From Druceiella hillmani (Eukaryota; Arthropoda; Insecta; Lepidoptera; Hepialidae): a stretch of 64,000 nt of DNA. A program made the position numbers and the translations under genes. Shown here in pieces: positions 1-64,000 of this stretch. Below the pieces are notes generated by a model. It saw nothing but the letters and a program-made list of their open reading frames with translations, searched no databases and was not told the origin of the DNA. Each line of letters opens with the position of its first letter. The first letter of the stretch is position 1. Where the stretch lies: assembly GCA_039881145.1 (NCBI GenBank), contig JAYKKI010000088.1, positions 5,974,001 to 6,038,000 of the forward strand, read 5' to 3'.

Positions 1-1873
1 TAAGTAATATTAGATATACAAGTATATATTACGATCCCTTCGCCTATATTGTTGCGAGGGTTAAAGGGTAAAAATTATTGCAATTCCTTGACGTTAATTT
101 CCGAACTTTCACAATTATGTCCTAAGTTTTTACGATATACTGGTGTGTATTGCATTATGTATGAAAATATTTTATAACAACGCTTATTATTTTAATGAAT
201 AACGATCGCACACACGTATTGAAGTACGCTATTAAAGATGATAATATTCACTTCCTAAGTAAGTATAATTATATTGTTACATATTTGCAGCGGAAAATAA
301 TCTTATAGATAATTCGGTGTAGATAATTAAAAATTTAGTATATAAATCATTAGTTTTAGCAGTTTGTCTTTCTCATTGTTAGCTCATTGCAAAAAATTAA
401 TAGAATTTTATTTATAAAATCTCTCATCCCACTAAATCTCCTAACACCCAAGTCCTAGGAAATTGCAGTCAAATGTTGGTTTGGGAATGCAATATATGAA
501 TTAGTGGATGTCTTGTTACCTACTCGCAAATGATATACAGAACAAAAACTTTCTTAACGTTTTCAATAAACGCAGTGTCGGGTGCGTCTTTTCTTATACT
601 TGCCAAGAGTCATATTCGATAATGATCAAAACGAAAAACTATTTCCCTATTCTATACATGACGATTAAATCCATAACTTTTAGAACAGAAAAATTTAATT
701 ATCTTTTTATTGGGAACAGAGTACGCCTGTGTGTTTTATTTTCCTTAATTAATAATTTGTATCATATAAGTATTGTTTCCTTGTTACATGTTCATATCAA
801 AATTAGGTTAAGTAATTTAAATTTATGAAGCTAACCATTTGTGAATTACCTCACTTTTAAAATATTCCACTTAAAACGGAAAGGCCAAAGTTTTTTTCTA
901 AATCAGTCTGAGAAGATATTTTTTGTAGCCTGATCTATCAGCTGTTAAACTTTACATCTTGATCCTGTTTCAAAGATCATCTTTCGATTTGAGAAGCTAT
1001 AGAGTTCAATTAGAAATGATAATTTGAATTTGAAGTCATTTTATAGCAAATAAGTCCCGGTGCATTACAAGATACAGGAAATAGGAATGGCATTTAAAAT
1101 TGTTTGAATATTCTAATATTTCACATTCATATAAAATGGAACAATTTAATGGTACCAAAACGGCCGTAACTCGCTCGCGCTGCACTTTGACGGCCAAAAA
1201 ATATACAAGCGATGATAAATTATAAAACACACACATAAAATCCGTCGCCTCATGAAAATTGTTACAAACCCATGACTTTATTACTTAATATCGCAACATC
1301 CTTTTTACAGCATCGCTTGTGAACGAAACAAAAATGACAAGAACATCGAAATATTTCCTCTCACCAGCAGGTAATCGATGTAATGTCATAAAACACGGTT
1401 AACACAAACGCGAATTAAACGCTAACACGTTAACAAATAAAGCAACGAAATATTGCACCACACACACTCTGTGGCTGTCATGTGACCTAAAAGGGAATCT
1501 CTATTTTTGCAGCTCTCCGCAGCAAAGCGAGCTGGAAGTTAAGCGCCGTGGACCGTTCTCTTCACGTGTCGTCCATAAATGACGGTATAAACTTTTAAAC
1601 GAGATGAAATTATCCGACGAATTTCCGAACGTGATTGTTTCATCGTTTAGTCGACTTGTATTGAGAAATGATTTATATCTTTCAATGAGGTTTCTGTAAC
1701 TAATTGAATGATCATTCTTTTTGCCCAAATTTTAATGTCGGTTTTAAATTATAAAAAGGTTTCGTTAATTAGAAGAATTTAATTATCGGCATTTATTCCT
1801 TGATATTAATATGTAAAATTACTTAACAAATCAATTTCTGTACCAGTTCTATATTTAATTTAGTCGTCGCCAT

Positions 1874-1878
1874 TGTAT
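1874..1878. repeat. Target-site duplication, LINE 3' side
   Basis: TGTAT next to the LINE tail. It matches 5577-5581, and the uninterrupted site in copy 3 reads GGTAT in the same position, so four or five bases are duplicated. Confidence 0.8.
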
Positions 1879-2234
1879 TTTATTTTATTTTATTGTTCTG
1901 TAAAGGGAAAAAAACAAACACAAACTATTTGAATTATTCTATGAACACTAAATACGAAATAAGTTTATGTTCTAACATTTCCACAAAGAACAAAAAAAAT
2001 AAATACATTAATATATATCCAATTAAATACAACAATACATAAATGTGACAATGTTAATTGAAGTAAGTGAAACAATTTTTTTTTTTAAATTAAGACATAA
2101 AATTAGTATAGAAAATACATGTAATTAACTTATCAATTAAATAAAGCTGCAACTATGGATTACAAGTTATTTATGTGACGCACTCTATTTAACTAATTTG
2201 AACAAACAATGAAAAAAGTAAAATGATAATAACA

Positions 2235-5108
2235 TTACTGATCCGTCTGATGTGCATAAATTTCACGAAGCCTTTTCTTTATATCTGATCGAAACTGGGG
2301 ACGTGGACTTGCAAGGATGTCAAGCGTCAACATCTCTTTATTGTACAAGTCGCACAACCGCCGTAGCGGTGCTCTGACACCGGCGTTTGTTCGTGCATTA
2401 TTTACATGAAATAAGAGATGGCTACGAGTTAATTTGGACGTTCGAATCTTTATCTGACTTAATAGAGATGGGCAGTCATAATTACTTTGACAGATGTTGA
2501 ACATAATCATCAACTGTAATAATGAACGTCTGTGATAGATGGCATCACATTTATAATTATTAAGTAATATTTTATATGGTAATTTACCGCCACCTATACG
2601 ATGCTGAAGAGCGTTCAAAAATTTTTTTTGTATGTTCTCGATACTATCAGAATAAGTGGCATATAGTGGATTCCAGACAACAACACCGTATTCAAGTTGT
2701 GATCTTACAAGGGCATTGTACAAGGTTAAGTATGTTTCAGTATTTTTAAATACTTTGGCTGTTCTTAGTATGAAGCCAAGCATTCTATAGGCCTTAGATA
2801 TAATCTGCTCAACATGCAAACTAAAATGCAGTTTACTATCAAAAATGACACCAAGGTCACGCATGCTGTCAACTTTTTCGAGTGAATTCCCTCCTATTGC
2901 ATATTTAAAATTTATTTGTTTTTTCTTCTTTGTAAAAGAGATTTGTTTGCACTTCGAGTAACTTAAATGCAGTTTGTTCTCTTCACAGTAAACATGAAGT
3001 CTATCGAGATCAGCTTGCATATTCGAACAGTCATGTATGTCTTTTACAAGAGTAAATAGCTTTAGATCGTCTGCATACATTAGGAAATTACTATTTTTAA
3101 AACAGGTACTTATATAGTTAATAAATATAATAAATAAGAAAGGGCCTAATATAGATCCCTGTGGTACACCTGAAGTCACTTGGATATATGGTGATGAGAA
3201 CCCATTTACTTTAATTGCTTGCTGCCTATTAGTTAAATATGAAATAAACCATCTAAGCAAGTTGCCCCTGATACCGTTAAATGCTAGTTTTCGCATCAAT
3301 AATAAGTGATCAACCTTGTCAAATGCTTTCTTGAAATCTGTATATATCACGTCGACTTGCTGTCTGGAATCCAATGACTCGAACAAGTGCTGAGAGTGAA
3401 GTAGTAGGTTAGTGGTGGTAGATCTACCACGAACAAAGCCGTGTTGCTCGGGCATAATGTAATTATGTAGTATTGGATATACTCCTCCATGTACTAATCT
3501 CTCTAAAACTTTGGGAATTACTGATAAGATTGATATGGGTCTATAGTTAACTATGTTTTGTTTAGATCCATTTTTATGCACAGGTGTTATGTGCGCCTTT
3601 TTCCAACATGTAGGAAAAGTCCCATGTTTTACGCATTTATTAAACAAGAGAGTTAAAGGAATGCATATGGTATCTGCAGTATATTTGAGGAAGGCTGGTT
3701 CAATTATATCTGGTCCTGGGCCTTTGTTCAAGTCTAACGACCTAAGCATTTTTAAAACATCTGCAACCTCAAACGATATGGAAGATAAGCTGACGTTATT
3801 TAAATCACTAGTAGGCATGTTTTCAACGGTGAATTTGTTTATGTCTGGATTAGTGGGCTCGAAAGTTGACTGAAAGAACTCTGAGAACATTTGGCAAATT
3901 TCATTCGGATTATTACTGGCACTTTCGCTGGATGACATAGTTGATGGATAGCCATTTGTTTCATGTAGTGAAGAGATGTAAGCCCAGAATCCTTTGAGAT
4001 TTTTATTTATTATTTTCTCTGTGTTTGCAACATATGACTGACAACATTGCTTTGACATACGCTTGAAACAATATCGAAGCTTTGAAAATTCATTATAGGC
4101 GGAAATACTGCCATAAGTTTTCCATTTCAACCATGCTCGTTCTTTGTATTTAGAAAGCCGTTTGAGTTCACGAGTAAACCAGACAGGATACTTCGTGTTA
4201 CGGGTAGCCTTTTGTGGCACATAGGAGTCAATTAGATTGAAGATAAGGTCGCAAAATCTGGTCGCAGCACATTCCGTTGAGAGTTCCCTTAATTCATTAT
4301 CCCAGTCTATTTTACTTATCTCTTTATTTATTACCGCAAAGTCGGCCTTATAAAAGTTATATTTTTTGTTTGGTAAAACGGGCAGCATTATTTTAGGGCT
4401 ACACACAATGGTAAAAGTGAGAGCAGGATGGTTGCGATCTTCACTTAACATTGGGTCAGCTGCAGTAAGTATGCAGTCCATATTAGTAAGAACTAGGTCC
4501 AAGATTCTGTTTTTACAATTTTGTAAATAATTATATTGTTTAAGATTCATGAAAGATAATGCACTAAGAGCAATACACGTTATTTGAGACGTACATGTAT
4601 ATGACGGGATGCAGTATCCTTCTTGACGTTGCCAGGTAATTGAAGGTATATTGTAGTCACCTACAATACAAAACTTGCTATCGCTTTGTTCCGTATACAT
4701 TTTCTGTAAATTATTAAAATAGATTTCGTATTTATTAAAAGGTAGATCTGGTGGGAGATAGACTGCATTAAGGATTAGTTTCTGTTTACCCAAGGATAAA
4801 TTTAATATTATTTCTTCTATCTCAATACTTTCACAGTCCGTACGTCGCAGTCCCACATAGCCAGAACGTAAGGCTACCACCACTCCACCACCACTCTGTT
4901 TGTAACTCGTGTGAGCATCTCTATCTCTGCGATAGACTATATACCTACTATCAATAAATTCTGAATTGAAAATACTTGGTAATAGCCACGTTTCTACAAG
5001 CACGATTATATCATAGTCGTTTGCCAGTATATTTAGATATAATTCATGAAGTTTAGTTCTAATACCGCCACAATTCTGATAATAAATTGACAATTTGTCA
5101 TTTGTCAT
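2235..5108 (-). CDS. LINE ORF2: AP-endonuclease / reverse transcriptase
   Basis: An unbroken 957-residue frame. Residues 1 to about 235 form an apurinic-type endonuclease that nicks the target: QNCGG near the start, VETWL around 39, VGDYNIP around 148, and a late EDRNHPAL motif in place of the common SDH. A linker follows to about 470. The reverse transcriptase spans about 470-740, with motif A TDFKKAFDKVDH (about 588), SGVPQGSILGP (about 641) and the catalytic YADD (about 677). The C-terminal part to 957 holds the thumb-like region and the basic tail usual in LINEs. The protein would copy element RNA at a nicked chromosomal site. Length matches full ORF2 proteins of this group. The stop is TAA; the start is the first ATG after ORF1 ends, 242 bp away. 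No disabling change is visible. Confidence 0.95.
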   Translation of the reverse strand: MTNDKLSIYYQNCGGIRTKLHELYLNILANDYDIIVLVETWLLPSIFNSEFIDSRYIVYRRDRDAHTSYKQSGGGVVVALRSGYVGLRRTDCESIEIEEIILNLSLGKQKLILNAVYLPPDLPFNKYEIYFNNLQKMYTEQSDSKFCIVGDYNIPSITWQRQEGYCIPSYTCTSQITCIALSALSFMNLKQYNYLQNCKNRILDLVLTNMDCILTAADPMLSEDRNHPALTFTIVCSPKIMLPVLPNKKYNFYKADFAVINKEISKIDWDNELRELSTECAATRFCDLIFNLIDSYVPQKATRNTKYPVWFTRELKRLSKYKERAWLKWKTYGSISAYNEFSKLRYCFKRMSKQCCQSYVANTEKIINKNLKGFWAYISSLHETNGYPSTMSSSESASNNPNEICQMFSEFFQSTFEPTNPDINKFTVENMPTSDLNNVSLSSISFEVADVLKMLRSLDLNKGPGPDIIEPAFLKYTADTICIPLTLLFNKCVKHGTFPTCWKKAHITPVHKNGSKQNIVNYRPISILSVIPKVLERLVHGGVYPILHNYIMPEQHGFVRGRSTTTNLLLHSQHLFESLDSRQQVDVIYTDFKKAFDKVDHLLLMRKLAFNGIRGNLLRWFISYLTNRQQAIKVNGFSSPYIQVTSGVPQGSILGPFLFIIFINYISTCFKNSNFLMYADDLKLFTLVKDIHDCSNMQADLDRLHVYCEENKLHLSYSKCKQISFTKKKKQINFKYAIGGNSLEKVDSMRDLGVIFDSKLHFSLHVEQIISKAYRMLGFILRTAKVFKNTETYLTLYNALVRSQLEYGVVVWNPLYATYSDSIENIQKKFLNALQHRIGGGKLPYKILLNNYKCDAIYHRRSLLQLMIMFNICQSNYDCPSLLSQIKIRTSKLTRSHLLFHVNNARTNAGVRAPLRRLCDLYNKEMLTLDILASPRPQFRSDIKKRLREIYAHQTDQ

Positions 5109-5350
5109 TGCAAGATATTAATCTTATAAAGATAGAAACATAATTCATAATTTACGTAATATTGCACACTACTACTATTTAGAAGCAAGGTTCGGCGCAT
5201 GTGCAGCGGGTAATGCCAGTAAAAAGACCTTTCAAATACAGAACATAAATAACAGTTAATATAACGCCAACGAAAAATATGGAGGTATGCAGAAAAATTA
5301 CAGGAAATATTGACAATTCTTAATATAAATATAAGTATAGACAGAAATAG

Positions 5351-5576
5351 TCACATCTTAAAAATGTCATTTTCACATCTTATCTGCAGATACTTTGAGC
5401 CCGCCGTTTTACGAACATAAATTGTACCGTTTTTAATCCACACAAATTCATAGTTCTTTTCTAATTTGGCTTTTCTTACTTTTGCGTAAAGAATTTTGTT
5501 TCGTAGTGTGAGGTGCTCGTTAACGTAGACCCGCTGGGCAGCTCCGGCGATCTGTAACGACTCAGTGGTGAGTGAG
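5351..5576 (-). pseudogene. LINE ORF1, C-terminal fragment
   Basis: About 75 codons survive before the TGA stop at 5351-5353. The protein contains VYVNEHLT followed by a basic stretch and then FVWIKNGTIYVRK, which is the pattern at the end of ORF1 proteins of many insect LINEs and resembles the C-terminal domain of baculovirus FP25K. ORF1 protein normally binds element RNA and helps form the particle. Everything upstream is missing because the element is truncated here. An open frame runs on into flanking DNA to an ATG at 5602, but the first dozen residues are flank and not ORF1. Confidence 0.8.
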
Positions 5577-5581
5577 TGTAT
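5577..5581. repeat. Target-site duplication, LINE 5' side
   Basis: TGTAT at the truncated end of the LINE; it continues directly into sequence homologous to copy 3 (GTTGAGTTGATCAC). Confidence 0.8.
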
Positions 5582-7324
5582 GTTGAGTTGATCACAAGGC
5601 ATACGGTTACAGACGCAATACGCACTGCGGAGAACCGGGCATGATTCCTGTCCGTCGGTCGTTCGAAGTTGAGCTGATTTTCTGGTTGGTTATAAGAAAC
5701 TGATCTCATCACAATAAGTCCTCCATATATATCATTTGTGTATATTAAAGTATATAAATAAAAAATAAAGAAATATGAAGTACCTGCGTGTAGGAAACTA
5801 TTATCAGCTGATAGATTATTTGGGTGAATTAAATGTTTGAATATATCTATGAGAAAATAATTGGAATTTAAAAATTTGTAAGCCTGTAAAAAGAGCCCAA
5901 TTATAGGATGAAAATTGCTAAAAATTTGTTTGTAATTTAAATAACTTAAAAACTCTAGTGGTCAAAATACACGAGTGATGAAAATATAAACTTGAAGGAA
6001 TGTGTTAATTTGGAGAAGGGAAAGTACGCACAAGTACCCAGAGAATATCTGGAATATCCTACAAAATTAAAGCTATATAATATCTGGCATATCCTAATAA
6101 ATTAAAAACTAAAGATGTATTCTACTTTCGATACAAAGAGAAATTCCAAAATATATCTTGAACTTCCCGCCCTGAATACGCATACATATTTAGAATTTTT
6201 TAAGTTAATACGAAATGTACTATGATTTGAAAATATTTATTTCTTATTTGTTGGAAGATCCACCATATGCAATTATGTATTAGCATCCTTAAAATAGGAA
6301 AAATTGAACTGTCGTCCCTTTGAAATGTAGTGGAATAAATTACTAACCTTATCAGAGTTTATATGAACTTTGAAATGATAAATTCAGTTTCACTCTACTC
6401 CAAGGCTATGTCTCTACTTCTGTCACATAATTTCCGCAAGAATATTTTGTAACCCTGAATTTGTTTTACGTACGTATAGAAACCACCACAAAAGTTCCGT
6501 AAGCTCTTAAGGGCTTAAATATTCAGCAGCAAAATAAATTTTGATGCGACCATAAACAGTAATATTTCTCAAAAGCTGTAATACAATCATCGATTTAATT
6601 TTTAATACATTTGAAAAAAAGAAGGTCTTTAATTCCGTTGCTCTTTTTGGGTATCTCACTTCATATCTCCACCAATTTAATGAGGTTTTTTTTCTTTAGA
6701 AGGATATACTCCTAGTGTGGTCTCATGAAAATGGGCCCTGTTCGTGGATTTTGAAAGTAAACCGTAGAATTTCTCAACACTGAAGAGCACGAGTGCCGTT
6801 GACGTAGTTGAATTGTACAAGCGTAATGATAATTTACACGATAGCAAAAGTATAGTACGGTTTCATTTTATTTGTCTGCATATTAGCAAGAAAGTAATAA
6901 AAAAAAGGGTACCTAAGTACATAAATGTACATGCACAGGCAAAAAGCTATTTTGTGTTTGTTAACTTTTGTCTCCGATGATAATCAATAAATTTTCCGGA
7001 TTCTTTAGTTTTATTTGAAAGAATATCCCCCGTATAATCTCATAGAAACTTGTTTCAAATTTGACTGTGGGAATTGGAGTTATATGATAGATTCCACAAT
7101 TATGAACAGCATATGTACCGAGATCGAATTTGCATCATGTAAGACTAATGATCATATAATAATTAAACTCTTTGAACTTAAGACTAAGGGTGACACAGAT
7201 CGACCTATTAACAGAAATATGATACAATAATGGAGCCGGAAGATGTTCATAGCAATTTTTCACTGATGAGGAGTAAGCTCATCGAGTTTAGATTTGCTTA
7301 ACTAGTCTTCGGACGAAAGTAATC

Positions 7325-7325
<1 letters not shown>

Positions 7326-7365
<40 letters not shown>
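7326..7365. repeat. (TA)n microsatellite
   Basis: About 20 uninterrupted TA units. The corresponding point of repeat copy 3 carries a longer, interrupted TA tract (58290-58414), so this tract is ancestral to the duplication and has changed length. Confidence 0.95.
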
Positions 7366-7367
<2 letters not shown>

Positions 7368-7690
7368 TGCATACAAAGACATCAATTATAATATTAGTAG
7401 GTAAATAATTTTCTCTAATCTCTTTACTGTTATACTTTCAACGCGCTCCTTCTTCCGTGGTTATTGGAAATTCGTTAATTATTCGGTAAATATCAGACAA
7501 ATTTTCTTTTCTAATAACTCTATTCTTGTTATAATAACTGCAGCAGTTTTGAAGAGAGAAATGAGATGTTTTTGCGGAAATTTTAAGCTTAACCACTAGA
7601 ATAATTTGCATAATATTCTGAAAAAAGACATTTCGAATAATTGCCTTTTTTAATTCATACCCAAAATCTGATCAAAAATTGATTTCACTT

Positions 7691-8529
7691 TTTGCTCTGC
7701 ATCTCCTCATAAAATTATCTGCGTGGCTTTTAGAACACATGGCTTAATTGATTCCCCACAGATAGTACGAGATTAATTTTGCTTTGGTATAATAAATTCC
7801 ATTTCAAACGAAGCTTTAAAGTGCTATATTATACCTGTTTGATAACTTCCCGATTCATAGAATCTCATTCGCTTAAGGGTTTTTGCCTTAGAAAAAAAAC
7901 TCTTTTGGCTTCGAAATCAGAATAGGATGTTCCTGCTTCAAATACCTTTCAAGGCGATTGGGGCTCATGTTCTCATTACTTAAAACTTTCATACATATCA
8001 CACACTGAGGCAATCGTAGCTCGTATCTTTCTATGTAGGTAAATTCAAACTAAATGTAGACTATATTTCTGGAAACTTTCTTTTTTGTAATGCATTTTGT
8101 GTCTATAACTATAAAATGCTTACATGTAATTACAGACCCATTATCTACCTACAATGTCCCACATCTGGCTGTAGATTGGCCGTCGTGAGTATTGTAGGTT
8201 GGTTGACATAATAACAAAAATTTAAACTAAATTTTGCATCAACAGTGCTTATAAACGATTTTTGTTGTAAATATTTCGCCGTTTCAAAGAAATTTTGCAG
8301 CGTCGGTTTGGTCGTAATGTTAAGAATGCAATCTCCTATCTGCTGCCTGCCCAATTATCAATCTATTAATATGAACAATAAAGGTGGCTGAAGTTTTTAA
8401 GTAATTTCACTCACGACTAATTTATTTTTCAACAATCATTTGAAAGCAAACCTCAATTTTTTTGTGTACATTGCGAACTTGTGTACACTACAGAATGAAT
8501 GACACAGATACGCGTACGTACGCAACTGT
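7691..8529. other. No recognisable gene
   Basis: AT-rich sequence after the last clear homology with copy 3. Open frames are short, and I see no motif, tRNA or known element in it. Confidence 0.5.
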
Positions 8530-8911
8530 ATTCTGATTGATGAAGAGAAATGTTCGCTTGCTCGCGCTTGCATGGTGCATGTTGACTTGTAACTTATGAA
8601 AACTTGTTTAACAGTAACTGACGAAGTCGCGAATAGAAACAATAATCCACAGGATCTATGAATATGACATTTTGTTGTTTAAATTACGGACCATATTATT
8701 TTTTCTTTCGAAAATGCAAACGAACTCCGCCTCCTTTAACATTTCTCTATGTCTGCCCAGAAGGGTGCCCCCTACTGGCTGGGATCACCTGGACTAGATG
8801 GATGTGCATAAGGTAGCTGGAAGCAATTACTTGAGAAAGTCGTGCTCAACGGCACGAATTGTCAGAGGCCTGTTTCGGCAGCGGATTGACAAGACCTAGC
8901 AGTAATTACTA
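8530..8911 (+). repeat. Dispersed repeat, inverse copy of 51776-52186
   Basis: The reverse complement of this block matches 51776-52186 closely, including the shared stretches CTTCGTCAGT, AACATTTCTC, GAAGCAATTACTTGAGAAAG and the part around GTCAATCCGC. The 51.8-kb copy contains CAGGTGTTTCCAACCAG followed by a C-rich run, which is reminiscent of hAT transposon ends. Homology extends past that point in both copies, so the element end is not proven. No transposase is present. Confidence 0.7.
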
Positions 8912-10133
8912 ATTAATATCTTTCTATTATATACTGTCTTATCCATTTCTTCTCTGTCATTCATGCTAATAATCCTAACATAACAACTTGTAGAAACGCT
9001 CTTTATGTAAACACATTACATTACCATGCGATTTCCTATATAATCGTTTTAGATCCGGTTTTTTAATTAGAAAAATGTTACCATTTAAAATGGGAGTGTA
9101 AATATAGGTATATATAGGTTTGTATTCATATATTAAACTGCATAGTTATTTCCAATACTCAGATCCCATATTTTCATAAAAATGTTATTTTAGAATTAGA
9201 CAATAGCTTCCTTTTTTTCTTGCGCGTGGTGCCATGGCTCAAAGATTATTAGTGATAAACCAATCAAAATAAACAATTTTCACTTGCAATGCAAGGATTG
9301 CCACGCGAACGTTGTCCGTATTTTTTTACTTTTTTTCTCTGTGTCCCAAAGTATATTCGAGATTTCCTATGCATAATATTGAGGTTAATGAAATATGCAA
9401 TCACTCAAAATACCTATTTTACCCCTTCTAAATCATATCTATTTCTATTATTCTATATCATTTTAAATTTGACATGTCTCCAAAATTTTTCATTATTTAC
9501 ATGTAAATATATGTATTATTTATTATCTGCAAATTATGACGAAAAATAGATTATAATCTAAATTAATTTATAGGCTACTTTTTATCCCGATATCTGGAAT
9601 CATTTCTAAGTGATACCATTCAAATTTTACGTTAGTTATTAGGTTCCTTCCCAAAAATCTAGTATTACTTGTAAGGAAAAATCTGTAATTTTATTTAAGA
9701 ACACTTTAGTTCATGCCATATGACCCGAATTCTCAAATCTGTGAGTGTTTCCCGTCAGGTGGGCAAAATTTTCTTTTTTTTCTAAATCGATCACCTGTTA
9801 AAACTAAACACGAAAGGACTGAAAAAATTTAAACTGAGATCAATTAAAGCCTTCATTAACACCTAGCTATATAGCCTTTACCATATCTCACGTGAATGAA
9901 ATGGTAGAAAGAAGTTAGCATGTTGAAAACATTTGAAAATTTTGATTTAATTTAGTTTCTGCTGTCTCCCTTTTGCGGTATAAACTTCTAAAATAATTCT
10001 CAGAGTTACAGCTTCCAATGCCATCCTCGCTTCTGTTCCCATCAGGTTAAAAATCTTAAAAATACTTAATTAGCAAAATCGTAAAGCAATAGGTTTTAAA
10101 AGCCGAAAATAAAAATAAATCTTAATTTAGCAA
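8912..10133. other. No recognisable gene; weak partial repeat
   Basis: AT-rich DNA. Bases 9645-9760 resemble 10310-10400 inside the left arm of the giant inverted repeat (shared AATCTGT, GAACACTTTA, ATATGACC/ATGTGACC, TCTCAAA), so an older diverged copy of the arm may lie here. Otherwise I see nothing. Confidence 0.4.
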
Positions 10134-12000
10134 TATTTTCTTCAAACGTTTTACTATTTAATATATTTCGTACACAAAAAATTTGTAAACTAATACAACA
10201 ACAAAAAATATTTTCTTCTGATTGATACAAAACTTTAAGGATAATTTTAATTTAACCTTTCAATTACACACTAATTTATTCAATATTGAGTCCTCTCTGA
10301 CGATTCTCGATTACCTAGTATTATTTGTATACAGAAATCTGTGAGTTCATTTTAGAACACTTTATCATATATCATGTGACCTGAACTCTCAAACCCAAGC
10401 TTTTTATCTCAATTCAGAGCGGTTTAGGAAGTACTAGCAATGACCTGCACATGTCAAAAATATCGTATATCAGAACCATTCACTAGGAGCAAATTCTTCA
10501 TCAAATTTTTTTACTTTATTGATGAACATTTTTGTGAATTAATATTGCTTGTTATATCGAACTTTTGTTATAAGCAACAATAGTTCAATATCGACGAGAT
10601 GATAAAAAATTATTCTGAAAAGTTGCCCAAAAAATTATCTTACTGAAAATTAAATACAGATAGAATAAATAGATATCTGGCGTTTGCTAAGAAATATGAA
10701 TAATGGACCTATAGTCAATGTAAATATACATTATTTTCTGACGAAATCAAGATAATTCTCATTTCATTGAATGGGAGACAATACGCAGGGCGTCAATTAA
10801 AAGAAGAAATGAATACAAAATTTATAAAACTTAAAACTAATTCAAATCATGCTTGATTCTCGATAATACAAAAAACATTACATGTAACCACATTACCCTG
10901 TGCTGAAGAAAGTCTTCCTGTTTTTTGGACATTTCAATACGATAACCATAAAAATGTACAAAGAAGTTCGCCGATACCTTCCGTGCAAAAGACTCCACGT
11001 AGGAATTAGATTGGCTGCAAACAACCCAGATCTACACCTTGTAAAGCACTTGCGGAACAAAATCAAGAAAAATTCGTAACTAACGCATTAGTGACATCAA
11101 CCAATTTTATAATACTCTTTCAAGAGCTTGGAACAAAATTTGCATACAAACACGTAGTAATTTGATATAATTTATGCCGTACCGATATTTATTAATTGTA
11201 TTTAACAAGTGCAACTACTCTGGTTACTAAATTGTACTCCAATAAATTGAATTCAGTCTAAACCAGCAATAAATATAGGTCATTAATTCAGTCAGTAATT
11301 TCAGTCTAAACCAGCAAATAATATTCTGTTTGTGATTGTTTATGCATGTCTCATGTTAATTATTTGTCTAGTAATCAATCAGCATGTAAGAGTGAATGTG
11401 TTTCAAGTTTAAATCAAATAAATACTACGATGGAGCTATTTTACTAATTAACTACATTTATATTAAGAAAATTAGTGCACTTATATGTCAAAATTAACAT
11501 AAGAATCAAAGTTCCGCAAGGATGTTACGTTAAGTTACGCAGACGAAAAAAATTACGTATTTAGTGCTAATGTCCCCATTTAGTTGATCATGATTTAAAA
11601 TAAATCATTTTAAAATCTCTACTAGATTTGCTACACTCAAAACTGGAAATGAAGGAAGAGGGAGTTTTTTTATGGTGTATTTTAAATCATTTTATGGCGA
11701 ATTTAATAAAATTTACTAGAGAAGTAAATTTCCAGAAATCATTTTACCAAAAACATGGCGATTAATGCTTCTTTCAGTATATTAACTATATCAATTGGAA
11801 AAATTTAGCCATTTAAGCTTACTGTCATGTGACTATACATATGGTTGTGAAGAATAATGATGGCTAGTTAAACTAAAGAAACATTACTTTTATCACAGCC
11901 TTTACCTGATAATTGTAATATTTGCATCATTAATATTGACGTTTCAAAAGTTATAAAAAAATTTCTGGGAAGTATGCATGGATAAAAATTTATTAATCAA

Positions 12001-12566
12001 TGTTAAAATGCAGTAAGTCAACGTGTCAAAAGATTTCTAGGCCACATTGTGCAAACCGCAAAAGTTCACGTGCACTTATCCAACCGAATGAATTAGTATC
12101 TTCTGGTTGCGAGGAAAAATTAGTTACGATTACCGCTTTTGATCAGTAACAAGCACTTTACTGGTGCAATCTATATATTTTTGCACGTCTGCTTTATTTT
12201 AAATAATGAGTTAAATTAGAATGTGCATTCGGAGTACGTCCACGTGCACTTTCAAAGATCACCTGACAGAATTTTTCTTATAGTAATGATTTATAGGTGA
12301 ACACAAGCGTGAATAAATATAATATATTTAATACATTTAATGTCAGTCACCTTCTGAACATATGGATGGACTTGCTATGAAAATTATTCAAATAAATAAA
12401 GAAATATGCACATTACAGGGTCGCTTTTTTGGAACCGGCCCACGTGGCTAAATATTTAAAAATAATATAAAGTTTAATTGCACAGATCTTTATAACGCTC
12501 TATTTCCTATGTATTATTTGCTATTTTATTCAAATAATACGTAGAAAAAAAAACAAACTGCATTTC
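12001..12566. other. Spacer of the giant inverted repeat, no gene
   Basis: Non-palindromic spacer. It contains two occurrences of CACGTGCACTT (near 12066 and 12241). No coding sequence is recognisable. Confidence 0.5.
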
Positions 12567-12684
12567 TTTGCTAATATACCACCTGAAGATATTGTAATAC
12601 AACGAAACCTAGGTCGTGGTAAAAAACTTAAAGAAAGTAGAAATAATACTACATCACGTAGTTTCATTTAATTGTGAATAATGA
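12567..12684 (+). repeat. Dispersed 118-bp repeat, copy a (carries ribozyme-like motif)
   Basis: It matches 14976-15093 almost base for base, starting at TTTGCTAATA and ending at AATTGTGAATAAT, with the conserved stretch CTTAAAGAAAGTAGAAATAA. It lies in the spacer of the giant inverted repeat and is not part of the arms. Confidence 0.85.
12577..12621 (+). ncRNA. Hammerhead-ribozyme-like motif, intact core
   Basis: Bases read in order: stem I strand TACCAC (12577-12582), core CTGAAGA (12583-12589), one extra T, stem II AUUGU-AAU-ACAAC (12591-12603, four of five pairs), core GAAA (12604-12607), stem III ACC-UA-GGU (12607-12614), the cleavage base C at 12615, then GTGGTA (12616-12621), which pairs perfectly with TACCAC. 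All three stems and both conserved core segments of a hammerhead are present in the right order. The very short stem III is the type described for Penelope-like elements and other retroelement hammerheads. The single extra T before stem II departs from the consensus. Activity is inferred, not shown. Confidence 0.55.
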
Positions 12685-14580
12685 ATTTCTACAACATTAA
12701 CGCCAAATATATTCAATATTCAATAGTTAATTTGTTTTATTCATGCATACTTCCCAGAAATTTTGTTATAACTTTTAAAACGTCAATATTAATGATGCAA
12801 ATATTAAAATTATCAGGTAAAGGATGTGATAAAAAAAATGTTTCTTTAGTTTAACTAGCCATCATTATTCTTCACAACCATATGTATAGTCACATGACAG
12901 TAAGCTTAAATGGCTAAATTTTTCCAATCGATATAGTTAATATACTGAAAGAAGCATTAATTGCCATGTTTTTAGTAAAATTAATTCTGGAAATTTACTT
13001 CCCTAGCAAAATTTTATTAAATTCGCCATAAAATGATTTAAAATACACCATAAAAAACACTCCCTCTTCCTTTATTTCCAGTTTTTAGTGTATCAAATCT
13101 AGTAGAGATTTTAAAATGATTTATTTTAAATCTTGATCAACTAAATGGCGACATTAGCACTAAATACGTAATTTTTTTTTTCTGCGTAACTTAACGCAAC
13201 ATATTTGCGGAACTTTGATTCTTATGTTAATTTTGACATATAACTACACTAATTTTCTTAATATAAATTTAGTTAATTAGTAAAATAGCTCCATCGTAGT
13301 ATTTATATGATTTAAACTTGAAATACATTCACTCTTACATGCTGATTGATTACTAGACAAATAATTAACATGACGCATGCATAAACAATTACAAACAGAA
13401 AACTTATATTTATTGCTGGTTTAAACTGAATTAAATTTATTGGAGTACAATTTAGTAACCAGAGTAGTTGCACTTGTTAAATACAATTAATAAATATCGG
13501 TACGGCATAGATTATATCAAATTACTACGTGTTTGTATGCAAATGTTGTTCCAAGCTCTTGAAAGAGTATTATACAATTGGTTGATGTCACTAATGCGTT
13601 AGTTACGACTTTTTCTTGATTTTGTGCCGCAAGTGCTTTACAAGGTGTAGATCGGGGTTGTTTGCAGCCAATCTAGTTCCTACGTGGAATCTTTTGCACG
13701 GAAAGTATTGGCGAACTTCTTTGTATATTTTTATGGTTATCGTATTGAAATATCCAAAAAACAGGAAGACATTCTTCAGCACAGGGTAATATGGTTACAT
13801 GTTATATTTTTTTGTATTATCGAGAATCAAGAATGATTTGAATTAGTTTTAAGTTTTATGAATTTTGTATTCATTTTTTCTTTTAAACGTCGCCTGCGTA
13901 CTGTCTCCCATTCAATGAAATGAGAATTATCTTGATTTCGTCAGAAAATAATGTATATTTACATTGATTATAGGTCCATTATTTATATTATTTAGCAAAC
14001 GCCAGATGTCTACTTATTCTATCTATATTCCATTTTTAGTAAGATAATTTTTTGGGCAACTTTTCAGAATAACTTTTTATCTTCTCGTCGGTATCGAACT
14101 ATTATTGCTAATACATAAGTTCAATACAATAAAATAACCAGCAATAATAATTCACAAAAATGTTCATCAATAAAGTTAAAAAAATTTGATGAAGAATTTG
14201 CTCCTACAGAATGTTTCTGATATCCGTTATTTTTGACATGTGCAGGTCATTGCTAGTACTTCCTAAACCGCTCTGAATTGAGATAAAAAGCTTGGGTTTG
14301 AGAGTTCAGGTCACATGATATGAGATAAAGTGTTTTAAAATGAACTCATAGATTTCTGTATACAAATAATACTAGGTAATCGAGAATGGTCAGAGAGGAC
14401 TCAATATTGAATAAATTACTGTGTAATTGAAAGGTTAAATTGAAATTATCCTTAAAGTTTTGTATCAATCAGAAAAAAAATTTTGTTGTTGTTGTTGTTG
14501 TATTAGTTTACAAATTGTTCTTGTACGAAATATATTAAATAGTAAAACGTTTGAAGAAAATTTTATAGAAAAGATATAAG

Positions 14581-14583
<3 letters not shown>

Positions 14584-14626
<43 letters not shown>

Positions 14627-14650
14627 TATAAATATATATATATATATATT
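14584..14650. repeat. (TA)n microsatellite with poly-T run
   Basis: TA units with a CACACA interruption and then a T-rich run, directly after the outer end of the right arm of the giant inverted repeat. The apparent open frame across it is an artefact of the simple repeat. Confidence 0.95.
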
Positions 14651-14975
14651 TTTTTTTTTTGTTTTTTTTTGTTTTGTTTATATATGTGCGAATATTCTGC
14701 ACGGCATCGTGATCAAACACCGTACAGTGATAATATACCTACATATTAATTGAACATATTTTTAATGGAAAGACCATCAACATATGGCATTGCTAATGAA
14801 AACACACAGTTTTATAACTCACGGAAATATAATAAAACTTACACCGCTCCCCTACAATAAACTCATATAGCAGTGGGAAAGCAGTACATAAGCAGTAGGA
14901 AAACCCGCACAAACCGGGGTTCCCCTATTGTGTTTAAAACATATAAATGCTGTTGGATGTTCTTAAGAGCTAATA

Positions 14976-15093
14976 TTTGCTAATAGCCCACCTGAAGATG
15001 TAGTAATACAACAAAACCTAGGTCGTGTTTAAGAACTTAAAGAAAGTAGAAATAATACTACATCCCGTAGTTTCATTTAATTGTGAATAATAA
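14976..15093 (+). repeat. Dispersed 118-bp repeat, copy b
   Basis: Second copy of the block at 12567-12684, about 2.4 kb away and outside the inverted repeat. It is embedded in otherwise anonymous sequence, and no element ends could be defined. Confidence 0.85.
14987..15028 (+). ncRNA. Hammerhead-like motif, decayed copy
   Basis: Same layout as 12577-12621: CTGAAGA at 14992-14998, stem II 15000-15012 (GUAGU-AAU-ACAAC, one A-A mismatch), AAAA in place of GAAA at 15013-15016, stem III ACC-UA-GGU and cleavage base C at 15024. The G of GAAA, which is essential for hammerhead chemistry, is changed to A, and stem I has only three pairs. This copy should be inactive. The stem II mismatch differs from that of the other copy, and the two together imply a fully paired ancestor. 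Confidence 0.45.
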
Positions 15094-16640
15094 ATATAGT
15101 AATTTTTAATTTGTTTTTAGATATCGTTCGTCAATGACAGGAAACATAAGCTTTAACATGATGTTTAATTCATTAATATTAATAAAAAATTAAAGAAGAT
15201 ATGGCGTTGCCACAAAAAACAGGCATGAACATACCTGTTAGCAATGATACTTAATATAGTTTTTGAAGATCAATATGGACAATATTCCTCGAAACCTCAA
15301 ACCCTTATAAAAATACAAAATAACATCTTGTAATCAATGTCGCAACTACAGATAACAACTGCGGATATTACCTTGTTACCGATATGTTGACCGTATCATC
15401 TTTCTTTTACCAAACAAAACAAGAATCATTCCACTCATGCTCAAATGAGATCAGAAAAGTTCGATTAGTTATATACAACGAAAAAAGTAATTATACTTAT
15501 TTCGCGTCGATTTTAAATTCACCTGTATTTAAGTATAATTATATATAATTGTTTCATCGCCAATACTTTTTGCCTTTGAGAATGGTTTTATTTGTGTAAA
15601 ATAATTTTAAACCTAGACATGAATCTACGACGCCAAAAATTTTGTGAACAACCCTTCAATGTGCCCTAAAAGATCTTTCCCACGTTAATAAAAGGGAACA
15701 ACACGTCAAAGGTGTATCAAATACGCTTCTAGTTGCATGCTATTTATAACTTTAAGTATCAAAATTTAAAAGTAGCATTTTTTTCCTCCCGGAATTTACA
15801 AGAGAAATTCTAAATAGTTTGCAATCAGATAGAATTAAGTCGTACTATGTGTGGGACAAAAAGAAATTCTCAGTAAGTATAACAAAGGTAAATAAGTATT
15901 ATCAATATATTTTAAGTATTCTTGGCGAAAAAGTTCCGTCCTTCCATCGATCTGTGACAGTCGTAGGGTTTCCATATTGTTACACTGAGTTTTTGGATCA
16001 GTGCTCGTGTTATGACACATATAATGTGGGACTTACCTAGTTAAATGTTAACCGGAAATTATAATAACATGTTAGCATAGGATTGTTTCAGATTTGTCTC
16101 CATTCTACAAGCTCTCTTTGTTTTCTCAATGGAGACGCCCCGCTACTGGTACCAGCAGCGAAACGCGATGACCCCTTTGGGAAGGACTGAATTATTTATA
16201 TATGATTAAACTTCTACATGCACATTAGATTTTTTTAGCTCTTTCGCAATATGAGTTCGCCAATAAAACATTATATGTTATTATCAACGAATTCTATAGG
16301 AGGTATGAAATTATTTGTGAAATATATAAAAGTAGAGAAATTTGTTAGAGCAAGTGGATATTGCAGTTCTTATTCATTCATAATACCAAAAATAAATACT
16401 GATTGTTTAATAAAAAAAAAAGATTTTCCAAAACTTTTATTTTTTTTTGTATTTTCATAATCAGAATATATTATAACTCTTTTTATCGGCAAAAATATGA
16501 CATTATGAGGACGTTTTATCATTAAATTACTTTATAGGCATAGCAGTTTAATTATTTTATTAGCTCAACGATACCATTACTTTATGAGCGTTTTTATAAT
16601 ATTTAGCGGCTTCTTATCTTACTTAGTAAGACAGGGCGTG
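15094..16640. other. No recognisable gene
   Basis: AT-rich sequence with short open frames only (for example 15819-16040 and 16251-16460) that show no domain or composition signal. I see no RNA gene here. Confidence 0.4.
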
Positions 16641-16649
16641 AGACAGAAA

Positions 16650-17130
16650 CACACGTGTATTAAGGCAAGCCCGCACGAACGTACACAAAATTATTTTTTT
16701 ATTAGTTCGATTTTTTTATTAGCTCAAGAATTGATTTTCATATATTGCTCCCGATATGAAGTTTTATGAGTCGTCATAATTAAAACTACGATTTTTGGTT
16801 AATTTTTTTTTCTTTGCGTCACTCGAAATTAAAAAAGCGTAGTGACTCGCTACGTAACAATTTTCAATGGACTGTTTTTAATCGATGTTACACTTATTGC
16901 TTCATTAATAGACCAATCAACGGGAGATAGCAGATACTTTGAAAAAGACGAGTGGTTAACCTCGTACAAACAGTTTAGTATCACGCCGAGAGGGTCATTG
17001 TGTGATTCGCTGTTCATCCCCGGAGGCGAGCAACCAAACAATTGTCGCGGTCCGCTTTCGCCGAGAGGCCAGATTCAATTAAACTTCTTTTTGTTGCTTA
17101 AACTTGTTTTCATTATAATTGTTCTACTCG
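16650..17130 (+). repeat. Diverged inverted repeat, left arm
   Basis: Pairs in inverse orientation with about 20060-21040. Shared landmarks are the run ATTAATAGACCAATC (16906 here, inverse near 20796), GATGTTACACTT, GAGAGGCCAGATTCAATTAA (17062; inverse GAATCTGGCCTCTC near 20134) and CGATTTTTGGT/CGATTTTGGT. The arms are clearly diverged. No protein is recognisable. Confidence 0.7.
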
Positions 17131-20059
17131 AACATATATTTATGCGTGAAACGGGCTGATGAGGTTTAGAGGAAGTTTAGGAAGAAGCCCCTTTCAACAT
17201 ATGCCTCTTTTAAATTATATTTCAGTTTTAATTTTTTTAGATATATAAATAAAACCTATTTTTTCAGTACTCAAGGCATTTTACTGCGTAATGACTAATG
17301 AAATCATTAAAGTGTAAGATATTCATATTTCAAAGTTTGAAAAACTAACAATTCATTTCACACAAGACTCACTCCACAAACCAATTATTTTTTCTTCATT
17401 CATTTGACATATTGCTGTTAAATTTCAACCTGGGGAATATGTTCAAAGCGTTATAATCTCACTAAAACTCATATTTGAGTTGATAATATAGAAAGTGGGA
17501 GTTGGTTTCATTTGAAAATCCTTAAATACATATTTAACCCGAACTCGGACAGACACGGGCGCCGTAGACAGCAGACATCGTAGGCTGTAGAAGTTGTAGA
17601 CGGTAGGTAGAAATCTTTGCATTTCTTAGTACGCAAAGCGATTTTTGTATTGTATGTGACGTTTAATATGTTTTCATTTTTGAATTAAGTTGTATTTTAT
17701 TGCAACTTGACTGCTTAATTACCGTTTTCTCTACTTCAAATATTTTTCTTAGCTCTCATAGTTTTTCACCATTTATAAAACACATTGTCATTTTTACTTT
17801 TAATTAGAAAAATTTAAATTACTAAAACAATATCTCCCAATAATGAATTCCAAAATGGTAATAAATACTCAGATTTGCATATAAACTCGCAAAAAATAAT
17901 AGCGTTAATAGCATAGCGTAGAATATAATGATATTGGTGTAGCGACACTAGAGCCATATTAAATTTGAATTTCTTGAAAATTAAAATTTAGTTTGACTGT
18001 AGCAAATGTGAAAACGAAATGAATATTAAAAACAATATACAAATAGGCACTAAGGAATTCATTATAATGTTCCTACAATATAGTACTGTAATAAAAACAC
18101 AGTATCCTACAACACAATATGGTAACTTAAAATTATTGAACTCGTAATTGTGAGTGCGATAACCGTTGATTTAAATATAAACTGTTTAAAAGAAGTGTAA
18201 TTTAAACTTTTTTAATTATCATAAACAATTTTTTTTTAATTTATAAATTGAAAGAAGTAATAAATGCCTCGCAATTCATAATGGCCTGGATGTATAACCT
18301 GGACGCAAAAGTTCTACTCGTATTTAGCGGTTATTTTAATAACATTTTATTTTTGCCAATTCTCAGTTTGTTTTTGAGACCCCAAAAACGAAACGTGTCT
18401 TCATAAGTTAGGCACGTGTAATCGGTGAACGATTGAATAAAAAAATCAATTCCAAACACCGATTAACTAAATTAAATGATTCATGTTAAATCTTATTGAT
18501 TCATTTAACTCTTTGATTCAGGTACGATTTGGTGTAACAAATAACGTATTGGCTTACGATTTAATTTGCATTGATTTAATATCGCGCTTTTCATATTATT
18601 CTTTACTCTCTGGCATGCATTCATTTGTCGTATTAGCTGCACTCTTTGCATAAAGAATGACACAGAAAAAGTGCCTGATCCAATAATAATAAAAGCACAA
18701 TTTTACCGCTCTAGCAGAAGTGCACATTTGGTTGACAGTATTACGTCTATTACGATAAATTTTTCAACCCAACGTATATTGAATATAATGTAAGAGTTGT
18801 TTGATTCAGAAAACCATTAACTGTAGTGCATTTTGATCAATACATGTTTTTAATTATTGGACACAATGAGTCATTAATATAAATTGATTCTTTTATTGTT
18901 TCAGATTCAGTGTGCTATTTATTAAGTTGAATCAAAATTACCCAGGACTAATAAAAATGCTGCATAATTCTCAATAGCAAAATTTTTAGGCAATATACAT
19001 ATTTTTCTAACCACATTACCTTCCTTAAATTAACTTAAAGTAACTTCGTTACCTTCCTTAAGTACTATCAAAGTCTAAACTCTGACCTCATAACTTTCTT
19101 AACAAGAGGTCACATCCCTTTTCACTATATCGGTTGAAATTTATTTTAAACTTCGGCCCAACTTTACTAATTAAATTTACCCTAACGATGATTCCATTTA
19201 TAAAAACTATGTTAATAGTAATGGCGCTATCAATACAAGTCAAATTATCGGGGTGAAAATAGAGAATTTTTTTATTATTAAAGGCAATTTACACATGACA
19301 TTAAAGTAATTACATGTTGATGGATGTCGAATAAGTAAATACTGATGACTACATATTGATCTAAATGAAATTTCGTATTTATTAATGTCATTCTTATTTT
19401 AATATCTCCAGAAGGTTCCAATGGACCATATTATTATGGCATATCTATCTGAACTGACCTTATATTGAATAGTCATATTATAGTGTTATAGAAAAACCAA
19501 AAGCTTTCAGGGGTTTTAGATCATAAAAGAACTAATTTATTGTTTCACATTCGAAAATCAAGTTAAAAATGATGTGCAAATTTATTTAAAGGCGTGCTGA
19601 TAAATACAAGGAAGGCAAAATAAGTGATTGATTATAACGAGAAAGAGAGAGAGGGTAGGGGCATAGCTATAACATAAGGAATAGAGCGTGATTTATATTA
19701 TCAAATTGTACTAACTTTAGCAGATTAAAAAGCAAAATGATATATATTTCAAAGAATTCCTAAATGGTATATACGACTATGTTTACTTGAATTACAGTTA
19801 CATAAACCAAGTCTTCCCTCTAGATTTCGCTGAACGTGTTTTTTTTTTAAATTTTATAAGTATCTGATATTTTAATTATATTTCATTACGTATTTCACTG
19901 TAATCTGGTGTTAGTTAGTGTAAAAAAATGTTAGAAGCATTAACTTTTGTGAACAAGTGAAAAAAGAAAAATTAAAAAAGTTTCAATTTAAGTGATAAAT
20001 TACGCACACGAACATTTATTGGCAGGACACGCCTTTCTCTAATTTATTGATTACCCATT
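17131..20059. other. No recognisable gene
   Basis: Interior between the two diverged inverted arms. AT-rich, with no long open frame, no transposase motif and no RNA gene seen. Confidence 0.4.
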
Positions 20060-20303
20060 AACATATGTACACAAACAGCGATTTTCAATCGCTGTTCGTA
20101 AACAAAGTTTAAGCTATGAACAGAAGTTTAATTGAATCTGGCCTCTCGTCGAACGCAGACCTCTTCCATTATTTATTGGTTCGTCCCTGGGGTGCGCAAA
20201 TTACTCGAGGAAACAGCGGATGGCGAATGTCATAAAACAAATATGTGATATCGGACCTATCACCTGGATAAATATAAAAAAATACGTTGAATCACCATAC
20301 AAG

Positions 20304-20420
20304 ATTTAGAATATGAGACACTAGGTGGAAACAAACAATAAACGCATACCATAAAAATGAGGATTAGAAGATAAAACACAAGGTGAAAAGAAACAATAAA
20401 TTCATACTATAAAAGTCACT
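20304..20420 (+). repeat. Two imperfect tandem 58-bp units
   Basis: The unit around GATTTAGAATATGAGACACT...ACAATAAACGCATACC is followed by a diverged second unit (GATTAGAAGATAAAACACA...ACAATAAATTCATACT). The pair lies inside the segment that interrupts the right inverted arm. Confidence 0.7.
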
Positions 20421-20450
20421 GGCTGCTTACTTTGTTGGTAAACAACTCAT

Positions 20451-20478
20451 AAGAGATCTAATAATAGTTAGATCTCTT
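20451..20478. repeat. Perfect 11-bp-stem hairpin
   Basis: AAGAGATCTAA and TTAGATCTCTT form a perfect stem around a 6-base loop (TAATAG). It lies inside the segment interrupting the right inverted arm. A role is not evident; it could be a terminator-like or LTR-internal structure of an unrecognised element. Confidence 0.8.
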
Positions 20479-21040
20479 TGTTATCGGTACTGGACTCCTG
20501 TCCGGTATTGTAAAATTGTCCAAGTAAGATTAAATAAATATAGTTTCATTCAGTTTATAATAAAAGTGCTTGGTTCAAGTTAATATAATTTTTGTAATCT
20601 TGATTATTTGTTGAATCTCAATATCCCGTAAAACAAAAAAATATTACGCTCTTAAAACTTTGCTTCTGAAAACAAAGCTCAGACATAGGTCATATTTCGC
20701 GATGACCTTCTCGGGACATTTTAAACTAATAATACGTTTAGGATGATCTGAATTGACCATTTCTCACCAGGTATATATCGGCTGTCTCACGGCGATTGGT
20801 CTATTAATGAAACAAAAAGTGTAACATCAATTAAGCATTGGCCACTTAAATTCGCTACATCCTGTGTAAAGCCGCTTTTTACTTTCAAGTCACATCAAGA
20901 AAAAAAATTCGTCCATAAATCGAAGTTTCGATTTTGGTTCAAATTAATTTTAAGTATTTAACGGAGCTCTCAAATTAAAAAAAGTGTTTTTGTGCGTTAG
21001 TGCATGCGAGCCTTCATGCGCGTGTAATATCTATTGCACG

Positions 21041-22758
21041 GTCTAGCGTCTTGTAATGATATTTGGAAGTTTTTTTTATAAATAATATATTTTAGTCTTT
21101 TAAACCGCATAGTTTAAGTTATTCGAAAGTAAAAAAATTAGAATCCATTTTCCTCAGAACAAATATTTTTAATCTTACCATATTTTTGTAATTATAATTC
21201 TTCATTACTGGGTTTACTAGGAGACTTGGATACTTCTCGAATCATTTTTCAATAAAATGATACTATTTTGAATTGTTACATCCAGTGCGAGGTGCAGGAT
21301 ATACGGCACTGCAGTGCTTTGGAAGCACAACAATATAATTACTTTATTTGACACAGCCATAAAATTATTTTTTTAGCAAATCAGTTTATTTCTTTTATCA
21401 GCACAGTAATTCAATTACTTTATGAGCCCTGCAACATAACTTTTTTTATAATAATGCGATGTTATAAAAAAAAAAAACGACTAAATCAATATTCAGACTT
21501 GAATTCCACGGAAAATTATTGTTTTTAGTGTTAATTTTATGTGAAAAATATCATTTATATATGAAAACGAGAAGAAAATTAGGTTTTTTATCGGAATCCA
21601 TTTGCTATAATTACGAAAAAAATTAAATATTACGAATTGCTGAATCAGCTGAAGTCAACTTCCACCTGTAATGGAGTTTAAGCTTAAGGAAAACTTTGGT
21701 TATTACGCACGTAGTTTCAGTTCTCAATACCTTCACTCACTCTATGTTGTCAGTGCAGTTCAGTACTGCTTTTAAATTTCTAATGTCATAGACCATTTAT
21801 TATATGTGTTTTAGTGGTTTATGTCGTTTTTTTTGGTTTTATCGTGGTGTACTAATTCGTGGTGGAATAATTATTAGCGTTGTTTTCAGTTGTTCTAGTT
21901 AAAGCTCAGGTTTCACGCGTTTATAACACAACATGCCTAAGAAAAAGAGGACTTGTCGAGTTTAAATGAATTTAACGTTTTAAGTTAGAAAGAAAGTTTT
22001 TAAATTTTCATATGCAGTGAAATATTATAGAAACTCATTTACTTCACGAAAGATGTGTTACACAACATTGCAGTGAGTTAGACCAATTTTAATTAAAACA
22101 TTTTCATTAAGACGGATCACACACAAACGTCATTTCTGTTAAGCGCATTAAGCTTTTAATATTAAGGCGAAGGAAGAGTTGCAGAAATAATGTGTTGCTT
22201 TGTGAGATAGAACTAGATTTAAATTGCGGGGAATTAAACTGACCACAGAATTTATCTTTTAAGAGTGAGAAAGTAACATTACTTTCCAAATATGAAACTA
22301 ATTTAAGATTCAGAAATAAAAAACATTACGCCTTTTACAATTGTGTAAAACATATTTTAAGTTCGCGTAATCTTAAGAAAGTATTTGCGAGTTCAATTAA
22401 AAGAAACAATGATGCTTAATATAATAGTTTGCCAATTTATTCTTAATTTCAAGTTATATAATTATTACATAATTTTTTTTTATTTTCCAAACATTGTGCA
22501 AAATATTGAAGGTAAAAATGATTTTTTATGAAAAAATAATAACTTTTTCAAAGGCAAAAAGGAATGTGTGTCATGTGTACTGTCACGAAAGTTGTAAAGA
22601 AGGTTTTTATGGTCAAGTTTATTGGTAGCACAGAAGTTCAAGTCTGTTCAATATTATCCCTTTAGATTTAGAGCGAATTTAATTTGGTCATTTTATTATT
22701 AACATTAAGGTATTATTAGACATTTTTAATAGTTCCATAAATTCAATTCTCAGTATCC
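21041..22758. other. No supported gene
   Basis: AT-rich. A very short frame at 21933-21965 encodes an 11-codon-scale basic peptide beginning MPKKKRTC and then stops; it resembles the first residues of some zinc-finger transposases but nothing after it supports this. The rest shows no motif. Confidence 0.35.
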
Positions 22759-22763
22759 AAAAC

Positions 22764-22901
22764 TGTGATAATGTTGTATCAAAATATGTAATTAGTGAAT
22801 AGTAGCGCCATCTCTTATCGTTTTGTAGAAACTGTTTGTCTGTCTATGACAATTTGTAAAAATAAAAGACAGTCTATTGCGATAAAACGTGTTTTACTAG
22901 A
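22764..22901 (+). repeat. copia 5' LTR (138 bp)
   Basis: Begins TGTGATAATG and ends TTTTACTAGA. It matches the 3' LTR at 135 of 138 positions, all three differences being transitions. It contains an AATAAA at 22861-22866. The LTR is short for copia elements, and its last bases are GA in place of the usual CA; the end is fixed by the primer site that begins at 22902 and by the target duplication on the other side. Confidence 0.95.
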
Positions 22902-22912
22902 GGTTATGGGCG
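22902..22912 (+). other. Primer-binding site (internal initiator-Met tRNA type)
   Basis: GGTTATGGGCG directly follows the LTR. The first ten bases match the site used by Drosophila copia, which is primed by an internal cut fragment of initiator Met-tRNA and not by the tRNA 3' end. The match fades after ten bases. Confidence 0.8.
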
Positions 22913-22980
22913 TACTCTGCGCTAAATTATCAGTTATTTTCGTGAAAATAGATAATTTGTGAAAGTTATATCGCGGAAAC

Positions 22981-24765
22981 ATGACTGTGAACTATATTGC
23001 CAGTGTTCCTAAACTAAAAGGAAGAGAAAATTATGATGAGTGGAGCTTCGCGGCTGAAAATTTGTTGGTTCTTGAAGGAATGGACAAGTACATCAAGCCA
23101 ACGGCAAGTTTTGAAGTTAAGCCAGCAGACGACTCAAAAACGAAGGCAAAGCTAATATTGACTGTGGACCCATCGTTGTATGTGCATATTAAGAATACCA
23201 AGAGCGCAGCAGAATTATGGACTACATTGAAGACCATGTTTGATGACTCCGGTTTCTCACGCAAAATAACATTGCTGCGACATTTGATTTCTATTCGTCT
23301 AGATAATTGTGATTCAATGGCTACATATGTGACTCAAATGGTCGAGACAGCTCAACGGTTGAACAGCACAGGTTTTACAATCACCGATGAATGGGTGGGT
23401 TTATTATTATTAGCAGGTTTGTCAGATCGTTATTCTCCCATGATAATGGCAATTGAACATTCGGGCATTTCGATAACTGCAGATGTCATAAAGTCGAAAT
23501 TGCTCGACATGGAAGTGACCAGAGACAATGACGCAGGTGCTGCATTTGCAGCGCGAAATAATCATTCGTTCCATAAGTCAAAGAAAGGCAGTCCCGGTCC
23601 TTCAACGTCAGTATCAAACAAGAAAATGACAGCAGCAATGACAGATTCATCAAAAATAATTACACGCTACAAATGTAAAGAAAATGGTCATTATCGAAAT
23701 CAGTGCCCTTCATTGAAGAAAAACAATAGTAAATATATTTTTAATGTCGTTTTCCTGAATGGAAAGTTCAATAAAACTGAATGGTACGTGGATTCAGGCG
23801 CCAGCGCTCATATGACGGTGAACGAATCTTGGGTAAAAAACATGAACCGATCACCGTGTTTACCAGAAATAGTGGTTGCAAATGAATCTACAGTGCCAGT
23901 AGTTTGTTCCGGAGACGTTGACATTGTTTCAGAACTGAAATTTGAAATTACAGTGAAGGATGTGCTGTGCGTTCCTAGTTTGACAACAAATTTATTATCC
24001 GTGAGTGAACTGATTAAAAACGGAAATAATGTGATATTTAATGAAAAACACTGCTACATTCGAGACAAGAATGATGTTTTGATTGCTACTGCCGACCTGT
24101 CAGATGGTATTTATAAATTGAGGTTAGAAACACAGACTTATATGTTGGCCGCACCAGCAGTTAGTGGAAATCTGTGGCACAGAAGATTAGCACACCTAAA
24201 TAGTCAAGACATGAACAAGATGAGAAATATTGTGAATGGTTTGTCATATGAACAAAATTTTGACACAACGAAATATCAGTGTACAACTTGTTGCGAGGGA
24301 AAGCAAACAAGATTACCCTTTTCGCATGTTGGTGAGAAAAGCACAGAATTATTACAAAGAGTTCACACAGATATTTGTGGACCAATGGAAAACACGTCAT
24401 TGAATGGTGCTCGATATTTCATACTGTTTGTAGACGACTTCAGTCGGATGACTTTTATATACTTTATCAAGAATAAAAGTGAGGCGCTCAGCAAATTCAA
24501 AGACTTCCAAACACTGGTTGAGAATCAGTTGAATAAGAAAATAAAAATGATACGTTCAGATAATGGACTTGAATTTTGCAATAAGGAGTTTGATAATTAT
24601 TTGAAACAAAAGGGTATAATTCATCAAAAATCAAATAATTACACGCCTGAACAGAACGATTTATGTGAGCGAGCCAACCGTACAGTTGTGGAGAAGGCTA
24701 GATGTCTATTGTATGATGCAAAGCTGGATAAACGATTTTGGGCAGAGGCAGCTAACACTGCTGTC
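22981..24765 (+). pseudogene. copia gag-protease-integrase (first frame segment)
   Basis: Starts at the first ATG after the primer site. Residues 1 to about 190 are the gag capsid-like region (opening LKGRENYDEW). The zinc knuckle at 229-242 keeps C232, H237 and C242 but has Arg229 where the first Cys is expected (CGC against TGC). Protease DSGA is at 271-274. The pre-integrase histidine-cysteine region (WHRRLAHL from 399, then CTTC) is present, and the integrase keeps D464, D527 and E563 with the standard 35-residue spacing between the last two. Reading runs out of frame around 24763-24770 and meets TAG at 24778-24780; the matching continuation is one frame over. Confidence 0.95.
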
Positions 24766-26385
24766 TATTCTGAAGAATAGATCCGTTGCTTCAAGACTTC
24801 AGACAACTCCGTACGAATTGTGGTATGGGAAGAAACCAGATCTCAGTCACATCCGTTTATTTGGAAGTAAAGTCATGGTGCATATCCCCAAGGAACGTCG
24901 TTTGAAATGGGATAAGAAAGCTATGGAGCACATTTTAGTGGGATATAGTGAAGAGGTCAAGGGTTACCGGCTGTATAATCCTGCGAAGAAGAGTCTTCTT
25001 ATAAGTAGAGATGTCATCGTGATGGAAAATGAATCAGAGCTCAAAGAAACAGGCAACAAGTCAGCTATATGGATTCCTAACGAAGATACACTTGCAGATA
25101 ACATAGAAAAAGAGAGCACAGTTTCAGTGGGGGATAAATCGTCTCATATTTCAGAGACAGAAGACTGCCCATCAGATTATTCTTCAGTGTATGAGGAGAG
25201 TAATGAAACAATAACGGAAACTTCATCTCCAACCACAGACATATTAGACGCAGAAGTCCAGACGACATCAACCCCAGAACAGACACCAGAATTACCTGAA
25301 AAGCGTTCCAGGAAAGCAACTGAACGGTATGGTTTTACATGCCTTTCCAACACTGTTTCAGCATTAGAGGAGATAGTGTTCTCAGAGGCTCTTGCAGGGC
25401 CTGAGAGTGAACAGTGGAAGAATGCCATGGCCGACGAGCTGCAGTCTTTTGAGGACAGCGATGCATGGGAGCTCGTTGACAACCCCGGTGATGTGACAAT
25501 TGTGAAGTGCAGGTGGGTGCTTAACAAAAAGTTTGATGTGGACAATAATGTGCGGTTTCGGGCTAGATTGGTGGCAAAAGGTTTCTCGCAGAAATCTGGA
25601 ATTGACTATACGGACACGTTCTCTCCCGTGGTTAGACATTCAACGCTCAGATTATTGTTTGCTCTCAGTGTTAAGATGAATATGAGTATTGATCATTTGG
25701 ATGTTACTACAGCATTCTTAAACGGTTTTTTGAGAGAAACTATTTACATGTCATTACCTGAAGGTTTTATGAACAAAAGTGGGGGAAAGGTTTTAAAATT
25801 GAAAAGAGCAATCTATGGGTTAAAACAGTCTTCCCTTGCGTGGTACGACAGAGTTAAAGATTTACTATGTAAATTAAATTTTAAAAACAGTCAGTATCAG
25901 CCTTGTTTGTTCACAAAAACTAAAGGTGAAGCTAAAATTATTGTGGCCTTATATGTGGATGACCTTTTAATTTTTTCGAATTGTCCTGTTGAAAGTAAAA
26001 AATTAAAAGATACTTTAGGATCAGAATTTAAGCTAAAAGATTTAGGACCTGTAAGGCAATACTTAGGCTTGAGAATAAATGTTAGTAAAAATGTAATTAC
26101 TGTAGATCAGCAGCAGTATATTGATCAGCTATTAACTAGGTTCAATATGTTGGATTGTAAAATGCATAAAACACTAATAGAGTGTAAATTAAATTTAGAG
26201 AAACCTGATAAATGTGTACCTGATGTTCCATATCAGAAGTTAATTGGATCATTAATGTAGTTGGCAGTATTAACCAGGCCTGACATTTCCTTTTCTGTTA
26301 GCTATTTGAGCCAATTTAACAGTTGCTATGATCTTACACATTGGCATTATGCTAAACGCATTCTTAAATATTTGCAAGTACAAAA
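24766..26385 (+). pseudogene. copia integrase C-terminus and reverse transcriptase (second frame segment)
   Basis: Picks up the integrase tail (TPYELWYGKKPDLSHIRLFG), followed by a Ser/Thr/Glu-rich linker and the reverse transcriptase beginning at WVLNKKFDVD. Motif A is DVTTAFLNG, then IYGLKQSSLAWY, and the catalytic YVDD is at 25952-25963. A TAG at 26258-26260 interrupts IGSLM just before LAVLTRPDISFSV, where a Tyr codon is usual, so this is a single-base nonsense change. The frame then continues through YAKRILKYL to a second frameshift near 26385, followed by TAA. The polymerase core itself is uninterrupted. Confidence 0.94.
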
Positions 26386-26886
26386 ACTTACTGTTTAAAA
26401 TATTTTAAGGGCGGTAGCAAGTTAGAGGGCTTTGTAGATAGCGATTGGGCCAGCGATGCCATAGATAGGAAGTCCTACACGGGCTTTTGCTTTACTATGT
26501 CGGGATCTGCCATTTCATGGCAAAGCAGAAAGCAAAAGTCCGTATCGCTCTCTAGTACAGAGGCAGAATATACTGCTTTGTCAGAGGCGGCTCGCGAAGG
26601 AGTGTATTTGAGAAACCTGTTACATGAAATAACTGGTAACTTATCTGTAATACAGATCTATTGTGACAATCAGAGTGCTTTAAAGTTGTCATTGAGTAAC
26701 CAAAGTCACAACAGATCAAAACACATAGATGTGAGATTCCATTATGTAAGAGATGTTGTTAAAAATAAATATATTAAAGTTATGTACTTGTGTAGTGAGG
26801 AAATGCCTGCCGATTTACTTACCAAAGGACTGTGTACTATTAAGCATTATAAGTTTATGTGTAAATTGGGAATTGTACTTAAATAA
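26386..26886 (+). pseudogene. copia RNase H (third frame segment)
   Basis: Continues as LKYFKGGSKLEGFVDSDWASD, then SYTGFCF, LSSTEAEYTALSEA, YCDNQSA and RSKHIDVRFHYVRD, the standard copia RNase H landmarks with the catalytic Asp and Glu positions kept. It is back in the same frame as the first segment, so the two frameshifts compensate in phase. TAA ends the protein 28 bp before the 3' LTR. Confidence 0.93.
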
Positions 26887-26905
26887 AATTGTTGTTTATT
26901 TTAAT

Positions 26906-26914
26906 AAGTGGGGG
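26906..26914 (+). other. Polypurine tract
   Basis: AAGTGGGGG abuts the first base of the 3' LTR; this is the expected primer for plus-strand synthesis. Confidence 0.85.
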
Positions 26915-27052
26915 TGTGATAATGTTGTATCAAAATATGTAATTAGTGAATAGTGGCGCCATCTCTTATCGTTTTGTAGAAACTGTTTGTCTGTCTATGA
27001 CAATTTGCAAAAATAAAAGACAGTCTATTGCGATAAAACATGTTTTACTAGA
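26915..27052 (+). repeat. copia 3' LTR (138 bp)
   Basis: Same length and ends as the 5' LTR, with three transitions between them. Followed directly by the AAAAC target duplication at 27053-27057. Confidence 0.95.
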
Positions 27053-30000
27053 AAAACCGATTAAGAAATTGACTACTCCTTTATTAACGTTTGTAGTTCA
27101 TTGCTTTTAAAGGGAAAAAAGTCGAGAGTTTTTTAAAACGGGACAAAATTTGAATGTGGTCAAAATTATAAAAAAAATTTTTTCTATTTCCATTTAAACT
27201 GCATTTTATAGCTCAAATACTAATCTGAATAGGCTTCTAATATTATTTGTAGGAGATGAACGGAAATACATCATAGTAGATATACTTTATATAGCACGTA
27301 TCTGTAAATGGTTTAATCATGTACTTAATTCAGAAATGCAATAATTAATAAATGCAGTATTTTATAGTATCTTAAGCAGGATCGTCTAAAATATTATTTG
27401 TAGGGCGAGAGTAGTTCTTGACTGGCGAGAGTAGTTCATTACTTAAACAGATCACCCTTCAATGTTAAGATCGACATCATTACCCGTTGCTACTTTTATG
27501 TTCTGATCGGAAAACATCTATCATTTTATGTTACTCATTCACAAATCAATATTTTAAGTATTTCTAAATCACTTAATGCTTCCCCGGATTTTACATTTTT
27601 TCTGCCCAATTGATACTAACTTAAAGGCCGCATTCTATGCTATGTCATTTGCTACTTTATAGTTTTGATTTATATTTGTGATATAACATTTGTAGTCTAA
27701 TATGTCGGTTTCCACTCTAAGTTGGCCAGTGCTTTAATAAATCATGTGAAAATAAATTTATTTGGAGGAAAGTAAATAAGAACTTGACAAAATGTAATCT
27801 TTATTGATATGGTATCCTTGAAGTCATATCGCGCATACCAGATTATATATTGCACCATTAAGGTGTTAAAACGTAAATGGTAAACTAATAAAAAAGTATG
27901 GATCAGTGTCGGTTGCCAAACTGGGGAACAAGACGAGAAATGCAAACAAATGTACCTCCGATATTGGGGAAAAAATATTGCATTTGTTTATTCTGGTTAA
28001 ACCGTGAAAAGTGGCTTGCAAGCGGAAGTAGACGCGAGAATCGATGTGCGGGGTCGAATATTAATTTTTCAATTTTCCATTAAAGTGCAATATAAATGAA
28101 TGCCGACGTCGCATCGGAACGATTGGCCATCTGTGGGGTGATTTAAGAAAACAAGAGAAGAATATTGAGGATAAATATTCATGACCAATGAGAAATAATT
28201 GCGAGGGTGAGTTTGTTTTAAGAGCGAAATATTAATTTAAATAATAGAATATTTTGTTTTCTGAAATAGCGGAACGTACAATATGCTAAGATGACCGATA
28301 TATGCATTTCCGTTCGTAAATTTTGTTGTGTTGTCGCTTTATTCATCGGATTTAAGTGTTTCACTTTTTGTTACGCTATTATTTCTTAATATGAAACTTA
28401 TAAACAGTTTTATTTTTCATGAAACTAATTGATGAACACTGAATCCTGTCTTCCCTAATTATAATGAAAAACATTTACAAGCTAAGCTGTAGAAATTGCG
28501 TATTTTTCTTGAAAACTCAAGTTTTTTTTCATTTTAATTTTAATATCATTAAAATGTACACAAATCCAGCGAGTATCAATCTAACTTTTGTTACGAGGGC
28601 GGGTACTTACATTATTTAATGTCACGCGCAATTAATGGGTTTTCTATGGTTCCTTAACTCAAAGGAAAAAACGGAACCATTATAAGATCATTACATGATC
28701 GAACTTGAATGAAATTTGACATAATAATGAAACATATTAACCCGCAAACTTCTTAACAGTTAACTTCTAAAAACGATTAGCATAGAAATTATGGTGGTAA
28801 GATAAATTAAGCACTCGGAAAAAAATTTAAAATTCCATTTATGGTGTACAACGTGGTTTTGAAGGGGTTAGTTCCTAGGAAATATTTTTGCTATAAATTT
28901 CTAAAACATATTTTTTGAAATATATTGAAAAATATTAAAAAAAAATCCCCTCCCTTATTTCCGAAACTACTGAACCTAAAATCATGCAAAAATCGGATGT
29001 TTAAAGAGCCTGTGGAAAAATTATAAGTAAACTATATCTGAGTGTCTTAATTCTGGATTCTACATTGTTTATGAGACATTTACGGTATTATATAAATCCC
29101 CTTGGCACCAATACTTACTTATTATTAAATATTTATACCACTAAGGCAGTGGTACTAAGGCAAATTTATTAATTACTCATGTTAAATTAAGTAATTTCAT
29201 TTGAACTAACTCGTACTCGGTCGATTTTTTTTTTAAATTCGGCTTACTGGAAAAAGTGCTTTTTGCGTTTAGTGCTGAATAATAATTGATGGTGAGGAAA
29301 ATATTCACCACATCATTATGGTAACAATACAAGAGATTGTCAGACTTATTATTTTATACACCTATTATATTACCATTTCCCCTTTAATAACCTGGAGGAC
29401 TACTCACGTGGAATCAATTACTCACGTGCAAACACACTTTATTAAAATAACAAGCACTAAGTCTAGGTTCAGATAAAATATTATATTGACCCCACGCTCC
29501 TTTAGCGCACAAGACAGATGACCGAATTTTATGGTAATTTGGCGACCAAGAATTGCCGAATTTTGCCAGAAAATGTTTCCATCGCCTTAGTTTCCATCGC
29601 CTTAACGCATACGTTAAATAAATGTCTTCGTTTCTATCAGCGCGTATCCAGCCATATGTTCCATCATTATTCTGTTCTACCATTAACGCGTTTTCGTTCA
29701 AGTATTCGAACCGGGGACAGTCCATCCAACTTTTTTGGAAGACCGATTGTTTTAGGGTGTATATGTTAAATGTTCTATATTCTCTTTTTTTTTATTCGTA
29801 TGGTTTATACATGAAAAAGTACATTTATTGTGCGTATCATTAAATAACCTATATACGCCTCGTAATTTCAACCCGGTCCCTTCTTGGCTGGCTTATATTT
29901 ATAATAATACTGTGAAGGGAGAAATAATTATAAACTATACTTTGCGATTTCAAAAAAATAGGCAATGCTTAATAAATCGAGTAAAGCCATTTAATCGCAA

Positions 30001-33000
30001 TAACCGTACGCAGAATTTAATTTCCATAGATTACTTTCAGAGTCTATTCAATATGGGTACTTATTTGATAAGTAGTGATTTTGTTTTTTTTTCGTTATTT
30101 AACACAATCTAATTTTACACATATAGTAATAGATAATTTAGAATATACTAGATTTTGAAATTTAGCTTCACATGGGTTGAAAAATTTGAGATAAATTGGA
30201 AATCACGATTAAAATGATTAAAGAAGTTAACAATAAATCGGTTACCTACGAATGAAGTACTACAAGGGGTTAGACGCATAAAAAAATTAAATATTTAAGG
30301 GTGCGTAGTACTTTAATTAAACTTTTACGAAATGTTAGTACTAATATCCAATGTGTAAACATTTTGCCTAGCGTATCTTCCACCGATGCGGCGTATATGA
30401 AATCATTAGTTGAACCCTTTTAATTTATGAATACAAGTTGACCACAATAATTTCACATTAAAGTGAATCCACAATTGTTTCGTATAAAGTTATCTTGATA
30501 TATTTTAACAATATTTCTTTTTGTAAAGCTATAATTGAAAGATAAGGGGTTAAGGCCCATTATTTTTCATTATATTTAAAATTAAATATATATTACAGGA
30601 TGGTCATCAACTCATAGGTTAACTATTTTTTCTATTAAAATGTTTCTGTGAATTACACGCCGAATCGATTTTCCTTTCACAAAATAACATTCGAATCACT
30701 TATTTTTTGAGCCAAATAAGGGTTCCTGGTAACGCATCGTATCGCTGTGACGACGCCGCGCAACACTTGGTGTGCATGCACTACAGGCTGCTTAACACTT
30801 GTGATAACGTTGAATGGATGTATTTTGAGAACGGAAGGAGACATTAGAAAATATTATTGATTAAGTATATCTTTTTTAGTAACCAGAAAAATAAGGAAAC
30901 CGGTTTAATATACTAATTTAACACCGCCTGTTTAAATACAGTTTGATGAAAGCAAAAGTGGCTGCAAACGTACGGTACATCCCACTATTACTTCATTAAC
31001 ACCCATCTAATCTCCGTACGTTTTTTTCTTAACCAGTCTGAAATTTAACTATAAGTGACAAACCAGCATTGGGGTTACCTTTTATCTAATTGTAAAATTA
31101 TCTTCATTGTATCTTCGAAATTTTAATACATTAACCTCTTATTTTTTAATTTAGAAAATTTCAATAGGTTGTCGCAATTACCAATACCTTATTTTGATAT
31201 TTTATTATTATCATCTTATATGAATAGTTAATAATTGTGTCCAATCTTTACCTAAATATCCGCTTTGAGTACAGGTGAAACCAGACGACCCTAACGAAAC
31301 ATGAATCATTGTTACCTATTGTACGTATTGTGTGTGTGTACATTGTATTGTGTGTACATCGCGACAATCAAAAAGTCTTACATATAAGTGATAACTTGTG
31401 AAGGGTACAAAAATATTGGGTAAAAATTGAGATGAAATTACACAAAAAGAGACAGAAAATAATGCGTGGCCTAGAGATAGGCATAATACGGAGGAAACAT
31501 AACTTAGCAAACTGCCAGTACGGAGACCACGTGTAGCTGCATCCTGTGTCTTAAAGTGGGAGGCTTGTACGACCCGGAACTCCGTGCCTGCATACTTCGC
31601 CACTTGATGGCGGCACGTTGATTAGGATGGCCGCGCATATGTAGGCATTTCAGAATGCAGGTTGATTCTCGATAATTCTTATCATTTGATATGGGGGGTA
31701 AGCATGTTCTTTTCAGAATAATTTTTTATTGTTTCGTTGCCGGCTGCTCTAGAAAAGACTATAGAGGTACAGAGTCAACGGATGGCGTTAGAGTACTTGT
31801 AACAGGAAAAATGCATTTGACAACACACGAACATTTTAATCTCAATGTGAAAGTTCGTGTGAATAAGTTACACTTAAAATATATAAACAAAATTCTATTC
31901 CAAATATTTTCTTTAAAATTCAAAACTTTTGCAAACTATTATACGTTCAATAACTTTTAAAATATAAATAGAATATTACTATTCTATATATTTTTAACAT
32001 TTAAAAATAAGTTCACAGTTTGTCAAATGAAAAAAATAAATAAGAAAAAATGTATTCATTATAATAAACAGATCATTGGCAAGGTCATGACCGGATTACC
32101 AAGGCAATGATTGGACATGAAAAGTTTCCAAAATCTACTTCTAAAATAGATTTCGTCATTATAGTATCTGAAATTAGCTTTTACAAGGAAAAATAATGGG
32201 ACAGTTTCGATAGATTCATGATAATGAGGCAGTGAGAATATATTAAATTATTGAAATCATAGAAAACAATGCATACATCGAAATACATAGATTGAATAAT
32301 TAGCGTATCTCAATATGTGGCGATAAATAAACCGTTATTATTAAATACATAAAACCATTCTAATAAGCGTATGTCGAGATAGGCAGAAAGTACAATTCTC
32401 CAGTAGCATTTGACAATAGAATTATTGACAATGGAAGATATTGGAATTACTATACATTTAAAAGCCAAATGTTACTCAGTGACTGACTCATGATGATATT
32501 CCCCGAATTATAAAGCATGCAGATTTAAAAGATACACGTGTTGCTTTTTTCTATCAGGGGAAGGCTAAGAAATAATATTTCGAAATTTACTTTCTGTAGA
32601 CCTGAAAATAGGGATGGAAAATTATAATTTAATTTAGATATAATTAAATAAATATTAAATTTTTTTTCGTTCAAATAGCAATAAATAAATGGCTATTATT
32701 ATGGTGAATTTTTTTTAAAATCATTAACCGTAAATAATCCCTTCAAAAATCATTAACTGTAAATAATTTTGCATTAAAAGTGAAAAAAATTCAACCATTA
32801 TTTTTTTGCTCGCTTCAAATCGAAATGGCAGCTAGTTATTGCTGCAAATTAACCGAAATTATTTTAAATTAAACCTTATCAATTTATTTTTCAAACACGC
32901 TATTCAAAAATTAGAAGAGCGGAGACATATCGCATTTTACTTTCCAACGACCAAAATGAAAAATGGTAAGAGGCGCCTATATTTCATTTTAAACGACCTT

Positions 33001-34474
33001 GCCAATGATATTCTACCCCAGAAATATAAAATTTTTTTGTCTCCATTGCGCATGTATTTGGAGGTAAATTTATAAGTTATTTTTTTATATTACACTACAT
33101 CAATTGAAAATCCCATATGAAGCATCTATTTGGAAAATTGCGTCCACATATGTCCCAAACTAAAGAAATGTTTATACTGGTATAAGTGAATAGATGGAAG
33201 GATATTACGCATCACTAGCAACTTTTATTTTGAATAAGCTTTACTTTGAATATGTGAAAAAGCAGGATGCAAAAAGTACTTATAAAGATAAATAAAACGA
33301 GACCAAACTGAATGAATCTACTATTGACATTCAAGGAGATACTTTGTCTACTTTTCATCTCAGAAAACAGATCCTGGCTCCATTATCAATACCTGATTAC
33401 CTTCCATGAGTTATAAATTTACTAAGACAAGTGAAAAGAAACTCAGTGGAAATTTACAAAGACAAGTGAAATCAAACTTGGTGGATATATTGTTTAGGGA
33501 ATCCTTTGTTTTCAGTAATATTGAGTGTCAGATCCGGTATATATCATCCGAGCGTAATTACAACCATAAATGAAAAAGTTATCAAAATAAGTGAAACGAT
33601 CCAAAACCAGACAGGTATACCATTCTTTGCCTACCTTTATTCTCCACCATCAGATCTTTACTCCAGTGTTTGTGCCAAGTTTTAAGCCCCTAAATGCATC
33701 AGGATGTGTAAACAGACAGATAAAAAATCAAATTAAGCAAAAGCTTTTAAACAGCACTATAATTCCTCTGCCGCTTAATTTTGCAATGGAGAAAAACGGA
33801 ATTTCTTACACGATGTTTGTTTTACTTAGTCCCACATACTCGTATATCAACGGCAGAGCGTGTTTACAGACAGCAAATCATGTATAGAAACGGTGCACTG
33901 TTGAAGCAGAGTTGTGCACTGGTCGTCACTACGTGGAATTAATGTTTAATTTTATACGTTCAACTTGTATTTAAAGACCAATTTTCAAATTTGTATACAC
34001 CGACGGGTTGTTGGACCCTTGAATAAACAGGACGATTGAAGGTAAGGTGTTTTGATTTCTCGAAGTATTGTTTACCACAAGGTGAGCGGGAGAAGATAGA
34101 AGGAATATGGACTCTAAAACCAATATATATTAAAAATTTGGCAATAATAATTTCTTGGAAAACTGGTATTTATTGTAATAAATGCTTTGTCAATATATCG
34201 ACAAAATTATTCGTTTTAACTCAAGATTGCCATATGAGAAATGATAATCTTGAGATATGAAGACATTTAAAAAGACTTTTATCTTTAAATGATTTTTTTT
34301 ATTAAAACAAATTGCTTCTTTGTAACATCCGCACCTGAAATACGGCTGATTTTATACCAAAATTTTATTTTTTTAAATTTAATAAATACGGAATATTTTT
34401 ATTTACTGAAATCGTCACTTGAAACCACTTTCACGCCTCGAATTACCGACCAATCTTCCTGCATTTCTCAAGCA

Positions 34475-34476
<2 letters not shown>

Positions 34477-34545
<69 letters not shown>

Positions 34546-34583
34546 TATATGTATCTATATATATATATATATATACACATATA
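34477..34583. repeat. (TA)n microsatellite
   Basis: About 100 bp of TA units with CACA and GTATC interruptions. The apparent reading frame across it (Tyr-Ile repeats) is an artefact. Confidence 0.95.
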
Positions 34584-34652
34584 ACGTATACATAATTTGA
34601 CTATTAATAGATAGTTATAACTCTGAAAAAATTATTTGATACATTTCGCCAA

Positions 34653-34676
34653 AGCAACCTCTTTAAAGAGGTTGCT
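34653..34676. repeat. 24-bp perfect palindrome
   Basis: AGCAACCTCTTT followed directly by AAAGAGGTTGCT, with no spacer. Function unknown. Confidence 0.9.
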
Positions 34677-35439
34677 AATTCTAAAATTCATAAACATGAC
34701 AAAATTATAAGGTTCCTTCTTATATTACGCTATCCTAAAAATAGTTCAAATGCGTGTAGGAACGTCTAGCATATGCTTTCCTAGTTTTCTGTATCTCTTG
34801 GTATGGTTGACGCAAATTAGTTCGATAATTAATGAAAACATTGAAATGTAAGTTTTAATCAAGTACTGGTGCTAAATTGTTGCTAAATTTAATTTCAAAT
34901 TCTAATCAAATGCCAATTTTCTTGAGAATCCCCGAGCCATTGAATTAACAACACTAAATCTATTGATGACGAAGTCCGTGGATTCAACAATTGTATCATT
35001 AAATTGCTTGACAAAGGCTGCTCCTTAGATAAAGGAGTACATTGGAAAAAATATGGTCGAATGTAATCGTGCGTAAGCTAAATATAAGGTTAACTGCGAT
35101 CCATATAGATGGGAGGATTACAGAATACGTAGAAATAAATATTCACAATATGGAGATATACTAAACACACTATATTTTCATAATAACGCGATTTCTATTA
35201 ATAATTGGAAGCGTAGCAGTTTAGGTCCTAGCCACTTTTACTTAGGTAGGCTCTAAGTATTTTAGGTTCTCTAATGATTCGGAGAGTTTGCAATTAGATT
35301 TCAGTCAATCAAGTTCACTATTCTTTAAACTACCAGTAGTTCTTGGCCCAATTCTTAAGTGGATAACTATAAAGAGTATCTTGTATTTATCTTTGCCTAC
35401 TAAACGCTAATTTATGTTAATGGATACCTGTGAATCCAA

Positions 35440-36260
35440 AGTCAAAGTTACCAAATTTGTCTTTTCAAATCTTCTTGGGTTTTTCTATTTAAACTAATAG
35501 AAAATGATGGCTTAAATATGAATGACCCTAAATCATTTATAGACACTCTAGTTCCACTTAACATATCGATATTTTAACAGTTCTTTATATTTCTTTTGGT
35601 CTGAAAAAAGTATACATTGTCCTGGCTCATACAATTTCGTCCCATATGCAACCTAAGGACCTTCGTTTCATTTTGCTTCCACCACTATTATTTATAGCTT
35701 TCGAATGGAATGTTCATGGTCAACTAGCTACCTTGTGTAATGCTTACTTGTCCCTATATAGACTCTCGTTCTAAATTTAGTCGCAACATCTCAACTTAAT
35801 TTGATACGGTTTCTGATGATATACGCTGCTGATGTTGAAGTCTCTGATGAATAATAAATAATTTACCATCCTCGTTCTTCTCGATTTCAGTAATGCGTTC
35901 AACTCCATTAATGTCCATATATTTCTAGCTTAATTAATATATATTTATGTATGGACGCAAGCAACCTATTAAGTTGTAAAACATGTATTTCGAGTCGACC
36001 TACCTTACAATAGGTGGGGCCCAATTAAGAATTATTTCTCGTCTCCTGCTCTCAGGAATTATTGCTGGTATCGTTAAAAGTAGCTGTGGCTATTGTTATA
36101 TCTATGCTGATGATCAGCCAATCAAACTTTTATATCACAAAAAAATACCAAATATTTGAATATTACCTAAATTTCGCATTAAATTTTAATGAGAGACTAC
36201 TAAACAACTTGATACAGTGCAAGAAAAAATGTATTCGCCCTTCTTCACTAGTATGAGGAG
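35440..36260 (+). pseudogene. Decayed non-LTR reverse transcriptase remnant
   Basis: Two landmarks of a LINE polymerase lie in order on the plus strand: motif A LLDFSNAFNSI (35877-35910) and the catalytic YADD (36103-36114), preceded by VSDDIR-like sequence near 35810. Spacing of about 73 codons is slightly shorter than usual, and the parts lie in different frames with stops between them. A later open part (36062-36256) may be the C-terminal region but is weak. The element differs from the LINE at 1879-5576. No ends, tail or target duplication could be found. Confidence 0.6.
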
Positions 36261-37139
36261 GCATATTATTTTTTTAATATCTTATCATGTATTAATTTCA
36301 AACTGCATTATATACTCTAACATTTTATGAACATAGGTCTGAAACAATAGAAATAAGAGGACTCTAGTAGGTGGACAGACTGACGGATATACGGTTTGTT
36401 AGACTGCAGAACGATAGACGGACGGATGGATAACTAATGAAATGTGCACACGTCAATAAGTTCACGGTCATAAATTTTAAAAGAAACTACATAATTTATA
36501 TAAAAAATATTTAATAACCTTATTTTCATAATAAATAATATCAAAATATCTTAGATAACAATGAAAAGCCTTTGTTATGAAGAGAAAATTGACTTGAGGG
36601 AACACTCTTTTCCCTCCTTTTTCAGTTTTGGAAATGCATAATTTCAATGCATTTTTTAATTTGAATGCGTTTTAATTAAACAAGTACAATTAATGTTATA
36701 AATATAATTTATACCCTCAAATGTTTGTATGTACCTAATTTTTATATAATCGTCGCAGTAGAGTAGTAGTTAGTATAATCGTCGCAGTAGTAGTTTCTCC
36801 TGGTACTTAAAAAGTTTTAATGATATTTTGATTATGAAAATTTTCTCCAATTCTAGATATCCAGATGAACTATTTCAAGAGATAGAGATGAAAAAAGAAG
36901 ATGGATTAGAAAAATCTGTGGGCGTGCATCTTAACATGTACTGGTGTATTTCCTTTTCATGCCTTTTCGCCGTTAATTAAATCCTACTTTAGATAGAAAT
37001 TTATTTTAATTTCATTTCAGCAATATTAATTTGGAATATTAATAATCTGTTACATATTTATAGATGCCGGTAGCCAAAGTATCATTTTGATGAGATACTC
37101 TGAAATTTGATTCTAAAATTTCAACGTAATAGATGAGAA
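36261..37139. other. No recognisable gene; short direct repeat
   Basis: TATAATCGTCGCAGTAG occurs twice (36745-36761 and 36774-36790). A GACGGA-rich patch lies near 36370-36430. Nothing else is seen. Confidence 0.5.
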
Positions 37140-38214
37140 AGGGACATACGATGCTAGTTTATAAAACACATAGTTATATTAACTTTGCTTCACAAAAATG
37201 ATTAATTATATAAAATCCTTCATATCGCATCACGACACTCTTTTTTTAACATCTCTCGTATATTAAAAAAAACAAACACGACATTAAATTATTTACTTTT
37301 ACACAAGCACTCGACGTGATGTCACAAAACCTGGTTAACACGATCGCGAATTAAACACAAGTACGTTAGCGAACAGAGCGAAGCAAGTTCAAAGGATAAA
37401 ATATACCTGACACACTGTAGCTTTCACTTGTTCTAAAAGAGGACCCACGTCACTGCGGTTACTCATCAGGCAAAGTGGGCAAATTGTAAGCCTGTACACC
37501 GTTTGTTCCATATAGCGCTGGTAAACGAAAGTATCAACTGTTGTACAATGAAAACGCACGCTATGAGAGGAATCTGACGAAAATCTCAGAGCTTGAGTCG
37601 GTTTGCGGAGTTGTATTGAAAGACGAGTTATATTTGACAATATAGACGTTGTGACAAATTATGATGAAAATTTATATATTTTAATTTTGATATTGCTTTT
37701 TTAAATTTTATAGAATTCTCTTATTAATAAGAGCAATTAAAACGTCGGCATTTGGTCCACGATATTTGTATTCACAATTGTCTGAATATTATATATCCAT
37801 TTCACTTTTGTATTCAGTTTGAAGATATTCAATGTCCACGAACAGGGATCCAACATATTTATTAATGAGAAGGGAATGACTAACTGATTGACTGAATCTG
37901 TTTTTTTTTTAACGAATTCTCTAGGAAATAGTTTGAAGGTCGTTTTTTTTGGCAAAGTGCAAAAAGGGACTATTTTGGGGTATCGCACCCTATTAAGGTT
38001 TACAATTGTTCTGTAAGAATTTATGTACTTATAAGCATTTAAGGGTCAAAAGTTTTTTTAATAAACTATTAGTAACAAGTAAAAATATAATTTCCCACCG
38101 TGTTAATATATAACCTAATATATCACGATTTATCAACGCAATATATGGGATGGTACAGAAGAAATCTCACTCCACCTTAAATAGTGAATCCTGCAGGATG
38201 AAGAGCATTATTAA

Positions 38215-38350
38215 TTTGACAGTTACTATATATTTTGTATGTACAGATCTTCAATTAAATTGGGAGAGTTATGGCGGATGTTATTGTCAGGTACAAGTTG
38301 TTTTGAAAATAAAATAAATATAAAACCAGACGTAACTGATTATATTAACA
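38215..38350 (+). repeat. Old copia 5' LTR
   Basis: Shares AGTTACT, TTTTGTATGTA, GTACAAG-TGTTTTGA, AATAAAACC and the end ACTGATTATATTAACA with 42375-42550. It is 40 bp shorter, mainly because about 30 bp after AGTTACT is missing and about 13 bp near the end is lost. Ends in CA; the start is blurred. Confidence 0.8.
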
Positions 38351-38363
38351 TGGTAGTAGAGTG
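38351..38363 (+). other. Primer-binding site (Met-tRNA 3'-end type)
   Basis: TGGTAGTAGAGTG directly after the LTR resembles TGGTATCAGAGC, the usual copia-superfamily site complementary to the 3' end of initiator Met-tRNA. Confidence 0.65.
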
Positions 38364-38539
38364 TGGTTGAAAATAATAAAAGAACAAAAAGAGCAAAAGG
38401 GTTCAAAAAGAAAAATTGTACAGAACTCCGTACGCAAAAACGGCAACTAGCATTACAATAACGGGAAAATAAGAATGCTAAAGTTTTTACAATTCAAAAA
38501 GATGTAGTAACAAGTACAAAATTTAAAGCCAATAAGAAC

Positions 38540-39060
38540 ACATGGGACGATCGAGATATCCAGGAAACAAAATATATTTACAGCGCAATAACAAAAAAGC
38601 AGCTGGAATATATAAGAGAACTCGATACAGCTTACGAAATTATTTAAAAAATTTGATGAGGTGTACCTTAAGAAGTCAACAGCGTTACAAATAGTGTGCC
38701 GACATAACCTAGAAAGTGATAAATTAAAAAATTATTCACATATAACCTTATGTTTTTAAGACATTTAATAGCTGTAAATGAACTAAAACAAGCAGGTGCA
38801 GCAGTATCAGAACAGGAAAATATGTTAAAAGTACTACCAAAAAATTACAGTTACATTGGTCACCTAATGGACGTTTTGCCAGAAGGTGAAAGAACTGTCA
38901 ATTATCTGAATAGTAAAATAAGATTTAAAAAGGCGGAGAATGCATGTAATACATCAAATGTTCCAAAAAAATCCTAGCAGAAGCCCACAGGTCACATCAG
39001 AAAAATGTTAATTGTTTCAGTTGTGGACAGGCTGGACACATTAAAAATATGTATGTATAT
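38540..39060 (+). pseudogene. Old copia gag remnant
   Basis: The capsid-like region is visible as TWDDRDIQETKYIYSA, then YLKKSTALQIVCRHNLES and, in 38750-38977, LKQAGAAVSEQENMLKVLPKNYSYIGHLMDV cut into parts by frame changes. A zinc knuckle CFSCGQAGHIKN follows near 39010 and keeps C-x2-C-x4-H, but the last Cys is lost (Met-Tyr there). In-frame stops occur before and after the knuckle. Confidence 0.8.
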
Positions 39061-39122
39061 CGTGGTTGAGGACGTGGATTTTCTAGTCACAGAGGGCGTG
39101 GATAATATCACACAAAAATGTC

Positions 39123-39659
39123 TTGGAGGACGAGGAAATCATCATCATATTAGTAGTTGACTTTCACAGTCAAGGTAATAATTTCCATACTACTATAGTA
39201 AGCAATATGTACACAACTAGTGAAAATGACAAGCCAAATGAATGTCAAATAAAATGGTTACTTGATTGTGGATGTACAGACCATATTATCAATAGTGATG
39301 AGTACTTTGATACCTGCAAGGTATTAAAGACACTTATAAAAGTTAAAATTGGTGATAGAACATTATAAGAAGCTACAAAATTTGGTAGTATTAAAACGTG
39401 TTTCCCATTCTATGGACCAAAATCTGAAGTGACGTTGATAAAAGTTTTTAATGTGAAAGAAATGAAAGTAAACTTGATGAGTTACGCGAAAATTACAGAC
39501 AAACATTCAATTGTCTCAAGAGGAGGAGTTTCAAAAATGTGCAATACAAACGGATTTCTAAAAAAGATTATAGCAATTGTAATTAAGGACGAGATAATAG
39601 GACTATATAAGGTGAAAAGCTACATGAATAAAAAAACATTGCAAGCGAACATAAGTTAA
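39123..39659 (+). pseudogene. Old copia protease remnant
   Basis: KWLLDCGCTDHIIN (within 39255-39300) is the aspartic-protease active site with Cys in place of the usual Ser of DSG. A stop at 39366-39368 splits it from the later protease part (39429-39659, VKEMKVNLMSYAKI), which leads into the pre-integrase region. Confidence 0.75.
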
Positions 39660-39733
39660 TGCGATATGAACGTAAAACAAAAACTACACCATATACATTT
39701 CAATAACCTGAAACTAATGTATAAAATAATTCA

Positions 39734-40529
39734 TTGGAAAGATTACCTAAAAAATTTGAACCTGACTATTTAAAATGCGCAACGTCTATTGAAAACAAAA
39801 GGCATAATTTACTATTTCACAATAATCGAAGAAAATCAAAAGAGATACAAGAGATAGTTCATACAGATTTAAATAGTCCACATCAAACTACCGGAAATCA
39901 CGAAAAAAAATATTTCTTAAGATTTATAGATGACTACAGGAAATTAATGTCTACTGTATTAAAAAAAAGATGAGGTATATACATACTAAGTGCAATACGT
40001 AAATGAGGTACAAAACTTGACAGGAAAAATTATAAAGGAGCTACAGTGCGACAATGGAAAAGAGTGCATAAACGCAAGAGTTTTTCAGTTTGCAAAAGAA
40101 AAGGGAATAGTAATAAAACCTTGTCCCGCATATGTTCATGAACTCAATGGAACCGCAGAGAGATGCCATAGATCATTAATGGACACTAGCAGATATCTTT
40201 TATTAGAAATAAAGGTTGAGAAGATTTTGGCTACAAGCAATCAAATCAGCGGCATACCTTAAAAACAGGACATTGACTAATACTATTGAAAGAAAAACGC
40301 CATATGAAATATTTTTAAAAGGAAACCATCAGCTAAAAACTTAAAATTGAATAGAAGTAAAGTGTTTTTGAGTATTTCAGAAGAAAGGCGAAAATCTAAA
40401 TCAGACAAGAAAGCAGTAGTTCGAATCTTTTTTGGATATATTGACACCGGATACAAAATGTTGATTCACAACAGAGTAATTGTGGCTAGACATTGTAATG
40501 TAATAGAGGAAGATTCTGTGTGTATTTAA
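39734..40529 (+). pseudogene. Old copia integrase remnant
   Basis: Three open pieces. 39734-39973 has the region before the catalytic core and IVHTDLNSP with the first Asp. 39990-40262 has QCDNGKEC with the second Asp and HELNGTAERCHRS with the Glu. 40347-40529 is the C-terminal part (VRIFFGYIDTGYKMLI). Frames change between the pieces, so no integrase could be made. Confidence 0.85.
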
Positions 40530-40849
40530 TAATGAGAAGGAAAAACGGAGCATAATAACAGAAAAGAAAAGAAGATAATAATATAATAACAGAAAAAATA
40601 GAGCAGATCTAACTAATACAAATCAAGAAATTAGGAATAAAACAAAACACTTAGATAATGATGAGACACACGAAGCAAGCAGTGATAATGAACTTAAAGA
40701 TGATGAAGAGGTAGAGAAAACAAAATCAAGAAGATAAATTTAAAACCTTCACTTCATTTTGACGAAGAATTTTGGTATTACTGTATACAGTAATTATTGT
40801 GATGCTACGAAAATTACTACGAAACTTTCAGGAGACGATTACATGTGAC

Positions 40850-41960
40850 GAGTCAATGAAATGGAAAGAAGCTATGAATAGTGAGATGAACAGTCATGTA
40901 CAAAATAATGCATGGACACTTGCAAACAAACCTCTCAACAAAAAAGAATAATTTATGTAAAAAGCAGTGAAAGTGAATATAAAGCCAGGTTAGTGGTACA
41001 AGGTTTCTGATGATACTTATTCTCCTGTTCCTAAAATATCGACCCCCAACAGCTATTGTCTTACTGTTGTCAACATTCTTTAGACATTCATTAAATGGAT
41101 TTAGAAACTGTATTCCTAAATGGTAAGGTTTAGTCTGAAGCGTTTATGTTAAGCAGCCAGTTGATTGTGAAGATGGTATTGATAGAGTTTATAAAATAAA
41201 TAAATCATTATACGGTTTAAAATAATCCATGAGCATAGTTTGAATGTTTTAATGATTACTTGACAACTCGCAATTTTCTCAGAAGTAAATATGACTATTG
41301 CCGGTACGTTAAAAAAGAATATGATTTAACTGTTTACATTTTATTATTTGTTGATTATTTATTAAATTGCCGTAAAAATAACAAGCTATTACTGATATAA
41401 AAATCAAATTATCTAACAGGTTTAAAATGAAAGACTTAAGTAGAAAAACTATATTGGTATTGATATTGAATACGATTATGATCGAAATAATATGTTTACT
41501 TTGAGGCAGAAAATGTATATTGAGTATTTCGCCAAACGGTACAACGCTGAAAATGCAAGACTAAGACACCTATCGGGATGAATTTAAAACTAGAGCCATC
41601 TGATATTATTGAGGATATAAAGGATAGAAACTTGATTGGTACTCTTTTGTATATCAGCTCTAGTACTAGACCAGATATATATTTTAGTGTAAATTACTTA
41701 AGTAGTAATTGTTATAATGAAACACACTTTAAATATGCTCGGCCAGTTTTAAAATATCTGTACTTAACGAAAGATCTTAAATTAAAATATCACAAAAATA
41801 CTATTGTTGATATCTTAGATGGTTTTGTTGACGCAGGAGATATCTAGATAGAATGTCTACCAAAGGATTAGTTATTAGACTTTTTAAAAATATTATTTAC
41901 TGGAAATCAAAGAAACAGAATAGTGTAACATAGTCCTCTGCATTTTACGAGTACATTTCC
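40850..41960 (+). pseudogene. Old copia reverse transcriptase and RNase H remnant
   Basis: The RT is badly broken: MDLETVFLNG near 41095 is motif A, and LLFVDYLL near 41345 stands where YVDD should be, so the catalytic motif is damaged. 41578-41847 keeps DRNLIGTLLYISSSTRPDIYFSVNYLS, the end of the polymerase. Weak RNase H traces follow (SSAFYEYISLSEAVSE near 41935). Confidence 0.75.
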
Positions 41961-42374
41961 TTATCAGAAGCTGTATCAGAGATACATTTTTTAATCTGTA
42001 TAATGAATAATATTTTCACTAAAATTACTAAACCAGTTAAGATATATGAAAATAAAATCATGGAAATTTCACAAAGAATTCAAAACACATTAAGGTTCCT
42101 TTTCATTTATGAAAATTTGTATTGTAAATGAAAATGTTAAGCAAAAAAATATCGAAATAATAAAGATAAAGTCAGAAAACAATATTACGGATAAATTCAC
42201 AAAATCATTAGGACATGTGAAATTTAACAAATTTAGAAAAATGTTAAATGTAAAAGAATAATAAACATAAATATGTCATAAAAAGTTATGTCAAGTTAAT
42301 AATAAATGTAATAGCACTGTAACCGATTTTTATAATTTTTATGAGGTTTGTTGCGATATAAATGTAAGGAGGCG

Positions 42375-42550
42375 TATTAGTTACTGTACATTCAAATTGG
42401 CAACATTGATCTACTATATTTTTGTATGTATGGAACTTCAGTTGACTTGAGAGTGTTACGGTTGATTACATTGTCATGTACAAGGTGTTTTGATAATAAA
42501 GTAAAAATAAAACCGGAGATAAAAGTTTGTTTTTACTGATTATATTATCA
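42375..42550 (+). repeat. Old copia 3' LTR
   Basis: A 176-bp partner of 38215-38350, preceded by the purine-rich AAGGAGGCG (42366-42374) and followed by the ATTAA duplication. It appears the less deleted of the two LTRs. Confidence 0.8.
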
Positions 42551-45500
42551 ATTAAATATAAATATATACAAATTCTACTTTCCACGTCGCTTAAAGTTTG
42601 AGAAAAAAAACAGTGAGAAATGAATAATCAGACGAATAGATACTATTCCATAAACGTTTCTCCTTTTTAGTTTTGGCGTAGAAAATTAAAAAATTAAAAA
42701 ATTAAGATCCAAAAATTAGTCCCAAATTTTAGTTACATTCATATCTTACAAGCTAACATTAGTCGACACAGACATCACTTTGCTTGAATAAAATATCATA
42801 TCTTTTATAAATATCGAAATAATTCAATATCCAAAAAAGTACAGACAATAACGGTATAAATAAAAAAAAAACATTAAAACGATGTTCTCCTCATCTTCCC
42901 TCAATTAGATAAAAAATAAATTTCAAAATGACAGCACCTGCTCTTAAACAAAAATAACACGCGTATTAAATTAAACGCGAATTCATTATCAAAGTAAAGA
43001 AAGTTCAAAGAAAAAACAGCGCATGTTACACTATGGCTGGTCCTTTCCCCTCCCCCCCAGAAATCCCCATCAGAGTTGCTGCCCGCCTGGCGACCAGGCG
43101 ATTGACGATGTCTCGCTTATTGAGAAATGGAAATATTACGAAAACATATGGCCATTCAAAGTTTTTTAACGTTTTTCTAACGTAACGCGGTGTTTGACTA
43201 TTTCTTTATTCCATAAATCATAAATCAGGATCTTACATCCTGATGAGTTATGAAAACAATTTTGACAAATTGTAAAAATTGACCAAAGTTTCAAACTTGA
43301 CCGAAGTTTGAAATTTAAATTTTAAACAAAGACGAAAAAACCGCACTGCAAAGTAAATGAAATAGGAAGATGTTCCTTTTCTATTATTATCATTTAATTT
43401 GGAAATTAGCTTCTTAGTGACTAGCTACTTCTTAAACAGATTTTATAAATTTTTTAATCCTGGTTTTTAATTAGCCTATATTTTTAAGACATCTTATCCC
43501 AACTAGCTAATTAAGCGTGGTCAACTACCTCATTGCGCTAAGAATGATGGTATTTTTTGTTATAGTCTTTCTTTATAAATATTTTATGTATTTTTAAATA
43601 CTGATTTATTTTTTCAATAGTTTTCTATTCTACTCTACCTGAACATCGAATTATCGACTAAAATTTATTTAAAATATAATAATCGAATACATAAAAATAG
43701 ATTTACGAAATCTATTCTTTAGAGAGAATTCCGTGAACGACCCCATAATCATTTAAGTGTGTTTCTATGAAACCATTTACATGTAATATTATGTTTATCA
43801 CGTAATATATCTTCAACATAAATTAAAATATTGTGAATTTTCCAAAATTTATGAGATTTCAAAACTTTACTATTGTTTGTTTTTTTACTGTTTGTTTTCA
43901 TATAATTTACATGAATTTCTGGTAACGTTGTTGCTTCCCCCCATCGCCCGCAAGACCGCGGAAACCACAGAAGGGCGTTTGATACCCGTATTTTTTGTAG
44001 ATATTTTCAGCAATATAAATTATGCTACGTAAAGACCTGAAAAACACTTTTTGTAATCGTCATAACTCGCCTCTTCAATTCATACCCCACATGATGCAAA
44101 AAATGGAAAATATTTGACACTAAGAGTCAAATGAGACCCACATAATATTTCAAGACTATAGATATATAAATATAATTTATATCTTAGGTAACTAACTAAA
44201 ATATAAACTACGACATGCGTGTTACCTATAAAAATTTAATTATTAAAAAAGTAATAAATAATAATTATAACGAAATTACGGCCAAACACCCAGTTTTATT
44301 ACCATAATACATCGTTATCCATTTAAGACGTATTGATTAGTATGAGATTCACACCGAAGTTAATAACAAAAATTTATTAATTTTTATGTGAGAAATACCG
44401 AAAAAATATTTGGAGCAGTTAAATAATCTGAGGAAATCATCTTTTAGACAAAAAGCATTTTTTAAGCGAAAGCAGATACGGCTACTTGCCATTAATAGCC
44501 TTTTATTTCAGTTATTATATTGTTATCATTTGTCATTATAATACGAAAATCTTTAAGTTCGTCTACCTTCTCAAAACTACTTAATTGTATTAGCTGTACA
44601 TGATGGGTGCCCCGGGCTATAATTCGGACGGATATTGAGCTCGAAATTGAACCTCATATTCGCAAAATTCTCTAAATAAAAAAAATATGAATGGTATACG
44701 TCTTGCTATATTTATTAAGTAATATTGGATATACAAGGATATAATATCATACAATCCATTTCACTATGTTGTTGCCAGGGCTAAAATGTTATAAGGAATA
44801 TTTTTTTGTCAGCTGACGATAGCAAATACAAAATTATGTCCTAAGTTTTTCCAATATATATTTTATGATGTATGAAAATAAACTATAATAGCGCTATTTT
44901 TTATTATCCAACAATCCATTCGATTTATATACAAATATCCAGGACGGCAAGAAAAGCTGAAAAAGCTGAAAATATATTTTTTCGTGTTAATTTTATTCTT
45001 TATGTTGTGATAAAATAATAATAGAATATGTCTCCAACCAAAAATTCGTGTTTTTCTCAAAATACAATTTGTGCATTTACGGCGTTTTGCATGTTTGCAA
45101 AAATAAGTTTATTGGATTTGTTTTGCCATAAGGAAGACATTTTTGTATATAGTGCTAATTATACACAAATTGTCAATGAATATGACATTATATCATAAAG
45201 ACATTGACAGTTGTTTATTCTTTTATACAAAGAAAATTGCGTCGCGGGCGCATTTAAAATGTAAAAAATAACATGACTTGATAAAAATAAATACTTCGTA
45301 TTTTATAAGAACTTATTTTAAATATTTCAGTAGATAAATTTATTATAGACTTAATATTGATAAAAACCGAACACTGAGAATTTTTTTATTGAATTAGTTT
45401 ACACCTATATTGAAATTACGTCGCTAAAAAAGGGATGAGATGATGAAAGAAGAGGAAAAACAACATACTATTTTTCTCGCACTAAAAGCATGGTAGCCGT

Positions 45501-48500
45501 ATATTAGTGTATTAACTTTTTTGCAAAAAATTAGAGAGAGACAGAACAAACTAATTTTACGCCAATATGAAATAGGATTTTTGTTTACAAAAGCCTTACG
45601 ATTTAGCTTTATTAATATTAAAGCTTATGTTATAATTTGTTTGTACCATACCATAAAATAAAAATTATTAAAATTTTTATGAAAACTCTGATGACACGCG
45701 GAACGTCCAATATAATTAATTATTTTTAAGAAAATGTAGTGTGAAGTGTTACTTCTGCAGATATAATTCAATACCCTTTGAAATAAATTAATAATATTAG
45801 TTCATTAAAATAATTGTGTATTTATCTTATATATTGGTAACCGTAAATAAATTTTAACATATTAATAGATTTGTTTTAAAGAACTTATTTTTAAAATTCA
45901 TTCGAATTTTTGAACTCGTTTTTTAATATAACCATTATTTCATCTAGAAAGAAAGTTTTTTATAAAAAAATATGATTTTTTAAAATTCCATGAAAATTTT
46001 AAGACCACATTTTTCGAAATTTCACAATTCAATAAGATGACTTGTAAGATTAAGTTCCAATTAGTTTTATCGTATTGGTTTTTATCCGTTTGCGACCAGG
46101 TTGTATTAACACTTTTTGACAGCTGATGCAAACGCAAATAAAACAAAAGGTCGTGTATATCTCAAACACAGAAAAAAAGGTAAGTTTGTGTTTAAGAAAA
46201 TGCACACACCACACTATGATGAAAATATATTTACGGAGGTCCTAATATATATTCGTCATTTAATTTTCTATCATTGAACACTTTACAAGTTATCAAGTTG
46301 TTAGGTTACATAATATGGCTATTTCTGATATTTCTGTAATTAAATGAGAAAAAAAGCTAAAGACAACCCTTTCGAAATATTTAGCAACACGTAAGTATCT
46401 AGAAGTAGACTAAATTAATCTTCGCGTTAAAAGCAAAGAGTTCCAAGCAAAAAACGTTAATGTGTCTTTTAAGTGGATCATTTAACGATATACGAATGAT
46501 GAGATTTCGGAAAAAAATTTGTCTCCAAATTACCTATTTAAAGCTTAATTTGTACTATTCTGAAAACATACATCTGAAACATATCAACCACTAAAATGTA
46601 AACAAATATTGAAATATAATATAAAGTGTTATCGACTCTATTTATCCGTAAAAGACACAAAATAAGTCCCATCGAACCTCGATTAGAAAAAAGTTAATTT
46701 AGAAAAGTTAACAGATTCATTTTTAGTTAAAACATTTTGACATTAATCTTATCAGCTGTGGGCTACTCGAAACGAAAATTTCCAGACATATATCATTATA
46801 TTTGGCTGCTTTTCGTGATAATTTTAATACTCATTGCAAAAATTGATTAAAAGTTTATTCTTAAATCCTCTCATTCCACGGATATTCCTAATACACGAAC
46901 TGTAAAAAATCGCAAACCAATGTTGGTACTCGCAAATAATAGTCCAAAACAAAAAAACATTCTTAACGTTTTCAATTAGTCCAGAAACGGATGCATCTTT
47001 CCTTATACTTGCAGAAAATCATATTCGATAAAGAACAAAATGAAAAAAATGTCTTTTTCCCTATTGTACATATGACGATGGCATCTTAAGTTTTAGAAAA
47101 TACAATTCGAGTTATCTTTTTATTAGGAACGGAGTACGTCACAAATGGGGGTTTTGTGTTCCTTAACCACTAATTTGTCTTATGTAAGTATTGTCTCTTT
47201 CTTTTAGACTCATATTTTAATAGGTTAAACTAGCTTCAAGTCATTAGCAAGTCATAGCCATTTGTAAATTACGTCAGTTTTAAAATTTATCTTTAAAATG
47301 GAAAGTGCGAAGCTTTTTTGTAAATCGGTCAGGAAAGAAATTTTCTTTTGTGGCTTAATATATTGGTTGTAAGACTTTACATCTCGATCCCGTATCAAAG
47401 AACTTCTTTCGATCTCTTTTTTTCTTCTTTCGAGAAGGTAAAAATTCACTTAGAAATAAAAATTTGAAATTAATGCCTAATGATTTGAACAATTTGATGC
47501 AAAAATTGATATTGTGATGCTGGTAGTTGTAAAGTAATTTATAGAAATTCTTGTAAAATTATGGATGAATGTTGCATAATAATGTTAATTGACGCAAATA
47601 ACGATATAAGTTTGGTCTTACATTTAAAAAAAATCCTATTTAACTTCATTTGTTTCATCTAAAAGTACATTTTTAATCATAGTGCAAACTAAACTGTTAT
47701 CTGTTATTATTTTGTTGTATTATTGGTTAATCTGTTAATTAGTATTCATGTAACAGAGTTCTCAATTTTGTAAATTAAAAATTCACACACTCAAAATTGA
47801 TGATTAATTGGTGTAATACTCCAGCTGGAAAGGAATAATCATTCTAAAATATTGTGTGATTTTTTTTACAAATTTATTTATGCCTTCTCATTATATCAAA
47901 ACATCATATACGCTTATAGAAAAAAGCTACTCGTTGCTCATAATTCCCAGTGAATTATAAGATCCAGGAAATGGAAATGGCATTTAAAATTGTTTGAATC
48001 TTTTAATGGCTAATATTCATATAAAACGGGAGAATTTAATGGTAGCAAAAGGGCCTCACCTCGCCCGTGCTGCTGTGACGGCCAAAAAATATACAAGCGA
48101 TGTTAAATTATAAAATATGGACTTGAAAACAGTTGCTTCACGAAAATTGTTACTAATCCATGCCTCACGAAAATTGTTACTTAATGTCACAATATCCTTT
48201 TTACAATATCGTTTGTGAACAAGATAAAGATGACAAAAACATTGAAATATTTCCTATCCCCCGGCACGCACTCGACGTAATGCCATAAATATTACACAGA
48301 CGCGAATTAAATGCTAACACGCTAACAAATAAAGCAACGGAGCTCAAAAAGAAAATATATACCGGATGTACTCTGTGGCTGTCGTGTGATCTGAAAGGGG
48401 ACCTCTGTCATTTCAGTTACCCAGCAGCAAAGCGAACTGGAAGTTAACGCGCCGTGAACCGTTCTCTTTACGTAGCGTCTGTAAGTGATGGTATAAACTT

Positions 48501-49555
48501 TTAAACAATGGATGAGCAAGCTGTGAGGTGAAATTATCTGATGAATTTCCTAATGCGATTGTTTCAACGTTTATTAGACTTGTATTGAGAGATGATTTAT
48601 ACCTTTGAATGAGACTGCTGTAACAATTTGGATGATCATTTTTTTCTTAAAATTCTTTTTTTTTTCAAATTTCAGAATGGTAATTTGTTAATAAGAAGAG
48701 TTAAATCATCGTTATGCTCATAAATTATCGTTCGTCCATTAGTTTTACTCTAATTCAAGGCTATGTCTCTGCTTCGGTCACATAATTTCCGCCAGAATAT
48801 TTTGTAACCCTGAATTTCTTTTATGTACGTATGGAATACACTATCAGGGTAAGCGCTGAAGGACTTAAATATACATTAGAAAAATAATTTTCGATGCAAC
48901 TATAAACAGTAATATAACTTTTCTCTACTTTGCATACTTAGACTATCACAAATTTGTTGAACGCCTAATACATATAATCACTGCTTTAATTTTTAACCCA
49001 TTTAAAAAAGGAGGTCGTTAATTTGATTGCTATTTTTGGATATATCACCTCATATCTCCACCAATAATCCTTAAATTTTTTATTTTTGAATATATCACCT
49101 CATATCTTCACCAATAATCATTCAATTTTGATTATGTTTTTTTTTTATTTGGAACGATATACCCCTAATGTGGTCCCATAAAAATGGACCTGGATCCTGG
49201 AATTTAAAAGTAAAGCACAGAATTTCTCAACATTGAAGGGAACGGGTACCGTTAATGTAGTTGAATGATATAAGCTTAATGATAATTTACATGATAACAA
49301 AAGTAGTATATGGCCTCGTTTAAATCGTTTTCATGTAAGCAAGAAAGTAATAAAAAAGTAGGTAGGTCTCTTTATGTTTTATTTGAAAGAATATCTCCCA
49401 TTATAGTCTCATTAGAATTTGTTTCGAATTTGATTGTGGGAATTGAAGTTACGTAATAGATTCGATAACTATGAACAGCACAGGTGCCGAGATCGTATTT
49501 GTATCATGTAAGACTAATGATTATTTAATATTAAACTCGTTGTTTGGTATTAAAT

Positions 49556-51775
49556 CATGATACAAAACCAATGCTAGCTATAGAATATTTCAAAAATAAA
49601 CTTTAAATTTTCAATCCACAATCACTTAAAAATTAAAATTCGTAAAATTCTTTCCACGGGTACTTTTTCCGATGTATGCGCAAAATTTATAAAGCAATTA
49701 TTGATGTGTTCACTACATTTATTTAGCAATTATTGCATTAAATACCAGTTTTTCAAGAAATTATTTATGCCAATCTATTCAATATCCCATTAGTTTTAAA
49801 AAGTTACATTTCTGTAGTTTAAAATTAATTCTATATGCTCTGATGTAAACAGTGGGTATGTTTTTGTCGATGTTTTTTGATGATTTTAGATTTGTAATAT
49901 TTAATGCTGTATAATAAACATATTGTTAGTTGCAAGAAAGGTTAAACATTAACAGCTTAAGGCTTTGTGGGTTCAGTATGTTTTGGACAACTATTTGGGG
50001 ATTATTTGTAATAAAATAAGTTTTTCTTAGGTCCTACTTAAATCTTATTTGTGTCTGTAGTTTTACGTTGCACCTATCACATTTCATATATTGTAAGCTT
50101 CAATTATAATTTTGTATCGTCCATTGCTTTTGTCTCTCCCATATTCCTTTTACTTTCTCTCGTTCGCTTTCTGATAACCAATACTTCCAGAAATCAAAAC
50201 GCTCCACTTCTTAAACCGTCCTGTGTATTCAAGGGCCTAACAGCCTGTTGGTGTCAAACAATTTGAAAATGGGAATTTAAATAAAAATCGCACCTTTAAA
50301 ATTAAATGTACCTTCCAAATAGATACGGCCTACTCTGTGCAGTGCACTGTTAATATACATGATTTGCTATCGGTAAACACGTTCTTCCATTGACATATTT
50401 TGGACAAAGTAGAGCAGACAAAAGAAATTTCGTTTTTTTAATTGCAAAATTAACCGGTAGAAGAATTTCAGTGTTTTTCAAGGATTTTGTTTGAATCCAT
50501 TTAAAAACCAGGTTCATTTACTCGTCAAATACATTCATCAGTTACTTCTCCTTTAGACTTCACTATAAGTACATATTTTCGCTTAATTGTATTCTTACTG
50601 GGTTTCTTTTCGTGATTAGCTTATATATTTGGATTAAGTTCAAAACCAACATAGGACCAGCAAATTTACATTATTTTAAGTATTAACATAGTGGAGCAAG
50701 TATCGCTAATCATAATCGAGTGAGTGTGGCTGATAAAAAGTATTATAAGATTTTGGTATTTTTGTTTTATTGACGAGAAATGTTAAAAAACCATGTTGTA
50801 ATTTTGCTTAAAAATGCTTCCTTCCTTCCTCGTACTTCGTCTGTTATGACTTTCGTGGTGCAATTATTTTTAAACGTTTTGAACAAGTTAATATTATTTT
50901 TAGATTTAGTGTTTGAGTCGAGTTGGTCAATCGTATTGTTACAATTTTAAAAAACTGAATCTGAAAGTAATATATCGAAAGTCGCATGGCAATATAATGT
51001 GGCATAAGGAGCGTTACTACAAGTACTTTGTTGGCACGAAATAATAGCAAATATTTCGTAATATTTCAAAAAGGAATAAATGAAGATTCAGATTTTTTAC
51101 CATACTTATCAAAATTAAATATATTCCAGAATTTTTATGAAACCATAGAAATTTATTTTAGCAGCAAGCAACAATACGTATGTAGTAAAACGTACAGAAA
51201 GTTTAACTGTTCAATTTTATTACTTTGTTGTGATAAATTGTGAGCACTTGCCATTATTCATACCAAGAATAGAAAATTCCTTTAAAAAACGTTAACATTT
51301 ACCATCGCAATATACAAATTTGCCACCATGAAAGTACGATCTTTTTGTCGGCGTACGGCGGATTTATCGGAAATGCTGTCGATAATGTTCATATGGGTAC
51401 GATCTCGGTAGCTGAGAAGGAGCAGAAAAGATAATCGTCTGTTTCGTGTCGATAGGACATAGTACTATAAAATACTGTAGTAGACAGTCGGTGAAAGTAA
51501 TAAATGTAACAATTTATTGTGATATATGTTTTACTAGCTGTTGTCCGGGTCTTAACTCATGAAATTATTTAAAAAACTGCTTTATTTATTTCCTAGACGT
51601 TGGTTATATGCATGAGAAATGTGAAGCGGGTCGACTTGGCAGTTGAGTAATGAAAGTTGTAAAAAACAAACAGCTTTAAGATTTAAGGCTTTAGGAGCAA
51701 TTAGGATTATTAGCATGAATATAAAATAAGAATAGAGTAAGGTAGGACATGGTAGAAGAATATTAAGTAGTTATT
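49556..51775. other. No recognisable gene
   Basis: AT-rich. A GC-richer patch at 51330-51500, with a TATAAAATA-like box (51468-51476), AATAAA and CCGGGTC nearby, could be part of an LTR or promoter, but no partner copy was found in the window. Confidence 0.4.
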
Positions 51776-52186
51776 ACTGATAGTTCTAGTCAATCCGCTA
51801 CCGATACAGTCCTCTGATATTTCATGCCTTTGAGTAGGACTTTCTCAAGTAATTGCTTCCAGCTACCTTATACAGATCCATCTAGTCCAGGTGTTTCCAA
51901 CCAGTAAGGCGCGCCCCCCTGGGGAAGCATAGAGAAATGTAAGAGAAGCGGAATGCATTTGTATTTTTTAGAGAAAAAATAATTTGACGCGTAAATTAAA
52001 CCTCACAATGTCTTATTCAATTATTCTGTAGATCATTGATTCAAGACGCAACTTCGTCAGTCGCTGTTAAACAAGTTTCGACAAGTGACAACTCAACATG
52101 AATTGCGCACGTTCCTCCACCGTGGGAAGTGTGGAGGGGGAGCGAGTAAGTGAACATTTCTATCCAGCACTCAGAATACAGACATT
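51776..52186 (-). repeat. Dispersed repeat, inverse copy of 8530-8911
   Basis: See 8530-8911. This copy has the sequence CAGGTGTTTCCAACCAGTAA from 51889 followed by GGCGCGCCCCCCTGG, and a G-rich insertion near 52120-52145 that the other copy lacks. It lies just upstream of the gypsy remnant. Confidence 0.7.
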
Positions 52187-52401
52187 AAATATGTATATTA
52201 ATTGACAACTTAATTGACATAGCAAACTAATTGTTTTAATTGTATGTTATGCTGATAAGATATGATAACATAGCGTTGCCTTGATTCAGTCGTTATTGTT
52301 TACAACTAGCTTAGCGTTATCAGTCCAGTTAACATAAACAAGCTTCCTTATCTTTTATACCATTTCCCTTTATTACGTTTTATTTACTATTAACTTTCAT
52401 T

Positions 52402-53061
52402 ATGACTACAAGGGACACATCCCGAACAGCTGCTAAAGCTTAAGTAGATGAGAATATTCAAATTAATGCAATGTTTCAGTTCGTGAAACCTTTCGATGGG
52501 TCACGAGATAAACTCAACTCTTTTCTAACAAACTGCAATAACGCTTAAACCCTAGCCAATAAATCGCAAAGAATATCTTATTATTTTTTTCTGTCCAACA
52601 AGAAAAAATCTGAACTCTCCGGACGAATTGCAGCCATGCAAGATATAGCTCTTCCTACATTTTTACTAGGTTTAACACCCAGAATTTTAAATCTCGTCCG
52701 CTGCAAAGATCCATGTACCTTAAATAAAGCCATTAATTTTGCCATCTTAAAGGAGAAAATACCAAAATTGCTGTACAAATATAATCCACCAGTTTCCTCT
52801 ACCCGCATTAATTTGATGTCACCGCATCCAGTTCGTAAATTTGATTCTTACAGGCCTTCTGTAAATAATGTCGAATCTCAACATAATTATAATGCGTTCT
52901 GTCGACATTCTAAAAACAACGGTCATACAATCGATATGTGTAAAAAACGCGAATATAATAACAATCGACTAAAAGCAAAGACAACAATTACTCTGACGAC
53001 ACGCAATCTGAACATAATATCTACTATGACTTTACTCAACATCCATCTCAAGACCATTTAA
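52402..53061 (+). pseudogene. gypsy/errantivirus gag remnant
   Basis: From ATG at 52402 one frame runs to 53061 with stops at 52441 and 52546. Parts FQFVKPFDGSRDKLNSFLTN and IAAMQDIALPTFLLGL are capsid-like; FCRHSKNNGHTIDMC (near 52895-52945) is a zinc knuckle whose second Cys has become Ser. At about 220 codons it is roughly half the usual gag length. Confidence 0.75.
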
Positions 53062-53139
53062 ACATGTAACGGGCTCACGGCGGTGTCTCGTGAGACCCCA
53101 ATCAAATTCAAAGCATAGATTTCAGCATAATGACATCTC

Positions 53140-53290
53140 TTCTGTATCCAAGCACCACACGGGTAACTAGTCCCAAGCACGTGTCCTTTATTCTAAATCC
53201 AAGACCACACGGTTAACCAGCCCCAAACACGTGTCCCATATTCTATATTCAAGGTCGACACGGGTAACCAGCCCCAAATAAGAGCTTCAT
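53140..53290 (+). repeat. Three imperfect 50-bp tandem units
   Basis: Units begin at 53140 (TTCTGTATCC), 53191 (TTCTAAATCC) and 53241 (TTCTATATTC). Each holds a CACACGG(G)TTAACCAGCCCCAA-type core and the first two also hold CACGTGTCC. They lie between gag and protease and probably arose after the element decayed. Confidence 0.85.
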
Positions 53291-53418
53291 CTTCCAAATC
53301 AGACTTTCAAGCTAATAGACATTCTCAGTTTAGTATTTCAAACGTTGAATCGAATCCGAGTTTAATAAATCAGGACGAGTTTATTTATGAAATATCCTGT
53401 GATCCTACCAAAATATCT

Positions 53419-53961
53419 TTGCCTCGTATAGTTGTTAACGCATCAATTTCTAACAAACCCCTACGTCTACTTGTAGATACCGGCTTTTCTATCCATCTTA
53501 TGAAAAAGTATTTAATTCAATCTTATTCTAATATAAAACTGAGAAACCAGACATTTAAAATAAAGGGTATTGGCAATAGCAAAGACACAGTACCAACTCC
53601 CAGCAACTTTGATATTGACGCTTCTAATTATGCAATTTCAACTATCTTGTCACAAGGTGCAATCGACAAAGATCATCCTACCGCATATGCATCCAGAACA
53701 ATTAATAAAAGTGAAATTTTGTTGAGCGTATCTGAAAAGGGACCACTCGCTACAGTTTTCCGTTGCAAAACTTTCAGACCTTATATTTTTGGCAGAAAAT
53801 TTAGTATTGTCAGCGATAATCAACCTTTAAAGTGGTTGTTTAATCATACCAATCCAAGCAGTAAGTTACAAAGATGGCGTCTTCAACTCAAGGAATACGA
53901 GTACGAAATCATACATCGCAAAGGTAAACTAAATTCAGCAGCAGATGCACTTTTTTGTTAA
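53419..53961 (+). pseudogene. Protease joined in frame to RNase H (reverse transcriptase lost)
   Basis: A single open frame of 180 codons. Residues 1 to about 57 are an aspartic protease with LVDTG (Asp at residue 20). At about 53590 the text jumps directly to the gypsy RNase H (FDIDASNYAISTILSQ, then AYASRTINKSE, VSDNQPLKWLF and HRKGKLNSAADAL). The entire reverse transcriptase that should lie between them, including its YVDD, is gone, yet the frame stays open across the junction. The likely cause is an internal deletion of about 1 kb. It probably has no function; an open frame of this length can persist by chance in AT-poorer sequence. Confidence 0.85.
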
Positions 53962-54639
53962 CCCTATAAACACTGAAACAAAAGATTCTGAATTGCCTCT
54001 TACATCCTTCAATCAAAACACCGATTCCAACGACCCTTCCATCACAGACACCATTACAAACTCCACGTCCTCAACGTTCTCCTAGCAACTACGATGCTAT
54101 ATATACAAACATTTCAGTTAGCCTATTCCTTCCACACGAATTATTTGAAAATACTTATCCAAAATTCGTGAAATCCTCTAGCGACCCCCAATACAACACA
54201 AAAATTGTTGAACACAATGACAGTCTTTTGAAAAGTGATCATAAAATAATCATAATTCCCACATCACTTGATCTAGATGAAAGTATGCCCTGTATACAAT
54301 AAGTTTTAGATAATCCCTCTCAATCCGAAATATTTATTCAGTCTGAAAGAACACTCCATTTATTTAAACCTCATGCTTTCAACAAACAAACTTATTATTT
54401 TCTATTTTTCAGGGTTCACCATTTTGGTGATTGTTCATATGCCGACATATTCACAACACAAAAAACCTTTCGATACGAACTTGTAGTATGTTCAGATAAC
54501 CTTAAAGAACTAAGCATCACAGATTCAAAATCCCATTTGATCCACACTCTTACATAAAGAAATGATGGGCCACTGATTTCATAACACTGAAATAGATATA
54601 CACATCTATCGAAATAAAATATATTACACTACCTTAAAA

Positions 54640-55664
54640 TAAATTCCAAAAATCTTCAGAGAAAACTACGACATCTCTATCGCAGGACATCTTAGCACAA
54701 ATCGAATGTATGACAGAATTCGTGAACAATTTTATTGGAAAAAGATGCATAGTGACATCGAAAATTATATTAAATCTTGCTCATCATGCCAAACTAACAA
54801 AAGCCCTACGCAAAATTACCCGAGCTCCCATGCGAATCACAAGCACGTCCACTACCCCATTTGAGCAAATATCGTTACATATAGTTGGTCCACTTCCTGA
54901 ATCCGGTTCCGATAAACTGAAATGTATATTAACCCTGCAAGATGATCTAACAAAATATTCTATTGCCATACCAAACACGACAGAAGAAAAAACAAGCGAG
55001 TGCCTTATTCATTTCATATCCCTATCTGGGATTCCAAAATCCATCCTTACTGACTAAAGTACTAATTTCACTGCAGACTTGTTCAAAAAACATGTCCCTT
55101 TTTAAACATTAAACAAATTTGGTCCTCTCCTTATCATTCCCAAATTCAAGGTGCCCTGGAAGTCACTCAACCCTTAAATAGTAACTTAAATCCCATGTTT
55201 CCCAAAATCATGACAACTGGGTCGAATATGTATATACAGCAATACTATCATATATAACCGCCATACATTCCACTACAAGATATTTTCCTTATGAGCTTCT
55301 ATTTAGCCATAAACCATTCATCCCCAATTCCATTTATAACACTGTTGTAGATGTTACTTATTCAGATTACATAAAAATGCTCCAACATCGTCTCAAGTTT
55401 GCGAAGAAAAAGGCTCTGGAAAGTATCATAAAATCTAAAAAAGCATCTAAAATATATCATGACTCACATACACGTTCTATTAAATACAAAATTGGAGACT
55501 ATGTTTATGTCAAAAACCATCTTCGACTACGTAAGGCTCTTTCACCAATTTCGAAAGGATCATACAAAATTGTCAAAATCAATGGTAGAAAGACCCTGAC
55601 TTTACTTATTAATAGACGCCATATTACTCATCAGTCATCGCCATATTACTCATTTTTTTCATAA
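54640..55664 (+). pseudogene. gypsy/errantivirus integrase remnant
   Basis: Zinc-binding part with NRMYDRIREQFYWKK and CSSC near 54780; catalytic part from 54830 (PFEQISLHIVGPLP), where the first catalytic Asp has become His; second Asp in SILTD followed at once by TAA (55057); Glu kept in GALE near 55155 in another frame. The C-terminal part (55377-55664) has IGDYVYVKNHLRLRKALSPI, the region after the core in this group. Several stops and frame changes separate these pieces. Confidence 0.85.
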
Positions 55665-55839
55665 TTTAAAAATATGTAAATAAGCATATAGTTTTAATTT
55701 CTTTCATTATTTAATTACAGTATCCTTTCATGGGCACAGGATAAATTCATTCAACCCACTGCAAAAAATCCTGGTATGGATTGGGATCCTTGAAATTAAT
55801 TGACTGATATTTAAGGTTAATAATTCCAATAGAAACTTC

Positions 55840-56640
55840 ATTTATTAAACCATATTTAGAAAATATATACAGCATTATGGAAGCATCCAAGTACTTATGT
55901 AAACAATCTAATTCTTACAGTGATATAGAATGTCATGACATGTTTCAATCCTTATCGACGCGCTACTACGATGTAGTTAGAGATTTTGACTTAACATCCT
56001 ATTTGATTTCAAAACATTCAAAAAGAACAGCATGGTTCGGTGGTGTCGGTGCCATCTCAAACATTTATTCGGAACTATGTATCAAAAAGATGCTTTAAGG
56101 TACAGCAACGTTATTCAAAATTTTGAAAAGGATCAGACTCAACTTGCAAATTTAATGGAAGATAATATACTCATAACTACACATCAATGCTTTCATCCCT
56201 TAAGGACGTAATTAATGAAATAAATATTAATAAACAAACTTTGAACAGCGCTGTTGAAAATCTAACTATATATTTTAAAAATTTAACCATCTTATCAGAC
56301 AACTTACTTGTAAGATCTAAAATATCGGAATTGTTACATAATAATGAATTTTCAATATCGTTTTTCATAAAAGAAACCGAACAGTTAAAGTATCGGCTAA
56401 ACCTTCAGATATCGTTACAGAGTCTCTTCCGTTTCCTGGGCCTAGAATTAGAACTTTCCTTACATAAATTTCACTTTTTCGTGCAGTTTGGTCTCATCCG
56501 GGGCTGTTATATATTCTATACGTATGGGATTTGCCTTACGTTTGTCTTACGTTGCACCTCTGGCCAACAACAACTGGGCTTCACCAAGTCAGCATTTCAA
56601 GCAGTTTCCAAGCTCCTATTTTCGTTATTTGCGCACTAGT
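55840..56640 (+). pseudogene. env-like remnant of the errantivirus
   Basis: 55877-56098 is an open piece with a Cys-bearing region and a SKRTAWFGG segment, which corresponds in position to the basic cleavage site and glycine-rich start of the membrane-anchored subunit in errantivirus F-type envelope proteins. After a stop at 56096-56098 and a frame change, 56187-56400 has a heptad-like pattern expected for the following helical region. Further frame changes and stops follow, and the anchor cannot be placed with confidence. It is broken in several places and cannot give a working protein. Assignment rests on position after integrase and on pattern. Confidence 0.6.
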
Positions 56641-56879
56641 GCTTGACGGATATGAACTAAAAATATCTATTTATAATTGTATTTCTAATGTCATATTTTT
56701 ACGCGCCAGTATTTCTTATATGCACAAGAATTTCAATATAATACTTGACAATAAATGGCCTATTCAATCGTTAATAAGTACTGCATTCCAAGTTCCATTA
56801 TTCATTTTTATATGAAATTTTCCAACTCATCATAAATTCACTCAAAATCTTCATTTCGTCACGAACTTTCTTAGCTTCA

Positions 56880-57040
56880 CAGGTATTTGATTGAATCGAA
56901 GGCGGTGTTTCGATACGATGTCGAGTTGTAAAGTTTGACAGGCAATAAATTAGGTCGCGATTGGAATTTTCATTGCAAACTGATCTGGAGAAAAGCTTTC
57001 CCCTTTCTCTTTTAAATGAAAAATTAAGAAAGTTTAGGAA
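56880..57040 (-). repeat. Small fragment of the long repeat
   Basis: Its reverse complement resembles 840-1020, 47270-47470 and 61480-61640 (shared GATCGAGATATAAAGTTTGACA-like and GAAAAAAGCTTT-like parts). It is a fourth, short piece of the family separated from copy 3 by about 0.9 kb. Confidence 0.5.
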
Positions 57041-57929
57041 TAAGTATTCTTTGAAAATTCCTACTTTATGTAATAATATTGTACTAGAACCTATAATTTT
57101 GTTTTGACATGCGTATGATAAGGAAAGAAAATACATTTTTAGGCTTTCAAGTCAACAGAAAATATTTTTATTTAACACTCAAAGTATCGGAAATAAACTT
57201 TACGAATTTTAATGGTTAAGTGATTATGGATTAATAAGCTGATGCTTATTTACGAAATAATTGATAGCTAGCATAGGTTTTGTATCTTGATTTTGATGCC
57301 AAACATGTATTATTGATTTATCTATTTTGACTTTGGGTATTTCGTAGTCCATCAGGAGCATGCAATTAATAACTATGAAATGTAATAAATTTTTCACAAT
57401 ATTATTCTGTTCGTTTCTGTAAATTATACACGTTTAAAAACTTTAGAAATTTGACGTTTGAATTAATATCTCTGTGACTTACCGATATAATATGGTAGGT
57501 TTACGAACTAAGGAATCGATTTAATACACTATGCCCACTCTCGTCTGATTACTTTCGTGACACATATATGTGACGCTGCTTAAGCCGATATACAGGCTGT
57601 CATGTGAAAAAGTTTTATTTGAAAAGTAGTATGTTTACTGAATACTATTCATCTCATATGAAAAGCAATCTCACGTGATATCTCTAAGCGATTTCTCAAT
57701 TAAATCCTATTCAACGCCCAATTAATGGATTATCGAATTTTCATTAAAATTTTACAATTTATTTCAAGTTTTTGTTAAATTCAATTATGATCAGAATTAA
57801 TATAAAAGTTTTATTCGTTTTGTGTTGCTAGAAAATACTTTTAACCAGTTTCAAAAAGGAGTTATCAGTCTAATTTACAATTTTTACAAACAACTTCACT
57901 AAGTGAAAGAAATTAATTAACAATGGTGT
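57041..57929. other. No recognisable gene
   Basis: AT-rich sequence between the repeat fragment and copy 3. No motif seen. Confidence 0.4.
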
Positions 57930-58289
57930 GTAAATTTTTGATTGTTTTTTTTTCTATTAATTTTGGATATAAATTAAAAAAAGCCAGTTATTCGAAATCT
58001 CTTTTATCAGAATATTATGCAAAATTATTCTAGTGGTAATGCTGGAAATGTCCTCAAAAACATCTCTTTCCCATTTACGGAACTGTTGCAGTTATTATAA
58101 CAAGAATAGTCACTAGAAAAAAAAGTTTATCTAATATTCACCAAATAACACTTTTTCACGAAAGATTTAACAAATTTCTAATAACCGTAGAATAAGAAGC
58201 GCGTTGAAACGTATAACAGTAAAGAAATTAGAGAGAATTATTTATCAAATAAGATATTAATAATCTTATTTGAAGTCTTTTTGTGCACC

Positions 58290-58349
<60 letters not shown>

Positions 58350-58350
58350 G

Positions 58351-58410
<60 letters not shown>

Positions 58411-58414
58411 TATA
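58290..58414. repeat. (TA)n microsatellite
   Basis: TA units with GTA and ATAATA interruptions, at the position equivalent to 7326-7365 in copy 1. Confidence 0.95.
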
Positions 58415-58831
58415 CTTACCTTACGTAAGCATGGTTACTTTCATCCAAAAGACAAGTTAAGCAAATCTAAACTCGATGAGTTTACCCCTCATCAGTGAAA
58501 AATTGGTACTATCTTCTGGCTCCATTATTTTATCCTAATTCTGCTAAAGGGTTGATTTGTGTCACCCTTAGTCGTGTCAAAACTTCAGAGATCATGCAGA
58601 TTTGATCTCAGCAACTGTGCTGTTCATAGTTGTAGAATCTATGATATGACTTCAATTTCTATAGTCAAATTTGAACCAAATTTTTATTAGACTATACTGG
58701 GGGATATTCTTTCAAATAAAACACAAGAAATCATGCAAATTGCTTGATTATTGCCTGAGACAAAACTGGTTTTGCTGACTGGTTTTGCTTTCATGTAAAT
58801 TATCATTCGGTTTATATCATTCAACCATATT

Positions 58832-58843
58832 AACGGCACTTGT
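58832..58843. repeat. SINE target-site duplication, left
   Basis: AACGGCACTTGT, identical to 59016-59027. Confidence 0.95.
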
Positions 58844-59015
58844 CGTCGCCGTGGTGTGTTGGGTTGAGCGCATGACCGCGCACCCCGAGGACCCGGGTTC
58901 GCTTCCCGGCTGCTCATCGAAGCGGGACTGGTAGAAGTCCAACCTTTCGAGGCTCTGACGACCATTTTTCCATATGAGATATTCTTCATCTCATGTGGAC
59001 ACGACAACAACAAAC
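58844..59015 (+). mobile_element. tRNA-derived SINE
   Basis: The first 75 bases are tRNA-like: a box-A-like GTGGTGTGTTGGGTTGAGCG and a box-B GGTTCGCTTCC at 58898-58908, set in a CCCGG...CCGGG stem like a T arm. The rest is an unrelated body ending in a CAA-rich tail (ACGACAACAACAAAC). It is flanked by AACGGCACTTGT on both sides. Copies 1 and 2 of the host repeat have the site without it (near 6785-6804 and 49236-49260). Pol III transcription is inferred from the boxes; the partner LINE is unknown. Confidence 0.93.
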
Positions 59016-59027
59016 AACGGCACTTGT
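59016..59027. repeat. SINE target-site duplication, right
   Basis: AACGGCACTTGT, identical to 58832-58843; it continues into GCTCACCAGTGT, which matches the uninterrupted site in copy 1 (inverse of 6777-6790). Confidence 0.95.
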
Positions 59028-61335
59028 GCTCACCAGTGTCGAGAAATTCTACGGTTTACTGTCAGATTCTACGAACCAACCCCATTTTAATGGGACCACA
59101 CTTGGGGTATATTGTTCCAAATAAATAAACATAATAAAAATTTATTGATTATTGGTGGACATATGAGGTGAGATACCCAAAAAGAGCAATCTAATTAACG
59201 ACCTCCTTTATTTAAATGGGGTAAAAACTAAAGCGATATTTATAACTATTACAGCTTTGAGAAATTCGCGATCGTTTTACATATGCAAAGTATAGATATT
59301 TCAAAATGATATTACTGTTTATAGTTGCATCCAAAATTATTTGCTGCTGGATATTTAAGCACTAAAGCGCTTGTAGAACCCTCGTGGTATCCACTACGTG
59401 GTATTCGTACGTACCTAGAACAAATTCAGAGTTAGAAAATATTCTGACGGAAATATCGTACTACATTTCGTAATAATTTACAAAATTCTGAATATATTTG
59501 TTACTTCTTGTTGAAATGTTTGTTTCTTTCTAGTTGTGTTACTTCTCGCGTTGAATACTCAAGGCGAGAAGTTGAAGATAAATTTTGGAATTTCTGTTTA
59601 TATCGATAAGTAAAAGCTATAGCCTTCATTTTTTTAGGATATTCCAGATATTCTGTGTGTACTTTGCGTACTTACTTTATCAAATTAACACAGTCCTTCA
59701 AGGTTATACTTACTTCACCTGTATGTTTAAACCAATGAGATTTTTAGGCTACTTAAATTAGATATACAATTTCAATTTTAATAATTTTTCGAATTCCAAT
59801 TATTTTCTCATAGAATTAACTCAAACATTTAATTCACCCACATAATCTGTCGGCCGACGATGAAAATATTTCTGATTAATTGGTTTTCCATCTAGTTTCC
59901 TACACGCAGGTACTTCATATTAATTTATTTTTTTTATTTATGTACTTTAATGCACACATAATACCAATGGCGGACTTACTGTTACGCGATTAATGTCTTT
60001 TGACCAACTGGGAAATTAATTCAGCCCCCAAACTACAGGCGGAGATAAATCGGTCTTAAGTCGTCCCTGCACTGTGTCTTGCATCCATAATAGTATATCT
60101 TGTGATCAACTCAACATACCATGGCGACGAATACATTAAGTAAAGTACGGGTACAGAAATAGATTTATTAAGTAACTTTACATATTAATATCATGGAGTA
60201 AATGCAGATTATCTCTTCTTACTAACAAAATACCTTTCTGAAATTTGAAAAACACATTAAAATTTGGCCAAGAAAGAGTGATCGTTCAAGTTGTTACACC
60301 AGCCTTATTGAAGGATGTAAACCATCTCTCAATATAAGTCTATTAAACGCTGAAACAATCACACATTCGGAAATTCGTCATTCATTGTTTCAATTCTCAT
60401 TCATTGTTTAAATGGTGATACCATCACTTAGGAACGCTACGTCAAGAGAACGGTCCACGGTGCCTTATATTCCAGCTTGCTTTTCTGCGGGGTAACTGCA
60501 ATGACCCATTTCACAGAGTGCGTCCGGTATATTTTTTTTCTTTTGAGCTCCTTTGCTTTATTTGTTAACGTATCATCATTTAATTCGCGTCTGTGTTAAC
60601 CGCGCTTTATGACATTACATGGAGTGCGTGCGTTTGATAGGTTTTTGTCATCTTTGTTTCCTTCATAAACAATGTTGTAAATTGTTTATTTTACAACGTT
60701 GTAAATTGTTTATTTATAAATAATTTTATTTTGTGATATTAAGTAATAAGGTCACGGGTTAGTAACAATTTTAATGAGGCGACGGTTTTTAAGCCTGTAT
60801 TTTATAATTTGACATTGCTTGTATATTTTTTGGCCGTCAAAGTGCAACGCGGTCGAGTTGCGGCCGTTTTGCTACCATTAAATTATCCCATTTTATATGA
60901 ATGTGAACCAGTAAAATATTCAAACAATTTTAAATGTCATTTCTATTTCCTTGATCTAATAATGCACCGGAACTTATTTGCCACAAGTAGCTTTTTCCTA
61001 GAAGCATGTGTGGTATTTTGAAATAATGAGAATGCATAAATAAATTTGTAAAAAAAACAAAACATATTTTATAATGAATATTCCTTTCCATGTGGAGTAT
61101 TACGTCAATTAATATTAAATTTCCAGTTTGTGACTTTTTAATTTAAAAACCTCAGAAATATGTTCCGTGAATACAAATTAACGTACTAACCAATAATATA
61201 ACAAGAATAATAATAGCTAGCAATTTAGTTTGCGCCCTTAGGTCACGACATGCAAATTGATTAAATTTTTATTTTTAGATTAAAAAAATGAAGTTAAATA
61301 GGATTTTTTTAAATGTAAGACCAAACTTATATCGC

Positions 61336-61395
61336 TATTTGTGTCAATTAACACTTTCATGCTATATAGCATGAAAGTGTTAATTGACACAAATA
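61336..61395. repeat. 60-bp perfect palindrome
   Basis: Every base from 61336 to 61395 pairs with its mirror around the centre at 61365/61366 (core GCTATATAGC). Thirty pairs, no spacer, no mismatch. The matching place in copy 2 (about 47580-47610) has only one arm-like part, TTAATTGACGCAAATAACG, so the palindrome arose in copy 3 by local inverted duplication. Confidence 0.97.
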
Positions 61396-64000
61396 ATTGA
61401 CACAATATAACTAATAACATCACAATATCAATGATTGCATCAAATGTTTCAACTTATTAGGAATTCACATCAAATTTTTATTTCTAATTGAACTTTGTAG
61501 CTTCCCGATTCAAAAGAAGATCTTTGATATAGGATCGAGATATAAAGTTTGACAACCAATATAATAGGCACAAAAGAAAATTTCTCCTCGGACTGCTTCA
61601 GAAAAAAGCTTTGCATTTTCCATTTTAAGTGATAAATTTTAAAACACACGTAATTTACAAATGGTTACCTTCACTTGAAGCTAGTTTAACCTATTCAAAT
61701 ATCAACCTGAAACAAAGAGACTACTTATATAAGACAAATTATTGAATAAGGAAAATAAAACACACATTTATTTGCGCACTCCATTCCTAATAAAAAGTTA
61801 ATTCGAAATGTCTTTTCTAAAAGTTATGGAGGCCATCGTCATATGTAGAATAGGGAAAAAGAAGAACTCCTTTCGTTTTGATTGTTATCGAATATGATTC
61901 TCTGCAAGTATAAAAAAGATGCACCCGTCTCTGCACTAATTGAAAACTTTAAGAAAGTTTTTTGTTCTGGACTATTATTTGCGGGTAGGTAACAAGACAT
62001 CTGTTAATTTATATACTGCATGCTCGTACCAATTTTGAATTTCGATTTCTAACAGCATGTCTATTAGGAATTTCGGTGGTACGATAATTCAGTAGTGGCT
62101 TTAACAATAAACTTTTATTTTTAGTTTTTGCCATGAGTATTAAAAATATAAAGAAAAACACTCAAATAACATAATATTTGCCTCCTAATTTTTTTCTCAG
62201 ATAGCCCACAGCTAATAAGATTAATGCCAAATGCTTTAATTAAAAATTAATCTATTTAGTTTTTTAAATTATTCTTTTTTTATAATCACGGTACCATGGG
62301 ACTTATATTGTGTCTTTTACGGATAAATAGAGTCGATAATACTTTGTATTATATTGCAATATTTTTTACAATTTAGTGATTGATATGTTTCAGACTTATG
62401 TATTCAGAATCGTACAAATTTCGTTTTAAATAGATAATTTGAAAAGAAAGTTTTTTCCAAAATCTCCTCAGCAGTATGTCGTTAAATGATCCACTTAAAT
62501 GACATGTGCGATGAATTAATTTAATCTTTGTTTCTAGACTTTAGCTTTTTTTCCCATTTACGTACGGAAATATCAGTAATAGCCATGTTAGGTTTCCTGA
62601 CAACTTGATTAGGGAAGGATGTATTATACTTGAAAAATGTTTAATGATAGAAACTTAAATGATAGGCGACCTGCTATATTAGGACCTGCGTAAATAACTT
62701 TTAACAATTTCGTGGTGTGCGCATTTTATTAAACATACATTTATATTTTCTCTCTACGACCTTAGACTTTATTCTGGTAACTTTTGTCCGAATTTATTTC
62801 TTGATACATTTTCGTCAGCTGACGTAAAGTATTGAAACAACATGGACGCGTACGGAATAAATTATTACAGTGAAACTAATTGTTACTTAATTTTACAAGT
62901 CATATTGTTGAATTGGCGGCTACACTGATGGGGATTTCCCGTACAGCCAGAGTGTAACAGGCGATGTTTTGTTGCTTCGAACTCTCTTTACTTTGTTTGA
63001 CAACGGATTCGCGTTTAATTTCCTTCGCATATTGTTTTTGTTTAAGAGCAGTTACTGCTATTTTCAAATTATTTTTTATCTAACTGAGAGAAGATGAGAA
63101 GAATATCGTTTCAATGTTTTTTTTTTTTATTTATTTCGGTATTGTCTTTGTACTTTTGTGGATCTTGAATTATTTCGATAAATGCGATATTGATAAAAGA
63201 TTTGATATTTTTTCAAGCAAAAGTGATATTCTCTTCGATTAGTGTTAGCTTGGGAGATATTAATGTTGTTAAAATTTGGAACTAATTTGTGAATCTTAAA
63301 TTTTTTCAATTTTTGATTTTGCGCATCAAAACTAAAAAGGCGAAACGTTTGTGAAACAGTATCATTCGTCGATTATCTAATTGTCACTGTTTTTTTCTCA
63401 GACTTTAAGTGATGTAGAGAGCAGAATTTGTACATGGTTATATTTAATAATGGCCTTTATCCTGCAGGTTATTTGCGAAATAATCTTCATATTATTCACT
63501 ATTCAAGACCGAGTGAGATTTCTATTGCGTCGCTCCGTATATTGCCTTGATAACTCACGATATATTAGGCTATATATTAACATCGCGAAAAATGATATTT
63601 TTACTTGTTACTAATAGTTTATTAAAATAAATTTTGTGCCTTTAAATTCTTATAAGTACGTAAATGCTCACAGACTAACAGTAATGCTTAAAAGGTTCCA
63701 CCACCCCAATATAGGCCCTTTTGTAATTTTCTGAAAAATCTATTTTTAAACGTTTTCTTAGAGAAGTCATTAAAGAAAAATAAATTCAGTCATTCACTTC
63801 TCGCTCATGGTTGTATTAGATCCCTGTTCATAAACATTGAATATCTTCGAATCAAGTGCTAACTATTGGTATATAATATTCAGATAATTATGAATACTGA
63901 TATCGCGGAGAGAAAATAGTTGATATAATTAGTCTTATTAATAAGAGAATTCTGTAAAATTTAAAGAAGCAAAATTAAAATTAAACCGATAAATTTTCAA

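Follow-up and report, generated by a model that had tools for sequence, protein, structure and literature searches.

The DNA analysed here is a 64,000-nucleotide stretch from Druceiella hillmani (the window; C88:5974001-6038000 of the 2.59-Gb assembly), in which positions 12577–12621 resemble a hammerhead ribozyme. This locus raises the question of whether the resemblance reflects a genuine ribozyme motif and, if so, what kind of element carries it and how that element is inserted.

The hammerhead motif in the window

The motif lies on the forward strand and reads TACCAC-CTGAAGA-T-ATTGT-AAT-ACAAC-GAAA-CCTAGG-TC-GTGGTA, with C at 12615, exactly as claimed in a sequence-only reading of this DNA. 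It has the type I layout (CUGANGA, GAAA, UH and three stems, open at stem I), and cleavage is predicted after C12615. The 5′ strand of stem I (12577–12582) faces its partner at 12616–12621, and the core segment CTGAAGA (12583–12589) follows; these parts are seen both in the sequence and in the Rfam alignment, where every displayed pair is standard. An extra U (12590) at the boundary of the core and stem II precedes stem II with its AAU loop (12591–12603), the second core segment GAAA (12604–12607) and the stem III palindrome CCTAGG (12608–12613), which extends to ACCTAGGT with its flanking pair.

Two irregularities of this motif were already apparent from the window. The extra U was initially raised as a caution and is indeed present, but it is a family trait common to the genome copies. 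A viroid hammerhead is known to have an extra nucleotide at the same place in the core. Likewise, the single mismatch in stem II stands for the window copy, but A12591 opposite C12603 is private to it; the family has G at 12591, and stem II is therefore a perfect 5-bp helix with G-C at its base. An early clue to this was present in the window itself, where a second copy of the repeat (copy 2, described below) has G at the place of the mismatched A in the first (copy 1).

The motif was also assessed against chance and against covariance models. A descriptor requiring 6 pairs in stem I, at least 4 in stem II and at least 2 in stem III has one match in the window and 3 matches across 400 windows of 64 kb simulated with a first-order Markov model, both strands being counted. 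The covariance search proposed for both copies had a divided outcome, as Rfam RF00163 aligns to copy 1 from end to end but scores 19.2 bits where the gathering score is 34, with stem II treated as an insert, while copy 2 gave no Rfam hammerhead match. The E-value for copy 1 is 0.0083 (61 bases against 4227 families), which rescales to about 0.002 expected per 64 kb for that single family. The window hammerhead was not listed in whole-window Rfam scans, including one at the gathering score, in which no family was listed at all. A family copy with a perfect stem II (L012) scores 19.0 bits, also under the threshold of 34, and a search of 20 family loci (L066-L122) at E ≤ 1 gave no hammerhead match. 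The 89 matches that these loci did give at E ≤ 1 are nearly all to microRNA-hairpin models on the inverted arms of the repeat, and none scores above its own gathering score.

Folding calculations bear on whether one or two strands would be needed. The minimum-energy fold of the monomer differs from the hammerhead and does not surpass the folds of shuffled sequences (z = −0.22). The two-strand minimum-energy structure (−23.6 kcal/mol) forms both helices that a dimer should have between its strands, with a different pairing in stem II, and the canonical hammerhead dimer evaluates to −21.8 kcal/mol. Action as a dimer would fit both the palindrome ACCTAGGT and the two-strand fold. Taken on the window alone, the case for a ribozyme is only suggestive.

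Copies of the motif in the genome

Judged from the sequences, the motif is genuine, and it is the copies elsewhere in the genome that decide the case. The family version of the 39-mer at 12583–12621 has 95,545 matches in the assembly with at most 3 mismatches (47,849 forward and 47,696 reverse), versus 0 for the reversed pattern in the same genome under the same limit. This number counts motifs, and insertions are fewer because most sampled elements have two arms. Exact motif patterns have no match in IMG/VR or in GTDB genomes; a looser pattern with CCTAGG matches four IMG/VR contigs (L001-L004). Thirty family loci agree on CTGAAGA-T-GTTGT-AAT-ACAAC-GAAA-CCTAGG-TC-GTGG, scattered changes aside.

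Two sets of loci were used to follow the individual parts of the motif. The first (L005-L034) was drawn with a query built on window-specific words, for which 40 of 834 candidates were scored; this yielded 61 matches, and 30 loci were read. The second (L035-L124) takes the exact 39-mer matches that come first on contig C1, with 90 loci for 94 of 100 listed places. Since the latter loci were chosen by the exact 39-mer, one arm is perfect in each, and this choice inflates the counts for their 135 units, 119 of which have an intact core and 103 of which have all 12 listed pairs intact. The 91 partner arms are changed at 2 of 284 bases in GAAA, 10 of 671 in stem II and 11 of 466 in CUGAAGA. Stem III, at 18 of 435 (4.1%), is above the core and above the average, and outer regions range from 2.4 to 4.8%. 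At this low divergence, the pattern of core conservation in the partner arms lends weak support to a functional ribozyme. No paired compensatory changes in the stems were counted among the genome copies, which differ too little.

It is very unlikely that there is no ribozyme motif here, with a repeat resembling one by accident or a stretch of coding exon mistaken for one. The sub-threshold Rfam scores of 19.2 and 19.0 bits are in keeping with that explanation, as is an open frame (12471–12668) that runs across the motif. However, the frame has no relatives in Pfam, in PDB or among short proteins of similar length, and copy 2 has a stop in it; the coding exon was rejected on the lack of relatives. 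Chance, which the sequence-only reading had considered improbable, is rejected on the perfect stem II of the family, as the hammerhead reading requires, and on the genome count of 95,545 against 0. Moreover, the host of the motif is a Penelope-like element, a class in whose pseudo-LTRs type I hammerheads are known (PMC11167929).

The repeat unit and its head-to-head arms

The extent of the repeat was determined by comparing units at 120 loci (L005-L124). These form 133 clusters, or 132 after dropping the duplicate L040; L039 and L040 are one place, and both were counted for subfamily markers and target duplications while L040 was dropped from the counts of arrangements and junctions. A 118-bp block had been taken as the repeat unit, but the real unit is larger, at 155 nt. 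Copy 1 occupies 12565–12718 on the forward strand (family positions 2–155) and is 97% identical to the family unit, representing a right arm with a tail; its left arm was not found. The hammerhead corresponds to unit positions 14–58, with the predicted cut after unit position 52 (window 12615/12616). The tail (12681–12718, forward strand) contains an ATG and 12 open codons and is probably the start of the Penelope frame. This frame, MNFYKINAKYIQ, is exact in 52 of 106 right arms, and the string ATGAATTTC is missing in 21 of 106. An apparently significant target duplication of the 118-bp block (ATTTCT/ATAT, 7 of 20000 random pairs) was refuted, as the 3′ end of the genome copies corresponds to 12718.

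The arms of the repeat are predominantly arranged head to head (86 of the 132 clusters), with 45 single-arm clusters. The left arm is about 117 nt long, its outer end falling at 104–128 in 98 of 103 arms (median 117), and the right arm is 155 nt long with the tail, its outer end lying at 150 or beyond in 104 of 116 arms (median 155). Most sampled copies contain no reading frame between the arms. The sequence-only reading had pointed to tandem (dimer) copies as a feature to look for; direct neighbours are found in a single cluster (L058).

This arrangement bears directly on the idea that the family is a metazoan (non-LTR) retrozyme, in which a tandem unit is excised by its hammerheads, circularised and reverse transcribed. 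The repeat does recall the retrozymes of PMC7229834 in being short and A+T-rich, in carrying a type I hammerhead and in its very large number of copies. Nevertheless, such an origin is scarcely credible, as direct neighbours occur in only 1 of 132 clusters, the unit has its ends at positions 1 and 155 rather than at the cleavage site, and it is joined to a Penelope gene.

In the window, copy 1 sits within the spacer of a giant inverted repeat, in agreement with the sequence-only reading. The arms (10132–11987 and 12735–14564) are about 1.85 kb long, with most segments 92–95% complementary, and the spacer of about 747 nt places the end of copy 1 about 16 bp from the right arm. Reading frames of the inverted repeat that were tried against Pfam gave no match. 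Copy 2 (14973–15095, forward strand) spans unit positions 1–123 without the tail and is 92% identical to copy 1 over 120 nt (14976–15095). Its hammerhead core is broken: the G of GAAA is gone, as is the outer half of stem I.

The window also holds a number of other repeats. A Copia element (22764–27052) has 138-bp LTRs that are 98% alike and two overlapping frames, and the best named relatives of its protein are moth, butterfly and beetle proteins. A LINE frame on the reverse strand (2235–5689, 957 aa) encodes endonuclease-like and RVT_1 domains, and a frame with Baculo_FP_2nd lies before it. Related repeat segments of about 80–89% identity occur at 0.4–9 kb, 46–52 kb and 57–62.5 kb, the last one inverted, and broken Ty3-like and Copia-like frames lie at 52549–56636 and 39087–39656.

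Link to a Penelope-like element

The element behind the repeat was traced through its protein. A GIY-YIG search gave 2 matches among the best 150 of 1572 candidates. One of these, at a host-like locus (L125, C125-type), has no unit match beyond chance; the other, at C73 (L126/L127; 34.5 bits), lies between an inverted and a direct unit. The C73 protein in turn matched all 150 of the candidates scored (the best 150 of 6151), with open frames of up to 864 aa. The 864-aa frame at C137 begins inside the element's own inverted repeat, and its last 669 aa contain RVT_1 (54 bits) followed by GIY-YIG (21.3 bits, just under the cut-off of 22.6). About 550 nt downstream of this gene is a unit with 150 of 153 bases identical, and copy 1 is 94.9% identical over 156 bases to the unit after this gene (L129).

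Because it adjoins genes for reverse transcriptase and GIY-YIG endonuclease, the unit is read as the pseudo-LTR of a Penelope-like element, which bears out the earlier proposal of a Penelope-type hammerhead with a short stem III by placing such an element in the same genome. Among the 120 sampled loci, 5 have the Penelope protein next to the unit, and the evidence comes from partial copies of the element. Very probably, then, an endonuclease-bearing Penelope-like element carries this hammerhead in its pseudo-LTR; this degree of confidence covers the Penelope identity, the priming route being less sure. At further places (for example C131:1307085-1309655 and C1:49482088-49487199), copies of the Penelope endonuclease occur as −/+ neighbours 2–5 kb apart, suggesting that longer elements also form head-to-head pairs.

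Two claims about the window need qualification in this light. It had been stated that no Penelope polymerase is seen nearby, and a tblastn search of the window with the Penelope protein gave no match. However, a Penelope remnant is present at 14815–15095. The part directly upstream of copy 2 (14815–14972, forward strand) corresponds to a Penelope 3′ region, identified by its matches to C73, L128 and L129: 14815–14962 is 72% identical to the stretch between the arms at C73 (E = 1e-18), 14886–15095 is 87.6% identical to L129, and 14815–14865 is 82% identical to L128. Since the stretch preceding the unit matches window 14815–14972, copy 2 terminates a longer fragment of a Penelope element. Similarly, the suggestion of a non-autonomous family agrees with the lack of an ORF between the arms in most sampled copies, and such a family is best understood as pairs of pseudo-LTRs in head-to-head orientation, devoid of ORFs and moved by the Penelope enzyme.

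Junctions and the route of insertion

The ends and junctions of the two-arm elements offer insight into how they are inserted. Target-site duplications of at least 8 bp flank 63 of 83 two-arm elements (mode 12), versus 7.8% with shuffled flanks. The inner junctions vary, with 54 distinct coordinate combinations among 59 two-arm elements; both arms start at positions 1–3 in 26 of these, and the shorter arm starts at 4–20 in 11 and beyond 20 in 22. Short fillers are carried at many arm junctions, and in several elements (L017, L021 and others) the arms meet at the palindrome AGCAAAGATCTTTGCT. Subfamily markers agree between the arms of one element in 53 of 54 cases at position 72 and in 52 of 55 at position 64; at positions 14 and 15, the arms agree in 32 of 39 and 34 of 38 cases. 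The shared markers imply that both arms derive from one template, or one arm from the other.

It is tentatively proposed, at something just short of an even chance, that each head-to-head copy goes back to a single Penelope RNA, with priming from the two sides of a break that has a 12-bp stagger and with strand-specific start sites near 117–119 and near 155. The Penelope protein would bind the pseudo-LTR RNA and cut an A+T-rich target with a 12-bp stagger. Reverse transcription would then start at two internal sites of the RNA, near 117–119 from one target end and near 155 from the other, and both cDNAs would extend to the 5′ end of the RNA and be joined in the middle of the element, leaving an ORF-less head-to-head pair. 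The order of these steps is likewise putative.

The main rival to two-end priming keeps the same element but has the inverted arm made by fold-back, one strand priming itself in place of priming from both target ends. The subfamily markers shared by the arms and the palindrome at the junction in many copies would be consistent with fold-back, which PMC3846280 puts forward for the Penelope elements of rotifers, with an antisense template. Fold-back alone does not, however, predict the fixed left end (104–128 in 98 of 103 arms) with an abutting target duplication, and the short fillers at many junctions resemble end joining. It is accordingly rated as possible, if rather doubtful.

Under two-end priming, the hammerhead would cut after unit position 52, perhaps best between two copies paired through the palindromic stem III, and insertions would mostly derive from RNA not cut there. 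A cleavage footprint was sought in the inner ends: none lies at position 53 and 4 of 22 fall within 48–58 (p = 0.22). A wider list that includes window-biased loci and L066 has 6 of 33 within 48–58, with no excess at the cleavage site. The sampled junctions suggest that RNA uncut at the hammerhead may be the usual template.

Comparison with known systems and implications

Several features of this family have counterparts among described Penelope-like elements. In PMC3846280, such elements have an inverted pseudo-LTR 37 bp shorter than its partner, a 31-bp tail, palindromes and duplications of 8–10 bp. The Adineta vaga Pen families in that report share with the present family the head-to-head pseudo-LTRs, one shorter by the tail length, the junction palindrome, the short target duplications, and the gene for reverse transcriptase and GIY-YIG. 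Most sampled copies here are gene-less, however, the duplications are 12 rather than 8–10 bp, and the copy number is far larger.

That Penelope-like elements can carry type I hammerheads is already known (PMC11167929). The same study reports that the Poseidon element PAc of Anolis contains a hammerhead and has two internal start sites, with both strands extended in vitro and uncut RNA as the main template. The hammerhead within the pseudo-LTR and the two start sites bounding the tail, putative in the present family, are common to both. In contrast, the PAc cut site lies inside the reading frame while the predicted cut here lies about 65 nt before the putative ATG, and PAc copies are direct tandems rather than head to head.

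Penelope-like elements are also reported to have minimal type I hammerheads that act as dimers (Cervera and De la Pena 2014; Lunse et al. 2017; both cited in PMC7761336), and the very short, palindromic, dimer-compatible stem III of the present motif is like theirs. The extra U between the core and stem II and the six bases of stem III set it apart. Repeats with hammerheads have also been reported from mosquitoes (PMC3088659), and the metazoan retrozymes, with 126,247 motifs in axolotl (PMC7229834), are likewise small type I hammerhead repeats of high copy number; tandem direct units and circular RNAs belong to the retrozymes. Among the titles and abstracts listed by a literature search that covered few subscription papers, none deals with a gene-less family of head-to-head pseudo-LTRs this large.

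If two-site, strand-specific priming is correct, this would be a gene-less family that resembles SINEs and forms hairpins, with as many as about 95,000 hammerhead motifs in a single genome, and it would serve as a natural insertion assay for Penelope elements. The inverted arms, if transcribed, would form long hairpins. The many natural insertion products have fixed outer ends, variable inner junctions and readable duplications, and two-site priming and cleavage footprints can therefore be tested by counting. The use of uncut RNA as the usual template, as the junctions suggest, would agree with the in vitro results for PAc (PMC11167929). The family thus bears on the insertion route of Penelope-like elements and on the reason for which they retain a hammerhead.
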